A program made the translations under genes and the position numbers. The notes under the pieces were generated by a model. It searched no databases. It saw nothing but the letters and a program-made list of their open reading frames with translations, and was not told the origin of the DNA. DNA of 64,000 nt from Salipiger mucosus DSM 16094 (GTDB taxonomy: Bacteria; Pseudomonadota; Alphaproteobacteria; Rhodobacterales; Rhodobacteraceae): the NCBI RefSeq assembly GCF_000442255.1, contig NZ_KE557274.1, positions 611,311 through 675,310 of the forward strand, read 5' to 3'. Shown here in pieces: positions 1 to 64,000 of this stretch. The first letter of the stretch is position 1, and every line of letters begins with the position of its first letter.

Positions 1-1
1 C

Positions 2-496
2 CACTTCGGTTCGGACGTCTCCGGCCTCTTTTCCTCCGAGTATCAGGACGCACCGTGGTCCCTGGCGAAGGTCGGCGACCTCCTGTCGCACATCTGGATT
101 CCCGTCATCATCCTCGGCACCAGCGCGACCGCAAGCCTCGTGCGCATCATGCGCGCCAACCTTCTGGATGAGCTGTACCGCCCGTACGTGACGACCGCAC
201 GGGCCAAGGGTCTGTCCGAGTTCCGGCTCATCATGAAATATCCCGTGCGCATCGCGATCAATCCGTTCATCTCGACGATCGGCTGGGCCTTTCCGCAACT
301 GATCTCGGGCGCCGTCATCACGGCCTTCGTGCTCTCGCTGCCGACATCGGGACCGCTCATGCTGCAGGCGCTTCTGGCACAGGACATGTATCTCGCGGGC
401 GCCTTCATCCTTCTGCTCTGCTGTCTTTCCATCGTCGGGATGCTCGTTTCCGACATCCTGCTCGCGGTGATCGACCCGCGCATTCGCTTCCGGTGA
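2..496 (+). CDS. ABC transporter permease, DppB/OppB type (C-terminal part)
   Basis: This is the C-terminal 164 residues of an inner-membrane permease of the dipeptide/oligopeptide ABC family; the start lies outside the window. The frame is open from base 2. It carries the cytoplasmic EAA-type loop that contacts the ATPase (YVTTARAKGLSEFRLIMKYP), flanked by hydrophobic segments, and ends with the family-typical DPRIRFR tail. Its stop overlaps the next permease gene by four bases (GTGA), so the two are almost certainly translationally coupled. The solute-binding protein that would define the substrate is not in the window. Confidence 0.9.
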   Translation, partial: HFGSDVSGLFSSEYQDAPWSLAKVGDLLSHIWIPVIILGTSATASLVRIMRANLLDELYRPYVTTARAKGLSEFRLIMKYPVRIAINPFISTIGWAFPQLISGAVITAFVLSLPTSGPLMLQALLAQDMYLAGAFILLLCCLSIVGMLVSDILLAVIDPRIRFR

Positions 497-1647
497 CACA
501 CATGACTGCCAATACCGAAACCGACCCCCGAGCCCTTGAACAGAAACCGGAAGATTTCGCGTCTCAGTGGCGCTTGATCTGGATCGCCTTCCGCAGGCAT
601 CGGCTGGCCATGACTGGCGCGATCATCGTACTGATGTTTTACCTCGTGGGTGCCTTTGCCGAAATCCTCGCTCCATTCGACCCGAACGAGAGTTCGTCGG
701 CAAACATCTACCACCCGCCGCAGATGGTTCGTTTCATCGACCACGACGCCGACGGCGGCTGGTCCTTTAGCCCGCACGTGATCGGGATGACGATGGAGCG
801 GGACAAGTTTACGCTCAAGACCACCTATACCGAGAACCCAGAGGATAAGATCTACCTCGACTTCTTCGGCAAGGGAGAGCCCTACAAGCTCTGGGGCCTC
901 ATCCCGATGGAGCGCCATTTCCTCACGACCGAGAACTCCGATGAGAGGTTCTTCCTCCTGGGCGCCGATCGCCTGGGGCGTGACATGCTCAGCCGGACGA
1001 TCTACGGAACCAGGGTCTCCATGTCCATCGGCCTGATCGGCGTGGGGCTCAGCCTGCTGCTGGGGCTGATCCTTGGCGGGGTCTCCGGCTACTACGGTGG
1101 CAAGGTCGACATGTTCATCCAGCGTATCGTCGAGCTGGTGATCTCGTTGCCGACGATTCCGATCTGGCTGGGCCTGAGCGCGGCACTGCCGCAGGACTGG
1201 TCTCCTCTGGCGCGATACTTCGCGATCACCATCATCCTGTCACTGGTGGCCTGGACTGAACTCGCCCGTGTCGTCCGTGGTAGGTTCCTGGCTCTGAGGA
1301 CCGAGGACTTCGTGACCGCGGCCCGGCTTGATGGCTGCAAGCGTGGCAGGGTGATCTTCCGGCACATGATGCCCTCGATGGTGAGCCACATCATCGCCTC
1401 GGTTACGCTGGCGATCCCCGTGATGATCATTGCCGAGACGTCGCTGTCGTTTCTCGGGCTCGGGCTGACGCCGCCGATCATCTCTTGGGGCGTGCTGCTG
1501 AAGGAGGCGCAGAACATCCGCTCTATCGCCCAGGCCCCCTGGCTTTTCGCACCCGGTGGCGCAGTCTGCCTTGCGGTGCTGGCTCTGAATTTCCTAGGCG
1601 ATGGTCTGCGTGACGCGGCCGACCCCTATGTGCAGGACAGTCACTGA
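493..1647 (+). CDS. ABC transporter permease, DppC/OppC type
   Basis: This second inner-membrane permease subunit has 384 residues, longer than the usual 280-300. One N-terminal membrane helix (about residues 36-60) is followed by a hydrophilic stretch of roughly 90 residues, probably periplasmic, before the five-helix transport domain. The EAA loop is visible near residues 272-300 (DFVTAARLDGCKRGRVIFRH). The GTG at 493 overlaps the upstream stop; an in-frame ATG at 502 is an alternative start. The gene overlaps the ATPase gene by one base, giving a tight permease-permease-ATPase operon. The long insert recurs in some OppC-like proteins of alphaproteobacteria, so it is probably not a fusion. 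Confidence 0.9.
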   Translation: MTHMTANTETDPRALEQKPEDFASQWRLIWIAFRRHRLAMTGAIIVLMFYLVGAFAEILAPFDPNESSSANIYHPPQMVRFIDHDADGGWSFSPHVIGMTMERDKFTLKTTYTENPEDKIYLDFFGKGEPYKLWGLIPMERHFLTTENSDERFFLLGADRLGRDMLSRTIYGTRVSMSIGLIGVGLSLLLGLILGGVSGYYGGKVDMFIQRIVELVISLPTIPIWLGLSAALPQDWSPLARYFAITIILSLVAWTELARVVRGRFLALRTEDFVTAARLDGCKRGRVIFRHMMPSMVSHIIASVTLAIPVMIIAETSLSFLGLGLTPPIISWGVLLKEAQNIRSIAQAPWLFAPGGAVCLAVLALNFLGDGLRDAADPYVQDSH

Positions 1648-3401
1648 TGGATGGTGAAACAATGACTTCCGAGTGGAACACGCCGGTTCTGGAACTCAAG
1701 AACCTAACGACCGAATTCGTGACCAAGCGCGGAGCCTTCCGCGCGGTTGATGACGTCTCGCTTGAACTTCACGCCGGCAAGACCCTGTGCGTCGTCGGTG
1801 AAAGCGGCTCTGGCAAGAGCGTGATGTCGCGTTCGATTCTGCAGATCGTCGATCCGCCGGGCCGGGTGGCCGGGGGGCAGGCGCTCCTGCACCGGCACCG
1901 CACTGCGCGTGCCGGTGCAGGGGAAGAGACTGTCGACCTGCTGAAACTCAACCCAAAGTCCAGGGCGATCCGCAGCCTGCGTGGGCGCGACGTCGCCATG
2001 ATCTTCCAGGAGCCGATGAGTTCCTTGTCACCGGTCCACCGGATCGGCGATCAGGTCGGCGAGGCGATCCGTCTGCACGAGCCGGTCTCGAAGAAGGACG
2101 CGCGCGAAAGGACGTTCGAGTTGCTGCGCAAGGTCGAGATCCCGAACCCGGGCAAGGCTATCGACCAGTTCCCTTTCGAGTTTTCGGGGGGCATGCGGCA
2201 ACGGGCGATGATCGCCATGGCGCTGGCCTGCAATCCCACGGTGCTCATCGCGGACGAACCGACGACGGCGCTTGACGTGACCATCCAGGCCGAGATCCTC
2301 GACCTGATCCGCTCGATCCAGGACGACAGCGACATGGCGGTCCTGTTCATCACGCACGACATGGGCGTGGTGGCGGAAATCGCGGACGAGATCGCGGTCA
2401 TGCGGTTCGGCAAGGTGGTCGAGACCGGTGATGTCTACGACATTTTCGAGAGACCTCAGCACTACTACACGCAACGCCTACTTAATTCAGTTCGCGAACT
2501 CGATCACCCGTCGGAACGGCGGCTTGCCATGCGCAAGGAACGTCCGGTGGGCGCGCCATGTTTGGTGTCGGACAACGTCCGCAAGGTGTTCGGTGGTAGC
2601 AAGAGTTGGTTCGGAACGGAGGTCGAAGGCCTGGTCGCCGTCAACGACGCTGAGCTCGAGCTTCGTTCTGGCGAGAACCTGGGCATCGTCGGCGAAAGCG
2701 GTTCGGGCAAGACCACGCTTGGACGCTGTCTGCAGCGCGTGCACGATGTCACTGCCGGGAGGATCCTCTACACCGACAGCTCCGGACTGGAGCGCGATCT
2801 CGCGCCGCTCACGGAAAACCAGCTGGAGCAACCTTGGCGCGACATTCGCACCGTGTTTCAGGACCCGTTCTCGTCGCTCAATCCGCGCATGACGATAGGC
2901 CAGATCATCGCCGAGCCGCTTGTCGTCGAAGGCAAGTTGACCGGCCCGCAGATCCGTGAACGAGTCTACGAGTTGCTCGAACTGGTGGGGCTTCCGGTGT
3001 CGGCATATATGCGCTATCCGCACGCTTTCTCGGGCGGCCAGCGTCAGCGTGTCTCCATCGCCCGTGCGATCGCGCCCAACCCGCGCATCATTATCGCGGA
3101 CGAGGCGACCTCGGCGCTGGATGTCAGCTTGCGGACGCAGATCCTCGACCTGCTACTGGATCTTCAGGAGCGGCTGGATCTGAGCTTCATCCTGATCAGC
3201 CACGACATCGCCGTCATCCGCTATTTCTGCGACCGCATCGCGGTCATGTATCGCGGCCGGATCGTCGAAACCGGCGATACCGAGACGGTTTGCAACACTC
3301 CACAGCACGAATACACCCAGTCCTTGCTTTCGGCCGTCCCGGTGGCGGATCCGCGGGCGCGCGGACAGAAGCAGCGTGTTCGTTACCGCGAAGCCATCTG
3401 A
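1647..3401 (+). CDS. ABC transporter ATP-binding protein, fused DppD-DppF type
   Basis: This 584-residue protein carries two complete nucleotide-binding domains and would energise the two upstream permeases. NBD1 has Walker A GESGSGKS (about residue 51), signature FSGGMRQR and Walker B LIADEPTTALD. NBD2 has Walker A GESGSGKT (about 350), signature FSGGQRQR and Walker B IIADEATSALD. Each half has the switch histidine (ITHD, ISHD) and is followed by the short region typical of peptide-type importers. The ATG at 1647 shares a base with the previous stop; a second in-frame ATG lies at 1662. Single-chain double ATPases are common in Rhodobacterales peptide and glycoside importers. Confidence 0.93.
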   Translation: MDGETMTSEWNTPVLELKNLTTEFVTKRGAFRAVDDVSLELHAGKTLCVVGESGSGKSVMSRSILQIVDPPGRVAGGQALLHRHRTARAGAGEETVDLLKLNPKSRAIRSLRGRDVAMIFQEPMSSLSPVHRIGDQVGEAIRLHEPVSKKDARERTFELLRKVEIPNPGKAIDQFPFEFSGGMRQRAMIAMALACNPTVLIADEPTTALDVTIQAEILDLIRSIQDDSDMAVLFITHDMGVVAEIADEIAVMRFGKVVETGDVYDIFERPQHYYTQRLLNSVRELDHPSERRLAMRKERPVGAPCLVSDNVRKVFGGSKSWFGTEVEGLVAVNDAELELRSGENLGIVGESGSGKTTLGRCLQRVHDVTAGRILYTDSSGLERDLAPLTENQLEQPWRDIRTVFQDPFSSLNPRMTIGQIIAEPLVVEGKLTGPQIRERVYELLELVGLPVSAYMRYPHAFSGGQRQRVSIARAIAPNPRIIIADEATSALDVSLRTQILDLLLDLQERLDLSFILISHDIAVIRYFCDRIAVMYRGRIVETGDTETVCNTPQHEYTQSLLSAVPVADPRARGQKQRVRYREAI

Positions 3402-3411
3402 GGTTCCTTTC

Positions 3412-4620
3412 ATGAAGATAACAGACATCAAGACCTTTCTGATGCAGGTCGGCTCGCGGCCGGGCATGCCGGCCGGGGCCGGTTCATTCCGCGGTTCGCG
3501 AAACTGGCTCTTCCTAAAGGTTGAAACCGACGAGGGCGTCTACGGCATTGGCGAATGCTCGGGGTGGCCAAGGGTCATCGAGCGGGCGGTGCAGGATCTT
3601 GCCTCCATCCTGATCGGTGAGGATCCGCGTGACATCGACCGGTTGTGGCACCGTCTCTATGTCGGGACGATGGGCCACGGCATTACCGGAACCGTCGGCG
3701 GCGGCGCCCTGACGGGCATCGAGATGGCGCTTTGGGACATCAAGGGCAAGGTGCTGGGCCAGCCCGTCTGGAACCTTCTGGGTGGCAAGTTCCGCGACAC
3801 GATCCCTGTCTACGGCCACGCGAAGTCGCCCGAGCGCGCGCGCGAGCTGATGGAGCGCGGCTACAGCGCGGTGAAGGTCGGTTTCACCGGCGGCGTGGAT
3901 CTCGATCTCGTGGCGGCGATCCGCGAGACGGTGGGTTCGGAGGCCGACGTGATGGTCGACGCGCACGGGCCGTCCTGGATGACCCCCGCCGACGCGATAG
4001 CGGTCGGGCGCGAACTGGAAAAACTGGACCTGCTTTTCTACGAGGACCCAGTTGCGCCGGAAAACCTCGACGCGCTGGAGAGGGTGCGCGATGCTGTAGA
4101 CATCCCACTAGCTGCGGGCGAACGTGTCAGCACGATCTGGGGCATCCGTCCTTATGTCGAACGCGACCTTGTGGACGTCATCCAACCCGACACCGGCCGG
4201 GCCGGGGGTTTAACCCAGATGCGCAAGATGGCGGCAATGGCCGAGTCCCATTACATCACGATGGCGCCGCACTCCGGTTCGCTTGGTCCCGTGGCAGAGT
4301 TTGCCGCGCTGCATGTCATGGCGACGATCCCGAATGTGCTGATGCTGGAACGGGTCGAGATCGATTGGCAGGGCCGCTACGAGGTTGTAACACCGGTGCT
4401 CAAGGCTGAGAATGGCGCCTTGCCGGTGCCGGATGCACCGGGTCTTGGCGTGGAACTGGTCGAAGAAGAAATCGAGAAGTACCCCAGCCAACGCAATGTG
4501 GCGGACATGCCGGACAACGAAAACGCCTATGAGCCGGGAACTTTTGGCGAATGCGTCTATTTTCAGCCCCGGCTGCGCCGGCGGTCTCGCCTGCGCCTGA
4601 AGCGGTCGGACGAGGCCTGA
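3412..4620 (+). CDS. Enolase-superfamily sugar-acid dehydratase (mandelate racemase/galactonate dehydratase type)
   Basis: This 402-residue cytoplasmic enzyme would abstract the alpha proton of a sugar acid and eliminate water to give a 2-keto-3-deoxy acid. The N-terminal capping domain (about 1-125) precedes a TIM barrel. Barrel residues visible in order are the lysine in AVKVGF, an Asp-x-His pair in MVDAHGPSW (metal ligand plus acid/base His, as in galactonate dehydratases), FYEDP, the third metal ligand in AAGERVS, and a late catalytic His in TMAPHSGS. The start follows the ATPase gene by 10 bases with an AGG about 8 bases upstream. The exact substrate (aldonate or aldarate) cannot be read from these motifs. 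Confidence 0.87.
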   Translation: MKITDIKTFLMQVGSRPGMPAGAGSFRGSRNWLFLKVETDEGVYGIGECSGWPRVIERAVQDLASILIGEDPRDIDRLWHRLYVGTMGHGITGTVGGGALTGIEMALWDIKGKVLGQPVWNLLGGKFRDTIPVYGHAKSPERARELMERGYSAVKVGFTGGVDLDLVAAIRETVGSEADVMVDAHGPSWMTPADAIAVGRELEKLDLLFYEDPVAPENLDALERVRDAVDIPLAAGERVSTIWGIRPYVERDLVDVIQPDTGRAGGLTQMRKMAAMAESHYITMAPHSGSLGPVAEFAALHVMATIPNVLMLERVEIDWQGRYEVVTPVLKAENGALPVPDAPGLGVELVEEEIEKYPSQRNVADMPDNENAYEPGTFGECVYFQPRLRRRSRLRLKRSDEA

Positions 4621-4626
4621 GCGGGC

Positions 4627-5652
4627 ATGGTTCTGGCAGTGGACACAGGACATGAGACAGCGGACGGCCTATGGGCGGTTGCTCTGGCGGGAGAAGGTGC
4701 GGTGGCGCTCTGCGCGTTGGCTCCGGTGACGGGCGCGTTTGACGTCATAGACAAGCAGTTTCTGCCCGGGGGCACGGGCAGCTGCCGCGGCGTGCCGATG
4801 GCCGCGAGCGCGGACAAGGGCCGGATCTACGTCGCCTGGCGCGGCGAAGCATTCCGGTTGTTCAGCTTTGCCCTTGATCGCGATGCACGCCGCCTGACCT
4901 GCCTTGGGGGCGCCAGCCTGCCCGCTAGCATGTGTTATACCACCGTCTCCTCATGCGGCCAGGTTGTGCTGTCGACATCCAACACGGGCAGCGTGATCGC
5001 TGTCAGCGTGATTGACGAGGAGGGCAGGGCGGGCGACCCGCTCCTGACGCAGGAGGCTTTCAAGGCACATTGCCTGGTCATGGCGGCGAATGGACTGGCC
5101 TATGTGACCAGCCTACGGGGCGATTTCGTTCAGAGCTACGCTTTTGATGCCGCGCGCCGTGATCTGAAACCTTTGACCCGGCTCGAACTGCCGGAGGCCT
5201 CCGGGCCGCGGCACATCGTTTTCACCGCAGACGGGACACGCGCCTACCTGTTGTCGGAATTCGCGGGGACGCTGACGTCACTGAACGTGGATGCCGAAAC
5301 TGGTTCTTTGTCTGTGCTGGACAGGGTCGAGATGCTGCCTGGCGTGAAAAGGGCTTGGGCCGCCGAACTGCGGTTGGGGCCGGATCAGACTGTGCTATAT
5401 GCTTCCGAGCGCAGCACCTCGCAGATCTTCGCTTACCGTACCGGAACACACGGCGGGATGGAGTTGATCGGTGCCGTTCCTGCGCCAGAGTGCCCGACTG
5501 CATTTGACCTATGTGTCACGGGACGCCACCTTGTCGCACTTGGCGAGAAGAGTGGCGAGGCATGGGTCTATCGTATTGACGGGGACGGGCTGCCCGATCG
5601 CGTCACCCGGACTGAAATCGGTGCCGTGCCCAGCTGGACGCTGGCGCTTTGA
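4627..5652 (+). CDS. Beta-propeller lactonase-family protein
   Basis: This 341-residue protein has the repeated beta-strand pattern and small conserved motifs of the 6-phosphogluconolactonase-like seven-bladed propeller (lactonase family), for example SGPRHIVFTADGTRAYLLSE (about residues 193-212). It has no obvious signal peptide, so it is predicted cytoplasmic. Family members open sugar lactones to the free acids. Sitting 6 bases after a sugar-acid dehydratase, the simplest role is hydrolysis of the lactone that feeds that enzyme. Family-level assignment is reasonable; substrate and even activity are inferred, since propeller proteins of this type also serve other roles. Confidence 0.7.
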   Translation: MVLAVDTGHETADGLWAVALAGEGAVALCALAPVTGAFDVIDKQFLPGGTGSCRGVPMAASADKGRIYVAWRGEAFRLFSFALDRDARRLTCLGGASLPASMCYTTVSSCGQVVLSTSNTGSVIAVSVIDEEGRAGDPLLTQEAFKAHCLVMAANGLAYVTSLRGDFVQSYAFDAARRDLKPLTRLELPEASGPRHIVFTADGTRAYLLSEFAGTLTSLNVDAETGSLSVLDRVEMLPGVKRAWAAELRLGPDQTVLYASERSTSQIFAYRTGTHGGMELIGAVPAPECPTAFDLCVTGRHLVALGEKSGEAWVYRIDGDGLPDRVTRTEIGAVPSWTLAL

Positions 5653-5681
5653 ACTTCGAACTTCACCTCAAGGACCTGACG

Positions 5682-6428
5682 ATGAAAAAGAGCACCCGCG
5701 AGAAGTTCCAGCATATCTCTGTCGCGACCATTGCCACGGCGCTCTACAAGCGTGGTCTGCGCCACCAGGTGATCCAGGGCGTGCATCCAGTGGGTTGGAA
5801 GGGGCAGAACATGGTCGGTCCCGCTTTCACCCTGCGTTATGTGCCCGCCCGCGAGGATCGCAACGGGATCGAGGCTTTTCGTAATCCAGAGCACAAGCAG
5901 CGCGTCGCCATCGAAACCTGTCCGGAAGGGCATGTTCTGGTCATGGACAGCCGCAAGCAGGCAGAGGCCGCCTCGGCGGGGGACATCCTGATCACGCGGT
6001 TGATGAAACGCGGCGGGGCTGGGGTGGTCACCGACGGTGGGTTTCGCGATGCAATGAATATCGCCACGCTGGACATCCCCGCCTACCATTCGCGCCCGTC
6101 CAGCCCGACGAACCTGACCAATAACGAGGCCATTGCCATCAACGAGCCGATCGGTTGCGGCGACGCGCCGGTCTTTCCGGGTGACGTGATAGTGGGTGAC
6201 GCGGATTGCGTGATCGTGGTTCCGGCCGGGATCGCCGACGAGGTCGCAGATGAATGTGTCGAGATGACCGCGTTCGAGGCTTTCGTGGCCGAACGGGTGG
6301 CCACAGGCGACACGATCATTGGCCTCTATCCGTGCACAAAAGAGGAAAATCGCGCTGCCTACGAGGCATGGCTTGCGGCTAAGGATGCCTCCTATTTCTA
6401 CCATCGGATCAAGCACGATGAGCACTGA
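5682..6428 (+). CDS. RraA-like / HMG-CHA aldolase family protein
   Basis: This 248-residue protein belongs to the RraA-like fold, whose catalytic members are class II (metal-dependent) pyruvate aldolases acting on 4-hydroxy-4-methyl-2-oxoglutarate and similar acids. The core signature is present: GDILITRLMKRGGAGVVTDG followed by GFRD, giving the Gly-rich loop and the Arg-Asp pair used for substrate and metal binding. The ATG at 5682 is preferred because an AAGGA lies 7 bases upstream; an in-frame TTG at 5649 would overlap the lactonase gene. In this cluster a retro-aldol step on a 2-keto-3-deoxy sugar acid is the likely role, but some RraA-like proteins are only RNase E inhibitors. Confidence 0.75.
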   Translation: MKKSTREKFQHISVATIATALYKRGLRHQVIQGVHPVGWKGQNMVGPAFTLRYVPAREDRNGIEAFRNPEHKQRVAIETCPEGHVLVMDSRKQAEAASAGDILITRLMKRGGAGVVTDGGFRDAMNIATLDIPAYHSRPSSPTNLTNNEAIAINEPIGCGDAPVFPGDVIVGDADCVIVVPAGIADEVADECVEMTAFEAFVAERVATGDTIIGLYPCTKEENRAAYEAWLAAKDASYFYHRIKHDEH

Positions 6429-6822
6429 GACCATCCGCCGTACTGGCGAGCCAATGATCCATCATCTTCGCTGGGCCTTTGCCGTCACTGTACTAGGCTT
6501 GGTTCTTGGTGCGGTTGACTGCCGGAACGCGACCGGCACGGCCTCCGGCATACTGACGCTCTTCTTTACCTGTGCCGTTCTGATAGTGCTTGAGATCAGC
6601 CTGTCCTTCGACAATGCCAACAAGATCAAGTCCATTTCGCCTAAATGGCAGGGCCGGTTCCTGACCTGGGACATCTTGATCGCGGACTTTGGCATGCGGA
6701 GTCGGTCGTGCATATCTCCGAGGATGGGAGGCGTGGCCATGAGCGGGCTTGCGCTTAGATCGTCGATCCGCCGAAACCACGTGTTGCCTGCTCAAGGCCA
6801 CGGGCGGGCGCATAATGTGTAA
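6418..6822 (+). pseudogene. DUF475/TerC-like membrane protein remnant
   Basis: The frame opening with ATG at 6418 (or 6454) reads like the N-terminus of a DUF475/TerC-family integral membrane protein: FAVTVLGLVLGA, then LEISLSFDNA, then WQGRFLTWDILIADFGMR. From memory of the family, the segment after SFDNA should continue with VVNA before the next helix. Here those residues are missing and homology ends at GMR near 6708. The rest of the frame (to 6822) is arginine/serine-rich and unrelated. A functional protein would be over 300 residues, so this is a degraded 5' fragment. It overlaps the end of the RraA-like gene. Confidence 0.6.
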
Positions 6823-6834
6823 GTTCGTCGTATT

Positions 6835-6844
6835 GGTATATACC
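6835..6844. promoter_or_regulatory. Candidate GntR operator palindrome
   Basis: GGTATATACC is a perfect 10-bp palindrome within TTGGTATATACCGT, about 94 bp before the GntR start codon. FCD-type GntR regulators typically bind short T/G-GTATAC-type palindromes, so this is a plausible autoregulatory operator. Only the palindrome is directly visible; binding is inferred. Confidence 0.4.
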
Positions 6845-6937
6845 GTCGAAGTCATGTAATCCTCGGTGGACTGTAGGGCTCGGAATGATCCTGCCCGCCG
6901 AAAACAACCGGGCAAACGTCCGAGCGAGAGGAAAACA

Positions 6938-7657
6938 ATGGATCCGGCAACAGGAAATACGCAGCTCAGCTCGGGTGCCGGGCCGAAAACCAGGAAAGTC
7001 CGGGAACCCGGCTATAGTCGGATTGCGCATCTGCTTCGCGAAGAGATCTTTGGTGGGCAACTCATGGCGGGGACGCGCCTGAAAGTCTCCGAGGTCGCAA
7101 AGCGTTACGGCACCAGCACCAATCCCGCGCGCGAGGCGCTTCAGGTACTGGAGGGCGAAGGGCTGGTCACAATCGAGCCCAACCGCGGCGCCAGCGTGCG
7201 CGGAATCAGCGAGGACATGCTCCTGAACGTGTTCGAACTGAAGATCGTTCTGTGGGAATATGTCGCGAAGGGGTTCGTCGAATCCGCGTCTTCCGACGAG
7301 ATTGCCCAATTGCGACGCCACCAGGAAGACTGCGAGAAGGCAGTCCAGGCCTGCGATGAGATAGGGTTTCGCGAGGCCAATCTCGCTTTCCACGGCTGTA
7401 TCGTGGACAGCCACCACAACACCGAGGCCGTCTCGATCATCCGCAAACATGACAGTTGGCTGCAGGCCCTGTCGAAGTCGGACCCGCCCACGCTTGCCCA
7501 GATGCGCCGGTCTTCTGCCGAGCATTGGCGCATCGTCGAGGCCGTGGAAAAGGGCGAGGCAGAGGAAGCCGGGCGCGCCATCAAGGAGCATCTTGTCAAC
7601 ACGCAGACGGCTTTCCTCGACCGCCTGCGCCGCAAGCGCCTGAAGGCGGCCGACTGA
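6938..7657 (+). CDS. GntR-family transcriptional regulator (FCD/FadR subfamily)
   Basis: This 239-residue regulator has an N-terminal winged helix-turn-helix (about residues 25-90, with the GntR motif GTRLKVSEVAKRYGTSTNPA followed by REAL) and an all-helical FCD ligand-binding domain (about 98-225). FCD metal-binding positions appear as the aspartate/histidine set around FREANLAFHG and SAEHWRIVEAVE. A strong ribosome-binding site (GAGAGGA) sits 6 bases before the ATG at 6938, so longer upstream in-frame starts are unlikely. It probably represses the surrounding sugar-acid genes, with a pathway acid as inducer; that role is inferred from position. Confidence 0.9.
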   Translation: MDPATGNTQLSSGAGPKTRKVREPGYSRIAHLLREEIFGGQLMAGTRLKVSEVAKRYGTSTNPAREALQVLEGEGLVTIEPNRGASVRGISEDMLLNVFELKIVLWEYVAKGFVESASSDEIAQLRRHQEDCEKAVQACDEIGFREANLAFHGCIVDSHHNTEAVSIIRKHDSWLQALSKSDPPTLAQMRRSSAEHWRIVEAVEKGEAEEAGRAIKEHLVNTQTAFLDRLRRKRLKAAD

Positions 7658-7700
7658 GCGGCCGAACCGGTTCACGATCCGAGTTCCGGCTTTCCGCGAC

Positions 7701-7748
7701 GGTCCGGTGGTGCTGCACCGGAACCGATGATCCGTCACGCATCATCGG
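7701..7748 (+). other. Two adjacent inverted repeats after the GntR gene
   Basis: A first stem pairs GGTCCGGTG with CACCGGAACC (one bulged base). It is followed directly by a perfect 8-bp inverted repeat, CCGATGAT and ATCATCGG, with a 9-base spacer (7724-7748). There is no T-run, so this is not a classical intrinsic terminator. It may be a 3'-end structure of the gntR mRNA or an operator for the downstream promoter. Confidence 0.35.
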
Positions 7749-7812
7749 CGGCCGTTCTCGATGTATTTCAGAGGCTTGTCGCATGTTCTCAGGTCATGAG
7801 CGCAGTTTTCGT

Positions 7813-7841
7813 TTGAATATAGCACACTAAGTGAATAAAAT
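7813..7841 (+). promoter_or_regulatory. Sigma-70-like promoter for the dehydrogenase genes
   Basis: A -35 box TTGAAT (7813-7818) and a -10 box TAAAAT (7836-7841) are separated by exactly 17 bases, 22 bp before the start codon of the hydroxyacid dehydrogenase. The spacer contains the small palindrome CACTAAGTG (7825-7833), a possible repressor site. The local AT content stands out against the GC-rich surroundings. Confidence 0.55.
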
Positions 7842-7862
7842 AATGTAGAAACCTGAGGGGCG

Positions 7863-8867
7863 ATGACGGGGCAAATGACAAACACGGCAACTTTCCTTTC
7901 CAGCAACTTGCCCTTTGATACCGACCAGTGGGCCCGGCTCGAGGCGGTGCTTCCGCCGGGACGGATGCTGCGTGTCGATACCAGCGACGATGCGGCCGTC
8001 GAAGCCGCGCTGGCCGAGGCCGAGATCGCGATCCTCCACAGCGACCTCGATCAGCGCTTCATCGACGCCCCACGGCTGAAATGGGTGCATTGCGACCATG
8101 CGGGCCTGACCAGGTCGGCGCGCCCGGAGGTCTTTGAAAAGGGGCTGATCGTCACCGGTTCGGCTGGCCGGTCGGGTCCGGCGCTGGCAGAGCATGTGAT
8201 GATGTTCTCGCTGATGCTCTGCGCCCGTTATCCGGACTTCTACGAGGCGCAGAAACGGCATGAATGGCGCCGGGTGCCAGAAATGGACGATCTCTTTGCG
8301 CTCTCCGGCCGCACGATGGGGATCATCGGCATGGGGAATACCGGCAAGGAGCTCGCCACCCGCGCCAAGGCCTTCAACATGAAGGTCCTGGGTTACCGGC
8401 GCCGCGACGAACCGGCCCCCGAGGGCGTGGACCAGATGTATTGCAGCGACAAGGGCGAGGGGATCGACGAGATCCTGGAACAGGCCGACATCGTTGCGCT
8501 GGTCATCAACCTGTCCGATGCTACCCATCACATGATCGGGGCGGAACAGTTCGCGCGCATGAAACGCTCGGCCATCCTGGTGAACCTCGCGCGCGGGGCG
8601 GTGGTCGATCAGGACGCTTTGATCGCGGCCCTCACCGAAGGACGAATTGCGGGGGCCGGTATAGACGTCATGACGCCGGAGCCTCTTCCTGAGGGTCACC
8701 CGCTTTGGGATGTACCCAACTTGCTGATCACGCCGCATTTCTCGGCCAAGCTACCGGATCGGTCCGAGAGGTCACTGAAGATGATCTTGGACAACCTGCA
8801 CCGCTATCGGACGGGCCAAGAAATGCTGAACCAGATCAGTGAAGAGGACAGCTGGTCCAAAGGCTGA
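7863..8867 (+). CDS. D-2-hydroxyacid dehydrogenase (NAD(P)-dependent)
   Basis: This 334-residue cytoplasmic oxidoreductase reduces a 2-keto acid to a D-2-hydroxy acid, or the reverse. The nucleotide-binding Rossmann fold is seen as GIIGMGNTGKEL (about residue 153). The catalytic set is present: Arg in NLARGAVVDQDAL, Glu in DVMTPEPLPEGHPLW and His in ITPHFSAK. Length matches the glyoxylate/hydroxypyruvate reductase-like branch. ATG at 7863 has a GAGGG only 2-3 bases upstream; ATG at 7875 is an in-frame alternative. Within this cluster it could interconvert hydroxypyruvate or glyoxylate with glycerate or glycolate, which is an inference. Confidence 0.88.
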   Translation: MTGQMTNTATFLSSNLPFDTDQWARLEAVLPPGRMLRVDTSDDAAVEAALAEAEIAILHSDLDQRFIDAPRLKWVHCDHAGLTRSARPEVFEKGLIVTGSAGRSGPALAEHVMMFSLMLCARYPDFYEAQKRHEWRRVPEMDDLFALSGRTMGIIGMGNTGKELATRAKAFNMKVLGYRRRDEPAPEGVDQMYCSDKGEGIDEILEQADIVALVINLSDATHHMIGAEQFARMKRSAILVNLARGAVVDQDALIAALTEGRIAGAGIDVMTPEPLPEGHPLWDVPNLLITPHFSAKLPDRSERSLKMILDNLHRYRTGQEMLNQISEEDSWSKG

Positions 8868-8924
8868 GCCCATCACTTGGTGGCATGGCCCGCAAACTCT
8901 ACTCAAGACAAGGAAAAATTCGAC

Positions 8925-9806
8925 ATGAAAATCGGTTTCATTGGTCTCGGTGTTATGGGACAGCCTATGGCAGGGCATCTGATCGAGGCGGGGCACGACC
9001 TCCAGTTGTATCGCGTCAAGGACAAGTCCCGCCCGCTGGTCGATATGGGCGGACATGCCTCGGACTCTGCTAGGGAGGTTGCCGAAGCCTCTGACGTCAT
9101 CATCCTCATGCTGCCGGATACACCGGACGTCGATGGGGTCTTGTTCGGTGAGAACGGCGTTGCCGAGGGGTTGAGCTCTGGCAAGACCGTAATCGACATG
9201 AGCTCCATCTCTCCCGTGGCAACGCGAGATTTCGCCAGCCGCATCGCTTCGCTGGACTGCGCCTATTTGGATGCGCCCGTCTCCGGGGGCGAAGCAGGCG
9301 CCAAAGCAGCCACTCTGTCCATCATGGTCGGCGGGGCACAACAGGATTTCGACAAAGTTCTTCCGCTCTTTGAGGCCATGGGCAAGAACATCACCCTGGT
9401 GGGGGACGTCGGAGCGGGCCAGACGGCGAAGATTGCTAACCAGATCATCGTCGCCCTGACCATTGAGGCGGTATCCGAAGGCTTGCTCTTTGCTTCGAAA
9501 GCGGGCGCCGATCCCGCCAAGGTACGAGAGGCGATCATGGGAGGCCTAGCCTCGTCGAAGATCCTGGAGATGCACGGCAAGCGCATGATCGACCGGACGT
9601 TCGAACCAGGGTTCCGTATCTCGCTACACCAGAAGGACATCAACAACGCGCTGGAATCGGCCCGTAGTCTCAGGCTGGCGCTGCCATCGACCGCGCTGGC
9701 ACAAGAACTATTCAACACCTGTGCAGCGCAGGGGCATGGAGAACTGGATCACTCGGCCCTGGTCCGTGCGCTGGAGACCATGGCAGCGCATGAGATCGGT
9801 GTTTGA
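8925..9806 (+). CDS. Beta-hydroxyacid dehydrogenase, GarR-like (tartronate semialdehyde reductase/3-hydroxyisobutyrate dehydrogenase family)
   Basis: This 293-residue NAD(P)-dependent enzyme has the N-terminal dinucleotide fold GFIGLGVMGQPMA, the substrate loop DAPVSGGEAGAK (about 119-130) and the catalytic lysine in GAGQTAKIANQ (about residue 169), all hallmarks of the family. An AAGGAA lies about 10 bases before ATG 8925; the longer in-frame start at 8877 has no comparable site. Following a dehydratase and an aldolase-like gene, reduction of tartronate semialdehyde to glycerate is the most coherent role, though 3-hydroxyisobutyrate or related substrates cannot be excluded. It is the last intact gene before the insertion-sequence block. 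Confidence 0.87.
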   Translation: MKIGFIGLGVMGQPMAGHLIEAGHDLQLYRVKDKSRPLVDMGGHASDSAREVAEASDVIILMLPDTPDVDGVLFGENGVAEGLSSGKTVIDMSSISPVATRDFASRIASLDCAYLDAPVSGGEAGAKAATLSIMVGGAQQDFDKVLPLFEAMGKNITLVGDVGAGQTAKIANQIIVALTIEAVSEGLLFASKAGADPAKVREAIMGGLASSKILEMHGKRMIDRTFEPGFRISLHQKDINNALESARSLRLALPSTALAQELFNTCAAQGHGELDHSALVRALETMAAHEIGV

Positions 9807-9890
9807 CTGGCAACCGATCAGAGGTGTCATGATGATCGAGCTGCAGGGCATGAAATCGCAGACACTACTTTAGTCGGGTTTGAATAACGC

Positions 9891-11252
9891 CTACGCGGCC
9901 ATTTCGCAGAGGCGCCCGCTGCCGTTGACCTTGCGATAGGGTCTTCCGGCGGCAGCGATCCAGACGAGAAGCAGGGCCCAAAGAAGCCTGAGCCGGGCCA
10001 GGATCTTGCGGATGTTGTGTCCGCAGCCGCAGAGTACGGCGAAGATCGCATCGCCTGTGGTGCCCTTGAGCGGGCATCGCGCCAGGCGGCCATCGGATTT
10101 CATGTGGCCGATCTCCGGCTCGATCGCGCTGCGCCGTACTCTGCGGCTGCGCCCACAGCCCTTGCGTCATGCCGCGGCGCATGCCCGAGATCAGCACTTG
10201 CGTGCCGCGGACCTCGTGACCGCGGTAGCCCCTGTCCACGACGGCGAGGTTGGGGCGCTGGTCGGTGAGCGTCTCGACCTGTTCCAGCGCCTCGGCCAGC
10301 GTGTGGCCGTCATATGAGTTGCCCGGCATGGCGCGCATGCCGACGACAAACCCGCCGTCGATGGTGGTGGCGACGCTGACCTTGCAGCCGAATTCGTAGC
10401 GCACCCGTGCCTTGCCCTTTGAGATGCAGTCGACCTCGGGCTCGTGCAGGGCGTAGATCTTCCCCTTGGATTTCTGCGCCTGGTACAGCAGCTTCGAGAC
10501 CCGCGCCAGCATCTCGGCCACGCCGTCGCGCACCGCACCTTCCGGGATGGCGTCGAGCTACCGGCAGATATCGCGCATGACACGGTCGGCGTACCCGCGC
10601 AGCGTTCTCAGCGCCTTGCGCATGCGCTTGAACTGGCGCGCATGGGCATAGCGCCCGATCTGTTGGGCCAACCGCGGCGCCTTGCGCGCATAGGTCTGAG
10701 CCAGATCGATGCCGAGATCCTTCGCAAGCGCGACCAGTTTCGCCCGTGCCTTCTCGAAGAGGCGTGCATCGGTCGGATGCGCGATGTTCTTCTCCATCAC
10801 CGTGGTGTCGACGGAGACGCGCGACAGGCGGTCGTCATCGACGACCCCGGCCGAGCGACCAGCCTCGATCGTTTTGGTCAGCAGCCATTCGGCGCCCTCT
10901 TCGCAGATCCGGTCCCGCCAGCGGCTGAGCGAGGAGGGATGGATGGGCGGTTGGTGCTGAAAGAACGTCTCACCGGTGAAATGCCGAAAGTACGGGTTCT
11001 CGATCCACCGCGCGACCACGGCCTCGTCCGACAGGCCGTAGGTGTGTTGGAGATACATGAGCCCGGCCACGAGTCGGGGATGCGTGGCGGCCGGCCAGCG
11101 GGTGCCGGAAAGAACCCTGCCCATTCCCGCTCGAACCACTCCCCGTCGATCAAGCCTGCCAGCTTCACCAACTCGTGCCGCATGTCGATCATGTCGACCA
11201 GCCGCGGTCGCAGCAGGTCATCCTGTTCCGGAGCGCGATCGCGGTGCTTCAT
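9891..11252 (-). pseudogene. IS5-family transposase, decayed
   Basis: Spliced across lesions, this reads as one DDE transposase: N-terminus MKHRDRAPEQDDLLRPRL at 11252, a frameshift near 11,100, then HPRLVAGLMYLQ onward with the first catalytic Asp in VSVDTTVMEK. An in-frame TAG at 10558-10560 interrupts it after MRDICR. It resumes with IYALHEPEVDCISKG and the second Asp in VVDRGYRG. A second frameshift near 10,165 precedes SDGRLARCPLKGTTG and CGCGHNIRKIL. Two frameshifts plus a stop make it non-functional. Only one base pair separates its start codon from the truncated ISNCY frame, so its own 5' end is missing. Confidence 0.85.
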
Positions 11253-12271
11253 GGCATGATCCGCTTGCGGTCGTAGGAAAAGGTGAGCTGGTGGCCGACA
11301 TAGCGCTTCTCGCGCCAGCACAGGATATCTGCGAGCCGGTCCGGCTCCACATTCAAGGCACGATGCAGGTTGTCCGGTCTCGCCGGGAGTTTGGCGAAGC
11401 GGGCGTTGTAGCGGTCCCTGAAGGCGTCCAGATAGGCGTTCGCGGCCTCCATGTCCGAGATGCCTGCCAGCCGTAATTCCTTCACCAGGCGATCCTGCAG
11501 TGTCCGGTTCGCCCGCTCAACGCGGCCCTTGGCCTGACTGCTGTTGGCACAGAGGATCTCGATGTTCAGCTCGTTCAGCGCGCGGCCAAACTGGGTCATT
11601 CTTGCGCCGCCCTTGGCATCGTCCTTGGCGACACGGAACACCGTATGCTTGTCGGAATAGAATGCCACGGGGCGGCCGTGCTTCAGCAGGTAGCTCTCGA
11701 GCGCCTCAAAGTAACTGAAGGTGCTCTCGGACTTCACAAACCGCAGTTCCATCAAGGTGCTGGTCGCATCGTCAATGAAGACGAGCAGGGTGCAGGGCGG
11801 GCCACGATCCTCGAACCATCGATGGTCCGAGCCATCGATCTGGATCAGTTCTCCAACGCATTCCCGGCGAACGCGCGGTTGATGAAACGTCCTGCGCTGC
11901 TTGCGCGACAACCAGAGGCCGTCCTCGACCATCCATTTGCGCAATGTCTCCCGGGAGATCTTCACTCCGTGATGCTCGGCCAACATCTCCGCCGCCAGGG
12001 TCGGACCGAAGTCCGAATAGTTATCCTTGACCAACGCCAGCGCATAATCACGCTTGGCTGGATGTATCCGATTGTTCGGTGTCTTGCCGCGCGCCCTGTG
12101 CCGGATCGACGCCGCGCCATCCGTTCGATAGCGCTTCAGCAGCCGGAACACCTGGCGCCTCGTCAGATCCAGTACATGGGCGCCGTTCTCAACGCTCAGC
12201 CGACCATCGTCGATCTGCGCCAGAACCTCGACACGCCGCAACTCGCGTTCGCTCATGATGACCCATCCCAT
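11249..12271 (-). pseudogene. ISNCY-type transposase, 3'-truncated
   Basis: This frame encodes 340 residues of an integrase-core transposase. It has a helix-turn-helix domain (about 15-60, LDLTRRQVFRLLKRYRTDG) and a DDE core with QIDGSDHRWFED, VFIDDATSTLMELRF and AKGRVERANRTLQDRLVKE. It stops at YDRKRIMP, where the related proteins I recall continue for about another hundred residues. The reading frame ends exactly where the IS5 remnant begins (the TGA overlaps the IS5 ATG as ATGCCATGA). A likely terminal sequence with GTGACA repeats lies upstream of the start at 12306-12343. The element is a truncated relic. Confidence 0.8.
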
Positions 12272-12430
12272 GTCCCATCCCTCGACCTGTCCTCACTGCA
12301 GGCGAGAGTGACACTTCTGCTTTGCTCACGGGTGACATTTTAGATGGGGTGGTTGCCGCCATCTCCCGACGGCATCGCAATATGCCAAGAATGCGCAGTG
12401 TAGAGACCACGCAAAAGAAGGACGGCAACC

Positions 12431-13453
12431 ATGGACGAAGGTACTATCATCGGAGTTGATCTGGCAAAGAACGTGTTTCAGCTCCACGGCGCGACCGCGG
12501 ACGGGTCGGTCATCTTCCGAAAGAAGCTCTCACGCCCGCAATTCCATCGGTTCATGGCCGGTCAGCCTGCATCTGTTGTCGTCATGGAGGCGTGCGGTGG
12601 CGCCCATTTTTGGGCGCGCGAACTGGAGGCTCTGGGGCACCAGGTCAAGCTGATTTCGCCACAATACGTGAAACCATTTGTGAAGAGGCAGAAGAATGAC
12701 GCCGCCGACGCTGAGGCGATTGTCGAGGCCGCGCTACGTCCATCGATGCGCTTCGTAGAACCGAAATCGGAGGTGCAACAGGCGAGTGCTGTTTTGTTTC
12801 GTTTCCGGGAGAAGCTGGTTAAACAGCGTACCGAGCTGATCAACGCCATCCGGTCCTATTTGTTCGAGTTCGGACATGTCATTCCAAAGGGACCCCGACA
12901 TCTGAGACGGGTGGCGGAGCTGATCTCGAATGACACGGGGACGCTGCCGGATGACGTTCGGGAAATCTGCGGCGACCTGCTGGACGAAATCAGGCGGAAG
13001 ACCGAACGGATTGATGAAGCACTGAAGCAGATCCATGCCAAGTCCCGGCAACAAGAAACGTTGCAGCAGCTACAAACGATGCCGGGGCTCGGGCCAATCA
13101 CGGCCGTCGCGATTGAAACCTTCGCACCGCCGATGGAGACGTTCCGGCGGGGACGGGACTTCGCCGCCTGGCTGGGGTTGGTTCCAAGGCAGAACTCGAC
13201 CGGCGGGAAACAGCGGTTGGGGCGCACATCGAAGATGGGGCAGCGCGATATCCGACGCCTTCTGATCATCGGCGCGATGTCAGTGGTGAACTGGGCCTCT
13301 CGAGGTCATGGTGTAACGACGGGGTGGTTGGCTTCCATGCTGGCCAGAAAGCCAAGAATGGTCGTCGCCGTTGCGTTGGCCAACAAGATGGCACGGGCCA
13401 TCTGGGCGATGTTGGTCAAGCGCGAAGCATATCGAGCGCCAGTGACGGCATGA
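12431..13453 (+). CDS. IS110/IS1111-family transposase (DEDD recombinase)
   Basis: This 340-residue intact recombinase has an N-terminal RuvC-like DEDD domain: Asp in IIGVDLAKNVFQLHG (about residue 10), Glu in VVMEACGGAHFW (about 53), and the two Asp of KNDAADAEAI (about 93-96). A coiled-coil linker follows. The C-terminal domain has the LQTMPGLGPITAVAIETFA hairpin and the serine-bearing GRTSKMGQRDIRRLL motif (about 265-280). Length and motif order match full-size IS110-family enzymes, so this copy should be active. It starts with ATG after a GGACGG stretch. It would cut and join DNA guided by the RNA encoded just downstream. Confidence 0.93.
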   Translation: MDEGTIIGVDLAKNVFQLHGATADGSVIFRKKLSRPQFHRFMAGQPASVVVMEACGGAHFWARELEALGHQVKLISPQYVKPFVKRQKNDAADAEAIVEAALRPSMRFVEPKSEVQQASAVLFRFREKLVKQRTELINAIRSYLFEFGHVIPKGPRHLRRVAELISNDTGTLPDDVREICGDLLDEIRRKTERIDEALKQIHAKSRQQETLQQLQTMPGLGPITAVAIETFAPPMETFRRGRDFAAWLGLVPRQNSTGGKQRLGRTSKMGQRDIRRLLIIGAMSVVNWASRGHGVTTGWLASMLARKPRMVVAVALANKMARAIWAMLVKREAYRAPVTA

Positions 13454-13499
13454 AACAGCGCCCTAACTGAGAAAGGTAGGCAAAAAGGAATGTGAGGAA

Positions 13500-13690
13500 G
13501 GCAATGCCCCATATGGGCACAATGATCGAACAGATCAGGGTCAGCGAAACCAGCGCAAAGTTAAGGACAAAGAAGTCCGGATTTTAGTTTTGGGGCTGAC
13601 CCGCGGATCTCCATATCGGCCAGCGGCGCTTGTAAGGCCGCACGAAAAGGCCTGACACAAGCTCGCACTCGATCACATGCTCAGAAAGGC
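13500..13690 (+). ncRNA. Candidate bridge RNA of the IS1111-group element
   Basis: The 3' non-coding region has two guide-bearing loops. Loop 1 is closed by an 8-bp stem, GGGTCAGC (13538-13545) with GCTGACCC (13595-13602), with an inner hairpin GGAC/GTCC. Its 5' side, CGCAAAG (13554-13560), is complementary to CTTTGCG in the right flank (13728-13734). Its 3' side, ATTTTAG (13581-13587), equals the left flank (12337-12343). Loop 2 surrounds a CGGCC/GGCCG hairpin (13617-13640). Its 5' side CTCCAT pairs (one G-U) with ATGGGG at the left element end. Its 3' side ACACAAGCT (13655-13663) equals the right end (13721-13729). Transcript ends are approximate. Confidence 0.65.
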
Positions 13691-13736
13691 AATGTTCTCC
13701 TTGCATGGGAGGCGGCAACCACACAAGCTTTGCGGT

Positions 13737-14846
13737 GTGGACTCACGCCGAAGCGCAACGTCTGACACTTGACGCTATTCCGGCCGGTTCCTGATCTCCA
13801 GTAGACGGCTCTCGAAGACCTCGGCGGGGGTGCGGTAGCCGAGGCATTTCCTCGGCGTGGCGTTCAGTTTCCGGCAGATGGTCCTCAGCCGCTGCTGGGT
13901 CAGCGATATCGGATCGGTCGAGCGGGGCAGGTGTCGCCGAAGTCGGTTGTTGGTGTTCTCGACGGTGCCTTTCTGCCATGGTGCCTGCGGATCGCAGAAC
14001 CAGCTGTCGGTGCCCATGCCGTCCTTCAGTCGAGGCCAGGCCGAGAACTCCGTGCCGCGGTCGAAGGTGATCGAACGCCGGGCATCGGCTGGTAGTTTGG
14101 ACAACCCGCCGATGAGCGCCTCCATGATCGGTTTCGACTGGCGGTCCTCGTTGCGCAATACTACCGTGAACCGGCTGACGCGCTCGACCAAGGAAGTCAC
14201 ATTGACCTTGCCGTTTTCCTTGCGGAACATTAGCAAGTCGCACTCCCAATGACCAAACTCGGCACGGTCCGCCACCTCTGCAGGTCGATTGCGCAGGCTC
14301 TGGGCATCGAAGATATGCCCGCGGTGATGCCGTCTCTGGCCGCGCGGTCGGCGACGTCTACGATGCTCGGGCAGGTGGCGGTGGAACTGCTCGGCGCGGC
14401 CTTCCTTTGAGTAGGCGAAGCGGTAAATCGTTTCATGGCTAACTCGGATCGGATGGCGTTCCAGCCGCATCCGGCCAGCGATCTGCTCCGGTGACCACCC
14501 ATTCTTCAGAGCATCTTCCACGGCAGCCTTGATCTCAGGATTGCGGATCAGCTTGCGATGCACCGCGCGCCGCTCTTCGTAGATCTTCTGGGCGACGAGG
14601 GCATGATAGCCATTCAGCTCCGGCATCTCCTCGTCTTCAAAGACATTCCTGCGCAGTTCGCGATAGATCGTGGAGGGCGCACGACCCAGCCGATCCGCGA
14701 TTTCCGGAACCGGCATCTTTGCTTCGCGCCACTTCGCGAGCTTCCGGCGTTCCTCGAAAGTCAGGTGGGGGTAGCAGCGGCCCATTCACATCCTCCATGC
14801 ATGCTTCTAATTTCATACAGACTTTGCACTTCGTTTGTGAATCCAC
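13737..14846 (-). mobile_element. IS30-family insertion sequence
   Basis: Imperfect terminal inverted repeats of about 28 bp bracket the transposase gene. Read inward, the left end (13737-13764) contains CGAAGCGCAACGTCTG and the right end (14846-14818, minus strand) contains CGAAGTGCAAAGTCTG, with outer GTGGACTCAC and GTGGATTCAC also matching. No clear target duplication is visible, and the left end abuts the IS1111 element, so the exact left edge could be a few bases off. The transposase is intact. Confidence 0.75.
13775..14785 (-). CDS. IS30-family transposase
   Basis: This 336-residue transposase has the IS30 N-terminal helix-turn-helix (LTFEERRKLAKWREAKMPVP and LGRAPSTIYREL), a second HTH-like region around GWSPEQIAGRMR, and a DDE catalytic core. 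The core has Asp in FGHWECDLLMF (about 177), Asp in ITFDRGTEFSA (about 239) and Glu in APWQKGTVENTNNRLRR (about 275). The length is normal and no lesion is seen, so it is predicted functional. It is transcribed toward the IS1111 element. Confidence 0.93.
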   Translation of the reverse strand: MGRCYPHLTFEERRKLAKWREAKMPVPEIADRLGRAPSTIYRELRRNVFEDEEMPELNGYHALVAQKIYEERRAVHRKLIRNPEIKAAVEDALKNGWSPEQIAGRMRLERHPIRVSHETIYRFAYSKEGRAEQFHRHLPEHRRRRRPRGQRRHHRGHIFDAQSLRNRPAEVADRAEFGHWECDLLMFRKENGKVNVTSLVERVSRFTVVLRNEDRQSKPIMEALIGGLSKLPADARRSITFDRGTEFSAWPRLKDGMGTDSWFCDPQAPWQKGTVENTNNRLRRHLPRSTDPISLTQQRLRTICRKLNATPRKCLGYRTPAEVFESRLLEIRNRPE

Positions 14847-14964
14847 CTGCCCAAGTCCATTGTTCTTATAATCAGTATTATGTAAAAGTAATCGGTAACC
14901 GGATGCGTCGAAGCGCCCCGTCCAAGGCTTTGACGCCGCTCGATCTCTCGCGCATGCTCGGGAC

Positions 14965-15288
14965 ATGCGCGCCGTGCCCAGAACCCGCTTCCTGACAGCT
15001 GTCATCGTGCTGGCCCTTGCCGGCGCCGGGTTCTACGCGGTGCGCACGGTTCACCACGTCATCTACTGGAGCGATCCCGCGCATCGCGATCAAGCGCCCG
15101 AGGGCTGGATGACTCTGGGATACATCGAACGCTCGCACCGCCTGCCGCCCCGGACGCTGGGCCCGGCATTGGGCTTCGAGACCGACTACAGACGCCAGCC
15201 ACTGGAGGACATCGCCGAGGCGCGCGGCATCCCGCTCGAAGACCTGCTCGCGATCGTGCGCCGCGAAGTCGAGGCCCTGGAACCTTGA
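14965..15288 (+). CDS. Small membrane-anchored hypothetical protein
   Basis: This 107-residue protein has an N-terminal signal-anchor helix (FLTAVIVLALAGAGFYAVRT, about residues 9-28), then a hydrophilic domain with WSDPAHRDQAPEGWMTLGYI and a C-terminal helical stretch resembling a small HTH-like or EF-hand-free helix pair. I do not recognise a family. Its stop overlaps the start of the DedA gene by three bases, so the two are probably translationally coupled and may function together at the membrane. It is the first gene after the insertion-sequence block, and its promoter region partly coincides with the IS30 right end (a TATAAT lies at 14867-14872). Confidence 0.65.
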   Translation: MRAVPRTRFLTAVIVLALAGAGFYAVRTVHHVIYWSDPAHRDQAPEGWMTLGYIERSHRLPPRTLGPALGFETDYRRQPLEDIAEARGIPLEDLLAIVRREVEALEP

Positions 15289-15902
15289 GCGACGAGCTGC
15301 TCGAACTTCTGTCCGACCTCGGGCTGCCGGCGCTGGTCCTGGTGATCGGGCTCGGTGCACTAGGCGTGCCGCTGATGCCGGCCTCGCTCATGGTGATGGT
15401 CTCGGGCACGCTGGTCGTCAGCGAGGAACTGGCACCTGTGGCGACCGCGCTGACCTGCCTGGTCACGGCGGTCACGGCGGACAACCTGGGCTTCCTTCTG
15501 GGCCGCGCCCTGGGCCGGCGACTGCCCGAGGGCCGCAAGGACGGCAACATGGACCTGGCGCGCCGTTACCTCGAGACGCGCGGCGGAAGCGCGGTGTTCT
15601 TCAGCCGCTGGTTGGTCGCGCCGCTGGGGCCCGCGCTGAACCTCGTGGCCGGCGCCGGAGACATGCCCTGGCGCCGTTTCCTGGGCTGGGGCCTGGCCGG
15701 CGAAACGGTCTGGGTGACCCTCTACATGGGCATGGGCGCCGCCTTCGCGCCGATGATCCCGGCGATCTCGGCCGTTTCGGGCAATATCACGGGCCTGCTG
15801 GCCTGCGTCGTCATCGCGGCGATCGCCTGGCAGATGCTGCGGCGCCGGAGACGGCGTGTGCGTGCGGCCCGAAACTGGACATCGGGCCCGGATGCGCGCT
15901 AA
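15285..15902 (+). CDS. DedA-family membrane protein
   Basis: This 205-residue polytopic inner-membrane protein has the DedA/VTT domain. The family motifs appear as LGALGVPLMPASLMVMVSG, then ADNLGFLLGRALGR, then FFSRWLVAPLGPALNLVAGA (the F/G-x-R...P loop about residues 105-125). Four or more membrane helices and an arginine-rich C-terminus (RRRRRRVR) are visible. DedA proteins act in membrane lipid homeostasis and scramblase-like lipid transport. The start is a TTG overlapping the upstream stop, which suggests coupling to the small anchored protein before it. Confidence 0.85.
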   Translation: MSDELLELLSDLGLPALVLVIGLGALGVPLMPASLMVMVSGTLVVSEELAPVATALTCLVTAVTADNLGFLLGRALGRRLPEGRKDGNMDLARRYLETRGGSAVFFSRWLVAPLGPALNLVAGAGDMPWRRFLGWGLAGETVWVTLYMGMGAAFAPMIPAISAVSGNITGLLACVVIAAIAWQMLRRRRRRVRAARNWTSGPDAR

Positions 15903-15929
15903 CTGTCACGCGGCCCAGCGGAGACGACA

Positions 15930-16373
15930 ATGCCCGGATTCCTCATTCTCAACGGTCCCAACCTCAACCTGCTCGGCCTGCGCCAGCCGGAGGTCTACGG
16001 CCACACCACATTGGCCGACGTCGAGGCCATGTGCCGCGAGCACGCCGAGCGCATCGGCGTCACCGTGGAATTCGCCCAGAGCAATTCCGAGGGCACGCTG
16101 GTCGATCACATCCACTCCTGCCGCGAACGGCTCGACGGTCTGATCCTGAACGCCGGGGCCTACACGCACACCTCGGTCGCCCTCATGGACGCCATCAGCT
16201 CTGCCGAGGTTCCGGCGATCGAGCTGCACCTGTCGAACGTCCACGCCCGCGAGGAATTCCGGCATGTCAGCTACATCGCCAAGGTCGCCGTTGGCGTGAT
16301 CTGCGGCTTCGGCCCGCGCGGCTACACGCTGGCGATGGACGCCATGCAGGCCCATCTGGAGAGAGCGAGATGA
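15930..16373 (+). CDS. aroQ: 3-dehydroquinate dehydratase, type II
   Basis: This 147-residue enzyme catalyses the third step of the shikimate pathway, 3-dehydroquinate to 3-dehydroshikimate. It has the type II signature at the N-terminus (LILNGPNLNLLGLRQPEVYG, with the catalytic Tyr in EVYG), the Asn/Ala loop LILNAGAYTHTSVALMDAI, the catalytic His in IELHLSNVHAREEFRH, and the glycine-rich GVICGFGPRGY end. Length is typical for the dodecameric enzyme. It overlaps the following LuxR-type regulator by four bases (ATGA). Confidence 0.96.
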   Translation: MPGFLILNGPNLNLLGLRQPEVYGHTTLADVEAMCREHAERIGVTVEFAQSNSEGTLVDHIHSCRERLDGLILNAGAYTHTSVALMDAISSAEVPAIELHLSNVHAREEFRHVSYIAKVAVGVICGFGPRGYTLAMDAMQAHLERAR

Positions 16374-17176
16374 CACCGGAGGATCGCGACTACCTTGTTG
16401 CGCTCACCAATGCCTCGAACGTCGAGGACCTCTGGGCGATGCACGTCGAGCGCATGGCGCTGCACGGGTTCGACCGCCTGCTCTACGGTTTCACCCGCTA
16501 CCGGACCGAAACCTCGCTCGGCGATCCCAACGATTTCGTCCTGCTGACCAACCACGCGGCGGAATACACCGACGTCTTCATCGGCCAGGGTCTCTACCAC
16601 GAGGCGCCGATGGTCCGTTGGGCACTTGAGAACGACGGCGCCTGTTCCTGGCGTGTGCTGGGCGAGATGGTCGAACAGGGCAACCTGAGCGACGGCGAGC
16701 GCCGCGTCATCGACTTCAACCTGTCACAGGACGTGCGCGCCGGCTACTCGGTCAGCTTCCGCTCGGTGTCGAGCCGGGCCAAGGGCGCCATCGCGCTGAC
16801 CGCGCGGGCCGGGACGCCGCAGACCGATGTCGACGCGCTCTGGGAGGAGCACGGCGAGGACATCGTGCTGATGAACAACATCGTGCACCTCAAGCTGCTC
16901 ACCCTGCCCTACGTGCCCGGCGACCAGACCCTGACGCGCCGCCAGCGGCAGGCGCTGGAATGGGTCGGCGACGGCAAGACCATGCAGGACATCGCCGCCA
17001 TCATGGGGCTGTCGCAGGCCACCGTGGAAAAGCACCTGCGCCTCGCGCGCGAGGCGCTGAACGTCGAGACGACCGCCCAGGCGGTGGCCAAGGCGGCGTT
17101 CCAGAATCAGATGTTCGTCATCGATCCGCCCTCGGCCGCGCTCGAATCAGCCGGTGCGAATCGGGCCTCGCGCTAG
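16370..17176 (+). CDS. LuxR-family regulator with autoinducer-binding-type domain
   Basis: This 268-residue regulator has an N-terminal autoinducer-binding-like domain (about 20-170) and a C-terminal GerE helix-turn-helix (about 182-240; LTRRQRQALEWVGDGKTMQD then IAAIMGLSQATVEKHLRLAR). In classical acyl-homoserine-lactone receptors the pocket contains a W...Y...D-P set. Here the region reads YHEAPMVRWALEN, with E-A in place of D-P, so ligand specificity is doubtful. No luxI-type synthase is in the window, so it is a LuxR solo, similar in layout to VjbR-type regulators. The start overlaps the aroQ stop, implying cotranscription. Confidence 0.87.
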   Translation: MTPEDRDYLVALTNASNVEDLWAMHVERMALHGFDRLLYGFTRYRTETSLGDPNDFVLLTNHAAEYTDVFIGQGLYHEAPMVRWALENDGACSWRVLGEMVEQGNLSDGERRVIDFNLSQDVRAGYSVSFRSVSSRAKGAIALTARAGTPQTDVDALWEEHGEDIVLMNNIVHLKLLTLPYVPGDQTLTRRQRQALEWVGDGKTMQDIAAIMGLSQATVEKHLRLAREALNVETTAQAVAKAAFQNQMFVIDPPSAALESAGANRASR

Positions 17177-17510
17177 GTCGCACCCGCCTTTCCGGCCGCT
17201 GGATTTCGGGATGCTTTCGTGCAGATTTCAAAAATCGAAATCCGTGCGTGTAGAAACGAATTCTTAAGGAAAAATTGAACCGGTCGGGAATACCCGACTT
17301 CAACGACGCAACGTTTCTTGTCAGATTACCTGTGTTCCGTGAGTGGTGGCTTTGGCCATGGGAACCTGAGGGTCGGGCGCCTCGCGATTTCGTGGACAGC
17401 CGGGCTCTTCCGGTGAAAGCCGGAGTCGGGTCCGGGGGCGCAATTTCCGCGCTGCCGGCCCGGCACCCCCGAACCGGACCCCCGCCTCATCCCCAATGCC
17501 AATGGGGGCC
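17177..17510. other. Convergent intergenic region without a gene
   Basis: I see no credible gene in this stretch. It has an AT-rich start. A perfect 6-bp hairpin, GTCGGG/CCCGAC, lies at 17283-17298. A large GC stem-loop is closed by GGGTCCG (17428-17434) with CGGACCC (17475-17481). The first hairpin could end the luxR transcript but lacks a T-run. Confidence 0.5.
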
Positions 17511-17544
17511 GGAAAGGGAAGGAGCCGCCCCAGTGGGCGGCTCC
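17511..17544 (-). terminator. Intrinsic terminator of the rpsB-tsf operon
   Basis: On the minus strand, about 45 bases after the tsf stop, a perfect 10-bp GC stem (GGAGCCGCCC with GGGCGGCTCC, 4-base loop) is followed by the pyrimidine run TTCCCTTTCC. The stem is strong and the T-tract weak, as is common in this genome type. Confidence 0.6.
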
Positions 17545-17586
17545 GGCCGTTTCGGACCGGCGTGATGCCGGCCGTGAGAGGATGGT

Positions 17587-18462
17587 TCAGCCCTGCGCGG
17601 CCTTTGCGACCTCGGCCGCGAAATCCTCTTCTTCCTTCTCGATGCCCTCGCCGACCTGCAGGCGGACGAAGCCCGTGATGGTGGCGCCGGCCTCTTCCGC
17701 GGCCTTTTCCACGGTCAGGTCGGGGTTCACCACGAACTGCTGGCCCAGCAGGGTGATCTCGGCCAGGAACTTGCGCATGCGGCCTTCGATCATCTTCTCG
17801 ATGACCTGCTCGGGCTTGCCCGACTGGCGCGCGATGTCGATCTGGATCTGGCGCTCCTTCTCGACGACCGATGCGTCGAGATCGTCGACGTTCAGCGCCT
17901 GCGGGTTCGCGGCGGCGATGTGCATCGCGACCTGGCGGCCGAAGGCCTCGTCACCGCCGGTCATGGCGACCAGCACACCGATCTGGCCCATGCCGGGCGC
18001 GGCGGCGTTGTGGATGTAGGAGGCCACGGTGCCGCCTTCGATCTTCGCCATCCGGCGCAGGGTCATGTTCTCGCCGATCTTGGCGATCTTGTCGGTGATG
18101 AGGTCGTTGACCGGCTTGCCGGCCACCTCGGCGGTTTTCAGCGCCTCGACGTCATCGACCGAGATCGCGGCTTCGGCGATGCCCGAGACCATGTCCTGAA
18201 ATTCGGCGTTCTTGGCGACGAAGTCGGTCTCGGCGTTCACCTCGACGGCCACGCCGGTGCCGCCCTCGACCTTGACGGCCACGAGGCCCTCGGCCGCGGT
18301 GCGGCCCGATTTCTTGGCCGCCTTGGCCAGACCCTTGGTGCGCAGCCAGTCCACGGCGGCGTCCATGTCGCCGTCGGTTTCGGTCAGCGCCTTCTTGGCG
18401 TCCATCATGCCCGCGCCGGTCATCTCGCGGAGTTCTTTCACCTGTGCAGCAGTGATCGCCAT
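17587..18462 (-). CDS. tsf: Elongation factor Ts
   Basis: This 291-residue guanine-nucleotide exchange factor recycles EF-Tu during translation. The N-terminal UBA-like domain ([20 protein letters not shown]), the EF-Ts core ([19 protein letters not shown]) and the second signature ([17 protein letters not shown]) are all present, and the length matches other alphaproteobacterial EF-Ts. A GGAG sits 7 bases before the ATG. It lies 99 bp downstream of rpsB in the usual rpsB-tsf order and shares its promoter. Confidence 0.97.
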
Positions 18463-18561
18463 CTCTCGGCTCCTATCGAATGGTCTTGCGGCCGGCCCTG
18501 CCCCGGGCCTGGCCGCTCATGTCATGTCAGCGTGACGCTTTCGCGACAGCGCGGTCGGGCC

Positions 18562-19353
18562 TCAGCCCTCGGCGTTCTGCTCGGCGGGGGCTTCGCCACC
18601 CTCGGCGACGACCTCTTCGGCGGGCGCTTCCTCGAGCGCGCCGAGGTCAACGCCGGCAGCTTCCATCTGGCCGGTCATGCCGTCCAGCGCCGCGCGGCTG
18701 ACGAGGTCGCAGTAGAGCGCGATGGCGCGGGCCGCGTCGTCGTTGCCGGGGATGATGTAGTCGATGCCCTCGGGCGAGCAGTTGGTGTCGACCACGGCCA
18801 CGACCGGGATGCCCAGCTTCTTGGCCTCGGCAATCGCGAGCGATTCCTTCTTCACGTCGATGACGAAGAGCATGTCGGGCAGGCCGCCCATCTCGCGGAT
18901 GCCGCCGAGCGAGAGCGTCAGCTTCTCCTGCTCGCGCTCCATGTGCAGGCGCTCTTTCTTGGTGAGGCCCTCGGCGCCGGCTTCCATCTGCTCGTCGATG
19001 GCCTTGAGGCGGTTGATCGACTTCGAGACGGTCTGCCAGTTGGTCAGCGTGCCACCCAGCCAGCGGTGGTTCATGTAGTACTGGGCGCATTTCTCGGCGG
19101 CGTCGGCGACTGGAGCCGAGGCCTGGCGCTTGGTGCCGACGAAGAGGACGCGGCCGCCGCGGGCCACGATTTCGCGGATCGCGTTGAGCGCCGCGTCGAG
19201 CATCGGCACGGTCTGCGTCAGGTCGACAATGTGGATGCCGTTGCGCGCGCCATAGATGAACTCGCCCATGCGGGGGTTCCAGCGCTGCGTCTGGTGGCCG
19301 AAGTGAACGCCGGCTTCAAGCAGCTGGCGCATGGAGAACTCGGGAAGAGCCAT
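18562..19353 (-). CDS. rpsB: 30S ribosomal protein S2
   Basis: This 263-residue ribosomal protein has the S2 signatures [20 protein letters not shown] near the N-terminus and the later [12 protein letters not shown] and [19 protein letters not shown] segments. The C-terminus carries an extra acidic, alanine/glutamate-rich tail (about residues 238-263, [19 protein letters not shown]), a lineage-specific extension. An AAGGA lies 8-9 bases upstream of the start. It is the first gene of rpsB-tsf, preceded by a good promoter and a roughly 120-base leader that may mediate S2 autoregulation. Confidence 0.97.
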
Positions 19354-19472
19354 GTCGTCTATCCTTTCCGGTTTCGTGTCCTTGGCGGGGGCTTACCCCG
19401 TGCTCGGGGCAACCGGTGGACACGCCGGGGATGTCTCCCCCGGACGGCCCGACCCCGCCTGCGGGGTTCAGT
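19354..19472 (-). promoter_or_regulatory. Structured 5' leader of rpsB
   Basis: Between the predicted transcription start (near 19472) and the rpsB ATG, three GC hairpins can be drawn: ACCCCGC/GCGGGGT at 19452-19467, CCGGGG/CCCCGG at 19425-19443 and CGGGG/CCCCG at 19386-19400. Leaders of rpsB bind S2 for feedback control in many bacteria; that this one does is inference. Confidence 0.4.
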
Positions 19473-19478
19473 GGCGCG

Positions 19479-19507
19479 CGTATAGGCCCAAAGCACGCCC
19501 CGCGCAA
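19479..19507 (-). promoter_or_regulatory. rpsB-tsf promoter
   Basis: On the minus strand a -35 box TTGCGC (19507-19502) and a -10 box TATACG (19484-19479) are separated by exactly 17 bases. They lie 126 bp upstream of the rpsB start, leaving a leader of about 120 nucleotides. Confidence 0.65.
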
Positions 19508-19591
19508 GCCCTCGCGTGCCCCTCGCTGGACAAGTGCGCAGGGACGTGCATCAACTCGGCGTTAAACACAGGGACAAGGGAGACGAGAGAC

Positions 19592-20176
19592 GTGGCAGAC
19601 CTTCTTTCCGTAAGGGGCGTTGGCCCCGCGATGGCCCGGCAGATGCAGGAAATGGGGATCCGGGACGCCGCCGACCTCGCCGCGTGCCCGCCGGAGCGGC
19701 TGACCGCCCTGCCCCGCGTGCAGCTGCTGCGCGCCCGTATGCTGATCAACGCCGCCCGGGAGGCCGTGACCGCCGAAACCGCCTCCGTGCCGCGCACCGC
19801 CGAGACAGAGGCCGCGCCGCACCCCGGTGCGACGGGCAGCGACAAGCTCGAGGACCCCGTGGCGCCGGGCGACGCGCCCGATCTCGTGCCCCCGGCCGAT
19901 CCCGACAGCCCGCTCGCGCATGAGGACCCGGCGACCGACCCGGCCTTCATCCCGCCAGCCGAGAAAGCACCGAAGGACCCCGCGAAGGCGCGGGGCAAGA
20001 AGGACAAGAAGGACAAGAAGGACAAGAAGAAAAAGAAGAAGGCCCGCAAGAAGGCGGAACGCAAGGCTGAGCGTGCCGCCGAAAAGACGTCGGCAAAGAA
20101 GAAGGCCAGGAAGACAGAAAAGAAAGCTGCCAAGAAGGCCTCGAAGACGTCCAAGAAGAAGAAAAAGAAGAAGTGA
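19592..20176 (+). CDS. Helix-hairpin-helix protein with polylysine tail
   Basis: This 194-residue protein has an N-terminal helix-hairpin-helix-like module (about 1-58, LLSVRGVGPAMARQMQEMGI and ALPRVQLLRARMLINAA), an acidic/proline linker (about 65-125), and a C-terminal tail of about 60 residues that is more than half lysine (KKDKKDKKDKKKKKK and similar). The tail is coded almost entirely by AAG with some AAA, including a nine-base AAGGACAAG-type tandem repeat near 20,000-20,030. The GTG start has a GGGAG about 9 bases upstream. Nucleic-acid binding is likely on charge and the HHH fold; I do not recognise a named family. Confidence 0.7.
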   Translation: MADLLSVRGVGPAMARQMQEMGIRDAADLAACPPERLTALPRVQLLRARMLINAAREAVTAETASVPRTAETEAAPHPGATGSDKLEDPVAPGDAPDLVPPADPDSPLAHEDPATDPAFIPPAEKAPKDPAKARGKKDKKDKKDKKKKKKARKKAERKAERAAEKTSAKKKARKTEKKAAKKASKTSKKKKKKK

Positions 20177-20189
20177 TCCCGACTGCGCG

Positions 20190-20213
20190 GCGGGTCTTCA
20201 GAGGAAGACCCGC
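20190..20213. other. Hairpin between convergent genes
   Basis: GCGGGTCTTC and GAAGACCCGC form a perfect 10-bp stem with a 4-base loop. It overlaps the stop codon of the HupE/UreJ-like gene (minus strand) and follows the lysine-rich gene by 14 bases. There is no T-run on either strand, so it may be an RNA 3'-end or boundary structure. Confidence 0.4.
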
Positions 20214-21307
20214 TCGACGAACCAGTAGCTGCCCACTGCGGCGATGGCGACCGAGGCCGGCACGGCGATGCGCGCGCGGTACCAGGGCTTGCGCCCGAAC
20301 CAGTAGCCCACCGCGAGGAAGGCCACCGCGATCACGAAGAGCTGCCCCAGTTCGACGCCCACGTTGAACCCCAGCAGCGCGGGCACGAAGCCGCCCTGCG
20401 GCAGGCCGAATTCCTCGAGCACGCCGGCAAAGCCCAGCCCGTGCAGCAGCCCGAAGACGAAGACCACCGCCGGCCGCCAGGGCGACATCCCGCGCGAGAC
20501 GATGTTCTCGACGGCGATGAAGACGATCGAGGCCGCGATGATCGGCTCCACGATCGAAGCCGGCAGACGGACGATGTGCAGCGCCCCCAGCGCCAGCGTC
20601 ACGGTATGCGCCGCGGTGAAGGCGCTGACCTGGAAGAGCAGCGGCTTGATGTGCAGCGAGAAGAAGAAGAGCCCCAGCACGAAGAGGATGTGGTCGAGCC
20701 CCAGCGGCACGATGTGCTCGAAGCCCACGGGGATGTAGGCGCCGAAGGCCTGCCAGCCGCTCAGCTGGCCGCCACCCGCGAGCGGGATCGGCCCGCTCGA
20801 CTGGCCCTCGAGATAGCCGGTGTAGGGCTCCTCGACGCCCTGCTGGCGCAGGATCAGCGTGCCGAAGGAGGCGGGCCAAGTCACCTCGACGGTCGAGGCC
20901 CCGTCGGGCAGAGCGCCCTCGAGCACCAGCCAGGTGTCGCGCGGCAGCTCGGTGTTGCCCACCGGGGCGACCTCGATCTCGGCGGCGCCCAGCGAGACCG
21001 GCGTGCCGTCGGCCTGCACGTTCATGGCCGCCAGTATCTCGGGAAGGTGGTCGCGAAGGCGCTCCGCCATGGTCTCGGGCGGCAGGGCGCGCAGCGCGTC
21101 CACATCCTCGGATCGGGCGGTGTCGTTGGTATCCTCGACGCCCTCGAGATCGGCGCCCGCCACGATCGGCTCGGCGGTGAACGAAAGCGCGATCTCGACC
21201 CGCCCCTCCCCGGTCGTCAGATCCGCAACCGCCGGGCGCACCTCGTGTGCGGACGCCGCGATGGCGGACAGGCAGAACAAGACAAGCGCGAGGACGGAAC
21301 GGAACAT
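20198..21307 (-). CDS. HupE/UreJ-like membrane protein
   Basis: This 369-residue protein has a signal peptide (MFRSVLALVLFCLSAIAASA), a soluble periplasmic region (about 21-180) and a C-terminal polytopic domain (about 190-369). That domain has the HupE/UreJ_2 pattern: GFEHIVPLGLDHILFVLGLF, FTAAHTVTLALGAL, EPIIAASIVFIAVENI and FGLLHGLGFAG. The conserved His/Asp/Glu in membrane helices suggest metal handling; related HupE/UreJ proteins move nickel or cobalt. No urease or hydrogenase genes are nearby, so the transported ion is unknown. About 310 bp of structured repeats separate it from phoB. Confidence 0.78.
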   Translation of the reverse strand: MFRSVLALVLFCLSAIAASAHEVRPAVADLTTGEGRVEIALSFTAEPIVAGADLEGVEDTNDTARSEDVDALRALPPETMAERLRDHLPEILAAMNVQADGTPVSLGAAEIEVAPVGNTELPRDTWLVLEGALPDGASTVEVTWPASFGTLILRQQGVEEPYTGYLEGQSSGPIPLAGGGQLSGWQAFGAYIPVGFEHIVPLGLDHILFVLGLFFFSLHIKPLLFQVSAFTAAHTVTLALGALHIVRLPASIVEPIIAASIVFIAVENIVSRGMSPWRPAVVFVFGLLHGLGFAGVLEEFGLPQGGFVPALLGFNVGVELGQLFVIAVAFLAVGYWFGRKPWYRARIAVPASVAIAAVGSYWFVERVFL

Positions 21308-21377
21308 GCGGCTCTCCCAGAGTAATTCGACGGTCAGATAGCGGCCCCCCGCGAGGGATCAAGTGCCCCTCCGCCCT

Positions 21378-21621
21378 TCATCTTTCTCCAAATACGCATT
21401 CGGGTCGCGGCTTGCCGCGACCCGGCCGACAGATGACGATTGCACTGCCTTGGCTGGGCGCGAGCCCCCGGGGCTCCGCCCGGAAAACCTCCGATCGCTC
21501 CACTGGAGCGATTGCCGCGCCAAAGGCGCGGTCCGGATTTTTGGCCCGGGGCTCCGCCCGTGATTTGCACAAACGCTCCCCCGGAGCGTCTGCCGGCCCT
21601 TCGGGCCGGTCAGCAAATCAC
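21378..21621. repeat. Two tandem cloverleaf-like palindromic repeats plus hairpin and 3'-module box
   Basis: Two units each start with CGGGGCTCCGCCC and form an outer stem enclosing two hairpins. In unit 1 (21482-21542), outer TCCG/CGGA plus AAAA/TTTT surround ATCGCTCC/GGAGCGAT and CCGCGCC/GGCGCGG. In unit 2 (21560-21621), a perfect 9-bp outer stem GTGATTTGC/GCAAATCAC surrounds ACGCTCC/GGAGCGT and CCGGCCC/GGGCCGG. Stem sequences differ between units but pairing is kept. A further perfect 10-bp hairpin lies at 21401-21424, and a box related to the dispersed TATTTG...GATG motif at 21378-21403. The phoB stop codon is inside unit 2. Confidence 0.7.
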
Positions 21622-22310
21622 CCCAAGGCATACCCCGCGCCTCGGACGGTGCGGAGGGGATCGGTGCCGCCGTGAGCGCCGAGCGCCTTGCGCAGGCGGC
21701 CGATGTGCACGTCGACGGTGCGCGTGTCGACGTAGATGTCGCGGCCCCAGACGCGGTCGAGCAGCTGCTCGCGCGACCAGACGCGGCCGGGCTTTTCCAT
21801 GAAGGTCGAGAGCAGCCGGAACTCGGTCGGGCCCAGCTTCAGCTCCTGGCCGTCGCGGGTCACGCGGTGGGTTTCGGAATCGAGCACGATGTCCTCGTAT
21901 TCCAGCTTGAGCCCCGCCGAGGCCGGACGCGCGCGGCGCAGCTGGGCGCGCACCCGCGCCATGAGCTCGCGCAGCGAGTAGGGTTTGACCACGTAATCGT
22001 CGGCCCCGGTCTCGAGACCGCGCACCCGGTCCACCTCTTCGGAGCGGGCCGAGAGCATGATGACCGGAACGCTGCGCGTGCCGGACCGGGTCTTGAGCTG
22101 GCGGCAGACCTCGATGCCCGAGAGGTTCGGCAGCATCCAGTCGAGCACGACGACGTCGGGATGCTCTTCCTCCATCATCACCAGCGCCTCCTCGCCGTTG
22201 CCGGCGGCGGCGACGCGAAAGCCCTCCGTCTCGAGGTTGTAGCGCAGCACCTCGCGCTGCGCGGCCTCGTCTTCCACGACCAGGACGGTCGGCTGATCGG
22301 CTGCCATCAT
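21618..22310 (-). CDS. phoB: Phosphate regulon response regulator PhoB
   Basis: This 230-residue OmpR-family response regulator has a receiver domain (about 6-122) with the acidic pair EDE, the phospho-acceptor Asp in VVLDWMLPNLSG (about residue 55) and the Lys in YVVKPYSLRE, followed by a winged-helix DNA-binding domain (about 135-230, ending RTVRGAGYALG). When phosphorylated it activates Pho-box promoters. It is the last gene of pstSCAB-phoU-phoB. Start could be ATG 22310 or 22307. No phoR kinase is next to it. Confidence 0.95.
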   Translation of the reverse strand: MMAADQPTVLVVEDEAAQREVLRYNLETEGFRVAAAGNGEEALVMMEEEHPDVVVLDWMLPNLSGIEVCRQLKTRSGTRSVPVIMLSARSEEVDRVRGLETGADDYVVKPYSLRELMARVRAQLRRARPASAGLKLEYEDIVLDSETHRVTRDGQELKLGPTEFRLLSTFMEKPGRVWSREQLLDRVWGRDIYVDTRTVDVHIGRLRKALGAHGGTDPLRTVRGAGYALG

Positions 22311-22311
22311 C

Positions 22312-23052
22312 TCACTCCGGTTCGATATCCTGCGTCAGCGTGGCATCGGAGGAGGTACGGTCGGCCTTGATCCGCGCATCCTCGGGTTTCTCGCCGGTGG
22401 CCAGGAAGACCACCTGCTCGGCGATCGAGGTCACGTGGTCTCCCATGCGCTCGATGTTCTTGGCGATGAAGTGCAGGTGCATGCAGGAGGTGATGTTGCG
22501 CGGATCCTCGAGCATGAAGGTGAGGAACTCGCGGAAGAGCGTGTTGTAGATCTGGTCCACGTCCTCGTCGCGCTCGATCACGTCCAGCGCCAGCGCCTCG
22601 TCGCGCTTGATGTAGGCGTCGAGCGCGTCCTTGAGCATGTGCTCGACCTCGCGCGCCATGCGGCGCAGCGAGGCGGTCGAGGTGCCGATGGGCGACATCT
22701 GGCTGAGCACGGTGGTGCGCTTGGCCATGTTCTTGGAAAGGTCCCCGATCCGCTCGAGGTTGCCGGCCATGCGCATGACGGTCAGCACCACGCGCAGGTC
22801 GATGGCCGTGGGGGCGCGCATGGCGATGACGCGGGCGGCCTCCTCGTTGATGGCATCCTCCAGCGCGTCGACGGCCATGTCGCCCTTCTGGACCTGCTCG
22901 GCCAGTTCCTCGTCGCGGGTCTCCAGCGACTTGGCGGCGTCGTGGATCGCGACCTCGACCAGGCCGCCCATCTTGAGGATCTGCGCCTGGATGCCTTCCA
23001 GGTCGCGGTCGAAGCTCGAGACGATGTGCTGCTTGAGTTCGTGCTCGCTCAT
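22312..23052 (-). CDS. phoU: Phosphate transport accessory protein PhoU
   Basis: This 246-residue protein is made of two three-helix PhoU repeats with the family's metal-site motifs, here ERIGDLSKNMAKR (about residue 100) and ERMGDHVTSIAEQV (about 205). PhoU couples the phosphate-transport ATPase PstB to the PhoR-PhoB signalling pathway and restrains phosphate uptake. It lies 5 bp after pstB and its stop is 1 bp from the phoB start, so it is cotranscribed with both. The C-terminal tail after about residue 225 is hydrophilic. Confidence 0.95.
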   Translation of the reverse strand: MSEHELKQHIVSSFDRDLEGIQAQILKMGGLVEVAIHDAAKSLETRDEELAEQVQKGDMAVDALEDAINEEAARVIAMRAPTAIDLRVVLTVMRMAGNLERIGDLSKNMAKRTTVLSQMSPIGTSTASLRRMAREVEHMLKDALDAYIKRDEALALDVIERDEDVDQIYNTLFREFLTFMLEDPRNITSCMHLHFIAKNIERMGDHVTSIAEQVVFLATGEKPEDARIKADRTSSDATLTQDIEPE

Positions 23053-23057
23053 GTCGC

Positions 23058-23855
23058 TTATCCGATCCGTCCGGTGATGTAGGACTCGGTGCGCGAGTCC
23101 TCGGGGTTGGTGAAGATCTGGCTGGTATCGCCGTATTCCACGAGGTTTCCGAGGTGGAAGAACGCGGTCTTCTGGCTGACGCGGGCGGCCTGCTGCATCG
23201 AGTGCGTGACGATGATGACCGAGTACTGCCCGCGCAGCTCGTCGATGAGTTCCTCGACCTGGCCGGTGGCGATGGGGTCGAGCGCCGAGCAGGGCTCGTC
23301 CATGAGCAGCACCTCGGGCTCGGTGGCCACGGCGCGGGCGATGCACAGGCGCTGCTGCTGGCCACCGGAAAGGCCGGTGCCCGGGGCATGAAGCCGGTCC
23401 TTGACCTCGTCCCAGATCGCGCCGCGGCGCAGGGCCTTCTCGACGATATCGTCGAGGTCGGCCTTGTTCTTGGCCAGACCGTGGATCTTGGGGCCGTAGG
23501 CCACGTTGTCGTAGATCGACTTCGGGAAGGGGTTCGGCTTCTGGAAGACCATGCCCACCTTGGCGCGCAGCTGCACCGGGTCCACGCGCTTGTCGTAGAT
23601 GTCCTCGCCGTCGAGACTGATCTTCCCCTCGACGCGGCAGATGTCGATGGTGTCGTTCATGCGGTTGAGGCACCGCAGGAAGGTCGACTTGCCGCAGCCC
23701 GAGGGACCGATGAAGGCGGTGACCGTCTTGTCGAGCAGGTCGACCGAGACGTCCTTGATGGCATGGGTGTCGCCATAGTAGACGTTCACGTCCTGCGCCA
23801 CGATCTTGGTATTCTTGGTCTCCACGTCGGTTTTCCTCAGCGGTGCGTCATACAT
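23058..23855 (-). CDS. pstB: Phosphate ABC transporter ATP-binding protein
   Basis: This 265-residue ATPase energises high-affinity phosphate import. It has Walker [20 protein letters not shown] (the PstB-specific continuation), Q-loop [20 protein letters not shown], signature [14 protein letters not shown], Walker [13 protein letters not shown] and the switch His in [14 protein letters not shown]. The N-terminal 15 residues are an extension ahead of the core. It is cotranscribed with pstA (upstream, 36 bp) and phoU (downstream). Confidence 0.97.
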
Positions 23856-23891
23856 GGGTTCGTCCCCCCTTAGCGAGAGTGGCAGCCATCG

Positions 23892-25223
23892 TCACCATCT
23901 CCGTTCGAACTTGCGGCGCAGCAGGATGGCGATCACGTTCATCAGCAGCAGGAACACCAGCAGAACGATGATGCCGCCCCAGGCCTTTTCGTAGAAACTG
24001 GCGTCGGCCCGGGCCGCCCAGGTGTAGATCTGCGCGGGCATGGCCGAGTTGGCCTCGGTGAAGCCGCCGACGAAGCCGTCGGGATAGTCGCGGGCGACGA
24101 AGCCCACCATGCCGATCAGCAGCAGCGGCGCGGTCTCGCCAAGCGCCTGCGCGAGGCCGATGATCGTGCCGGTCAGGATGCCCGGCATGGCCAGCGGCAG
24201 CACGTGGTGAAAGACCGACTGCATCTTCGAGGCCCCGACCCCGAGCGCCGCGTCGCGGATCGAGGGCGGCACCGACTTCAGCGAGGCGCGCGTCGAGATG
24301 ATGATCGTCGGCAGCGTCATCAGCGTCAGCACCAGGCCGCCCACCAGCGGGGCCGACTGCGGCAGGTGCATGAACTGGATGAAGACCGCGAGGCCGAGGA
24401 TACCGAAGACGATCGAGGGCACCGCCGCGAGGTTCGAGATGTTCACCTCGATCAGGTCGGTGAACTTGTTCTGCGGCGCGAATTCCTCGAGGTAGATCGA
24501 GGCCGCGACGCCGATGGGTAGCGCCAGGACCAGCACCACCAGCATCATGAAGAACGAGCCCACGACCGAGACGCCGATGCCCGCGCCGCCGGGGTTGTCC
24601 ACGCCCGAGTCCGAGCCGGTGAGGAAGGTCCAGTTGAAGGCCTGAGTGATCACGCCGGCATCGGCCAGTGCATCGACGAGGTCGAGGTCCGTAAGCTCCA
24701 GGAAACGGCTTTCGGTCAGGCCCTCGCGCGTCACGCGGCCATTGAAATAGCCATCCACGCGCGAGGAGGCCGGAAGCTGGAAGGTCACGGGCTGACCCAG
24801 CTGGTCCTCGTTCGCGGTGTAGAACTCGCGCAGGGTGCCGCCGACCTTGCCCAGAAGACGCTCGATCGAGCCCTCGTCGAAGGCCACCTCGACGCCCTCT
24901 TCCTCCATCGTGTCGCGCAGCTGCGCGATGAAGATGTCGGAGTAGGCCGCGGTCTTGAAGAGGGTCGACTCGGCCTCGTCGTACTGCTCCTGCGACATCG
25001 TGAACTCGACCTTGACCACGGTCTTGGTGAAGGCGGGCAGACCGGAGCTGACGATCGAGACGGCCAGCACGACCAGGAAGAACAGGCCGACGAGGATGGC
25101 TCCGATGCCGTAGCCCTTGAAGCGAGCTTCCCTGGCGTTGCGCTTGCGCGTCCGGGCGTCGATCTCGTGGATCGACCCGCGGCGGCGCGGTTCCTCCGCG
25201 CCATTCAGGCTCGCGTCGGTCAT
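23892..25223 (-). CDS. pstA: Phosphate ABC transporter permease PstA
   Basis: This 443-residue inner-membrane permease is longer than the about 290-residue enterobacterial form because of an N-terminal DUF3333-type region (about 1-190) with one membrane helix (GIGAILVGLFFLVVLAVSIV) and a hydrophilic segment. The six-helix transport domain follows. The EAA-type loop reads ALGVGASKMQSVFHHVLPLA, and the nearby GETAPLLLIGMVGFV is typical of PstA. The start overlaps pstC by four bases. The long form is the normal one in alphaproteobacteria. Confidence 0.94.
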   Translation of the reverse strand: MTDASLNGAEEPRRRGSIHEIDARTRKRNAREARFKGYGIGAILVGLFFLVVLAVSIVSSGLPAFTKTVVKVEFTMSQEQYDEAESTLFKTAAYSDIFIAQLRDTMEEEGVEVAFDEGSIERLLGKVGGTLREFYTANEDQLGQPVTFQLPASSRVDGYFNGRVTREGLTESRFLELTDLDLVDALADAGVITQAFNWTFLTGSDSGVDNPGGAGIGVSVVGSFFMMLVVLVLALPIGVAASIYLEEFAPQNKFTDLIEVNISNLAAVPSIVFGILGLAVFIQFMHLPQSAPLVGGLVLTLMTLPTIIISTRASLKSVPPSIRDAALGVGASKMQSVFHHVLPLAMPGILTGTIIGLAQALGETAPLLLIGMVGFVARDYPDGFVGGFTEANSAMPAQIYTWAARADASFYEKAWGGIIVLLVFLLLMNVIAILLRRKFERRW

Positions 25224-26692
25224 TCGTACTGCTCCCGGTATTTGCGCACGATATAGAGGGCGAGAACGTTCAGCCCCAGCGTCAGGACGAAGAGGGTCAT
25301 GCCCAGGGCGAAGGCGACCAGCGCCTCGGGCGAGGAGAAGTCGGCGTCGCCGGTGAGCTGGCTGACGATCTTGGCGGTCACGGTGGTCATTGCCTCGAAG
25401 GGGTTGAGGCTGAGCTTGGCGGCGGCCCCTGCCCCGAGCACCACGATCATGGTCTCGCCGATGGCGCGGCTGGCCGCCAGCAGGATGGCACCCACGATGC
25501 CCGGCAGCGCGGCCGGCAGGATGACCTGCTTGATGGTCTCGGACTGGGTGGCGCCCAGCCCGTAGGAGCCGTCACGCATCGACTGCGGCACGGCATTGAT
25601 GATGTCGTCCGACAGCGAGCTGACGAAGGGGATCAGCATGATGCCCATCACCAGGCCCGCGGTCATGACCGCGGTGCCGGCCTGCATCCAGCCCAGCCCG
25701 TCCTTGCCGAAGACGCTGAGCAGCAGCGGGCCGACGGTCAGCAGCGCGAAGAGGCCGTAGACGATGGTCGGGATGCCGGCGAGGATCTCGAGCATGGGCT
25801 TTGCCACGGAGCGCACGCGCGGGCTGGCGTATTCCGACAGGTAGATCGCCGAGAAGAGCCCGATCGGCACGGCCACGATCAGCGCCACGATGGAGATGTA
25901 GAAGGTGCCCCAGAGCAGCGGCAGAACGCCGAGTTCCGAAGACCCGCCCCGGCCCGAGAAGCTGGGCGACCAGGTGGTGCCGAAGAAGAAGTCGGCGGCC
26001 GGGTAGAGCTTGAAGAACTCGATCGTGTTGAAGATCAGCGAGAGCACGATGCCGATGGTGGTCAGGATCGCGATGGAGGCGGCGGCGATCAGCAGCGCGC
26101 GGATGCTCATCTCGACGGTGTTGCGCGCGCGGAACGCCTTGTGCGATTCCCGCAGCCCCCAGGCCAGTCCCGCCAGCGCGAGCACGAGCACCACGCCCGA
26201 CATGATCGTGCGTCCGAAGACGTGCATCTCGCGGTAGTCCTGCGCGGCGCGCAGCACGGCCTGCGTGAGCTGCGAGGTCACGACCTGGCCGGCATCCTGA
26301 AGCTGCTGCGAGACCTCGGCGAAATCGGCGTCCGGGTCGGTCGCGAGGGCCTGGCTCATGCCGCCGGCGGCGACCGCGTTCTCGAGCCCCTCGGCGGTGC
26401 GGCGCACCTCGGACATCACGAGCCCCAGCGACGAGTTTTCGGGCACCGCGCCTTCGGGGATCGTGGCCGAGACGCTGCCGTCGATGACGAGCGGCTGGAC
26501 GACCAGCCAGACGAGCATCACGAGCATCGAGGGGACGATCACCTTGATGGCGACGTTGTTGCCGTAATAGCCCGGCAGCGAATGCAGGTTGCGCGCGTCG
26601 CCCCCGGCGCTCTTCAGCGCCCGGCCGCGCCCGAGCACGAAGCCCGCGACGGCGATGCCCAGCACGATCAGGATGAGCCAGAGTAAAGGCAT
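25220..26692 (-). CDS. pstC: Phosphate ABC transporter permease PstC
   Basis: This 490-residue permease has an N-terminal extension of about 190 residues with two early membrane helices and a hydrophilic domain, then the six-helix channel domain. Family signatures are visible as LPLLWGTFYISIVALIVAVP, ILAGIPTIVYGLFALL and the EAA loop YGLGATQSETIKQVILPAAL, followed by SRAIGETMIVVLGAGAAA. It pairs with PstA to form the transmembrane pore. It lies 91 bp after pstS. Confidence 0.94.
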   Translation of the reverse strand: MPLLWLILIVLGIAVAGFVLGRGRALKSAGGDARNLHSLPGYYGNNVAIKVIVPSMLVMLVWLVVQPLVIDGSVSATIPEGAVPENSSLGLVMSEVRRTAEGLENAVAAGGMSQALATDPDADFAEVSQQLQDAGQVVTSQLTQAVLRAAQDYREMHVFGRTIMSGVVLVLALAGLAWGLRESHKAFRARNTVEMSIRALLIAAASIAILTTIGIVLSLIFNTIEFFKLYPAADFFFGTTWSPSFSGRGGSSELGVLPLLWGTFYISIVALIVAVPIGLFSAIYLSEYASPRVRSVAKPMLEILAGIPTIVYGLFALLTVGPLLLSVFGKDGLGWMQAGTAVMTAGLVMGIMLIPFVSSLSDDIINAVPQSMRDGSYGLGATQSETIKQVILPAALPGIVGAILLAASRAIGETMIVVLGAGAAAKLSLNPFEAMTTVTAKIVSQLTGDADFSSPEALVAFALGMTLFVLTLGLNVLALYIVRKYREQYE

Positions 26693-26783
26693 GTGTCCCC
26701 CGTTGGTCCCGTCGGACCCCGTGTGAAAAGAGAAAGCGGGACGGCAGCCTGCGCCGCCGCCCCGCCGAAGGCCTGTGGCCCGA

Positions 26784-27833
26784 TTACATGCTTTCGCCCA
26801 TGGTCACTTCGTCGGCGATCTTCTGCTGGGTCTCGGCCAGCTCGGGATCGGCAACGAGGCCGTAGTTCGAGAGCGGGCCGTCGGGGCCGGCGAGTTCGTC
26901 GGCGACGAAGAACTGCGCGTATTCCTTGAGGCCGGGGATCACGCCGATGTGCGCCTTCTTGACGTAGAAGAACAGCGGGCGCGAGACGGGGTACTCGCCC
27001 GAGGCGATGGTCTCGGTCGAGGGGGCGACACCGGACATGGTCGCGACCTTGAGGGCGTCCTGGTTGTTCTCGTAGAAGGCCAGGCCGAAGACGCCGACGC
27101 CGTTCGGGTTGGCGTCGATGCGGGCGAGCGTCTCGGTGTAGTCGCCGTCGATGTCGACCGAGTGGCCGCCGTCGGTGCGCACGTCGAGGCAGGCGTCCTC
27201 GGCGTCGTCTTCCGACATGCCGCCCTCGATCATGGCTTCCATCGCGCCGGTGTCCTCGCAGCCGGTCAGCAGGACCTGCTCTTCGAAGACTTCACGGGTG
27301 CCGTGCTTGGTGCCCGGGATGAACATCGCGATCTCGGCGTCGGGCAGATCGGAATTGAAATCGGCCCAGCTGGTGTGCGGGTTGTCGACGAGCTCGCCGT
27401 CGACCAGCACCTTGGCGCCGATGGCGTTGAAGATGTCGGAGGGCACGAAGGCGTCGAAGGCCGGGCCGTCCTGCTGGCTGGCGAAGACGATGCCGTCATA
27501 GCCGATGCGGACTTCGATGATGTCCGACACGCCGTTCTCGGCGCAGGTCTCGATTTCCGAGTCGCGGATGGCGCGCGAGGCGTTGGCGACGTCGATGGTG
27601 TTCTCGCCCACGCCTTCGCAGAAGCGCTTGAGGCCGGCCGACGAGCCGCCCGATTCCACGACGGGCGTCGGGAAGTCGGTGTTCTCGCCAAAGGCTTCGG
27701 CGACGATCGAGGCATAGGGCAGAACGGTCGACGACCCGGCGACCTGCACGTTGTCGCGCGACTGGGCGGCAACAGTGGTTGCCGATGCGGCGGCGATGGC
27801 CAGCGCGGAGGCGGCGAGTTTCATGGATGGCAT
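26784..27833 (-). CDS. pstS: Phosphate-binding periplasmic protein PstS
   Basis: This 349-residue periplasmic binding protein delivers phosphate to PstC/PstA. A signal peptide (MKLAASALAIAAASATTVAA) precedes the mature start, where the canonical VQVAGSSTVLPYASIVAE phosphate loop begins. The second binding segment SGGSSAGLKRFCEG and the later NPNGVGVFGLAFYENN are also typical. Start could be 27833 (MPSM) or 27824 (MKLAAS). A Pho box lies about 80-110 bp upstream. As first gene of pstSCAB-phoUB it should be induced by phosphate limitation. Confidence 0.95.
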   Translation of the reverse strand: MPSMKLAASALAIAAASATTVAAQSRDNVQVAGSSTVLPYASIVAEAFGENTDFPTPVVESGGSSAGLKRFCEGVGENTIDVANASRAIRDSEIETCAENGVSDIIEVRIGYDGIVFASQQDGPAFDAFVPSDIFNAIGAKVLVDGELVDNPHTSWADFNSDLPDAEIAMFIPGTKHGTREVFEEQVLLTGCEDTGAMEAMIEGGMSEDDAEDACLDVRTDGGHSVDIDGDYTETLARIDANPNGVGVFGLAFYENNQDALKVATMSGVAPSTETIASGEYPVSRPLFFYVKKAHIGVIPGLKEYAQFFVADELAGPDGPLSNYGLVADPELAETQQKIADEVTMGESM

Positions 27834-27911
27834 GTTACGCTCCTGTCAGAGTGGTATCCGATCCCCTCCCGTCGGGGACCTTGCGGCGAGGCCTATGCCG
27901 GGCGCGCTATG

Positions 27912-27944
27912 GTTTTGTGACAGCTGTGTAACGCTTTTATGACG
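27912..27944 (-). promoter_or_regulatory. Pho box upstream of pstS
   Basis: On the minus strand three 11-bp units follow one another: CGTCATAAAAG, CGTTACACAGC, TGTCACAAAAC. Each begins with the C/TGTC/TAC/T half-site recognised by PhoB, spaced at one helical turn, as expected for a PhoB operator that replaces the -35 region. Confidence 0.7.
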
Positions 27945-27945
27945 A

Positions 27946-28192
27946 CCGCGCCGGGAGCGTGGAAAGTGCTGTCATGCGGCGATTTTTCGGCTCCGCGACC
28001 CGGCGATATCGCTGCCCGGTGGAGGCCTGAGGGCCGCTCTTGCGGGAATCAGCCCCCCCGGGGGCGGCCGCCCCGGCCGCCGCGAGCCGGCCCAGCCCCG
28101 CCTGCCCCATTCCGCGGCACCGCCCGCGCACCGGCCGTGCCTGCCGTGGGTGCGCGATTGACGCGGGCGCGGCGCGGTCCCAATGCTGGGGC
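27946..28192. other. GC-rich intergenic region, no gene seen
   Basis: Between the pstS control region and the YitT-family gene I see no credible coding frame, only very GC-rich sequence with runs of C and G. The YitT promoter must lie here but no clear -10/-35 pair is visible. Confidence 0.5.
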
Positions 28193-28807
28193 ATGCTTCT
28201 GCTCGAAACCCCTCAGCCCGACCGTCACACCCTCTGGGAGGACGCGCAGGGCATCCTGATCGGCGCCACGCTCGTCGCGCTGGCGATCCAGTTCCTGCGC
28301 GCGGGCGAACTCATCACCGGGCAGATCGCGGGCCTCTCGCTGGTGATCTCCTATCCCACGGGCTGGAGCTTCGGGCTGGTGTTCTTCGTGCTCAACCTGC
28401 CCTTCTACTGGCTCGCGATCCGGCAGCTGGGCTGGGTCTTCACGGTCAAGAACTTCGTCGCGGTGACGCTGATGTCGACGCTGGCCGAGACCATGCCCTA
28501 CGTGCTGACCGTCGACGTGCCGCCCTCGCTGGCGGCGCCGCTCTTCGGGGTCGTGGGCGGCGTCGGGCTGCTCTCGCTCTTCCGGCACGGGGCGACGCTG
28601 GGGGGCATGGGGATCGTCGCGCTCTGGCTGCAGGACACGCGCGGGATCAAGGCCGGCAACACGCAGCTTGCGTTCGATCTCTGCGTCTTCGCGCTGGCGC
28701 TGATGCTCTTCGACTGGGTAACCGTGATCTGGTCGCTGCTGGGGGCGGTGATCCTGAACATCATCATCACCATCAACCACCGGCGGGACCGCTACATCGC
28801 CAAGTGA
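28193..28807 (+). CDS. YitT-family membrane protein
   Basis: This 204-residue inner-membrane protein has five or more hydrophobic segments and the YitT pattern: an N-terminal helix with GILIGATLVALAIQFLR, the glycine-rich ITGQIAGLSLVISYPTGWSF and the conserved GVVGGVGLLSLFRHGATLGG region. The C-terminal DUF2179 domain found in larger Gram-positive members is absent, so this is the short form. Function of the family is not established; some members are linked to transport. The start ATG 28193 is chosen because earlier in-frame codons lie in non-coding GC-rich sequence. Confidence 0.8.
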   Translation: MLLLETPQPDRHTLWEDAQGILIGATLVALAIQFLRAGELITGQIAGLSLVISYPTGWSFGLVFFVLNLPFYWLAIRQLGWVFTVKNFVAVTLMSTLAETMPYVLTVDVPPSLAAPLFGVVGGVGLLSLFRHGATLGGMGIVALWLQDTRGIKAGNTQLAFDLCVFALALMLFDWVTVIWSLLGAVILNIIITINHRRDRYIAK

Positions 28808-28830
28808 GCGCGGCGGCGCGGGCGATGTCC

Positions 28831-28893
28831 GAGGGCTCTGCCCTCTTGCGCCCTGCGGGCGCAATTCACCCGGGATATTTGCAGCCAGAAGAT
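28831..28893 (+). repeat. 3'-end module: two hairpins plus TATTTG box
   Basis: Twenty-three bases after the YitT stop are hairpin GAGGGC/GCCCTC (28831-28845), perfect 8-bp hairpin TTGCGCCC/GGGCGCAA (28846-28864), then the box CCCGGGATATTTG ... CCAGAAGATG (28870-28893). The same order occurs after murI and, more diverged, after phoB. It lies between convergent genes and probably forms a transcript end. Confidence 0.5.
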
Positions 28894-28960
28894 GCCACGC
28901 GGCACTGGCCGGACCTTGATGCGGGCGCCGCCCCGGGGATGGTCGGGGCGGCGCGGGGCC

Positions 28961-29866
28961 TCAGAGCGAGGCCTGGTAGATCTTGTCGATGCTGCTGCCC
29001 AGCAGAGCGTTGAACTCTTCGTCGGACTGCTTCTTCGACAGGCCCTCGGCCAGCGCGCGGCTGAAGGAGGCGATCATCTTGTGGTTCTTCGAGAGCCGCT
29101 CGCAGGCCTCGTCGGTCGAGTAGCCGCCCGAGAGCGCGACCACGCGCACGACGCGCGGATGATCGGCCAGACCGTCGTAGAGGCCGGGGGTCGAGGGGAT
29201 CGTGAGCTTGATCATGATGTCCTCACCCTCGGCCAGGGTGTCGAGCTGGACCCGGAGGGCCTCCTCGAGCATCTTCTCGGCCTCGTCCTTGGACTCGGAG
29301 TGGATGCTCACCTCGGGCTCGAGGATCGGGACCATTCCGGCGGCGATGACCTTGCGGCCCACCTCGAACTGCTGCGCGACGATCTGCTTGATGCCCTCGG
29401 CGTCGGCCTCGTGGATGACCGAGCGCTCCTTGGTGCCGAAGATGCCGAAGTCCTGCGCGGCCTCGTCGAGCAGCGCCTCGAGACCCGGCATGGGCTTCAT
29501 CATCTGCACGCCACTGGCCTGCTCCTCGAGGCCCTTGTCGATCTTGAGGAAGGGCACCACGCCGCGCTTTTCCCACAGGTACTGCGCGGTGGGGATGCCC
29601 TCGATCTCGCCGCGCATGGTGCGCTCGAAGAGGATGGCGCCGAGGACCTTGTCGGAGGTGAAATCCGGTGCGGTGATGATGCGCGTGCGCATCTTGTGGA
29701 TCTCGCCGAACATCTCCTCTTCGCCGTTGTACTCGTCTTCCTCCACGCCGTACTGGCGCAGCGCCTTCGGCGTAGAGCCGCCCGACTGGTCGAGCGCGGC
29801 GATGAAGCCCTTGCCCCCGGCCATCTGCTCTTTCTGCTTCTCGAAAACCGCCTTGTCCTGGGCCAT
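28961..29866 (-). CDS. Fructose-bisphosphate aldolase, class I
   Basis: This 301-residue glycolytic/gluconeogenic enzyme cleaves fructose-1,6-bisphosphate to two triose phosphates using a Schiff-base lysine. Motifs: AALDQSGGSTPKALRQYGV near residue 20, the active-site lysine region VVPFLKIDKGLEE (about 105), the conserved EPEVSIHS (about 182) and the Schiff-base lysine in IMIKLTIPSTPG (about 220). ATG 29866 with an AGAGGG 6 bases upstream is preferred over the in-frame start at 29905. Class I bacterial forms like this replace the zinc enzyme in many Rhodobacterales. It is a single-gene unit. Confidence 0.92.
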   Translation of the reverse strand: MAQDKAVFEKQKEQMAGGKGFIAALDQSGGSTPKALRQYGVEEDEYNGEEEMFGEIHKMRTRIITAPDFTSDKVLGAILFERTMRGEIEGIPTAQYLWEKRGVVPFLKIDKGLEEQASGVQMMKPMPGLEALLDEAAQDFGIFGTKERSVIHEADAEGIKQIVAQQFEVGRKVIAAGMVPILEPEVSIHSESKDEAEKMLEEALRVQLDTLAEGEDIMIKLTIPSTPGLYDGLADHPRVVRVVALSGGYSTDEACERLSKNHKMIASFSRALAEGLSKKQSDEEFNALLGSSIDKIYQASL

Positions 29867-29968
29867 GTTGATCCCTCTTACCGCAGGTTGATTGCTGTCG
29901 GTCATGGCCTAGCGCATCGCGGCGGGCTTGGGTAGAGACGCCGCGTCCGTTTATCGCTAACGCACCCG

Positions 29969-31321
29969 CTAACGGCGCTCGACGCGCAGGCGAATGCCGT
30001 CGCGGGCGCGCACGGTCAGGAAGGCCACCGGCTCCGGCGTGTCGCCGGAGACGGTGGAGAGGCGCAAATCGCGCAGGATGAGCGCGAGCATCAGAACGCC
30101 CTCGGCCATGGCGAAGCTCGCGCCGGTGCAGACGCGCGGCCCGGCCGAGAAGGGCATGTAGGCCTCGCGCCCGCAGCGGCGGCCGGCCTCGGTCTGCCAG
30201 CGGGCGGGGTCGAAGGCGTCGGGGTTTTCCCACAGGCGTTCGTGGCGGTGCTGGTGCCAGGGGCTGAGCACGACCTGCGATCCGCGCCGCAGAACGCGGT
30301 CGCGGAAGCGCTCGGGGCGCGTGGTTTCGCGCACCATCATGGGCACCGGCGGGTAGAGGCGCAGCGTCTCGCGGAAGACGTCGCGGGTGAGCTTCAGCGT
30401 CGACAGGTCTGAGACGTCGGGCGCCGGGCCCAGGTCCTGCGCCTCGCGCGCAAGGCGCTCCTGCCACTCGGGGTGCGCGGCCAGCAGCCAGAGCGCCCAG
30501 GCCAGCGCGGAGGCGCTGGTCTCGTGCCCCGCGAGAAAGAAGATCGCCACCTGGTCGACCATCTCGGATGTGGTGAAGGTCTCGCCGGTCTGCGGGTCGC
30601 GGGTGGTCATGATCTTGGTCGCGAGGTCGTCGGGCGCGGTGCCCGCGGCGATCTCGGCCATGCGCGCCTCGGTCAGGCGGGTGATGAGCGCGCGGATGCG
30701 GCGGGCGGTCGCCCGCGTCTCGCGGCGGTGCAGCCGGGGCATCCAGCGCGGCAGCGGCAGGAAGGCCGCGAGGTTCAGGATCGGCTGGCTGCGCTGGTAG
30801 GCGCGGAACTCGCGGAAGACCTCCTGCGCGAGGGCATCCTCGATCGGCAGGGAAAAGAGCGTGCGGAAGATCACGTCGGCGGCGGCGTGGCTGGTCTCTT
30901 CCTCGATCTCGACCGTCTCGCCCGCGCGGGCCATCAGCCTGGCCCGCGCCGCCCGGGCCGCGTCGCGCATGGCCGGGAAGGTCTCGCGCAGGCGGCCACC
31001 CTCGAAGGCGGGGTCGATGATGCGGCGCTGGCGCTGCCACTGCGCGCCGTTGGTCAGGAAGACCGAGTCGCCCAGGAGCGGGCGCAGCCCCTCGCCCACG
31101 CGCTCCGACTTGGGGAAGTCCAGCGGACGCTCCTTGAGCACGGTGCGCACGAGGTCGGGCTGGTTCACGAGGTAGCTGCGGAAGAAGGGCGTGCGGAACT
31201 CGGCCATCCAGGCGCGGTAGAGCCGCGCGGGCTGGGCCGAGAGGATGTCGGCGCGGAAGAGCCGCAGGTGGCGCCAGAGCGACACGCGGTCGGGGCGCGA
31301 TTTCGGCTTTGGCGGGATCAT
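29969..31321 (-). CDS. Cytochrome P450
   Basis: This 450-residue P450 monooxygenase has the I-helix oxygen-activation motif LAGHETSASAL (about 270), the ExxR salt bridge ETLR (about 337) and the heme-thiolate loop FSAGPRVCTGASFA (Cys about 398). There is no N-terminal membrane anchor, so it is predicted soluble and needs separate ferredoxin/reductase partners, none of which are adjacent. The start codon overlaps the stop of the upstream alpha/beta hydrolase as ATGA, so the two are translationally coupled and probably act on the same, unknown, substrate. Confidence 0.92.
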   Translation of the reverse strand: MIPPKPKSRPDRVSLWRHLRLFRADILSAQPARLYRAWMAEFRTPFFRSYLVNQPDLVRTVLKERPLDFPKSERVGEGLRPLLGDSVFLTNGAQWQRQRRIIDPAFEGGRLRETFPAMRDAARAARARLMARAGETVEIEEETSHAAADVIFRTLFSLPIEDALAQEVFREFRAYQRSQPILNLAAFLPLPRWMPRLHRRETRATARRIRALITRLTEARMAEIAAGTAPDDLATKIMTTRDPQTGETFTTSEMVDQVAIFFLAGHETSASALAWALWLLAAHPEWQERLAREAQDLGPAPDVSDLSTLKLTRDVFRETLRLYPPVPMMVRETTRPERFRDRVLRRGSQVVLSPWHQHRHERLWENPDAFDPARWQTEAGRRCGREAYMPFSAGPRVCTGASFAMAEGVLMLALILRDLRLSTVSGDTPEPVAFLTVRARDGIRLRVERR

Positions 31322-32580
31322 GCGGCGGTCGAGGTGAATTTCGACACCGGCACGTCGATGCGGCTCTTCGACGGCGGCCGGTGGGCATAGCGCGTGGCGA
31401 GGGTGATCGGCCCCGCCGTGATGCGGAAATAGTCGTAGTCGCCGGGGCGGTCGAAGGCGCAGAGATACTGGAAGTGCAGCCGGAAGAAGCGCCAGCGCAT
31501 CTGTTTCCAGCGTTCCGGGCTGAGCGTCTTCGTGAACTGGGCGGAGAAGACCAGCGGCCAGCGCTTGTCCTTTGGCGCGACGCCCGAGACGGCGACCGGG
31601 TCGCAGAGGGCGAAGGCGCAGCCGTCGCCGGGGGCGGTGACATCGACCCAGGTGAGGTCCTCGCGCGTGCTGAGAAAGGCGAGGTCGGCGCGCAGGCGAT
31701 GCGCGTCGCGCAGGAAGGAGACCATGGGGACGACCTGCCCGAGGCTGAGGAAGGACAGGCGCGGGCCATTGGCGGGGACACGGCCGGCGCGGTGGAGATC
31801 GGCGAGGATGGAGACCGCGAGATGCGCGCCCGAACTGTGGCCGACGACGAGCACCTCGTCGACGGGGTCGGTCAGCGCGGCGGCGATGGTCTCGCCGAAC
31901 TCGGCCATCCGGCGTTCCAGCGCGGGCGGATTGGCACCGCGGTGCTGCGCGGAATAGGCGTAATCGTGCATGAGGTAGTAGGCGAAGAGCTTGCCGTCGC
32001 GCGCCTTGAACCCGCGCAGGAGCATGTAGCCCGCCGTGAGGCCGGCCACCCCTGACGGCAGCGCGATGGCGCCCGATGCGGCGGTGCCGCCGAGGCCCGC
32101 GAGGTCCAGTACGCCGAGAAGCAGGGTGCCAAGACCCGCCGCCACGGCCCAGGCCAGCAGAAGTGCCGCGAGAAGCTGCGCCAGCAGCATGCCCACCGGG
32201 TAGAGCGCGGCAATGACCGGGCCCTTGCGCAGCCGCATGAGGCGGCGCAGCGCACCGGTGGCGGTGTATTCCCAGGCCGTGCGGACGAGCTGCAGATAGG
32301 TCGCGGGGATCGTGGTGGACATGCTGTCGCGCACGATGTCGGACCAGACCAGCACCTCGACGTCGGCCGCGACCTGCGCCTCCTCGATGCAGGCTGTGAC
32401 GTGCCAGCCGTAGGCGCCGCCGCCGGTCTTGGGCGCGAGCGCGATCTCGTAGCCCGAGATGGCGACCTGCGCCGCACCCTCCTTCCGGTAGAGCTCGCGG
32501 TAGCGGCGGGGGTGGATCGGGTCGTAGCCGGGGATGTAGAACACCCGCCTGCGCCGCACCTCCTGCCCTGTCTCACCCAT
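31318..32580 (-). CDS. Alpha/beta-hydrolase-like protein with internal membrane helices
   Basis: This 420-residue protein has a predicted nucleophile elbow GHSSGAHLAV (Ser about residue 268) preceded by a strand EVLVV. An N-terminal Rossmann-like stretch RRVFYIPGYDPIHPRRYREL holds the oxyanion-type GYD. Two hydrophobic helices (about 135-155 and 165-195) interrupt the sequence and should tether it to the membrane. The ATG at 32580 has an AAGAGGG 8 bases upstream; in-frame 32604 and 32706 are weaker. It overlaps the P450 gene. I recognise the fold class but not a named family; esterase or lipase activity is inferred. Confidence 0.65.
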   Translation of the reverse strand: MGETGQEVRRRRVFYIPGYDPIHPRRYRELYRKEGAAQVAISGYEIALAPKTGGGAYGWHVTACIEEAQVAADVEVLVWSDIVRDSMSTTIPATYLQLVRTAWEYTATGALRRLMRLRKGPVIAALYPVGMLLAQLLAALLLAWAVAAGLGTLLLGVLDLAGLGGTAASGAIALPSGVAGLTAGYMLLRGFKARDGKLFAYYLMHDYAYSAQHRGANPPALERRMAEFGETIAAALTDPVDEVLVVGHSSGAHLAVSILADLHRAGRVPANGPRLSFLSLGQVVPMVSFLRDAHRLRADLAFLSTREDLTWVDVTAPGDGCAFALCDPVAVSGVAPKDKRWPLVFSAQFTKTLSPERWKQMRWRFFRLHFQYLCAFDRPGDYDYFRITAGPITLATRYAHRPPSKSRIDVPVSKFTSTAA

Positions 32581-32663
32581 GGCGCCTGCCCTCTTGCCTG
32601 CCATCGTCCTAGCATGGCTTGTGGGCGGGAATTTGACCACAAGTGGGCGCCCTGCCCCGGCGG

Positions 32664-34505
32664 TCAGCCCTCGGCGGTCTCGGCCTTCTCGGCCAGCGCG
32701 AGCCATTCCTCCTCGGAGTCCGAGAGCTTTTCGTGGCGCGCGGTCAGTGCCTCGGTCGCCTTCTGGAACTTGACCGGCTCGCGGGTGAAGAGCTCGGGGT
32801 CGGCCAGCAACTCCTCGAGCTTGGCGATCTCGGCCTCGAGCCGCTCGATCTCCTTCGGCAGCTCCTCAAGGCGGTGCTTTTCCTTGAAGCTCATCTTGCC
32901 CTGGTCGGACTTCGGCTTGGCCGCGCCGCCCTTGGCAGCGCCGCCCGAGGAGCGGCCCTCCTTCCCGGGCTTGCCGGTCTCGGGCTCGCCGAGCCGTTCG
33001 GCGCGCTGGGCGCGGTAGTCGGACCAGCCGCCGGCATAGACCACGGCGCGGCCGTCGCCCTCCATCGCCACGGTGGTCGTCGCCACGCGGTCGAGGAAGT
33101 CGCGGTCGTGGCTGACCAGCAGCACGGTGCCCGCGTAGTCGCCCAGCAGGTCCTGCAGCAGGTCCAGTGTCTCGACGTCGAGATCGTTGGTCGGCTCGTC
33201 CAGCACCAGCAGGTTGGATTCGTGCGCCATGATCTTGGCCAGCAGCAGCCGCGCCTTCTCGCCGCCAGAGAGCGAGCGCACGGGCGCCCGCGCCTGCCGT
33301 TCGTCGAAGAGAAAGTCCTTGAGGTAGCCCACGACGTGCCGCGGCTCGCCGCGCACCAGCACCTGGTCGGCCTTGCCCGAGACGCGCATCTCCTTGTCGC
33401 CGGTCAGGCTTTCCCAGAGCGACATGTCGCCGTCGAGCCGCGCGCGCGACTGGTCGAAGACCGCGATCTCGAGGTTGGTGCCCAGCTTGACCTGGCCCGA
33501 GTCCGGATCGGTCTGGCCGGTCAGCATGTTGATGAGCGTCGTCTTGCCGGTGCCGTTGGGCCCGACAAAGGCCACGCGGTCTCCGCGCTGCACGGTGATC
33601 GAGAAATCGGTCACGATGCGCTTGTCGTCGAAGGCCTTGGCGAGATGCTCGGCCTCGATCACCTTCTTGCCCGACTGCGTGCCCGAGGAAAGCTCCATCG
33701 CCGCCGTGCCTTGCCGGCGGATCTGGCCCGCGCGCTCCTCGCGCAGCGCCTTGAGCGCGCGCAGACGGCCCTGGTTGCGAGTGCGCCGGGCGCTGATGCC
33801 CTCGACGGCCCACTTGGCCTCGGCCTTGATCTTGCGGTCGAGCTTGTGACGTGCCTCGTCCTCTTCCTGCCAGACCTTGTCGCGCCAGTCCTCGAAGCCG
33901 GCGAAGCCGTGCTCTCGCCGGCGCACCGCGCCGCGGTCGATCCAGAGCGTCGCGCGGGTGAGGTTCTCGAGGAACCGCCGGTCGTGCGAGATCAGCACGA
34001 AGGCCTTGCGCGTCTGCTTGAGCTGCTCCTCGAGCCAGCCGATGGCGGTGATGTCGAGGTGGTTCGTCGGCTCGTCGAGCAGCATGACCTCGGGGTCCTC
34101 GGCCATGAGGCGGGCCAGCGCCGCGCGCCGCCGCTCGCCGCCCGATGCGGTCGAGACGGGGCGGTCGGGATCGAAGCCCAGCCCCTCGCCCGCGGCCTCG
34201 ACCTTGTACATCTCGGCCGGGCCGAGGTTCGCGGCGGCGAATTCGCCCAGCGTGTCGTAGCCCGAGAGGTCCGGCTCCTGTTCCATGTAGCCGACGCTGG
34301 TGCCCGCCGGCACGACGCGCGTTCCGGTGTCGGGCTCGACGAGGCCCGCCATGACCTTCAGTAGCGTGGACTTGCCCGAGCCGTTGCGGCCCACCAGCGC
34401 GACGCGGTCGCCGGGCTGAACGTTGAGCGAGAGGTCGGAGAAGACGGGTTCGCCCCCGAAGGTGAGCGAGACGTCGGAGAGTTGCAGAAGCGGTGCCTGA
34501 GCCAT
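32664..34505 (-). CDS. ABC-F family ATPase (Uup-like)
   Basis: This 613-residue soluble protein has two ABC domains and no membrane segment. NBD1 has GRNGSGKSTLLKVMAG, SGGERRRAALARL and LLDEPTNHLD. NBD2 has GPNGTGKTTLINMLTG, LSGGEKARLLLAKI and LVLDEPTNDLD. An arginine-rich linker lies between them, and the C-terminus (about 525-613) is a charged coiled coil (RLEELPKEIERLEAEIAKLE) as in Uup. ABC-F proteins bind ribosomes or, for Uup, branched DNA. The start at 34505 (MAQAPLLQLSDVSLTFGG) begins directly at the first ABC domain; the longer upstream frame is not credible. Confidence 0.92.
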   Translation of the reverse strand: MAQAPLLQLSDVSLTFGGEPVFSDLSLNVQPGDRVALVGRNGSGKSTLLKVMAGLVEPDTGTRVVPAGTSVGYMEQEPDLSGYDTLGEFAAANLGPAEMYKVEAAGEGLGFDPDRPVSTASGGERRRAALARLMAEDPEVMLLDEPTNHLDITAIGWLEEQLKQTRKAFVLISHDRRFLENLTRATLWIDRGAVRRREHGFAGFEDWRDKVWQEEDEARHKLDRKIKAEAKWAVEGISARRTRNQGRLRALKALREERAGQIRRQGTAAMELSSGTQSGKKVIEAEHLAKAFDDKRIVTDFSITVQRGDRVAFVGPNGTGKTTLINMLTGQTDPDSGQVKLGTNLEIAVFDQSRARLDGDMSLWESLTGDKEMRVSGKADQVLVRGEPRHVVGYLKDFLFDERQARAPVRSLSGGEKARLLLAKIMAHESNLLVLDEPTNDLDVETLDLLQDLLGDYAGTVLLVSHDRDFLDRVATTTVAMEGDGRAVVYAGGWSDYRAQRAERLGEPETGKPGKEGRSSGGAAKGGAAKPKSDQGKMSFKEKHRLEELPKEIERLEAEIAKLEELLADPELFTREPVKFQKATEALTARHEKLSDSEEEWLALAEKAETAEG

Positions 34506-34555
34506 GCGCGATGCGCTATGGCCGCAGGCGCCCGGCGTCAAGTGCGCGCGGCGGC

Positions 34556-35314
34556 TCAGCCGGCGATGGCGCGCAGCGCGCGGGCCCGCGCGGGCGGAAT
34601 CGCGGCGGTCTCGACCCCGGTGAAGACGTGCAGGGTGTTCATCTGCCGGTCCACGACCGCGTGATCGCTCACCCAGCCGCCCATCGACAAGTAGGTGCGC
34701 AGCAACGGCGGGATGAGTTTCTGCGCCGCCCGCGCGTCGGAGGGGCCGGGCGCGAATCCCACGACCTCGGGCGCCTTGCGCCCGACGCGCCAGCGCTCGG
34801 GCGCGGCGTGACGGCTGGCGAGAAAGGCGAAGGCCGCGGCATAGGGGGCCGGATCGGTGCCGCTGAAACTGGCGCAACCGAAGAGCAGCTGCGCGCCCCG
34901 CGCATCGACCAGCGCGGTGATCGCGCCCCATGCGAGGCGCAGGATGTCGGGGTCGGACTGGCCGGGGCGGATGCAGAAGCGCCCCAGCTCCAGAAGCGGG
35001 CCGTCGAATCCCTCGAGCCGCCGCAGGTCATAATACTGCCCCGAGTAGCTGTCGCCCATGCCCGTGCCGCTCTCGATCCAGAGGAAGCGGAAGCAGGCCA
35101 GCAGCGTGCCGGCTCGCGCATCCTCGATCAGCATGTGACGGCAGCGGGTGTCGAAGGCGTCGGCATCGGGTCCGCCATCGGGCCCGAAGAAGGCGCGCCC
35201 GCGCAACGCCTGGGCCGCGGCCACATCGGCCTCGGTCGTCGCCTGCCTGGCCTGCAACCTGCCGCGGGACAACAGCGTCTCCCCCTCTGCCGGCCTCTGC
35301 TGCTCGGGGGGCAT
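34556..35314 (-). CDS. olsB: Ornithine acyl-ACP N-acyltransferase-like protein (OlsB)
   Basis: This 252-residue GNAT-fold enzyme resembles OlsB, which transfers a 3-hydroxyacyl chain from acyl carrier protein to ornithine in the first step of ornithine-lipid synthesis. Family segments are visible: LQARQATTEADVAAAQALRG, the RCRHMLIED region, SGQYYDLRRL and ELGRFCIRPG (about 125). A partner olsA-type O-acyltransferase is not adjacent; a PlsC-like acyltransferase lies at 56.1-57.0 kb. The gene is 11 bp downstream of bamE on the same strand, so the two may be cotranscribed. Confidence 0.82.
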   Translation of the reverse strand: MPPEQQRPAEGETLLSRGRLQARQATTEADVAAAQALRGRAFFGPDGGPDADAFDTRCRHMLIEDARAGTLLACFRFLWIESGTGMGDSYSGQYYDLRRLEGFDGPLLELGRFCIRPGQSDPDILRLAWGAITALVDARGAQLLFGCASFSGTDPAPYAAAFAFLASRHAAPERWRVGRKAPEVVGFAPGPSDARAAQKLIPPLLRTYLSMGGWVSDHAVVDRQMNTLHVFTGVETAAIPPARARALRAIAG

Positions 35315-35325
35315 CGCCGGCCCTC

Positions 35326-35778
35326 CTACTGTCCGAGGGAGTCGCCGAGAGACAGACGGCCGATGTTGCCGAAGAGCTTGCGGATGAAGCCGATGTCGCC
35401 GTCGCCCGATTGCGTGACGCGCCGTGTGAGCGGCACGACGATGCCGTCCTCGAGACCGTAGCGGCTGATGCCCCGCACGACGCCGTCACCGTCGAAGGCG
35501 ATCTCGACGACCTCGCGGTTCACCACCTCGGGCGCCTGCCAGGCAAAGCTGCGGATCTCGCTCTCGATGTAGTAGAAGCCGCTGTCGTTGAGCACACCCG
35601 AGGTCGTCGGCACTCCGACGACGTCCTCGACGGTGCCGCGCGTGTCGATTCCGGGCACGATCTGCTGCAGATCGTCATCCGAGGGTGTGTAGCCGTGGGT
35701 GCGGTATTGTGCCGAACAGGCCGCCACCGACAGGACCAGCCCGCCCGCCATGAGCGCGTTTCTCAGCCGTCTTGTCAT
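35326..35778 (-). CDS. bamE: Outer membrane assembly lipoprotein BamE (SmpA/OmlA family)
   Basis: This 150-residue lipoprotein has a signal peptide ending in the lipobox SVAAC (Cys about residue 21) and an SmpA/OmlA domain containing the conserved DDLQQIVPGIDTRGTVEDVV and GVPTTSG. BamE is a small partner of the BamA outer-membrane protein insertion machine. The C-terminal extension (about 105-150) is glycine/leucine-rich. It is divergently oriented from the DUF177 gene. Confidence 0.88.
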   Translation of the reverse strand: MTRRLRNALMAGGLVLSVAACSAQYRTHGYTPSDDDLQQIVPGIDTRGTVEDVVGVPTTSGVLNDSGFYYIESEIRSFAWQAPEVVNREVVEIAFDGDGVVRGISRYGLEDGIVVPLTRRVTQSGDGDIGFIRKLFGNIGRLSLGDSLGQ

Positions 35779-35817
35779 GGCCCTGCCTCTGCCCCCGCAA
35801 CTACCCTTGTGTCGACC

Positions 35818-35845
35818 TTGGCGGCCTTCTATCCCCGATTACATA
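35818..35845 (+). promoter_or_regulatory. Promoter upstream of the DUF177 gene
   Basis: TTGGCG (35818-35823) and TACATA (35840-35845) are 16 bases apart, 35 bp before the DUF177 start codon, in a locally AT-richer stretch between divergent genes. Confidence 0.45.
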
Positions 35846-35880
35846 TACATGCCAAGCCGTTCAAGCAAAGGAAGGCACAG

Positions 35881-36450
35881 GTGGCTGACAGAGACGACGA
35901 CACCGCCACGCACCGGCTGCGGGTGGCGGCCCTGAAAGCGGGCCGGCCCACGCGGTTCGACTACCGCCCCGACGATGCCGCGCGCGCCGCGCTGGCCGAA
36001 AGGCTGGAGCTGCGCGGCCTGCGCAAGGCGCGCCTCGCCGGCGAGATCGCGCCCGAGGGCCGCGACGGCTGGCGGCTCAAGGCGACGCTGGGTGCGACGG
36101 TCACGCAGTCCTGCGTGGCAACACTGGAGCCGGTGAGCACGCGCATCGACGAGCCGGTCGAGCGGCTCTACCTGCCGGAGGCGGCCTTCCCGTCCCTCGA
36201 CGAGGGGTCGGAAACCGAGGTGCCCGAGGACGACGCCGATCCGCTGCCGCAGGTGATCGACCTGCGCGACGTGATGACCGAGGCGCTCTCGCTGGCGCTG
36301 CCGCCCTACCCGCGCAGTCCCGATGCCCCCGAGCCCGAGGTTGCCGCGGAGGACGACGCTCCGGACGCCGCCTCCGAGCGGCCGAACCCCTTTGCCCAGC
36401 TCGCGGGATTGCGCGACAAGCTGGCAGAGGACGATAACGGCAAGGAGTGA
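35881..36450 (+). CDS. DUF177 (YceD-like) protein
   Basis: This 189-residue protein shows the DUF177 core: QSCVATLEPVSTRIDEPVERL in the middle and the later DLRDVMTEALSLALPPYPRS. In E. coli the yceD homologue precedes rpmF and is needed for normal 23S rRNA processing. The GTG start at 35881 is preferred because GGAAGG lies about 6 bases upstream. The family's C-terminal segment with PFAQLAGLRDKL is present. The gene sits 172 bp upstream of rpmF, the usual neighbour. Confidence 0.88.
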   Translation: MADRDDDTATHRLRVAALKAGRPTRFDYRPDDAARAALAERLELRGLRKARLAGEIAPEGRDGWRLKATLGATVTQSCVATLEPVSTRIDEPVERLYLPEAAFPSLDEGSETEVPEDDADPLPQVIDLRDVMTEALSLALPPYPRSPDAPEPEVAAEDDAPDAASERPNPFAQLAGLRDKLAEDDNGKE

Positions 36451-36472
36451 CGCGCAGGGGACACGAATCCCC

Positions 36473-36500
36473 TTGCGTCCGAGCGACAAATCCCTATTTT
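36473..36500 (+). promoter_or_regulatory. Candidate rpmF promoter
   Basis: TTGCGT (36473-36478) and TATTTT (36495-36500) are separated by 16 bases, about 120 bp upstream of rpmF, giving a second entry point for the rpmF-plsX-fabH genes. Confidence 0.45.
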
Positions 36501-36622
36501 CGCGCCTTCATCGGAATTCCGGGTTGCCATGCCACGTGCCTTGAGACTATGAGGCCGGGCACACGCCCGACACCAGAACCGGGCAACAAATTGCCCCACA
36601 CGCGAATGATCGAGGTTGAGAC

Positions 36623-36829
36623 ATGGCCGTCCAACAGAACAAAGTATCCAAATCGCGCCGCAACAACCGTCGGGCGCATGACGCCCTCTCCGCGGCCAAC
36701 CCCAACGAGTGCGACAACTGCGGCGAGCTGAAGCGCCCGCACCACGTCTGCCCGTCCTGCGGCCACTACGCCGAGCGCGAAGTCGTCGCCGCAGCCGACG
36801 AGATCGACCTGGACGAAGACGCCGCCTGA
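36623..36829 (+). CDS. rpmF: 50S ribosomal protein L32
   Basis: This 68-residue ribosomal protein has the L32 start [20 protein letters not shown] and a zinc-ribbon CDNC ... CPSC (about residues 31-47). An acidic tail ([10 protein letters not shown]) follows the core. It is the first gene of a block with plsX and fabH, the conserved coupling of ribosome and fatty acid/phospholipid synthesis. Confidence 0.97.
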
Positions 36830-36852
36830 ACAGCCGAAGGCCCGGTCCCCGC

Positions 36853-37965
36853 ATGAGTCCTCTCTCGGATCACCGCAAGGCGGACGGGCCCTTGGTGCTC
36901 TCCATCGACGCCATGGGCGGAGATCGCGGGCCGGCAACCATCGTTGCCGGCCTTGCCACCTTTGCACGCAAGCACGAAGACGTCCGCTTCCTGCTGCACG
37001 GCCCCCGGGACGAGCTGCAGGCGCTTGTCGACAAGCGCCCCGCGCTGTCCGGCCGCTGCGACGTGCGCGACGCACCCCGCGTCGTATCGATGGAAGACAA
37101 GCCCAGCCACGTCATGCGCAACGGGCAGGACACCTCGATGTGGTCCACGCTCGATTCGGTGCGCGACGGCGAGGCGACGGTTGCCGTCTCCTGCGGCAAC
37201 ACCGGCGCGCTGATGCTGCTGTCGATGGTGCGCCTGCGCAAGCTGCCGGGCGTCAATCGGCCGGCCATCGCGGTGCTCTGGCCCTCGCGCAACCCGCAGG
37301 GCTACAACGTCATCCTGGACGTGGGCGCCGATATCCGCGCCGACGCGGACGACCTGCTGAAATACGCCATGATGGGCGCCTCCTATGCGCGCAACGGGCT
37401 CTCGCTCGAGCAGCCGCGCGTCGGCCTGCTGAACGTGGGCACGGAGGAGCACAAGGGCCGGACCGAGCTCAAGGCGGCGCATGAACTCATCTCGGCCAAT
37501 GCCGAGCAGAACGGGTTCGACTTCGTCGGCTTCGTCGAGGGCAGCGATCTGCCCGGAACGCGCTGCGACGTGATCGTCACCGACGGGTTCACCGGCAACA
37601 TCGCGCTAAAGACCGGAGAGGGCACCGCCTCGCTCATCGGCGACCTGCTGCGCGAGGCCTTCGCCTATTCTCCGCTGTCCCGCATCGCGTCGCTTCTGGC
37701 GCTGACCTCGCTCAAGCGCCTGCAGGCCCGGATCGACCCGCGCCGCAAGAACGGCGGCGTCTTCCTGGGGCTCAACGGCACGGTCGTGAAATCTCACGGC
37801 GCCGCGGACGCGACGGGTGTGGCAGCCGCCGTCGAACTGGCCTACGATCTGGCCCAATCGGGGTTCGGCGACCGGCTCGCGGCACGCATTGCCGCGGCGG
37901 GCGACACGCGCCCCACCGCCGAGGACGGCCCGGCGAACGAGCAGAAAGACGGAACCGACCAATGA
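36853..37965 (+). CDS. plsX: Phosphate acyltransferase PlsX
   Basis: This 370-residue enzyme converts acyl-ACP to acyl-phosphate, the donor for PlsY in phospholipid synthesis. Hallmarks are LSIDAMGGDRGPATIVAGL near the start, SCGNTGALMLLSMVRL (about 115), LDVGADIRADADDL, GTEEHKGRTELK and VTDGFTGNIALKTGEG (about 245). An N-terminal extension of about 12 residues precedes the core. The stop overlaps the fabH start by four bases. Confidence 0.97.
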   Translation: MSPLSDHRKADGPLVLSIDAMGGDRGPATIVAGLATFARKHEDVRFLLHGPRDELQALVDKRPALSGRCDVRDAPRVVSMEDKPSHVMRNGQDTSMWSTLDSVRDGEATVAVSCGNTGALMLLSMVRLRKLPGVNRPAIAVLWPSRNPQGYNVILDVGADIRADADDLLKYAMMGASYARNGLSLEQPRVGLLNVGTEEHKGRTELKAAHELISANAEQNGFDFVGFVEGSDLPGTRCDVIVTDGFTGNIALKTGEGTASLIGDLLREAFAYSPLSRIASLLALTSLKRLQARIDPRRKNGGVFLGLNGTVVKSHGAADATGVAAAVELAYDLAQSGFGDRLAARIAAAGDTRPTAEDGPANEQKDGTDQ

Positions 37966-38933
37966 CGATACGGGCAAAGGTGACAGGGATCGGGCATTAT
38001 CTGCCCGAGCATGTCGTCCCCAACGCCGAGTTCGAAAAGACCCTCGACACCTCGGACGAGTGGATCCGCAGCCGCTCGGGGATCGAGCGGCGCCACTTTG
38101 CCGCCGAGGGTGAAACCACCTCGGACCTCGCCACCAATGCCGCCATGGCCGCGCTGGGCGACGCAGGCCTCACGCCGGCCGATCTCGACGGCATCGTCGT
38201 GGCGACCTCGACGCCGGACCTGACCTTTCCCTCCGCCGCCACCATGGTGCAGGCGCGCCTCGGGATGGAGCGCGGATTCGCCTTCGACATCCAGGCGGTC
38301 TGCGCGGGCTTCGTCTACGGGCTGGCCAACGCCAACGCGCTGATCGTCTCGGGCACGGCGAAGCGGATCATGGTGATCGGCGCCGAGACCTTCTCGCGCA
38401 TCCTCGACTGGAACGACCGCTCGACCTGCGTGCTTTTCGGCGACGGCGCGGGCGCGCTGATCCTCGAGGCCTCGGAAGGCGACGGCACCAAGGAGGATCG
38501 CGGCGTGCTGTCGGTCGACATCCACTCCGACGGCCGCTTCCGCGACCTGCTCTACGTCGACGGCGGCGTGAGCACGAATTCCATCGGCCACCTGCGGATG
38601 GAAGGCAAGGAGGTCTTCCGCCACGCGGTTGCCAAGCTTGCCGCCACCGCGACCACGGCAATGGAGAAGGCCGGCGTCACAACCGACGAGATCGACTGGA
38701 TCGTGCCGCACCAGGCGAACATCCGCATCATCACCGGCACGGCCAAGAAGCTGGGCCTGCCGATGGAGCAGGTCATCGTCACCGTGCAGGACCACGGCAA
38801 CACCTCGGCGGCCTCGATCCCGATGGCGCTGTCCGTCGGCAAGGCCGAGGGCCGCATCAAGCCGGGCGACGTGGTCATCACCGAAGCCATCGGCGGCGGC
38901 CTGGCCTGGGGCGCGGTGCTGCTGCGCTGGTGA
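37962..38933 (+). CDS. fabH: 3-oxoacyl-ACP synthase III
   Basis: This 323-residue condensing enzyme starts fatty-acid synthesis by joining acetyl-CoA to malonyl-ACP. The catalytic triad is visible: Cys in [14 protein letters not shown] (about 113), His in [10 protein letters not shown] (about 248) and Asn in [11 protein letters not shown] (about 278). The N-terminal [10 protein letters not shown]-like segment (here [15 protein letters not shown]) is standard. It is translationally coupled to plsX. Confidence 0.97.
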
Positions 38934-39000
38934 TTGCCCCCGTCCGGCGGCGACCTGCCGCCGAAATCGCGGGTCAGGCCCGGCTTTCAAGTACCTGACG

Positions 39001-39030
39001 TTGACACGGAAAATTGACCGCGCCTATGCT
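39001..39030 (+). promoter_or_regulatory. ihfA promoter
   Basis: A consensus -35 TTGACA (39001-39006) and -10 TATGCT (39025-39030) are separated by 18 bases, 25 bp upstream of the ihfA start codon. Confidence 0.6.
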
Positions 39031-39054
39031 GGCGGAAACTCCGGAGGGACGGGA

Positions 39055-39357
39055 ATGGGTGAAAAGACTCTCACGCGCATGGATCTGAGCGAGGCCGTCT
39101 TCCGCGAGGTCGGCCTGTCGCGCAACGAAAGCGCAGACTTGGTGGAATCGGTTCTCCAGCACATGTCCGACGCGCTCGTGCGGGGGGAACAGGTCAAGAT
39201 CTCGTCCTTCGGCACCTTCTCGGTGCGCGACAAGGCGGCGCGCGTGGGCCGCAATCCCAAGACCGGCGAAGAGGTGCCGATCCAGCCGCGCCGCGTGCTG
39301 ACGTTCCGCCCCTCGCACTTGATGAAAGAGCGCGTCGCCGACGGCAACAAGGGGTAA
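39055..39357 (+). CDS. ihfA: Integration host factor subunit alpha
   Basis: This 100-residue nucleoid-associated protein heterodimerises with IhfB to bend DNA. The IHF/HU core is clear: [20 protein letters not shown], then [20 protein letters not shown] with the flanking arm [20 protein letters not shown] (Pro at the intercalating position). A GGAGGG lies 6 bases before the ATG. It is followed 6 bp later by a MerR-type gene, as in other Rhodobacterales. Confidence 0.95.
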
Positions 39358-39363
39358 GCGGGC

Positions 39364-40746
39364 ATGAGCAAGTCCCGCGACGCCTTCCGCACCATCAGCG
39401 AGGTCGCGGAGCTGCTGGACACGCCGGCTCACGTCCTGCGCTTCTGGGAAAGCAAGTTCACGCAGGTCAAGCCGGTGAAGCGCGCCGGTGGTCGGCGGTA
39501 TTACCGGCCCGGCGACATCGGCCTGCTGGCCGGCATCAAGAAGCTGCTCCACGACGACGGCATGACCATCAAGGGCGTGCAGAAGGTGCTGCGCGAGAAG
39601 GGCGTGCGCCATGTCTCGGGCCTCGTGCCCGCGCCGACCGAGGTCGCCGCCGAGGAAGAGGTCGCGGAGATGATCGAGGACGCGCCCTATACGGAGGCCC
39701 CCGAGGAAAGCGGCACCGTCCTGCCCTTCGTCGCCCCCGACAGCCCGCCGCGCGCCGAGCCGACTGTGGCCGAGAGTGCCGTCCCGGATCAAGCGGAGGC
39801 ACCGGAGGCCGCGCCGGCCGAAGATGGAGAGTGGCCAGAGGCGGAGCCGAGCGACACCGATATGCCGACCGAGCCAGTGTCCGACGACGCCTTTGACGCC
39901 CCGGAGCCGATTTCGGCCGGGGCCGCGATGCCCCCCGAGATGGCGCCCGAGGCCGAGGACACGCTGGCGGCCGAGATTCCCGGACCTGACGCCGACGACA
40001 TGCCCGGCGGCCTTGGCGCGCAAGAGTCGCAGGCACCTGAAGCCTCGGATGCGGTGACCGAGAGCGAACCTGCGCTCGGTCCTTACCCCGTCGAGGACAC
40101 GCCCTCGGCGGTCGCGGAAGCTGAGCAAACACCGACCGACGAGCACGACCACGAGGCTGGTGCGGAAGCCGAGGCCGAAGCCGCGGTCGGTTCCGAACCC
40201 ACGACATATACCGAGCCTGTAGCCGATGCCGGTGAAGGGGCCGACTCGGATGCCGAAACCTGGCCGGATCTCTTCGGCCGCGGCGAGAGCTCGCCCCCTG
40301 CGGCCATGTCCGAAACACCTCCGAACCCCTTGCCCGAGTTCCTGGCCCAGTCGCTCGAGGAGCGCGCGACCGAGACGGGCGAACTGCCCGCCGACACGGC
40401 CGAGTCGCCCGAGGTGAACGACGAAGAGGTCGATATGGCCGAACCCGTCGAGGCCGGATTCGACGCGCCGGGCGCGGACAGCGCGCCGGCCGACTCGGAC
40501 GAATCCGAATCTCCGGAGGCTGCGGCCGAGCCGCCGGACATGCCCGCCCAGACTGCCCAGGCCCCTGCTCCCGCGCCGCTGCCGGAACTGCGCTCGGAGG
40601 CCGATCTGCCGACGCCCGCGCCCGGCCCGCTGGCGCATCTGGCGCGGGTCCAGCGGCTCGATCCCGAGCGCGCGGCGGCGCTTGCGCCGCATGTCGCCGC
40701 GCTGCGGGCGCTTGTCGAAGGCCGCGCCGCGACCGAGGCCGATTGA
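39364..40746 (+). CDS. MerR-family regulator with long acidic low-complexity tail
   Basis: This 460-residue protein has a MerR helix-turn-helix at residues 5-75 ([20 protein letters not shown], then [18 protein letters not shown]). The rest is about 380 residues of Glu/Ala/Pro/Asp-rich low complexity, with a short helical C-terminal motif [20 protein letters not shown] (about 420-445). Typical MerR regulators are 120-300 residues with an effector domain; none is seen. The N-terminus and position after ihfA match a conserved Rhodobacterales gene, but the tail is unusually long. Targets are unknown. Confidence 0.82.
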
Positions 40747-40824
40747 CCCGCAGACAGGCGCGGATTTCCGCGATTCAGGGCTTGCCCCCGCCGGCGAAAA
40801 ACAGTATGAACGGGCCTCACAAGT

Positions 40825-40901
40825 CGGGCTATGGCGCAGCCTGGTAGCGCGTCCGTCTGGGGGACGGAAGGTCGCAGGTTCGAGTCCTGCTAGCCCGACC
40901 A
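40825..40901 (+). tRNA. tRNA-Pro (anticodon GGG)
   Basis: The 77-nt sequence folds as a cloverleaf. The acceptor stem pairs CGGGCTA with TAGCCCG, and the D arm reads GCGCAGCCTGGTAGCGC. The anticodon stem TCCGT/ACGGA closes the 7-base loop CTGGGGG (anticodon GGG), and the T arm contains GGTTCGAGTCC. The CCA end is genome-encoded. Confidence 0.95.
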
Positions 40902-41017
40902 ATCATCCGACTTGTCACGACAATTTCTCCGACGCGCGGTCGGCGCGGCGGTGCATTTGCGCTCCCCTTCGCGGCGCAGGATTGCTAAGCAGTCCCGAAA
41001 ACAGGGGACGGACCGCG

Positions 41018-42112
41018 ATGACAGGCGTGCTTGCCAGCCAGCAGATCGAAACGCTGATCGCCGAGGGCGCGATCGACACCGGCGCCCCGCCGGCGCGGGG
41101 CCAGGTGCAGCCCGCCAGCCTCGACTTGCGGCTGGGCAGCGAAGCGATCCGCGTGCGCGCCTCCTTCCTCGCGGGCTCAGGACGTCCGGTCGCGGAGCGT
41201 CTCGACGAGTTCGAGATGCACCGCGTCGACCTGACCGGCGACGGCGCCGTGCTGGAAAAGGGCTGCGTCTACGTCGTCCCGCTGATGGAGCGCCTCGCCC
41301 TGCCCGCCGACCTGTCGGCCGTGGCCAACGCCAAGAGCTCGACCGGGCGGCTGGACCTGCTGACGCGCACGATCACCGATGGCGGCACCGAGTTCGACCG
41401 CGTGGCGCCGGGATACACCGGCCCGCTTTATGCCGAGATCTGTCCGCGCAGCTTCTCGGTGCTGGCGCGCTCGGGCATGCGGCTGAACCAGATCCGCTTT
41501 CGGCGCGGGCAGTCGGTGCTGGACGACGCGGCACTGCGGGCGCTGCACGACAGCGAGACGCTGGTCGGCGGTGGCCCGGCGCTCATCGACGACGGGCTGG
41601 GTTTCTCGGTCGACCTTCAGCCCGCAGAGGGCGCGCTGGCGGGCTGGCGGGCCAAGCGGCACACCGGCGTCATCGACCTCGACCGGATCGGCCACTACGA
41701 TCCGCTGGAGTTCTGGGACCCGCTGCAGGCCCGGCACGGGCGGCTGATCCTCGACCCCGATGCCTTCTATATCCTCGTGAGCCGCGAGGCGGTCCACATC
41801 CCGCCCGCCTATGCCGCCGAGATGGCGCCCTATCTCGCCATGGTGGGCGAGTTCCGCGTGCACTACGCCGGTTTCTTCGATCCCGGCTTCGGCCATGCGG
41901 GCGCGGGGGGCACGGGCTCGCACGGGGTGCTTGAGGTGCGGTGCCACGAGGCCCCCTTTGTGCTGGAGCACGGGCAGATCGTCGGACGCCTGGTCTACGA
42001 ACGCATGGACGAGGTGCCTGCCCAGCTATACGGCGCGGGAATCGCCTCGAACTACCAGGGCCAGGGACTGAAGCTGTCTAAGCACTTCCGCGCGCCCGAA
42101 GCGGGCGCCTAG
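41018..42112 (+). CDS. dCTP deaminase-like protein, two-module form
   Basis: This 364-residue protein has two dUTPase-fold modules. Module 1 contains QVQPASLDLRLGSEA (about residue 29) and KSSTGRLDLLTRTITDGG with APGYTGPLYAEI. Module 2 starts near residue 200 and includes the DPGFGHAGAGGTGSH and GQIVGRLVYERM segments plus a C-terminal SNYQGQGLKLSKHF tail. Family members deaminate dCTP to dUTP for thymidylate synthesis. The double-length version is known in alphaproteobacteria. The start follows the tRNA by 116 bp. Confidence 0.85.
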   Translation: MTGVLASQQIETLIAEGAIDTGAPPARGQVQPASLDLRLGSEAIRVRASFLAGSGRPVAERLDEFEMHRVDLTGDGAVLEKGCVYVVPLMERLALPADLSAVANAKSSTGRLDLLTRTITDGGTEFDRVAPGYTGPLYAEICPRSFSVLARSGMRLNQIRFRRGQSVLDDAALRALHDSETLVGGGPALIDDGLGFSVDLQPAEGALAGWRAKRHTGVIDLDRIGHYDPLEFWDPLQARHGRLILDPDAFYILVSREAVHIPPAYAAEMAPYLAMVGEFRVHYAGFFDPGFGHAGAGGTGSHGVLEVRCHEAPFVLEHGQIVGRLVYERMDEVPAQLYGAGIASNYQGQGLKLSKHFRAPEAGA

Positions 42113-42321
42113 AACTTGATGAAGCGCCGTGCCACGCGTGCGGCCTTCTTTGCGGTCTTCGCCTGCTTGCGCGCACGCTGGCGCTGACGGCGCTCCTCGG
42201 GCGTGAGCGGCGCGTCGGCGCCGCGGCGTCCCGGACCCATGGTCTTGTCGATGCCTGCGTTCATGCCGCGGCCCACGGCCCGTCGGACCACCATGCGCGA
42301 AATCGTGTTGAAGATACTCAT
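42109..42321 (-). CDS. Small basic hypothetical protein
   Basis: This 70-residue protein has a hydrophobic/amphipathic N-terminus (MSIFNTISRMVVRRAVGRGM), a PLTPEERRQRQRARKQ segment and a strongly basic C-terminus (AKTAKKAARVARRFIKF). I do not recognise a family. Its stop overlaps the convergent dCTP-deaminase stop by four bases. The reading frame uses normal codons for this genome, and the preceding GGAGCGGGCG on its strand is a plausible ribosome-binding site. Confidence 0.6.
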   Translation of the reverse strand: MSIFNTISRMVVRRAVGRGMNAGIDKTMGPGRRGADAPLTPEERRQRQRARKQAKTAKKAARVARRFIKF

Positions 42322-42604
42322 CGCCCGCTCCTATTGCTGCTGATCCGAAGCATAGCCCGGCCTCCGGGAATTTCAGCCCGATGCCTAGAATGCGCAGCAT
42401 CGGGCCGCGAACGCGCCATGGCCGCCCGGGTTCCCGGCCTTGCCCGACCGGCGGAAGACGGCCAAAACCACATCAAGGCCGCGCGGTTCCTCGCTGATCA
42501 TAAACACCTTTTTCGCATCGACCGGAACGGTTCTGCACCCCCTGCTGTTGTGACGCCACGAAGGCAGACGCCTTCGCCAACTTGCATCTGTGAGGAGACC
42601 CGAC

Positions 42605-43270
42605 ATGCAACGCACCAAGACCATTCTGCTGGGCACCGCCCTTGCCAGCCTTGTCGCAGCACCTGTCGCCGCAGCGATGAGCGCCTCGGCCACCACCGAC
42701 CTGAACCTGCGCACGGGCCCCGGTCCGCAGTACGAGGTGCAGGATGTCATCGCCTCCTCCGACGAAGTCGACGTCATGGGCTGCCTCGACCAAGCCGAAT
42801 GGTGCGAGGTCTCCTACAACGGCAGCGAGGGCTGGGCCTACTCCGCCTACCTGACGACGCCGGTCGAGGATGAGCCGGTCGTGATCTACGAGAACACGGA
42901 ACGCCTGGAAGTCGAGACCGTGACCTACGAGGATGACGAAGGCGCCGGCGTCGGCGCGGCAGCTGCAGGCGGCTGGGGCGCGCTGGCAGGCTCGCTGCTG
43001 GTCGGTGGCCCGGCCGCCGCTGCCGCAGGCGCCGTGGTCGGTGCCGTCGCGGGCGCCGAGTCGCAGATCGAGGAAAAGACCGTGACCTACGTGGTCGAGA
43101 ACCCGGTCGAACCGGTCTACCTCAGCGGCGAAGTCGCCACCGGCGCGGGCATTCCGCAAGACATCGAGGTCTACGAGGTGCCGGAGAGCGACTACGCCTA
43201 CCTCAACGTGAACGAGACGCCGGTCGTGATCGACCCTGAGACCCGTCGCATCGTGCAGGTGGTCCGCTGA
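42605..43270 (+). CDS. Exported SH3-domain/DUF1236 protein
   Basis: This 221-residue envelope protein has a signal peptide (cleavage near AAPVAAA, residue 24), a bacterial SH3_3 domain (about 28-85, with DLNLRTGPGPQYEV and GWAYSAYL) and an Ala/Gly-rich membrane-like segment (about 118-150, AAGGWGALAGSLLVGGPAAA). A DUF1236-type repeat region ends in ETPVVIDPETRRIVQVV. SH3_3 domains usually bind peptidoglycan or other surface ligands. A GAGGAGACC sits before the ATG and a strong terminator follows. Confidence 0.8.
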   Translation: MQRTKTILLGTALASLVAAPVAAAMSASATTDLNLRTGPGPQYEVQDVIASSDEVDVMGCLDQAEWCEVSYNGSEGWAYSAYLTTPVEDEPVVIYENTERLEVETVTYEDDEGAGVGAAAAGGWGALAGSLLVGGPAAAAAGAVVGAVAGAESQIEEKTVTYVVENPVEPVYLSGEVATGAGIPQDIEVYEVPESDYAYLNVNETPVVIDPETRRIVQVVR

Positions 43271-43294
43271 TCCAAGCCTCTTGAGGGAACGAAG

Positions 43295-43325
43295 GCCCCC
43301 GGTCCGCGCGACCGGGGGCTTTTTT
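43295..43325 (+). terminator. Intrinsic terminator
   Basis: GCCCCCGGTC pairs perfectly with GACCGGGGGC (10 bp, 5-base loop), followed at once by six T's. It lies 25 bases after the SH3/DUF1236 gene and should end its mRNA. Confidence 0.85.
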
Positions 43326-43328
43326 CGG

Positions 43329-44012
43329 TCAGTCCTCGAACAGCTCGCTCTGACCCTCGGTCGCGTCGTCCTCGTCGTCGTCGTCGCTTTCGGGCCCCGG
43401 CGTGCCCGCGCCCGGCGGCGGTCGGTTCTCGAGAAGGCCCGCGGCGCGCAGCTCCTTGAGGCCCGGCAGGTCGCGGGCGTTCTCGAGGCCGAAGTGGTCG
43501 AGGAAATCCTCGGTCACCACGAATGTCACCGGCCGCCCCGGCGTCATCTTGCGGCGCCCGAAGCGGATCCACTCCATCTCGAGCAGCTGGTCCACCGTGC
43601 CGCGCGAGACGCTCACGCCCCGGATCTCCTCGATCTCGGCGCGGGTGACGGGCTGGTGATAGGCGATGATCGCCAGGGTCTCGATCGCCGCGCGCGAGAG
43701 CTTGCGGGTCTCGACCGTCTCCTTCTGCATGAGAAACCCGAGGTCCGGCGCGGTGCGCATCGCCCAGGCGTCGCCCACCCTCACGAGGTGCACGCCGCGC
43801 CCCTCGTAGCGCTTGCGCAGGTGCGCCAGCGCCTCGGCCGGGTCCGAGCCGTGCGGCATCCGGTCGGTCAGCTCGCGCACCGTGACCGGCTCGGCCGACG
43901 CGAAGAGCACCGCCTCGACCATGCGCTCCTGTTCGCCCATCGGCGGCGCCTCGAAGAGCGACTCGCGCGGGGTGTCGGCCTCGTCGCCGTGATCCTCGGT
44001 CTCGTCAGTCAT
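43329..44012 (-). CDS. scpB: Segregation and condensation protein B
   Basis: This 227-residue partner of ScpA and SMC has two winged-helix modules: MVEAVLFASAEPVTVRELTD (about residue 31) and KLSRAAIETLAIIAYHQPVTRAEIEE (about 107) followed by VDQLLEMEWIRFGRRK. The acidic C-terminus (about 205-227, ESDDDDEDDATEG) is a tail beyond the domain. The start overlaps the scpA stop by 8 bases, so they are cotranslated. Confidence 0.94.
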   Translation of the reverse strand: MTDETEDHGDEADTPRESLFEAPPMGEQERMVEAVLFASAEPVTVRELTDRMPHGSDPAEALAHLRKRYEGRGVHLVRVGDAWAMRTAPDLGFLMQKETVETRKLSRAAIETLAIIAYHQPVTRAEIEEIRGVSVSRGTVDQLLEMEWIRFGRRKMTPGRPVTFVVTEDFLDHFGLENARDLPGLKELRAAGLLENRPPPGAGTPGPESDDDDEDDATEGQSELFED

Positions 44013-44799
44013 CGTCGTCTTTCCGTCTGCGCAACTCGATCGGGGCGAAGGTCTCGGACTGGCGCAGCTCGGCGCGGCCCTCCTTGACCAGCTCCAGCGA
44101 GGCGGCAAAGGTTGCCGCCGTGGCCGAGCGCCACTTGACCGGGTCGCTGTCCCAGCCATCGGGAAGATAGCTGGAAATGTCGGTCCAGGTGCCGGCGAAG
44201 CCGATCAGCCCCTTCATGCGGTCAAGGGCCTCTTCCATGGTGTACACGCTGTCGCGGTCCATGACGAAGGGGCGGAATTCGTCGCGGGTGCGGATGCGGG
44301 CGTAGCCCTGCATCAGGTCCAGCAGGGTCGCGGTGTAGCGCACCTTGCGCACGCGCTCGACGGTCTCGGGCACGCCGCGGGCGAAGAAGTCGCGCCCCAG
44401 CCGGTCGCGCGCCATGAGCCGGGCGGCCACGTCGCGCATGGCCTGCAGGCGTTCCAGCTGGAAGGCCAGGTGCGCGGCCAGTTCCTCGCCCGAGGGGCCC
44501 TCTTCCTCCGGGTCGGGCGGTAGAAGCAGCCGCGACTTGAGGTAGGCCAGCCAGGCCGCCATCACGAGGTAGTCCGCCGCCAGCTCGAGCCGCAGCGCCT
44601 TGGCCTTCTCCACAAAGGCCAGGTATTGCTGAGCGAGGTTCAGCACCGAGATCTTGCGCAGGTCCACCTTCTGCGTGCGCGACAGCGAGAGCAGCAGGTC
44701 GAGCGGCCCCTCGAATCCGTCGACGTCGACGATCAGCGCCTCGGCGGCAAGGCGTTCGGAGACGCTGAGCGTCTCGACGTTCTCGAACTCGTCGTTCAT
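44005..44799 (-). CDS. scpA: Segregation and condensation protein A
   Basis: This 264-residue kleisin subunit of the SMC-ScpAB condensin links the SMC heads. The N-terminal signature VDVDGFEGPLDLLLSLSRTQ and the following DLRKISVLNLAQQYLAF are characteristic; the middle contains the acidic EEEGPSGEELAAHLAFQLER linker. It lies directly after nagZ (stop and start adjacent) and before scpB, the usual order in this lineage. Confidence 0.94.
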   Translation of the reverse strand: MNDEFENVETLSVSERLAAEALIVDVDGFEGPLDLLLSLSRTQKVDLRKISVLNLAQQYLAFVEKAKALRLELAADYLVMAAWLAYLKSRLLLPPDPEEEGPSGEELAAHLAFQLERLQAMRDVAARLMARDRLGRDFFARGVPETVERVRKVRYTATLLDLMQGYARIRTRDEFRPFVMDRDSVYTMEEALDRMKGLIGFAGTWTDISSYLPDGWDSDPVKWRSATAATFAASLELVKEGRAELRQSETFAPIELRRRKDDDD

Positions 44800-45804
44800 T
44801 CAGAGGCGTCCCGGTGACAGCGCCTCAAGCTCCGCCTCGAGCGCCGCGATGTCAACATCGTCGGGCTCGGGACGCGCGGCGAGCGCCGCTTCTGCGCGGG
44901 CCTGTGCCGCCTCGGACATCTCGCCCGCCCGCCGCATGAGCGTCAGCATCTCGCGCATCTCGCCATTGCAGTGCAGCACCACGTCGCAGCCCGCCGCGAG
45001 CGAGGCAGCCGCCCGGCTGCCCACGTTGCCCTCGAGCGCCTGCATCGAGATGTCGTCGGTCATCAGCAGCCCGTCGAAGCCGAGGTCCTCGCGGATGAGG
45101 CGGATCATGCGGTCCGAAACGGTGGCGGCGCGCGTGGCATAGGCCTCGAACACGAGGTGCGCCGTCATGCCGAGCGGCTGGTCGTGGAAGGGACGGAAGG
45201 CGGCGAAATCGACGCGCTCCAGCTCCTCCGGACCTGCCGAGATGCGCGGCAGCGCGAGATGGCTGTCCAGCTGCGCGAGGCCGTGCCCCGGCATGTGCTT
45301 GATGACCGGGTAGACGCCGCCCTGAGTCAGCCCCTGCGCCACGGCGACGCCGATCTCGACCACCTTGTCGACGCTCTCGCCGTAGCAGCGGTTGCGCAGG
45401 AAACGGTGCGTGTCTGGCCGCGCCACGTCGAGCATGGGCGCGCAGTTGCCGTCGATGCCCAGCCCGCGCAGCTCGTGGGCGATGATGCGGTAGCGCAGGA
45501 ACATGGCCCGGGCGGCCTGGGCGCCGTGCCGCTCGACGTCGTCAAGCGGCGGCAGCCAGTCGCGCGCCAGCGGCGGGCGCAGGCGCTGCACGCGGCCGCC
45601 CTCCTGGTCGATGAAGATGGGCGCGTTCCAGCCCACCGCGTCGCGCAGCGCCTCGCAGAGCGCGCGGATCTGGTCGCGGCCGTGCAGGTTCCGCGCGAAG
45701 AGGATGAAGCCGAAGGGATTGGCGTCGGCGAAGAAGCGGCGCTCGGCGCCTGTCAGCCGGACTCCCTCGGGCGCGAGGATCGCCGCGCCGAACCGCCCCG
45801 TCAC
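44800..45804 (-). CDS. nagZ: Beta-N-acetylhexosaminidase NagZ
   Basis: This 334-residue glycoside hydrolase family 3 enzyme removes N-acetylglucosamine from cell-wall muropeptides during recycling. Active-site motifs are IFIDQEGGRVQRL (about 70), the His-bearing KHMPGHG loop (about 165) and the nucleophile Asp in GLLMTDDISMQAL (about 247). The GTG at 45804 is used because it overlaps the upstream stop (GTGA) and begins the conserved RFGAAILA; longer frames are shadows. It is the second gene of a SPOR-nagZ-scpA-scpB operon. Confidence 0.93.
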   Translation of the reverse strand: MTGRFGAAILAPEGVRLTGAERRFFADANPFGFILFARNLHGRDQIRALCEALRDAVGWNAPIFIDQEGGRVQRLRPPLARDWLPPLDDVERHGAQAARAMFLRYRIIAHELRGLGIDGNCAPMLDVARPDTHRFLRNRCYGESVDKVVEIGVAVAQGLTQGGVYPVIKHMPGHGLAQLDSHLALPRISAGPEELERVDFAAFRPFHDQPLGMTAHLVFEAYATRAATVSDRMIRLIREDLGFDGLLMTDDISMQALEGNVGSRAAASLAAGCDVVLHCNGEMREMLTLMRRAGEMSEAAQARAEAALAARPEPDDVDIAALEAELEALSPGRL

Positions 45805-46847
45805 CGCGTGGCCACCGGGATGCAGTCCGCGTTCTCGGCCACGAAGGCGGCGCAGAAGCGGCGGGCGTCGGACAGGTCGTCGAAGCCGTGGGCGCGCAGG
45901 CGATAGAAGACGCGTCCGCCCGAGGAGGCACGTTCGATGACCATGTCCTTGTCCTCCATGTAGTCGCCGAAGCGCGTGGCGAAGCGTGCCCATTCGGCAC
46001 GCGCCGTCTCGGGGCTGTCATAGGCGCCGAGCTGCGCGAGCCGCGTGCCCGCCTCGAGCGTGTCGGGATCGATCTCGGAAGGGCCGGAGGGTGCTTCGGG
46101 CGTCTCGGGCACGGCGGCGAGCGTGGCGGTGCGCAGCCCCTGCGGCCGCACCGCCGGCCGCAGCGAGCGCACCAGCGCGCCGGCGGGCGCGGGGCCGGTG
46201 TCTTCGGTCGCGTCGTCTTCGGCGCCCGAAAGCTCGGTTTTCACCGGCGTATCCTCGCCCGGCTCGAGATCACTGAGCGGCTTGGCATCCGCAGCGATCT
46301 GGTCGGCCAGTGCCTGGATCGGATCGACGCCATCCTCGACCGAGGCCGACTTGGCGGCCGCCGCAGCCCGGTCTTCGGTCTCTTCGGTGACATCCTCGGA
46401 GGTTGCAGCGCCTTCTTCCGAGGATGCGAGTTCGGGCTGTTCGACCGGCGCAACCACGGCGGGCGAAATCTTGTCCGAGGGGCGCGGCTCGGCCTCGGGG
46501 AGGTTTGCCTGGGGCACGTCCTCGTCCGAAAGGCCCGCGGTCTGCGGCGCCAGAAGCAGGCGGTCGGGCACCGGCGTCGCCGTGCCCGTGCCGGCCACGT
46601 CGTTCACGGCCAGTCCCTGGTGATCGGCAAGCCGTCCACCGGGGTCCTCGGGTGCGACGCGCATGGGCCCCTCCATCGCCTGGACAACGGGGATGCCGGT
46701 GACGTCGCGCATCACCAGCCTGTAGCCCCAGATGCCGACACCGACCATCAGCGCCAGCGATACCGCCGCGCCAAGCCAGTTGGCCATGTTCGCCAGTCTA
46801 CGCCCGGTCGGGGCCTCGACCGGCCCGTCATAGGTGAAATCCGCCAT
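45801..46847 (-). CDS. SPOR-domain membrane protein
   Basis: This 348-residue protein has a short cytoplasmic N-terminus, one membrane helix (about 23-45, MANWLGAAVSLALMVGVGIWG), a long Glu/Pro/Asp/Ala-rich periplasmic linker (about 60-265) and a C-terminal SPOR domain (about 268-345; RLAQLGAYDSPETARAEWAR). SPOR domains bind denuded peptidoglycan at division sites. The ATG at 46847 has a GAGG 5 bases upstream; a GTG at 46850 is next to it. It is cotranscribed with nagZ and lies downstream of argS. Confidence 0.85.
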   Translation of the reverse strand: MADFTYDGPVEAPTGRRLANMANWLGAAVSLALMVGVGIWGYRLVMRDVTGIPVVQAMEGPMRVAPEDPGGRLADHQGLAVNDVAGTGTATPVPDRLLLAPQTAGLSDEDVPQANLPEAEPRPSDKISPAVVAPVEQPELASSEEGAATSEDVTEETEDRAAAAAKSASVEDGVDPIQALADQIAADAKPLSDLEPGEDTPVKTELSGAEDDATEDTGPAPAGALVRSLRPAVRPQGLRTATLAAVPETPEAPSGPSEIDPDTLEAGTRLAQLGAYDSPETARAEWARFATRFGDYMEDKDMVIERASSGGRVFYRLRAHGFDDLSDARRFCAAFVAENADCIPVATR

Positions 46848-46939
46848 CACTGCCTCGCTGCGCCCCGGGACGGTTGGTCCGCCCTTGAAGGGTCTGTCCA
46901 GGTTCTTGCCCGAACCCCGGGGCGACGCGGCTTTGTGCC

Positions 46940-48685
46940 TTAGCGCATTTCTTCCGCCGGGGTCACGCCAAGGATACCAAGACCGGCGGAAATGACAACC
47001 GCGGCGGCCCGTGCCAGCGCGATTTTGCTCTGGCTGGCGGCAACGTCATCCTCCTGCAGGAACCGCAGTTCCGGCACGTCATGACCCTTGTTCCAGAGCG
47101 CATGCAACTCGGAGGCCAGCTCGTTGAGCCAGATCGCCACCTTGTGCGGCTCGTGCCCGCGCGCGGCGATCTCGACAAGACGTGGCCACTCGGCGATCTT
47201 CTTTGCGAGCCCCTGCTCGGCCTCGTGCGCGCGCAGGGCCGGATCGGCCTGTGCCAGCGCCGCGTCCGAGACGTCGATGCCCGCCGCCTGCGCCTTGCGC
47301 ATCACCGAGCAGACGCGGGCGTGGGCGTATTGCACGTAGAACACCGGGTTGTCGCGCGACTGCTCGACCGCCTTGTCGAAGTCGAAGTCCAGCGGCGCGT
47401 CGTTCTTGCGGGTCAGCATGACGAAGCGCGTCACATCGGGGCCGACCTCCTCGACCACGTCGCGCAGGGTCACGAAAGTGCCGGCGCGCTTGGACATCTT
47501 GAACGGCTCGCCGTTCTTGAAGAGCTTCACCAGCTGGATCAGCTTGATGTCGAGCGGCGTCTTGCCGTCAGACAGCGCCGAAACCGCCGCCTTCATCCGC
47601 TTGACGTAGCCGCCGTGATCGGCGCCGAAGACATCGATGAGCTGATCGTAGCCGCGCTGCACCTTGTCGTAGTGATAGGCGATGTCGGGCGCGAAATAGG
47701 TCCAGGCGCCGTCCGATTTCATGATCGGCCGGTCGACGTCGTCCCCATGCTCGGTCGACTTGAAGAGCGTCTGTTCGCGCGGCTCCCAGTCCTCGGGCTT
47801 CTTGCCCTTGGGCGGCTCGAGCACGCCGCGATAGATCAGGCCCTTGTCGCGCAGGCTCTCGATCGCGGATTCGATGAGGCCGGTGCCGTAGAGCGACTTT
47901 TCCGAGAAGAAGCTGTCCATCTCGACGTTCAGCAGGCGCAGGTCCTCGCGGATGATCTCCATCATCGCATCGGTCGAGAACTCGCGGACGTACTCCAGCC
48001 AGACGGACTCGGGCTGGTCGACGTACTTGTCGCCGACGAGGTTCTTGAGCGCCTCGCCCACCGGGATCAGGTAGTCGCCCGGGTAGGTGCCGTCGGCGAA
48101 CTCGACCGTGTGCCCCTGCGCCTCGAGGTAGCGCAGGTAGACCGACCGCGCGAGCACGTCGACCTGTGCCCCGCCGTCGTTGATGTAGTATTCGCGCGTG
48201 ACGTCATAGCCCGCGTAGTCGAGCAGCGAGGCCAACGCATCGCCGAAGACCGCGCCGCGGGTGTGGCCTACGTGCAGCGGCCCGGTCGGGTTGGCCGAGA
48301 CGTACTCGACGTTGACCTTCTCGCCCTGCCCCAGCGTCGAGCGGCCGAAATCGGCGCCCTGCGTCAGCACCGTTTCCGGAAGGCCCTGCCAGACCGTGGG
48401 CGCGAGGCGCAGGTTCAGGAAGCCCGGGCCCGCCACCTCGGCCGAGGCGATGCGGTCGTCGGTGCCCAGATGCGCGGCCAGCGCCTCGGCGATGTCGCGG
48501 GGTTTCTTCTGCGCGGGCTTGGCGAGCACCATGGCGGCATTGGTCGCCATGTCGCCGTGCAGCGGATCGCGCGGCGGCTCCACCGTCACGGGCGCGGTGT
48601 TCAGGCCCTCGGGCAGGACGCCCTCGGACTGCAGCGCCTCGATCGCCTCCAGGACGCGCGCGCGGATGTCGGTGAAAAGGTTCAT
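46940..48685 (-). CDS. argS: Arginyl-tRNA synthetase
   Basis: This 581-residue class I aminoacyl-tRNA synthetase charges tRNA-Arg. The HIGH motif is HVGH in [20 protein letters not shown] (about 125) and the KMSKS motif is [10 protein letters not shown] (about 350). The N-terminal Add1 domain and the C-terminal anticodon-binding helices are present. ATG 48685 with GGAG 9 bases upstream is preferred over in-frame 48700. It is the first gene of the argS-SPOR-nagZ-scpAB series. Confidence 0.96.
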
Positions 48686-48773
48686 GCGGACAGTCTCCAT
48701 GCCATCGGCGTCCCTCTACCACGCTGACCTGCGGGGTCAAACGTCACGCGCGGGGTGGCGACCGCTCGCGCGC

Positions 48774-50630
48774 TCACTCGGCCTTGAGCGTGTCGCGGCC
48801 CTCGGGGTCGCGGCGGTCCTCCTTGCGCTCAAGCCGCTTGGGCGCCATGGCCAGAAGGCGCGTGCCCTCGGTCTCCTTGGGCTCGGTCTCGGGGCCCAGC
48901 AGGCGCAGCGTGCCGTTGGGGCCAAGGTCGGCAATGGGAACCGCGGCGGGATGGCATTCGCGCCAGTCCTGCAGGGTGAACGCCTTGGACAGCGTGGTGC
49001 TGCGGAACTCCCAGTCCTCGGCCAGCCGCGCGTTGGCCTCGAAGTAGGTGTCGTTCGCCCCGATCGCCTGTCCGCCCAACGTCGCCGGAAGCGCGTGCCG
49101 GGCCGAGGCCTGCCGCACGCGCTTGAGCTGGAAGACGTTCTCGCGGCCGAATTCCGGCGCGAGGTCGGTCGCGACCAGCGTGTTGTAGGCGTCGTTGTCC
49201 GTGGCGGCGACGATCTTGTCGTAGCTCACGAGATCGACACGGTCCTCGGCCGCTTCGGACAGGATGTCGCCCCAGAAGGTGTCGAGCCCCTCCTCGCGCG
49301 CCATGCGCAGGTGGGCGTGGTTTGGGTCGGCCACCATCACCGGCAGATCGAGTTCCTTCAGCACCGCGGCCAGCGCGGTCGACCAGCGCGAGCCGCCGAC
49401 GATCAGCACGCCCGGCGTCTCGGTCGCGTTGAGCCCCAGCGCACGGGCCAGCGGCGTGAGCGTGAAGCCGTGCAGCACCACCGTCGCCGCGACCAGCGCG
49501 AAGGCCAGCGGCGCCACGCGGGACCCGTCCTCGAAGCCGAGCGCGGCCAGCCGTTCGCCAAAGAGGCCGGCCACGGCCACAAGCACCACGCCGCGCGGGC
49601 CGGTGAAGGCCACCAGCAGCCGCTCGCGCCAGGTGATGTTGGAGAAGGCCAGCGAGACCAGCACCGGCAGCGGGCGCGCGACGAGGATCACGACCACGAC
49701 GAAGGCCAGCGCCGTCCAGTCCAGCGTCATCAGCGTCTCGAGGCTCATGTTCGCGGCCAGCAGGATGAAGACGCCCGAGACCAGCAGCACCGTCGCGTGC
49801 TCCTTGAAGCGGCGCATCTCGACGTAGCTGGGCAGCCCGGCATTGGCGATCCACAGGCCCATGACCGTGACCGCCAGCAGCCCGGATTCGTGCAGCAGGT
49901 GGTCCGAGACCGCGAAGACCCCCAGCAGCAGCACGAAGAGCACCGGCACCTTCATGTATTCCGGCACCAGCGCGTTGCGGAAGGCCCGCACGAGGCCCCA
50001 GCCCGCCGCCGCGCCGAGCACCAGCGCCGTGGCGACACCCAGCGTGAGCTGCGCCAGCGCGTGGCTCAGCGAGGTCGCATCGGCCAGAACCACGACCAGT
50101 TCGAAGGCCAGCACGGCCGCCAGCGCGCCCACCGGGTCGTTGACGATGGCCTCCCAGTGCAGCAGCGCCGCGGGGCGTTTCTTCAGCCGCGCCTGCCGCA
50201 GCATCGGTGCGATCACCGTCGGGCCCGTGACGATCATGATGCCGCCGAAGACCGCCGAGGTCGGCCAGCTCAGCCCGGCGATCCAGTGCAGCGCGGCTGC
50301 ACTGGCGGCCCAGCCCAGCGGCGCCCCGATCAGCACCAGCCGCCGCACGCCCGTGGCCGCGTCGCTGAGCGACTTCAGGCTCAGCGACATGCCGCCCTCG
50401 AAGAGGATGATCGCCACGGCGATGGCCACCATGGGCTGCATCAGGAAGCCGAACTGCTCGGAGGGCGTCAGCAGGCCCAGCCCCGGCCCGACCGCGAGGC
50501 CCGCCAGCAGCATCAGCACGATGGCGGGAAGCCGCAGTTTCCACGCAAGCCACTGCGAGCCCACGCCAAGCGCGCCCACCAGCGCAAACCCAAGAACCGG
50601 GTCCAGCCCGGCACTCGCCGCAGTCGCCAT
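48774..50630 (-). CDS. Cation:proton antiporter with TrkA/RCK-type domain
   Basis: This 618-residue protein has an N-terminal membrane domain (about 1-390) of the Na+/H+ exchanger superfamily with about a dozen helices. Family-typical segments are LPAIVLMLLAGLAVGPGLG, AIAVAIILFEGGMSLSL and GGIMIVTGPTVIAPML. A cytoplasmic Rossmann-like RCK domain (about 395-515) follows with GVLIVGGSRWSTALAAVLKE and VAATDNDAYNTLVATDLAPE. The C-terminal segment after 520 is soluble. Sodium or potassium export is likely but the ion is not determined. Confidence 0.85.
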   Translation of the reverse strand: MATAASAGLDPVLGFALVGALGVGSQWLAWKLRLPAIVLMLLAGLAVGPGLGLLTPSEQFGFLMQPMVAIAVAIILFEGGMSLSLKSLSDAATGVRRLVLIGAPLGWAASAAALHWIAGLSWPTSAVFGGIMIVTGPTVIAPMLRQARLKKRPAALLHWEAIVNDPVGALAAVLAFELVVVLADATSLSHALAQLTLGVATALVLGAAAGWGLVRAFRNALVPEYMKVPVLFVLLLGVFAVSDHLLHESGLLAVTVMGLWIANAGLPSYVEMRRFKEHATVLLVSGVFILLAANMSLETLMTLDWTALAFVVVVILVARPLPVLVSLAFSNITWRERLLVAFTGPRGVVLVAVAGLFGERLAALGFEDGSRVAPLAFALVAATVVLHGFTLTPLARALGLNATETPGVLIVGGSRWSTALAAVLKELDLPVMVADPNHAHLRMAREEGLDTFWGDILSEAAEDRVDLVSYDKIVAATDNDAYNTLVATDLAPEFGRENVFQLKRVRQASARHALPATLGGQAIGANDTYFEANARLAEDWEFRSTTLSKAFTLQDWRECHPAAVPIADLGPNGTLRLLGPETEPKETEGTRLLAMAPKRLERKEDRRDPEGRDTLKAE

Positions 50631-50723
50631 GAATGTCGTCCCTCTTTCGTTCTCCGCGCCGCGGCGCGCCTCATCAGATGACGCGGAGACCGCCGCTGTC
50701 CAGTCCTTACGGAGCCCGCGGGG

Positions 50724-51881
50724 CTAGCCCGCCTCGCGCAGGATATCGCGACCAGTGAGTTTCGCGTGGCTCTGCAGTGCGAAACGGTCGGTCATGCCGG
50801 CGATGTAATCTGCCACCAGCCGAGCGAGCTGCGCCTCGTCGCGCGCGGCCTCGATCTCGCCCCGCCAACGCTGCGGCAGCAGGCTCGGGTCGGCCATGTA
50901 GAGCGGAAAGAGCTCCTCGACGGCCTGCGTGACCCGCTCGCGGATCACCATGACCGCGGGCGCGCGGTACATCCGCCGGAAGAGGAAGTCGCGAATCTCG
51001 CGAATGTCGCGCCACATCCCGTCCGAGAAGGCGATGACCGGACGCCCCAGCCGGCGGATCTCGTCCGCCGAGCCGGGCGCCGCGTCGTCGAGCAGGCGGC
51101 GGCTTTCGTCGATCAGGTCCGAGACCATGTAGCCGAAGACCCGGCGCAGCGCCTCGTGCCGGCGGCGGTAGGATTCGAGCCCAGGGTAGAGCCGGTCGAC
51201 CTCTGCATAGGCGGTCGAGACCAGCGGCAGGTGGGCGATGTCGTCTTCCGTGAAGAGCCCCGCCCGCAACCCGTCGTGCAGGTCGTGGTTGTTGTAGGCC
51301 ACGTCGTCGGCCAGTGCCGCCACCTGCGCCTCGGCGCTGGCGTGGGTGTCGAGTTCCAGATCATGTTGGGCGTTATATTCGGCCAGCGCGACCGGCACCT
51401 CGCCCGTCACCGGACCGTTGTGCTTGGCGATGCCTTCGAGCGTGTCCCACGTGAGGTTCAGCCCGTCGAACTCGGCATAGTGCTTTTCCAGCAGGGTGAC
51501 GATCCGCAGCGTCTGGGCATTGTGATCGAAACCGCCGTAGGGCGCCATCAGCGCGGCCAGCGCATCCTCGCCGGTGTGGCCGAAGGGCGTGTGACCCAGG
51601 TCGTGCGCCAGCGCCACCGCCTCGGTCAGGTCGGTGTTCAGCCCCAGCGCGTTCGAGATCGTGCGCGCCACCTGCGCCACCTCGATCGAATGCGTGAGCC
51701 GCGTGCGGTAGAAATCGCCCTCGTGCTCGACGAAGACCTGCGTCTTGTGCTTGAGCCTGCGGAAGGCCGAGGAATGGATGATCCGGTCGCGGTCCCGCTG
51801 GAAGCACGAGCGGAAGGCGCTCTCCTCCTCGGCCACGCGCCGGGGCCGCGCCCCCGAGGGCTCGCATGCGTAGATCGCCAT
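50724..51881 (-). CDS. dgt: Deoxyguanosinetriphosphate triphosphohydrolase-like protein
   Basis: This 385-residue HD-superfamily phosphohydrolase has the dGTPase signature HSSAFRRLKHKTQVFVEHEG and the metal-binding HD motif TRLTHSIEVAQVART with ALAHDLGHTPFGHTGEDAL (about 110-130), followed by DDVAYNNHDLHDGL (about 212). Such enzymes remove triphosphate from dNTPs. The start ATG 51881 (MAIYACEPSG) is chosen; the longer upstream frame overlaps the divergent promoter of the A-type carrier gene. Confidence 0.92.
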   Translation of the reverse strand: MAIYACEPSGARPRRVAEEESAFRSCFQRDRDRIIHSSAFRRLKHKTQVFVEHEGDFYRTRLTHSIEVAQVARTISNALGLNTDLTEAVALAHDLGHTPFGHTGEDALAALMAPYGGFDHNAQTLRIVTLLEKHYAEFDGLNLTWDTLEGIAKHNGPVTGEVPVALAEYNAQHDLELDTHASAEAQVAALADDVAYNNHDLHDGLRAGLFTEDDIAHLPLVSTAYAEVDRLYPGLESYRRRHEALRRVFGYMVSDLIDESRRLLDDAAPGSADEIRRLGRPVIAFSDGMWRDIREIRDFLFRRMYRAPAVMVIRERVTQAVEELFPLYMADPSLLPQRWRGEIEAARDEAQLARLVADYIAGMTDRFALQSHAKLTGRDILREAG

Positions 51882-51925
51882 CGGCGTCGTCCCTATCCTG
51901 CGCGGCACCGGATCGTTGCGCCCGG

Positions 51926-51954
51926 TTGCCGCCTGTCCCGCGCGTTCATATATT
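51926..51954 (+). promoter_or_regulatory. Promoter of the A-type iron-sulfur carrier gene
   Basis: TTGCCG (51926-51931) and TATATT (51949-51954) are separated by exactly 17 bases, 36 bp before the start codon at 51990, in the divergent gap with dgt. Confidence 0.6.
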
Positions 51955-51989
51955 ACGGTCATCGCAGGAGATAAACCGCCGAGGACATC

Positions 51990-52313
51990 ATGCAGATACC
52001 GCCGAAAGTGACCGACCGCGCCTATGCCCGCCTCTCCGAGATCGGCGCCGCGCAGCAGGGCAAGGTGCTGCGCGTGGCCGTCGAGGGCGGCGGCTGCTCG
52101 GGCTTCCAGTACGAGATCAAGCTCGACGACCCCTCCGACGACGACCTCGTGCTCGAGCATTCGGGCGAACGGGTGGTGGTCGACTCGGTCTCGCAGCCCT
52201 TCCTCGCCGGCGCGGTGATCGACTTCACCGAGGAACTGATCGGCGCGCGTTTCACCATCGAGAACCCGAACGCCACCAGCTCCTGCGGCTGCGGAACCAG
52301 CTTTTCCATGTAA
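51990..52313 (+). CDS. erpA: A-type iron-sulfur carrier (ErpA/IscA family)
   Basis: This 107-residue protein has the family fold with cluster-binding cysteines: the first in GGGCSGFQYE (about residue 35) and the pair in SSCGCGTSFSM at the C-terminus (about 99-101). A-type carriers receive Fe-S clusters from the scaffold and hand them to target enzymes. Here bolA and a monothiol glutaredoxin, both implicated in cluster trafficking, lie downstream on the same strand. ErpA versus IscA cannot be decided from sequence alone. Confidence 0.85.
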   Translation: MQIPPKVTDRAYARLSEIGAAQQGKVLRVAVEGGGCSGFQYEIKLDDPSDDDLVLEHSGERVVVDSVSQPFLAGAVIDFTEELIGARFTIENPNATSSCGCGTSFSM

Positions 52314-52457
52314 TGGCAACGCGTTGCGCGTCACTTTTCGCGCAGCGCACTACCCTGTCCCGCACCCTGCAGGATGACGCGGCACCGGGGATCTCGCGCC
52401 CTTGTCAGCGCGCCCCGGCTGGGCGATAGCTGTCCCGCCCCCAACGGAGACCGCCGC

Positions 52458-53240
52458 ATGAAGATCGCCACCTTCAACATCAACGGCATCAAGGCCCGCG
52501 CCGAGGCCCTCGGCAACTGGCTGGACGAGGCGCAGCCCGACGTCGCGCTGCTGCAGGAAATCAAGTCGGTGGACGAGAACTTCCCGGCCGAGCTCTTCGA
52601 GGACCGCGGCTACAACGTGGTGACCCACGGGCAGAAAAGCTTCAACGGCGTCGCGATCCTGTCCAAGCTCCCGCTCGAGGACGTGAGCCGCGGGCTGCCC
52701 GGAGACGACGAAGACGAACAGGCCCGCTGGATCGAGGCCACCGTCACCGGCGAGCGGCACGCGGTGCGGCTCTGCGGGCTCTACCTGCCCAACGGCAACC
52801 CGGCGCCGGGGCCGAAATACGACTACAAGCTCGCCTGGATGGAGCGACTCGAGGCGCGCGCCCGCGCGCTCCTGTCCGAAGAGACACCGGCGCTCATGGC
52901 CGGCGACTACAACGTCATCCCCCAGCCCGAGGACGCCGCACGCCCCGACGCCTGGAAAAACGACGCGCTCTTCCTGCCGCAGACCCGCGCCGCCTTCCGC
53001 CGGATCGTGAACCTCGGCTTCACCGAGGCCTTCCGCGCGCGCCATCGCGGCCCGGGGCACTACAGCTTCTGGGACTACCAGGCCGGCGCCTGGCAGAAGA
53101 ACAACGGCATCCGCATCGACCACCTGCTGATGACGCCCGCCTGCGCCGACCTCATGACCGATTGCGCCATCGACCGCGAGATCCGCGGCCGCGACAAGCC
53201 CTCGGACCACGTCCCCGTCTGGGTCGAGCTCGCCGCCTGA
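52458..53240 (+). CDS. xth: Exodeoxyribonuclease III / AP endonuclease
   Basis: This 260-residue enzyme cleaves at abasic sites in base-excision repair. Metal and catalytic motifs of the ExoIII family are visible: KIATFNINGIKARAEAL at the start, LLQEIKSVDENFP (Glu about 35), GLYLPNGN, LMAGDYNVIPQPEDA (Asp/Asn about 147), YSFWDYQAGAWQKNNGIRID and the C-terminal SDHVPVW with the catalytic His. Length is normal. The start is the ATG at 52458 with GGAGA upstream. Confidence 0.95.
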   Translation: MKIATFNINGIKARAEALGNWLDEAQPDVALLQEIKSVDENFPAELFEDRGYNVVTHGQKSFNGVAILSKLPLEDVSRGLPGDDEDEQARWIEATVTGERHAVRLCGLYLPNGNPAPGPKYDYKLAWMERLEARARALLSEETPALMAGDYNVIPQPEDAARPDAWKNDALFLPQTRAAFRRIVNLGFTEAFRARHRGPGHYSFWDYQAGAWQKNNGIRIDHLLMTPACADLMTDCAIDREIRGRDKPSDHVPVWVELAA

Positions 53241-53349
53241 GGCCCCGCCCCCCTGGCCCGGACGCGACCCGGCCTGCGCGCCGCTTGCGTCCGGCGCGCT
53301 CGGGCCCTACATCTCGCATGACCAGACGACAGAAGCCGGAGACCCCGAC

Positions 53350-53592
53350 ATGGCCATCGAAGCGACGGAGATCGAGCAGCTCATCAGAGCCGCCTTTCCC
53401 GATGCAAGCATCACCATCACCGACCTTGCCGGCGATGGAAATCACTATGCGGCCGAGGTCATCGACGAGAGCTTCCGCGGCAAGAACCGCGTGCAGCAGC
53501 AGCGCGCGGTCTATTCCGCCCTGAAGAGCAAGATGGACGGCAACCACGGCGAGCTGCACGCGCTCGCCCTCACCACCAAGGCGCCCGACTGA
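53350..53592 (+). CDS. BolA-family protein
   Basis: This 80-residue protein has the BolA fold with the conserved core [14 protein letters not shown] (about residue 25) and [19 protein letters not shown] (about 52), including the His that can bind a shared [2Fe-2S] cluster with a monothiol glutaredoxin. The glutaredoxin gene is 78 bp downstream, which supports a BolA-Grx iron-sulfur regulatory pair. It is a short BolA of the YrbA-like type. Confidence 0.92.
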
Positions 53593-53669
53593 GCGCCCTG
53601 CCAGGTGCGGCCCGCCGGCCGGCACCGCAACCCGCTGCGCCGCTCGAGGCGCGCGACGAGGAGACCGAT

Positions 53670-54041
53670 ATGACCGATACGACCGACGCGAAGACCCGGA
53701 TCGACGAGACGGTGAAGGCCAACGACGTGGTGCTCTACATGAAAGGCACCAAGACCATGCCGCAGTGCGGCTTCTCGAGCCGCGTGGCCGGGGTGCTGAA
53801 CTACATGGGCGTCGACTACACCGACGTGAACGTGCTGTCCGACGACGCCATCCGCCAGGGCATCAAGGACTACTCCGACTGGCCGACGATCCCGCAGCTC
53901 TACGTGAAGGGCGAATTCGTCGGAGGCTGCGACATCATCACCGAGATGACCCTCTCGGGCGAGTTGGACCAGCTGCTCGAGCAGAACGGCGTCGGCTACG
54001 ACAAGGACGCCGCCGAGAAGATCCGCGAGGCCAATGGCTGA
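53670..54041 (+). CDS. grxD: Monothiol glutaredoxin, Grx4/GrxD family
   Basis: This 123-residue protein has the monothiol active-site CGFS in [20 protein letters not shown] (about residue 32) and the glutathione-binding [20 protein letters not shown] (about 74). Grx4-type proteins carry [2Fe-2S] clusters between glutathione-bound dimers and partner BolA. The ATG start is preceded by GAGGAGACCG. Its stop overlaps the downstream acetyltransferase gene by 8 bases. Confidence 0.96.
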
Positions 54042-54579
54042 TCGCGCCCACCGGCCGGCAGGCGGCACGCCCGCCCCGGCCGGGCTGCACATCGCCGGGG
54101 CGGAAACGCCCGGCGACCTCGAGGCGGTGCGCGCCCTCTGCTGGGCCTACCGCGATTTCCTGCTCGACGACGACCCGTCCATGCGGGAAACGCTCCTCAC
54201 CTTCTATCCCGAAGACCGCTACCGCGCGCTGCTCGACCGGCTGCCAGAGGGGCATGACGCGATACTGCTCGCGCGGCGGGGCGGCGTACCCGTCGGCTGC
54301 GGCATGATCCACCCGCTCTCCAGCGATGCGACGGAGGTCAAGCGCCTCTACGTCGCGCCCGATGCCCGCGGCCACGGCGTGGCACAGGCGCTGATGGAGG
54401 CCCTCATCGCCCGGGCAAGCGACACCGGCTACCGGATGATCCGCCTCGACACGGCCATGACCCTGCACGCCGCCCGGCGGCTCTACGACCGCATGGGCTT
54501 CCGCCGGCGCAACGCCTGCTACGAGGTGCCCGAGATCGCCCGCCGCAAGCTCTGCTTTTTCGAGATGCCGCTCGCCTGA
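54034..54579 (+). CDS. GNAT-family N-acetyltransferase
   Basis: This 181-residue protein has the acetyl-CoA-binding GNAT core, with the A-motif V-x-x-x-x-R-G-x-G-V seen as [20 protein letters not shown] (about 110) and the C-terminal [14 protein letters not shown] strand. Substrate is unknown. It overlaps grxD by 8 bases, so it belongs to the grxD operon. Confidence 0.85.
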
Positions 54580-54595
54580 CGGCCGCGCCGCCGCC

Positions 54596-55051
54596 TCAGC
54601 TGCCCGGCGTCGCCTCCTGGTAGACGCCCTGCTCCTTCAGCGCGTCCATGACCTCCTTCGGCATGTAGGTCTCGTCGTGCTTGGCCAGGATCTCGCTCGC
54701 CTCGAAGACGCCGTTCACGTAGCGCCCCGTGCCCACCATGCCCTGGTTCTCGGAAAAGAGATCCGGCAGCACGCCGGAGAAGACGACCGGCACCGAGGCG
54801 CCGCCATCGGTCACGGAAAAGCGCACCTCGTGCCCCTGCCCCCGCACGACCGACCCTTCCTCGACCAGCCCCCCGATGCGGAAGGTCTCGTTCGGCGCGG
54901 GCGGTTCTTCCATCACCTGGCTGGGCGAGCGGAAGAAGTTGATTCCGTCGCGCATGGCGTATCCGATCAGCGCGGTGGAAATCACCAGCGCCACGGTGGC
55001 CATTGCGATCACCTGCACGCGGCGCGTCTTCTTCAGCGACATCAGCGACAT
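54596..55051 (-). CDS. ccmE: Cytochrome c-type biogenesis heme chaperone CcmE
   Basis: This 151-residue membrane-anchored protein holds heme covalently on a His before transfer to apocytochrome c. An N-terminal transmembrane helix (about 11-33, VQVIAMATVALVISTALIGY) is followed by the OB-fold domain; the heme-binding His is in LAKHDETYMPKEV (about residue 125). The ATG at 55051 has GAGAGG 5-6 bases upstream; 55042 is an in-frame alternative. No other ccm gene is adjacent here. Confidence 0.93.
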   Translation of the reverse strand: MSLMSLKKTRRVQVIAMATVALVISTALIGYAMRDGINFFRSPSQVMEEPPAPNETFRIGGLVEEGSVVRGQGHEVRFSVTDGGASVPVVFSGVLPDLFSENQGMVGTGRYVNGVFEASEILAKHDETYMPKEVMDALKEQGVYQEATPGS

Positions 55052-55175
55052 CCGGGCCTCTCTCTCACCTGGATCGGGGCCGCGGCCCCGCTTCTGGCAA
55101 CTATATGACATCCCCACCCCGGAATGTAAGTGAGCGAGATCAATTTGCCGTCAGGCCGCCCGCAGCCCCCGCAGC

Positions 55176-55245
55176 TTCTTCTGGCCCAAATATCCCGGAC
55201 GAGCGCGAGAGGCAGAGCCTCTCGCCGGCGGCGCCCACGCCGCCG
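55176..55245 (-). repeat. 3'-end module: two hairpins plus TATTTG box
   Basis: On the minus strand, just after the murI stop: hairpin CGGCGGCG/CGCCGCCG (55226-55245), hairpin GCGAGAGG/CCTCTCGC (55205-55225), then CCGGGATATTTGGGCCAGAAGA (55198-55177). Order and box match the module after the YitT-family gene and, more loosely, after phoB. Confidence 0.5.
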
Positions 55246-55254
55246 AACCCCGCC

Positions 55255-56067
55255 TCAGGCCGCCTCGAAGCTGATCGGCCGCCGCAGGAAACGCGTTGCG
55301 TGGCGCGAGACGACAGCCGGGTCGCCGGTGGTCAGGAAACGCCCGCCCTCGCCGGTGCCGTACATGTCCGGGTGCCGCACGAGGTAGTCGGCCAGCGACG
55401 CGGCCACCAGCTTCGCCTGCGAATAGACCGCGACCTCGGGGCCAAGCGCCTCGCGGAAGACGTCTTCCAGAAGCGGGTAATGCGTGCAGCCCAGGATCGC
55501 CGCCTGCGGATGCGGCATCTTGCGCCGCAGCGCGTCGACATGACTGCGCACCAGCGCCTCGGCGAGGATCATGTCGCCCTCCTCGATGGCGTCCACCAGC
55601 CCGCCGCAGGCCTGCGCCTCGACGTCAACGCCGATCGCGCGGAAGGCCAGCTCGCGCTGGAAGGCGCGGCTGCGCACCGTGGCGGGCGTCGCGAAGAGCG
55701 CCACGTGCTCGACCGCCACCTCGCGCGGCGGGGAATTGTCGCCCCACTGACGCTCGGTCATCGCCTCGATCAGCGGCACGAAGACGCCCAGCACCCTCTT
55801 GTCGCGCGGCAGCCAGGTCTCCTGCATCCGCCGCAGCGCGGCGGCGCTGGCGGTGTTGCAGGCCAGGATCACGAGGTCGCAACCCGCCTCCCAGAGCCGC
55901 TCCACGGCGGCGGTGGTGAGCTGGTAGATGTCGTCGGCCTCGCGCACGCCATAGGGCGCGTTGCGGCTGTCGGCGAAATAGACGAAGGGCACCTCCGGCA
56001 GCCGCTCCTGCACCGCGTCGAGCACGGTCAGCCCGCCAAGCCCGGAATCGAAAATGCCTACCGCCAT
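55255..56067 (-). CDS. murI: Glutamate racemase
   Basis: This 270-residue enzyme makes D-glutamate for peptidoglycan. The two catalytic cysteines are in [14 protein letters not shown] (about 73) and [14 protein letters not shown] (about 184). The N-terminus [20 protein letters not shown] is canonical and the length normal. Start ATG 56067 (MAVGIFDSG). It is on the same strand as the downstream acyltransferase of IOR side, with 22 bp between genes. Confidence 0.95.
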
Positions 56068-56089
56068 CTGCCCGCCTCCGCGCCGCGGT

Positions 56090-56974
56090 TCAGACCCGCG
56101 GCTTGTGTCCTGCCTCGAACTCGAAGCCGTAGTCGAGCGAGTCGAGCGGCCTCGGGGACAGGTCATACGTCGCTTTGCGCAGGAAATCCATCAGCGCCCG
56201 CGCGTCCCCCGCCCGGGCGGCGATCTCGCCGGCGGGAATCGCCTCTCCGATCACCATGCGCACGGGCCGGTCGACACGTTTGCGGAACTCCTGCATCAGG
56301 AGCCCCATGCGCAGCGTGTAGTGCAAATGGCTCGCAAGCTGGAACAGCCGCGAGTTGTGACCGTCGAAGTAGACCGGCACCACCGTCGCCCCGGACTTCG
56401 CCACCATCCGCGCGGTGAAGCTGCGCCAGCCCGGGTCCATCGGGTGCGCAAAGGGCCGCGCGGCGGTCGAAACGGTCCCGCCCGGAAAGACGCCCAGGCA
56501 GCCACCCTGCCCCAGGTAGTCGAGCGCCACCCTGCGGGTCGCGAGGTTCTCCTGGACCGCGGCGCGGGTGCCGTCGAAATTCACCGGCAGGATCACCCGG
56601 TCCAGTTCCTGCGCCTTGCGGAAGACCTGGTGGGCGAGGATGCGGAAATCCCCGCGCACGATCGACAGGATATGCCCCAGCATGAGTCCGTCGAGGATGC
56701 CGTAGGGATGGTTGGCGATGACGATGAGCGGCCCCTGTGCGGGCAGGTTCGAAAGCCCGCCGCGCAGGATGTCGAGGCTGAGGCCGTAGCGCGCGACCAT
56801 GACCTCCCAGAAATCTCGGCCCGAGGCGATCTCGCGCTCGTAGCCCTCTGCCCGGCGGATCAGGCCGATGCGGCCGGTCGCGTTCTCCATGAAGCGGATC
56901 ATGGCCCGGCCCGGCCGGGTCTGTGCGGAATGGGCGTAGGAAATGTCGCGCGCGGCGTGACGCCTGTCAGGCAT
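56090..56974 (-). CDS. PlsC-like lysophospholipid acyltransferase
   Basis: This 294-residue acyltransferase has the catalytic HxxxxD motif in [16 protein letters not shown] (about 97) and the downstream FPGGTVS block that replaces the usual EGTR (about 165). The C-terminal hydrophobic stretches suggest membrane association. It could be the ornithine-lipid O-acyltransferase partner of the OlsB at 34.6 kb, or a general lysophosphatidic acid acyltransferase. Start ATG 56974 has a GGAG 9 bases upstream. Confidence 0.8.
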
Positions 56975-57112
56975 CGGGGTGGTCTCCGGACGAATCGATG
57001 CGGGTGAGGTCCGGACCTTCTGACCCGACTTCATGACACTTGCGTGACCTTTCCGTGTCGGGCGGGACCACGCCGGCAGCGGACTGCCGGCGCGGGTCTT
57101 GCATCGAGGCGC

Positions 57113-60100
57113 TTACTCCGCCGCCTGCGCCATGGGCGTGCCACCCTGGCGGATTGCGGCGAGCAGTTCCTCGCGCCGCTTGGCGGCCTTGCGCTGGTTC
57201 TCTTCCTTGACCGGGCCGAAGCCGCGGATCTGCAGCGGAAGCTCGGCCAGCGCGATCACCGCGTCGCGGGTCTCGGGCGTGAGACTGGGCATCACCTCGG
57301 CCATGTCGGTCTCGTACTGGGTGATCAGCGCGCGCTCCATCTTCCGCTCGGCCGTGCGGCCGAAGGGATCGAGCGGCGTGCCGCGCAGCTTCTTCAGCTT
57401 CGACAGCACCCCGAAGCCGCGCATCATCATGCCTTCGCCGAAGCGCTTCTTCTGCGGCCGACCGTCGGCCCCCTCCTTGGAGAGCATCGGCGGCGCGAGG
57501 TGGAAGGTCATGCGGAAGTCGCCCTCGAACTGCTCCTTGGCCTTTTCGCGGGTCTCGAGGTGCAGGCGCGCGACCTCGTACTCGTCCTTGTAGGCCAGCA
57601 GCTTGTGGTAGCCCTTGGCCACGGCCTCGCGTAGGGCCTTGTCCTCGATGCCATCGACCATCTCGCGGTATTTCCGCGACAGCCGCTTGCCCTGGTACTT
57701 GACCAGGTGATCGGCGCGGAAGTCGATCTTCTCGTCGACCGACTTCGGCTTCTCGACGACCTGCGGCTCGGCCACGCGGGCCGCCTGCTCGGGATGCAGC
57801 GCCGCCCAGCGGCCGATCTCGAAGGCCCGCAGGTTCTTCTCGACCGCGGCGCCGTTCAGCTCCACCGCCTGAGCGATGGCATCGTGCGGCACCGGGATCA
57901 GACCGCGCTGCCAGGCCGCGCCGAAGAGCATCATGTTCGAGAAGATCGAGTCGCCCATGGTCGCGCTTGCCAGCTCGGAGGCGTCGATCAGCATCAGCGC
58001 ATCCTTCAGCCGCGACTCAAGAGACAGCTCCAACCGGTCGGCCGGCAAGGAGAATTCCGTATCGCGGGTGAAGTCGCCGGTGATGATCTCGTGGCTGTTG
58101 ACCACGGCACCGGTGCGTCCCGACCGGGTAAGCCCCAGCGTCTTGGACCCGGCGCTGACCACGAGGTCACCGCCGATCAGTGCGTCCGCCTCGCCGGTGG
58201 CGACCCGGATCGCGCTGATGTCCTCGGGCGTCTCGGCGATACGCAGGTGGATGTGCACCGCGCCGCCCTTCTGGGCGAGGCCGGCCATCTCCATCATGCC
58301 GGCGCCCAGGCCCGCGATCTGCGCCGCCTGTGCCAGAACCGCGCCGATGGTCACCACGCCGGTGCCGCCCACGCCCGTGATGACGAGGTTGTGCGTCCCG
58401 TCGATCGCCGGAAGCTTGGGCTCGGGCATGTCGGGCAGTTCGAGGTCGGTGGTGCCGGCCTTCTTCACCTTGGCGCCCTCGACGGTCACGAAGGAGGGGC
58501 AGAAGCCCTTGAGGCAGGAAAAGTCCTTGTTGCAGGCCGACTGGTCGATGGCGCGCTTGCGCCCCAGCTCGGTCTCCTCGGGGACGATGGCCACGCAGTT
58601 CGACTGCACGCCGCAGTCGCCGCAGCCCTCGCAGACGTCGGTGTTGATGAACACGCGCTGGTCCGGGTCCGGAAACTTGCCACGCTTGCGGCGGCGGCGC
58701 TTCTCGGCGGCGCAGGTCTGGATGTAGAGGATCGCCGTCACGCCCTGCTTCTTCGCAAAGGCCCGCTGCACGTCCTCCATCTCGGCACGCTCATGCTTTT
58801 CAATGCCTTGCGGGAAGACGCTGAAGTCAGGCTCTTCCTTCTGGTCGTAGACGACGGCCAGGTCGCGCACGCCCATGGCGAGCAGTTCGCGCGCGATGCG
58901 GTCGGCCGAGAGATCGCCCTCGTTCCCCTGACCGCCGGTCATGGCCACGGCGTCGTTGTAGAGGATCTTGAAGGTGATGTTCGTGTCCTGCGCGAGCGCC
59001 GCGCGGATCGACTGGATGCCCGAGTGGTTGTAGGTGCCGTCGCCCACGTTCTGGAAGACGTGCTGCGTGTTCGAGAACGGCGCCTCGCCGATCCAGTTGG
59101 CACCCTCGCCGCCCATGTGTGTGTAGCCGGAGGTGTTCCGATCCATCCACTGCACCATGTAGTGACAGCCGATGCCGGCATAGGCCCGGCTGCCCTCGGG
59201 CACCTTGGTCGAGGTGTTGTGCGGGCAGCCTGCGCAGTAGTACGGCAGGCGCGTGGCCAGGTCCTCCGCGTTGTCGGCTTTTCGAGCCTCGTCAACGCTT
59301 TGCAGGCCGGCCTTGATGCCGTCGGTGTCGCGGCCTTCCTCGATGAAGACCTTCCCCAGCTTCTCGGCGATCCACACGGGATCGAGCGCGCCACGCGTCG
59401 GGAACAGCTCCTCGCGGTGCATGCCGCCAGCGCCGCCCTTGTACCAGCCGTAGACGCGGCGGCCGCGGCGGTCATCGAAGAGCGCTTCCTTGATCTGCAC
59501 CTCGATGAGCTTGCGCTTTTCCTCGACCACGACGATCAGGTCGAGCCCCTCGGCCCAGTCGTGGAAGCTCTGCATGTCGAGCGGGAAGGTCTGGCCCACC
59601 TTGTAGGTGGTGATGCCCAGCCGCTCGGCCTCGTTCTCGTCGATGTTGAGCAGGCGCAGCGCGTGTTCGAGGTCGAGCCAGTTCTTGCCCGCGGCCACGA
59701 GGCCGATCTTGGCGCCCGGCTTGCCCCAGATGCGCTTGTCCATGCCGTTGGCACGGGAAAACGCCTCGGCGGCATAGCGTTTGTGGTCGATCATCCGCGC
59801 TTCCTGCGCGTGGGGCGAGTCGCCCAGGCGGATGTTGAGCCCGCCCTCGGGCAGGTCGATTTGCGGCAGGACGAGCTGCATGCGGTCCGGCCGGCCATCG
59901 ACCACCGAGGTCGCCTCGACCGTGTCCTTCATGGTCTTGAGCCCGACCCACAGGCCGGCGAAACGCGACAGCGCGTAACCGTAGATGCCGTAGTCGAGGA
60001 TTTCCTGCACGCCGGCGGGCGAGACCACGGGCATGTAGGCATCGACCATCGCCCATTCGGACTGGTGCAGCACGGTCGAGCTTTCGCCGGTGTGGTCGTC

Positions 60101-60535
60101 GCCCATCGCCATGATGACACCGCCGTTGGGCGAGGTGCCGGCCATGTTGGCGTGACGCATCACGTCGCCCGAGCGGTCGACGCCCGGGCCCTTGCCGTAC
60201 CACAGGCCGAAGACGCCGTCGTACTTGCCCTCGCCGCGCAGCTCGGCCTGCTGCGCGCCCCAGAGCGCCGTGGCGGCGAGGTCCTCGTTCAGGCCCTCGC
60301 GGAAGAGGACGTCCGCCTCGGCAAGGTGTTTCTCGGCACGCCGCATCTGCATGTCGACGGACCCCAGCGGGGATCCGCGGTAGCCGGTGACGTAACCGGC
60401 GGTGTTCAGGCCGGCGGCACGGTCGCGTGCCTTCTGCATGAGCATCAGGCGCACCAGTGCCTGCGTACCGTTCAAAAGGACCGGGCTCTTCGACAGGTCG
60501 AAGCGGTCGTTCAGGGATATCTGTTGCTTGGCCAT
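57113..60535 (-). CDS. Indolepyruvate ferredoxin oxidoreductase, fused alpha-beta
   Basis: This 1140-residue thiamine-diphosphate and iron-sulfur enzyme oxidises arylpyruvates to aryl-CoA with ferredoxin. Domains in order: N-terminal pyruvate-oxidoreductase-like region (about 1-400), TPP-binding region with GIGCHYMVQWMDRNTS and HSGIQSIRAALAQD (about 450-540), a 2[4Fe-4S]-type cysteine region INTDVCEGCGDCGVQSNC and SACNKDFSCLKGFC (about 633-680), and the gamma domain VITGVGGTGVVTIGAVLAQA (about 730 on). The single-chain form is the usual one in many proteobacteria. It is divergent from a LysR gene across a palindrome. Confidence 0.9.
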   Translation of the reverse strand: MAKQQISLNDRFDLSKSPVLLNGTQALVRLMLMQKARDRAAGLNTAGYVTGYRGSPLGSVDMQMRRAEKHLAEADVLFREGLNEDLAATALWGAQQAELRGEGKYDGVFGLWYGKGPGVDRSGDVMRHANMAGTSPNGGVIMAMGDDHTGESSTVLHQSEWAMVDAYMPVVSPAGVQEILDYGIYGYALSRFAGLWVGLKTMKDTVEATSVVDGRPDRMQLVLPQIDLPEGGLNIRLGDSPHAQEARMIDHKRYAAEAFSRANGMDKRIWGKPGAKIGLVAAGKNWLDLEHALRLLNIDENEAERLGITTYKVGQTFPLDMQSFHDWAEGLDLIVVVEEKRKLIEVQIKEALFDDRRGRRVYGWYKGGAGGMHREELFPTRGALDPVWIAEKLGKVFIEEGRDTDGIKAGLQSVDEARKADNAEDLATRLPYYCAGCPHNTSTKVPEGSRAYAGIGCHYMVQWMDRNTSGYTHMGGEGANWIGEAPFSNTQHVFQNVGDGTYNHSGIQSIRAALAQDTNITFKILYNDAVAMTGGQGNEGDLSADRIARELLAMGVRDLAVVYDQKEEPDFSVFPQGIEKHERAEMEDVQRAFAKKQGVTAILYIQTCAAEKRRRRKRGKFPDPDQRVFINTDVCEGCGDCGVQSNCVAIVPEETELGRKRAIDQSACNKDFSCLKGFCPSFVTVEGAKVKKAGTTDLELPDMPEPKLPAIDGTHNLVITGVGGTGVVTIGAVLAQAAQIAGLGAGMMEMAGLAQKGGAVHIHLRIAETPEDISAIRVATGEADALIGGDLVVSAGSKTLGLTRSGRTGAVVNSHEIITGDFTRDTEFSLPADRLELSLESRLKDALMLIDASELASATMGDSIFSNMMLFGAAWQRGLIPVPHDAIAQAVELNGAAVEKNLRAFEIGRWAALHPEQAARVAEPQVVEKPKSVDEKIDFRADHLVKYQGKRLSRKYREMVDGIEDKALREAVAKGYHKLLAYKDEYEVARLHLETREKAKEQFEGDFRMTFHLAPPMLSKEGADGRPQKKRFGEGMMMRGFGVLSKLKKLRGTPLDPFGRTAERKMERALITQYETDMAEVMPSLTPETRDAVIALAELPLQIRGFGPVKEENQRKAAKRREELLAAIRQGGTPMAQAAE

Positions 60536-60588
60536 AGGCGCCTCCCAACGCTTACTGCTTAAAGGTAGGGCAGATTTGCATGGATGTT

Positions 60589-60607
60589 AGGTCATATATG
60601 TTGACCT
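60589..60607. promoter_or_regulatory. Candidate LysR operator between the oxidoreductase and lysR genes
   Basis: AGGTCA (60589-60594) and TGACCT (60602-60607) form a perfect 6-bp inverted repeat with a 7-base AT-rich spacer, 54 bp upstream of the oxidoreductase start and 102 bp upstream of lysR. The T-N11-A core and palindrome are typical of LysR-type binding sites. Confidence 0.55.
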
Positions 60608-60708
60608 GAACAGGGACTTTTTCGTGAAAGTCGGGGTATCGGTTAGGATGCCAATTGATTAACCAATCGTGTCGTATACATCGGCCGCGAACTGGGAAAG
60701 TTACGGAT

Positions 60709-61614
60709 ATGGACTGGGACAAGCTGCGAATCTTTCACGCCGTGGCCGACGCCGGCAGCCTCACGCATGCCGGCGACGCGCTGCATCTGTCGCAATCGGC
60801 GGTGTCGCGGCAGATCCGCTCGCTCGAGGAATCGCTGAACACGACGCTCTTTCACCGCCACGCCCGCGGGCTGATCCTGACCGAGCAGGGCGAGCTTCTG
60901 TTCGATGCGACGGCCGCCATGGTCAAGCGCATCGACGCCGCGACCGCCCGCATCCGCGACAGCGAGGAAGAGGTCTTCGGCGAACTCAAGGTCACCACGA
61001 CCCACGGCTTCGGCGTGCTCTGGCTGGCACCGCGACTCATCAAGCTCTACGAGAAGTACCCCGACCTGAAGGTCGACCTCATGCTCGAGGAGCGCGTGCT
61101 CGACCTGCCCATGCGCGAGGCCGACGTCGCCATCCGCATGAAGGAGCCCAGCCAGGCGGACCTGATCCGCAAGCGGCTGATGTCGGTGCGCATGCGGCTC
61201 TACGCCTCGCCGACCTACCTCGCGGAACGCGGCCAGCCGCAGACGCTCGAGGAACTCGCCGATCACCGGCTGATCTGCCAGAATCCCGCCTCGGCGCAGG
61301 TCACGGCCGGCAAGGCGCTGGTGCAGGAACTGCTGACCTACGACATCCAGACCTCGCTCACGGTGAACAACTACTTCGGCGTGCTGCAGGCGGTGGTCGC
61401 GAATCTCGGCATCGGCGTGCTGCCCGACTACATCATCGAGGATTTCCCCTCGGTCGTGCGGGTCCTGCCCGAGGTCGAGGCCTCCGAGGTGCCGGTCTTC
61501 CTCGCCTACCCCGAGGAGCTGCGCCACTCCAAGCGCGTGGCCGCCTTCCGCGACTTCGTCCAGGACGAGATCTTTGCCCACCGTCGCCAGCTGCGGGCCA
61601 TGGGCGCCGAGTGA
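60709..61614 (+). CDS. LysR-family transcriptional regulator
   Basis: This 301-residue regulator has an N-terminal winged HTH (about 1-60; AVADAGSLTHAGDALHLSQS followed by AVSRQIRSLE) and a periplasmic-binding-protein-like effector domain (about 90-295, LMLEERVLDLPMREADVAIR and LPDYIIEDFPSVVR). Start ATG 60709 is preferred because a GGAT-like region and the conserved MDWDKLRIFHA begin there. It is divergent from the indolepyruvate oxidoreductase and probably regulates it, binding the palindrome between them. Confidence 0.93.
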   Translation: MDWDKLRIFHAVADAGSLTHAGDALHLSQSAVSRQIRSLEESLNTTLFHRHARGLILTEQGELLFDATAAMVKRIDAATARIRDSEEEVFGELKVTTTHGFGVLWLAPRLIKLYEKYPDLKVDLMLEERVLDLPMREADVAIRMKEPSQADLIRKRLMSVRMRLYASPTYLAERGQPQTLEELADHRLICQNPASAQVTAGKALVQELLTYDIQTSLTVNNYFGVLQAVVANLGIGVLPDYIIEDFPSVVRVLPEVEASEVPVFLAYPEELRHSKRVAAFRDFVQDEIFAHRRQLRAMGAE

Positions 61615-61673
61615 TCCCGACAGCCATGCACATGGCGCATGACGGGAATGATGTCACTTGGGCCAACTCAGCC

Positions 61674-61701
61674 TTGATCGACTCGCAACTGATAACATAT
61701 T
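61674..61701 (+). promoter_or_regulatory. Promoter of the candidate small RNA
   Basis: TTGATC (61674-61679) and CATATT (61696-61701) are 16 bases apart, downstream of the lysR stop. They predict a transcript starting near 61708, just before the structured region. Confidence 0.4.
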
Positions 61702-61707
61702 CGGCAG

Positions 61708-61791
61708 CAGAAGCTTGAAGCGCCCTTTGGCGCATCATCTTCAACCTCCCTGTTGGACTTCGGCCGAGCTTTGTGCTCGGCCTTTTTTTTT
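61708..61791 (+). ncRNA. Candidate small regulatory RNA with anti-Shine-Dalgarno stretch
   Basis: Between lysR and the methyltransferase lies a compact RNA-like unit with no open frame. Hairpin GCGCC/GGCGC (61720-61733) sits inside a longer TTGAAG/CTTCAA stem (61715-61744). Then comes AACCTCCCT (61743-61751), complementary to Shine-Dalgarno sequences and open in a CAAC/GTTG loop. A strong terminator ends it: GGCCGAGC/GCTCGGCC with 9 T's (61762-61791). A -35/-10 pair at 61674-61701 would start transcription near 61708, giving an RNA of about 84 nt. This resembles trans-acting, Hfq-dependent sRNAs; no homologue could be looked up. Confidence 0.55.
61762..61791 (+). terminator. Intrinsic terminator of the small RNA
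   Basis: GGCCGAGC and GCTCGGCC form a perfect 8-bp stem with the 5-base loop TTTGT, followed directly by nine T's. This is the clearest Rho-independent terminator in the window together with the one at 43.3 kb. Confidence 0.9.
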
Positions 61792-61854
61792 GGCCATGCG
61801 CTGGCCCTATCCGGATTCGTGGGTATCTGGTCTCCCGACGCGAGGAGTAGCCCC

Positions 61855-62718
61855 ATGACAGACACCACCGATACCGCACCAAACGCCGCGCAGCAGGCCT
61901 TCTGGAGCACCGGCCCGGGGCAGCACTGGGTGCGGCTCCACCGCGAGCTCGACACGCTCCACACGCGGCTCACGGACCTGATCCTGCAGGCGGCGCGGCC
62001 GCAGCCTGGCGCGCGCGTCGTCGACATCGGCTGCGGCGCCGGTGCCGTGGCGATCGCCGCGGCGCAGCAGGTCGGCCCCTCGGGGCATGTTCTCGGCCTC
62101 GACATATCCGAGCCGCTGATCGAGGTGGGGCGCGACCGCGCCGCGTCCCTCGCCTGCGCGCCAGATTTCACCGTCGCCGATGCCCAGACCTGGGCGCACG
62201 AAGGCGCGCCCTTCGATCTGTGCCTCTCGCGGATGGGGCTGATGTTCTTCGCAGACCCGGTGGCGGGCTTTGCCAACATCCTGGGCCACCTGCGCCCCGG
62301 CGGGCGGCTGGTCTTTGCCGCCTGGGCCGCGGCCGAGCACAATCCCTGGTTCAGCCGGACCAAGGCCCTCGCCGCCGAACGGCTCGGCCCCGGAACGCCG
62401 GGCGATCCCGACGCGCCCGGCCCGATGGCCTTCCGCGACACGGCGCGGGTGCTGGACCTGCTGAGCCGCGCCGGCGCGACCGATGCCCGCGCCGAAGTGC
62501 ATGACACCACGCTCGAGAGTCCCGAGGGCGCCGCGGCTGCGGCCGAGCTGACGCAGCACATCGGCCCGGTGCCCGGGCTCCTGCGCGAGACAGGCGGCAC
62601 GGACACCGACCGCGCCGCCATCACCGCCGGGATCAGGGCCGCATTTGCCGAATACGAGGACGAAGACGGCTGTCATGTCCCCGCGAGGGTCAACCTTTTC
62701 CACGCAAGACGTCCCTGA
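61855..62718 (+). CDS. Class I SAM-dependent methyltransferase
   Basis: This 287-residue protein has the SAM-binding motif [21 protein letters not shown] (about 60), the acidic residue after strand 2 in [16 protein letters not shown], and motif III in the [20 protein letters not shown] region (about 140). Substrate is unknown; it resembles ubiquinone/biotin-type small-molecule methyltransferases. A GAGGAG sits 6-11 bases before the ATG. Its promoter would lie after the small-RNA terminator. Confidence 0.9.
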
Positions 62719-62788
62719 GCCTTCGCGCCCCTTCCCCCTGCCGCGGGCATGTCTTAAAGAGCGCTCGAGGCCGAACACGGGGGACGAC

Positions 62789-64000
<1,212 letters not shown>

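Follow-up and report, generated by a model that had tools for sequence, protein, structure and literature searches.

Seek RNAs, guide RNAs that direct transposition, have been described for IS1111 elements such as ISEc11, ISKpn4, ISPa11 and ISPst6, and the cited sections of PMC11187229 describe IS1111 elements as extending 7 bp beyond the left repeat and 3 bp beyond the right one. In the IS110 group, the bridge RNA of IS621 provides a second, closely related system (Durrant et al. 2024, PMC11208160). The sections of that paper drawn on here place the donor guides of many IS1111 members in a multiloop and predict RNA reading of IS1111 ends from the inspection of six elements of both groups.

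Here, we analyzed a 64,000-nucleotide stretch of Salipiger mucosus DSM 16094 (contig NZ_KE557274.1), hereafter the window, whose positions are used throughout. It contains an element that, as far as the cited sections describe the seekRNA elements (PMC11187229), shares with them a noncoding region that follows the transposase gene, extensions of 7/3 bp beyond the subterminal repeats, a DEDD transposase of about 340 aa, a top-strand complement located 5′ of the bottom-strand match, and the absence of a target duplication. With the IS621 bridge RNA, again on the cited sections (PMC11208160), its RNA shares two loops, one for the target and one for the donor, and the inclusion of the core in the pairings; the donor guides occupy a multiloop, as in many IS1111 members.

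We are highly confident that the element is an insertion sequence of the IS1111 group, with a noncoding region downstream of its transposase gene that would encode a bispecific guide RNA (seekRNA or bridge RNA). A preliminary description made from the letters of the window had proposed this reading, which a flank scan, permutations, donor co-change and a covarying fold now support. Sequence comparison demonstrated the anatomy of the element, the fold of its putative RNA, the co-change of guides with targets and with donor ends, and the empty sites. Among the titles listed by searches confined to the open-access literature, none was on the window element.

Anatomy and boundaries of the element

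The DEDD transposase (340 aa, 12431-13453, + strand) matches PF01548 (DEDD_Tnp_IS110, E = 1.4e-16) and PF02371 (Transposase_20, E = 7.1e-22). Its length lies within the range of about 330-350 aa of the IS1111 group, and the sequence GLVPRQNSTG, compared by eye, fits the C-terminal GL-P----S(T)G motif of that group. Downstream of the gene, 272 bp (13454-13725) are noncoding, as in the IS1111 group, and the subterminal repeats, at 12 bp, fall within the usual 11-13 bp. We place the element in the IS1111 group from its sequence. The element and its junctions comprise the following features:

12342-13725, + strand: IS1111-group insertion sequence, 1384 bp, delimited by the 7-bp left/3-bp right extension rule, the shared AG core and empty-site comparison
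12337-12341, + strand: left half of the target, ATTTT, in the flank; same as the 3′ target guide at 13581-13585
12342-12343, + strand: left copy of the core dinucleotide AG; 82 of 94 elements have the same core on left and right, against 42 expected under independence
12344-12349, + strand: right donor half ATGGGG, the left element end; pairs with the donor 5′ guide at 13609-13614 with one U-G wobble
12349-12360, + strand: left subterminal inverted repeat GTGGTTGCCGCC, perfect over 12 bp
13711-13722, + strand: right subterminal inverted repeat GGCGGCAACCAC, perfect over 12 bp
13721-13725, + strand: left donor half ACACA, the right element end
13726-13727, + strand: right copy of the core dinucleotide AG, shared by both junctions
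13728-13734, + strand: right half of the target, CTTTGCG, in the flank; complement of the 5′ target guide

The ends were placed by the IS1111 7/3-bp extension rule, which gives AGATGGG as the left extension and ACA as the right one; this placement is consistent with the shared AG core and with the empty sites. The junctions then read ...CATTTT / AG ATGGGG ... CCACACA / AG CTTTGCGG..., with AG at both. The preliminary description had noted differing dinucleotides at the two ends, AT and CT, as something that needed explaining. Because it had set the ends two bases too far to the right, AT (12344-12345) and CT (13728-13729) are in fact the bases that follow the core, and the puzzle vanishes when the IS1111 rule is used to set the ends. 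A target-site duplication is absent: the flanks, once joined, give a gap-free alignment to plasmid P4 of Sulfitobacter mediterraneus over the junction, with two base differences in the guide zone (TTATCG for TTTTAG), and only the AG core is common to both ends. The host genome contains a single copy of the element; the evidence for its own target preference is thus one insertion together with the rule learned from relatives, which weighs against the guide reading.

Fold and distribution of the guide RNA

Relatives were gathered from whole genomes and named genome contigs. A transposase match was present at 167 loci, 60 of which were dropped (short match, no repeat, truncated or cut flank, or no TGG anchor), and the 107 loci kept, with both ends, gave 94 unique elements. 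The first alignment held 79 of the 94, with transposase identity of at least 58%, and 61 of them have distinct targets; the RNA sub-alignment held 58 of the 61, and a covariance model (R1) was built from 30. The putative RNA, with two of its helices and its four guides, is arranged as follows:

13521-13679, + strand: bridge RNA / seekRNA, conserved folded region, predicted by model R1, fold z and covariation
13523-13528, + strand: 5′ strand of the closing helix, partner 13670-13675; 95.4% of cells paired, 4 of 6 pairs changed on both sides
13538-13545, + strand: 5′ strand of the target-stem helix, partner 13595-13602; 93.0% of cells paired, 6 of 8 pairs changed on both sides
13554-13560, + strand: 5′ target guide CGCAAAG, complement of the right flank, with pairing that runs on through the core towards 13563
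13581-13587, + strand: 3′ target guide ATTTTAG (left half plus core), identical to the left flank
13609-13614, + strand: donor 5′ guide CTCCAT, pairing with the left element end ATGGGG
13655-13661, + strand: donor 3′ guide ACACAAG (left donor half plus core), identical to the right end

Across the 61 relatives, the structure comprises 34 pairs in seven helices, with 95.1% of cells paired and two-sided changes at 18 pairs, and none of 500 shuffles attained any of the five measures used. When the helix partners were slid by 1-3 columns, pairing fell to 45.1% or less, a control biased in favor of the counted structure, which had been drawn up from consensus folds of the same sequences; RNAalifold recovered six of the seven helices from the same alignment. 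The window RNA (13512-13682) gave a fold z of -5.0 against shuffles. The helices covary. The target guides lie in the internal loop of one stem and the donor guides in the multiloop that separates the donor hairpin from the closing helix; both loops, at which the preliminary description had proposed to look for conserved structure, are part of the conserved, covarying fold.

With R1 the window RNA scored 161.5 bits, the best of ten sources scored, the window being itself among the 30 training sequences. Searched with the covariance model, the host genome gave four such RNAs, of which one scored weakly; of 20 genomes of the genus, the host among them, 15 contained a match. The host also holds a second IS1111 relative (G000:C9:186024-187101; loci L003, L005 and L284), internally deleted, which has kept both ends and a bridge RNA (146.7 bits) together with only parts of the transposase, and is possibly a non-autonomous element. 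In Rfam 15, no family reached its gathering score over the element, the best weak match having 23.6 bits against a gathering score of 80. Gathering matches within the window were limited to tRNA and SorX, both outside the element; the SorX match (singlet oxygen resistance RNA) lies at 61721-61788 on the + strand, with 52.3 bits.

Co-change of guides with targets and donor ends

The four guide strings read in the preliminary description were all found where it had placed them, the fourth, ACACAAGCT, spanning 13655-13663. CGCAAAG is the reverse complement of CTTTGCG in the right flank (13728-13734), and ATTTTAG is the same as 12337-12343 in the left flank, both as claimed. The proposed polarity also holds in both loops, with the 5′ guide complementary to the right half and the 3′ guide identical to the left half plus core.

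In a scan, every flank position was compared with every RNA column among the 61 relatives with distinct targets, the guide positions of the earlier reading being left unused. The left flank, from -5 to the first core base, was identical to RNA 13581-13586 (z 9.6-11.0), and the right flank from +1 to +6 was complementary to RNA 13555-13560 (z 5.4-7.7), which reproduces the target-loop positions first read minus the first base of CGCAAAG. Position by position, the 5′ target guide matched in 48-59 of the 61 at +1 to +6 and in only 22 at +7. In relatives this guide reaches further than first described, with pairing that crosses the core in the direction of 13563: the two RNA bases that come next complement the core in 47 and 39 of 61 elements, and RNA 13563 complements flank -1 in 41 of 60. 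A few one-off registers also scored, reflecting alignment shifts. The first core base correlated, in addition, with RNA columns given no role (z 4-5.5); this counts against the guide reading and indicates that shared ancestry inflates the core signal.

A guide search with loose spacing gave weaker separation, the search itself raising the null to 10.5 of 15, and was followed by fixed-register and loop-bounded tests; even so, none of 93 swapped flanks equaled the score of the window. In the fixed register, own flanks gave 500 matches and permuted flanks 194 ± 13, with a maximum of 251 in 20,000 permutations, while 24 of the 61 relatives matched at three or fewer of 7 positions in the 5′ guide, a count that weighs against the guides and to which alignment shifts contribute. 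With small shifts allowed in the loop region, own flanks reached 699 against 406 ± 10 for permuted ones (maximum 451 of 20,000). Copies inserted at targets unrelated to their own first loop were what the preliminary description had expected if it were wrong; instead, 55 of 61 scored at least 10 of 13 in the loop-bounded test, and six scored 8 or 9. Compared with its own flanks, the window loop scored 13 of 13, and none of 60 swapped flanks brought it above 9, so that its target matches are indeed unlikely by chance. Two poor fits at 8 of 13 (L122 and L084) count against the reading, as do two pairs of relatives with identical loops and sites differing in the right half (L186/L187 and L174/L175).

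A multi-copy relative in three genomes of the same genus (G012, G017 and G019), with a transposase 52% identical to that of the window and loci oriented with blastn, carries the guide AATGTCC. Of its 12 distinct right flanks, 10 have GGACATT after the right core and two differ from it at one position. These flanks are only partly independent, since six of the 12 continue in one shared palindrome-like repeat and two (L271 and L273) share 14 bases; the remaining flanks differ past the guide match. Also in G017, two loci (L294 and L295) hold an IS1111 relative interrupted by a 3.8-kb segment (about 1328-5175 of L294), which lies in opposite orientations in the two and contains three overlapping reading frames resembling a tyrosine-recombinase trio. 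All nine fetched G017 copies of the interrupted element (L264-L272) have one common break point, and the disrupted element therefore seems to have spread.

On the donor side, the nine-base match of ACACAAGCT to the right end is literally true, its last two bases lying in the target flank; what relatives have in common is a match of 7 nt, ACACA plus the core AG, instead of the 9 claimed. This guide agrees with the right end and core at all 7 positions in 55 of 61 relatives, at 6 in five and at 4 in one. At the variable right-end positions -2 and -4, all 94 elements have the same base as at RNA 13658 and 13656, respectively, and by parsimony these positions changed 6 and 9 times along the transposase tree. 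The claimed pairing of CTCCAT with the left end stood in part: it pairs with ATGGGG, with one U-G wobble, and the conserved part is only CCAT with ATGG. This arm is nearly invariant, RNA 13611 being complementary to left-end position 4 in 90 of 94 elements, and some rare variants at position 4 of the right donor half are compensated in the guide. A left end ATGC occurs with a GCAT guide in L200, L034 and L202, perhaps one lineage, and an ATGA end with a TCAT guide in L021; L122, L157 and L197 are misfits.

The same dinucleotide stands in the left copy, the right copy, the target loop and the donor loop in 70 of 79 elements (53 AG, 14 TG and 3 CG). Unlike core dinucleotides on the left and right, found in 12 of 94 relatives, count against a shared core; in five of the 94 the combination is TG on the left and CG on the right, a pattern consistent with the left core deriving from the target and the right core from the donor. 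Within one IS1111 clade, natural co-change is seen for all four guide arms, most weakly for the donor 5′ arm, and the donor-loop co-change across 94 natural elements is evidence that IS1111 elements read their own ends by RNA.

Target site, alternative readings and known systems

The target site of the window element is ATTTTAGCTTTGCG, at the end of an ISNCY-family element into which the copy was inserted and whose gene lies in the left flank:

11249-12271, - strand: ISNCY-family transposase belonging to the element targeted at its end; 84% identity over 339 aa to an annotated ISNCY transposase of Sulfitobacter mediterraneus

This frame has 340 aa against 447 aa in Sulfitobacter, and the homology ends after residue 339. 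The empty site that the preliminary description suggested seeking in relatives was found in other genomes: the predicted site CATTTTAGCTTTGC is read exactly in 10 of the 30 other copies of the ISNCY flank examined (29 fetched among the matches listed, plus Sulfitobacter), and none of the 30 is interrupted at the insertion point. An exact-match search of the host genome returned no free site TTTTAGCTTTGC. This 12-mer is present in 83 of 394 genomes and says little alone, because its reversed control is also present in many of the genomes scanned; its placement at ISNCY ends is informative. A plasmid megablast with the element gave two partial matches, both helpful for the flank. The surroundings (9827-14785) form a run of transposase-like genes, ISNCY and IS1111 included, with overlapping transposase-like frames at 9865-11139 (judged by eye) and, at 13775-14785, an HTH_38/rve transposase considered IS30-like because of where its annotated counterpart lies in Sulfitobacter.

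The nearest sequence at the window junction is a Leisingera plasmid locus (L041, 3001-4260), whose left junction and left end are as in the window, within a diverged ISNCY end, and whose right end is different. It was dropped as a second guided insertion, the RNA match being weak (53.8 bits) and the loop, by eye, mismatched to the site. It looks like a decayed hybrid, and a nearest neighbor whose own loop has no match to the site counts against the guide reading. A Rhizobium altiplani relative (L129, locus 1154-4490; transposase 64% identical) carries guides for GCAAAGT-AG-AAATGTC, the same kind of ISNCY end repeat as the window target in the opposite orientation, and a neighboring frame there is 77% identical to the window ISNCY transposase. 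With different guides and the same kind of 17-bp repeat, the two could be a case of convergent targeting, in which RNA-guided IS1111 elements would repeatedly be programmed against competing transposon ends and the guide RNA would serve as a weapon between mobile elements; we consider this joint reading doubtful. A clade-wide habit of targeting insertion-sequence ends was unsupported, transposases being a minority among the 113 flanking frames of 61 elements (the largest counts, among 25 of 84 families listed, were 5 of 113 each for PF01548 and PF00665).

Guide matches of 5-7 nt per arm are short, and a single case could be luck, so the matches might be chance similarities in a noncoding tail, with the site chosen by protein-DNA recognition alone. 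Own flanks nevertheless exceeded permuted ones in every one of the 20,000 permutations and the window loop beat all 60 swaps; moreover, flank positions +1 and -1 changed 43 and 35 times on the transposase tree with the guides still fitting their own flanks. Chance is thus an extremely remote explanation. It is also improbable, if less so, that the target loop alone is a guide while the transposase recognizes the ends through the subterminal repeats, the donor-loop similarity coming from shared descent. Such a view draws on the near invariance of the donor CCAT and the ATGG end, and on Siddiquee 2024 (PMC11187229), which in its cited sections describes target guides and calls the end-binding domain not known. 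It is at odds with the 94 of 94 agreement at right-end positions -2 and -4 through repeated changes, with the core alike in all four places and with the ATGC/GCAT and ATGA/TCAT co-changes, even if the three ATGC elements are one lineage.

Compatible with the anatomy proposed here is a decayed copy, in which the RNA and ends would record a past guided insertion and the copy would now be immobile. The single copy and the lack of an exact free TTTTAGCTTTGC in its own genome speak for this, whereas the intact transposase frame (340 aa), the perfect 12-bp repeats and an RNA score that leads the ten sources speak against it; we regard decay as a possibility to be taken seriously, though not the likelier one.

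Under the bispecific guide RNA reading, the target loop would pair with both target strands: the 5′ guide would bind the top strand to the right of the core and continue through the core, and the 3′ guide would bind the bottom strand across the core and to its left. In the multiloop, the donor loop would read the joined element ends likewise, with the 5′ guide on the left end and the 3′ guide on the right end plus core. The transposase would hold the guide RNA and act on a circular intermediate, recombining donor ACACA-AG-ATGGGG with target ATTTT-AG-CTTTGCG at the shared AG, without target duplication. For transcription, RNA binding, circle formation and catalysis, this scheme follows published work on relatives.

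Raw sequence allows the full IS1111 guide code, consisting of two target arms, two donor arms and the core, to be deciphered, with natural relatives as a check, and the 94 bounded elements supply guide-target pairs for choosing programmable recombinases. Going by the title of a 2003 work by Partridge and Hall, IS4321 and IS5075 are IS1111 members that reportedly insert into the terminal repeats of another transposon. Their target is a Tn21-family end, whereas that of the window element is the end of an ISNCY-family element.

Compared with the IS1111 seekRNA elements of PMC11187229, as presented in the cited sections, the window element has a different target, an ISNCY-element end, and different guides. 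Those sections describe target guides only, whereas in the window element the donor loop could also be read, backed by co-change. According to the cited sections of PMC11208160, the RNA of IS110-group elements falls mostly within the left end, in contrast to the window element, in which it would lie downstream of the transposase. The mechanism is probably that of the known seekRNA and bridge RNA elements, to which this locus adds a corrected boundary and core, a target at an ISNCY end, and natural co-change of all four guide arms.
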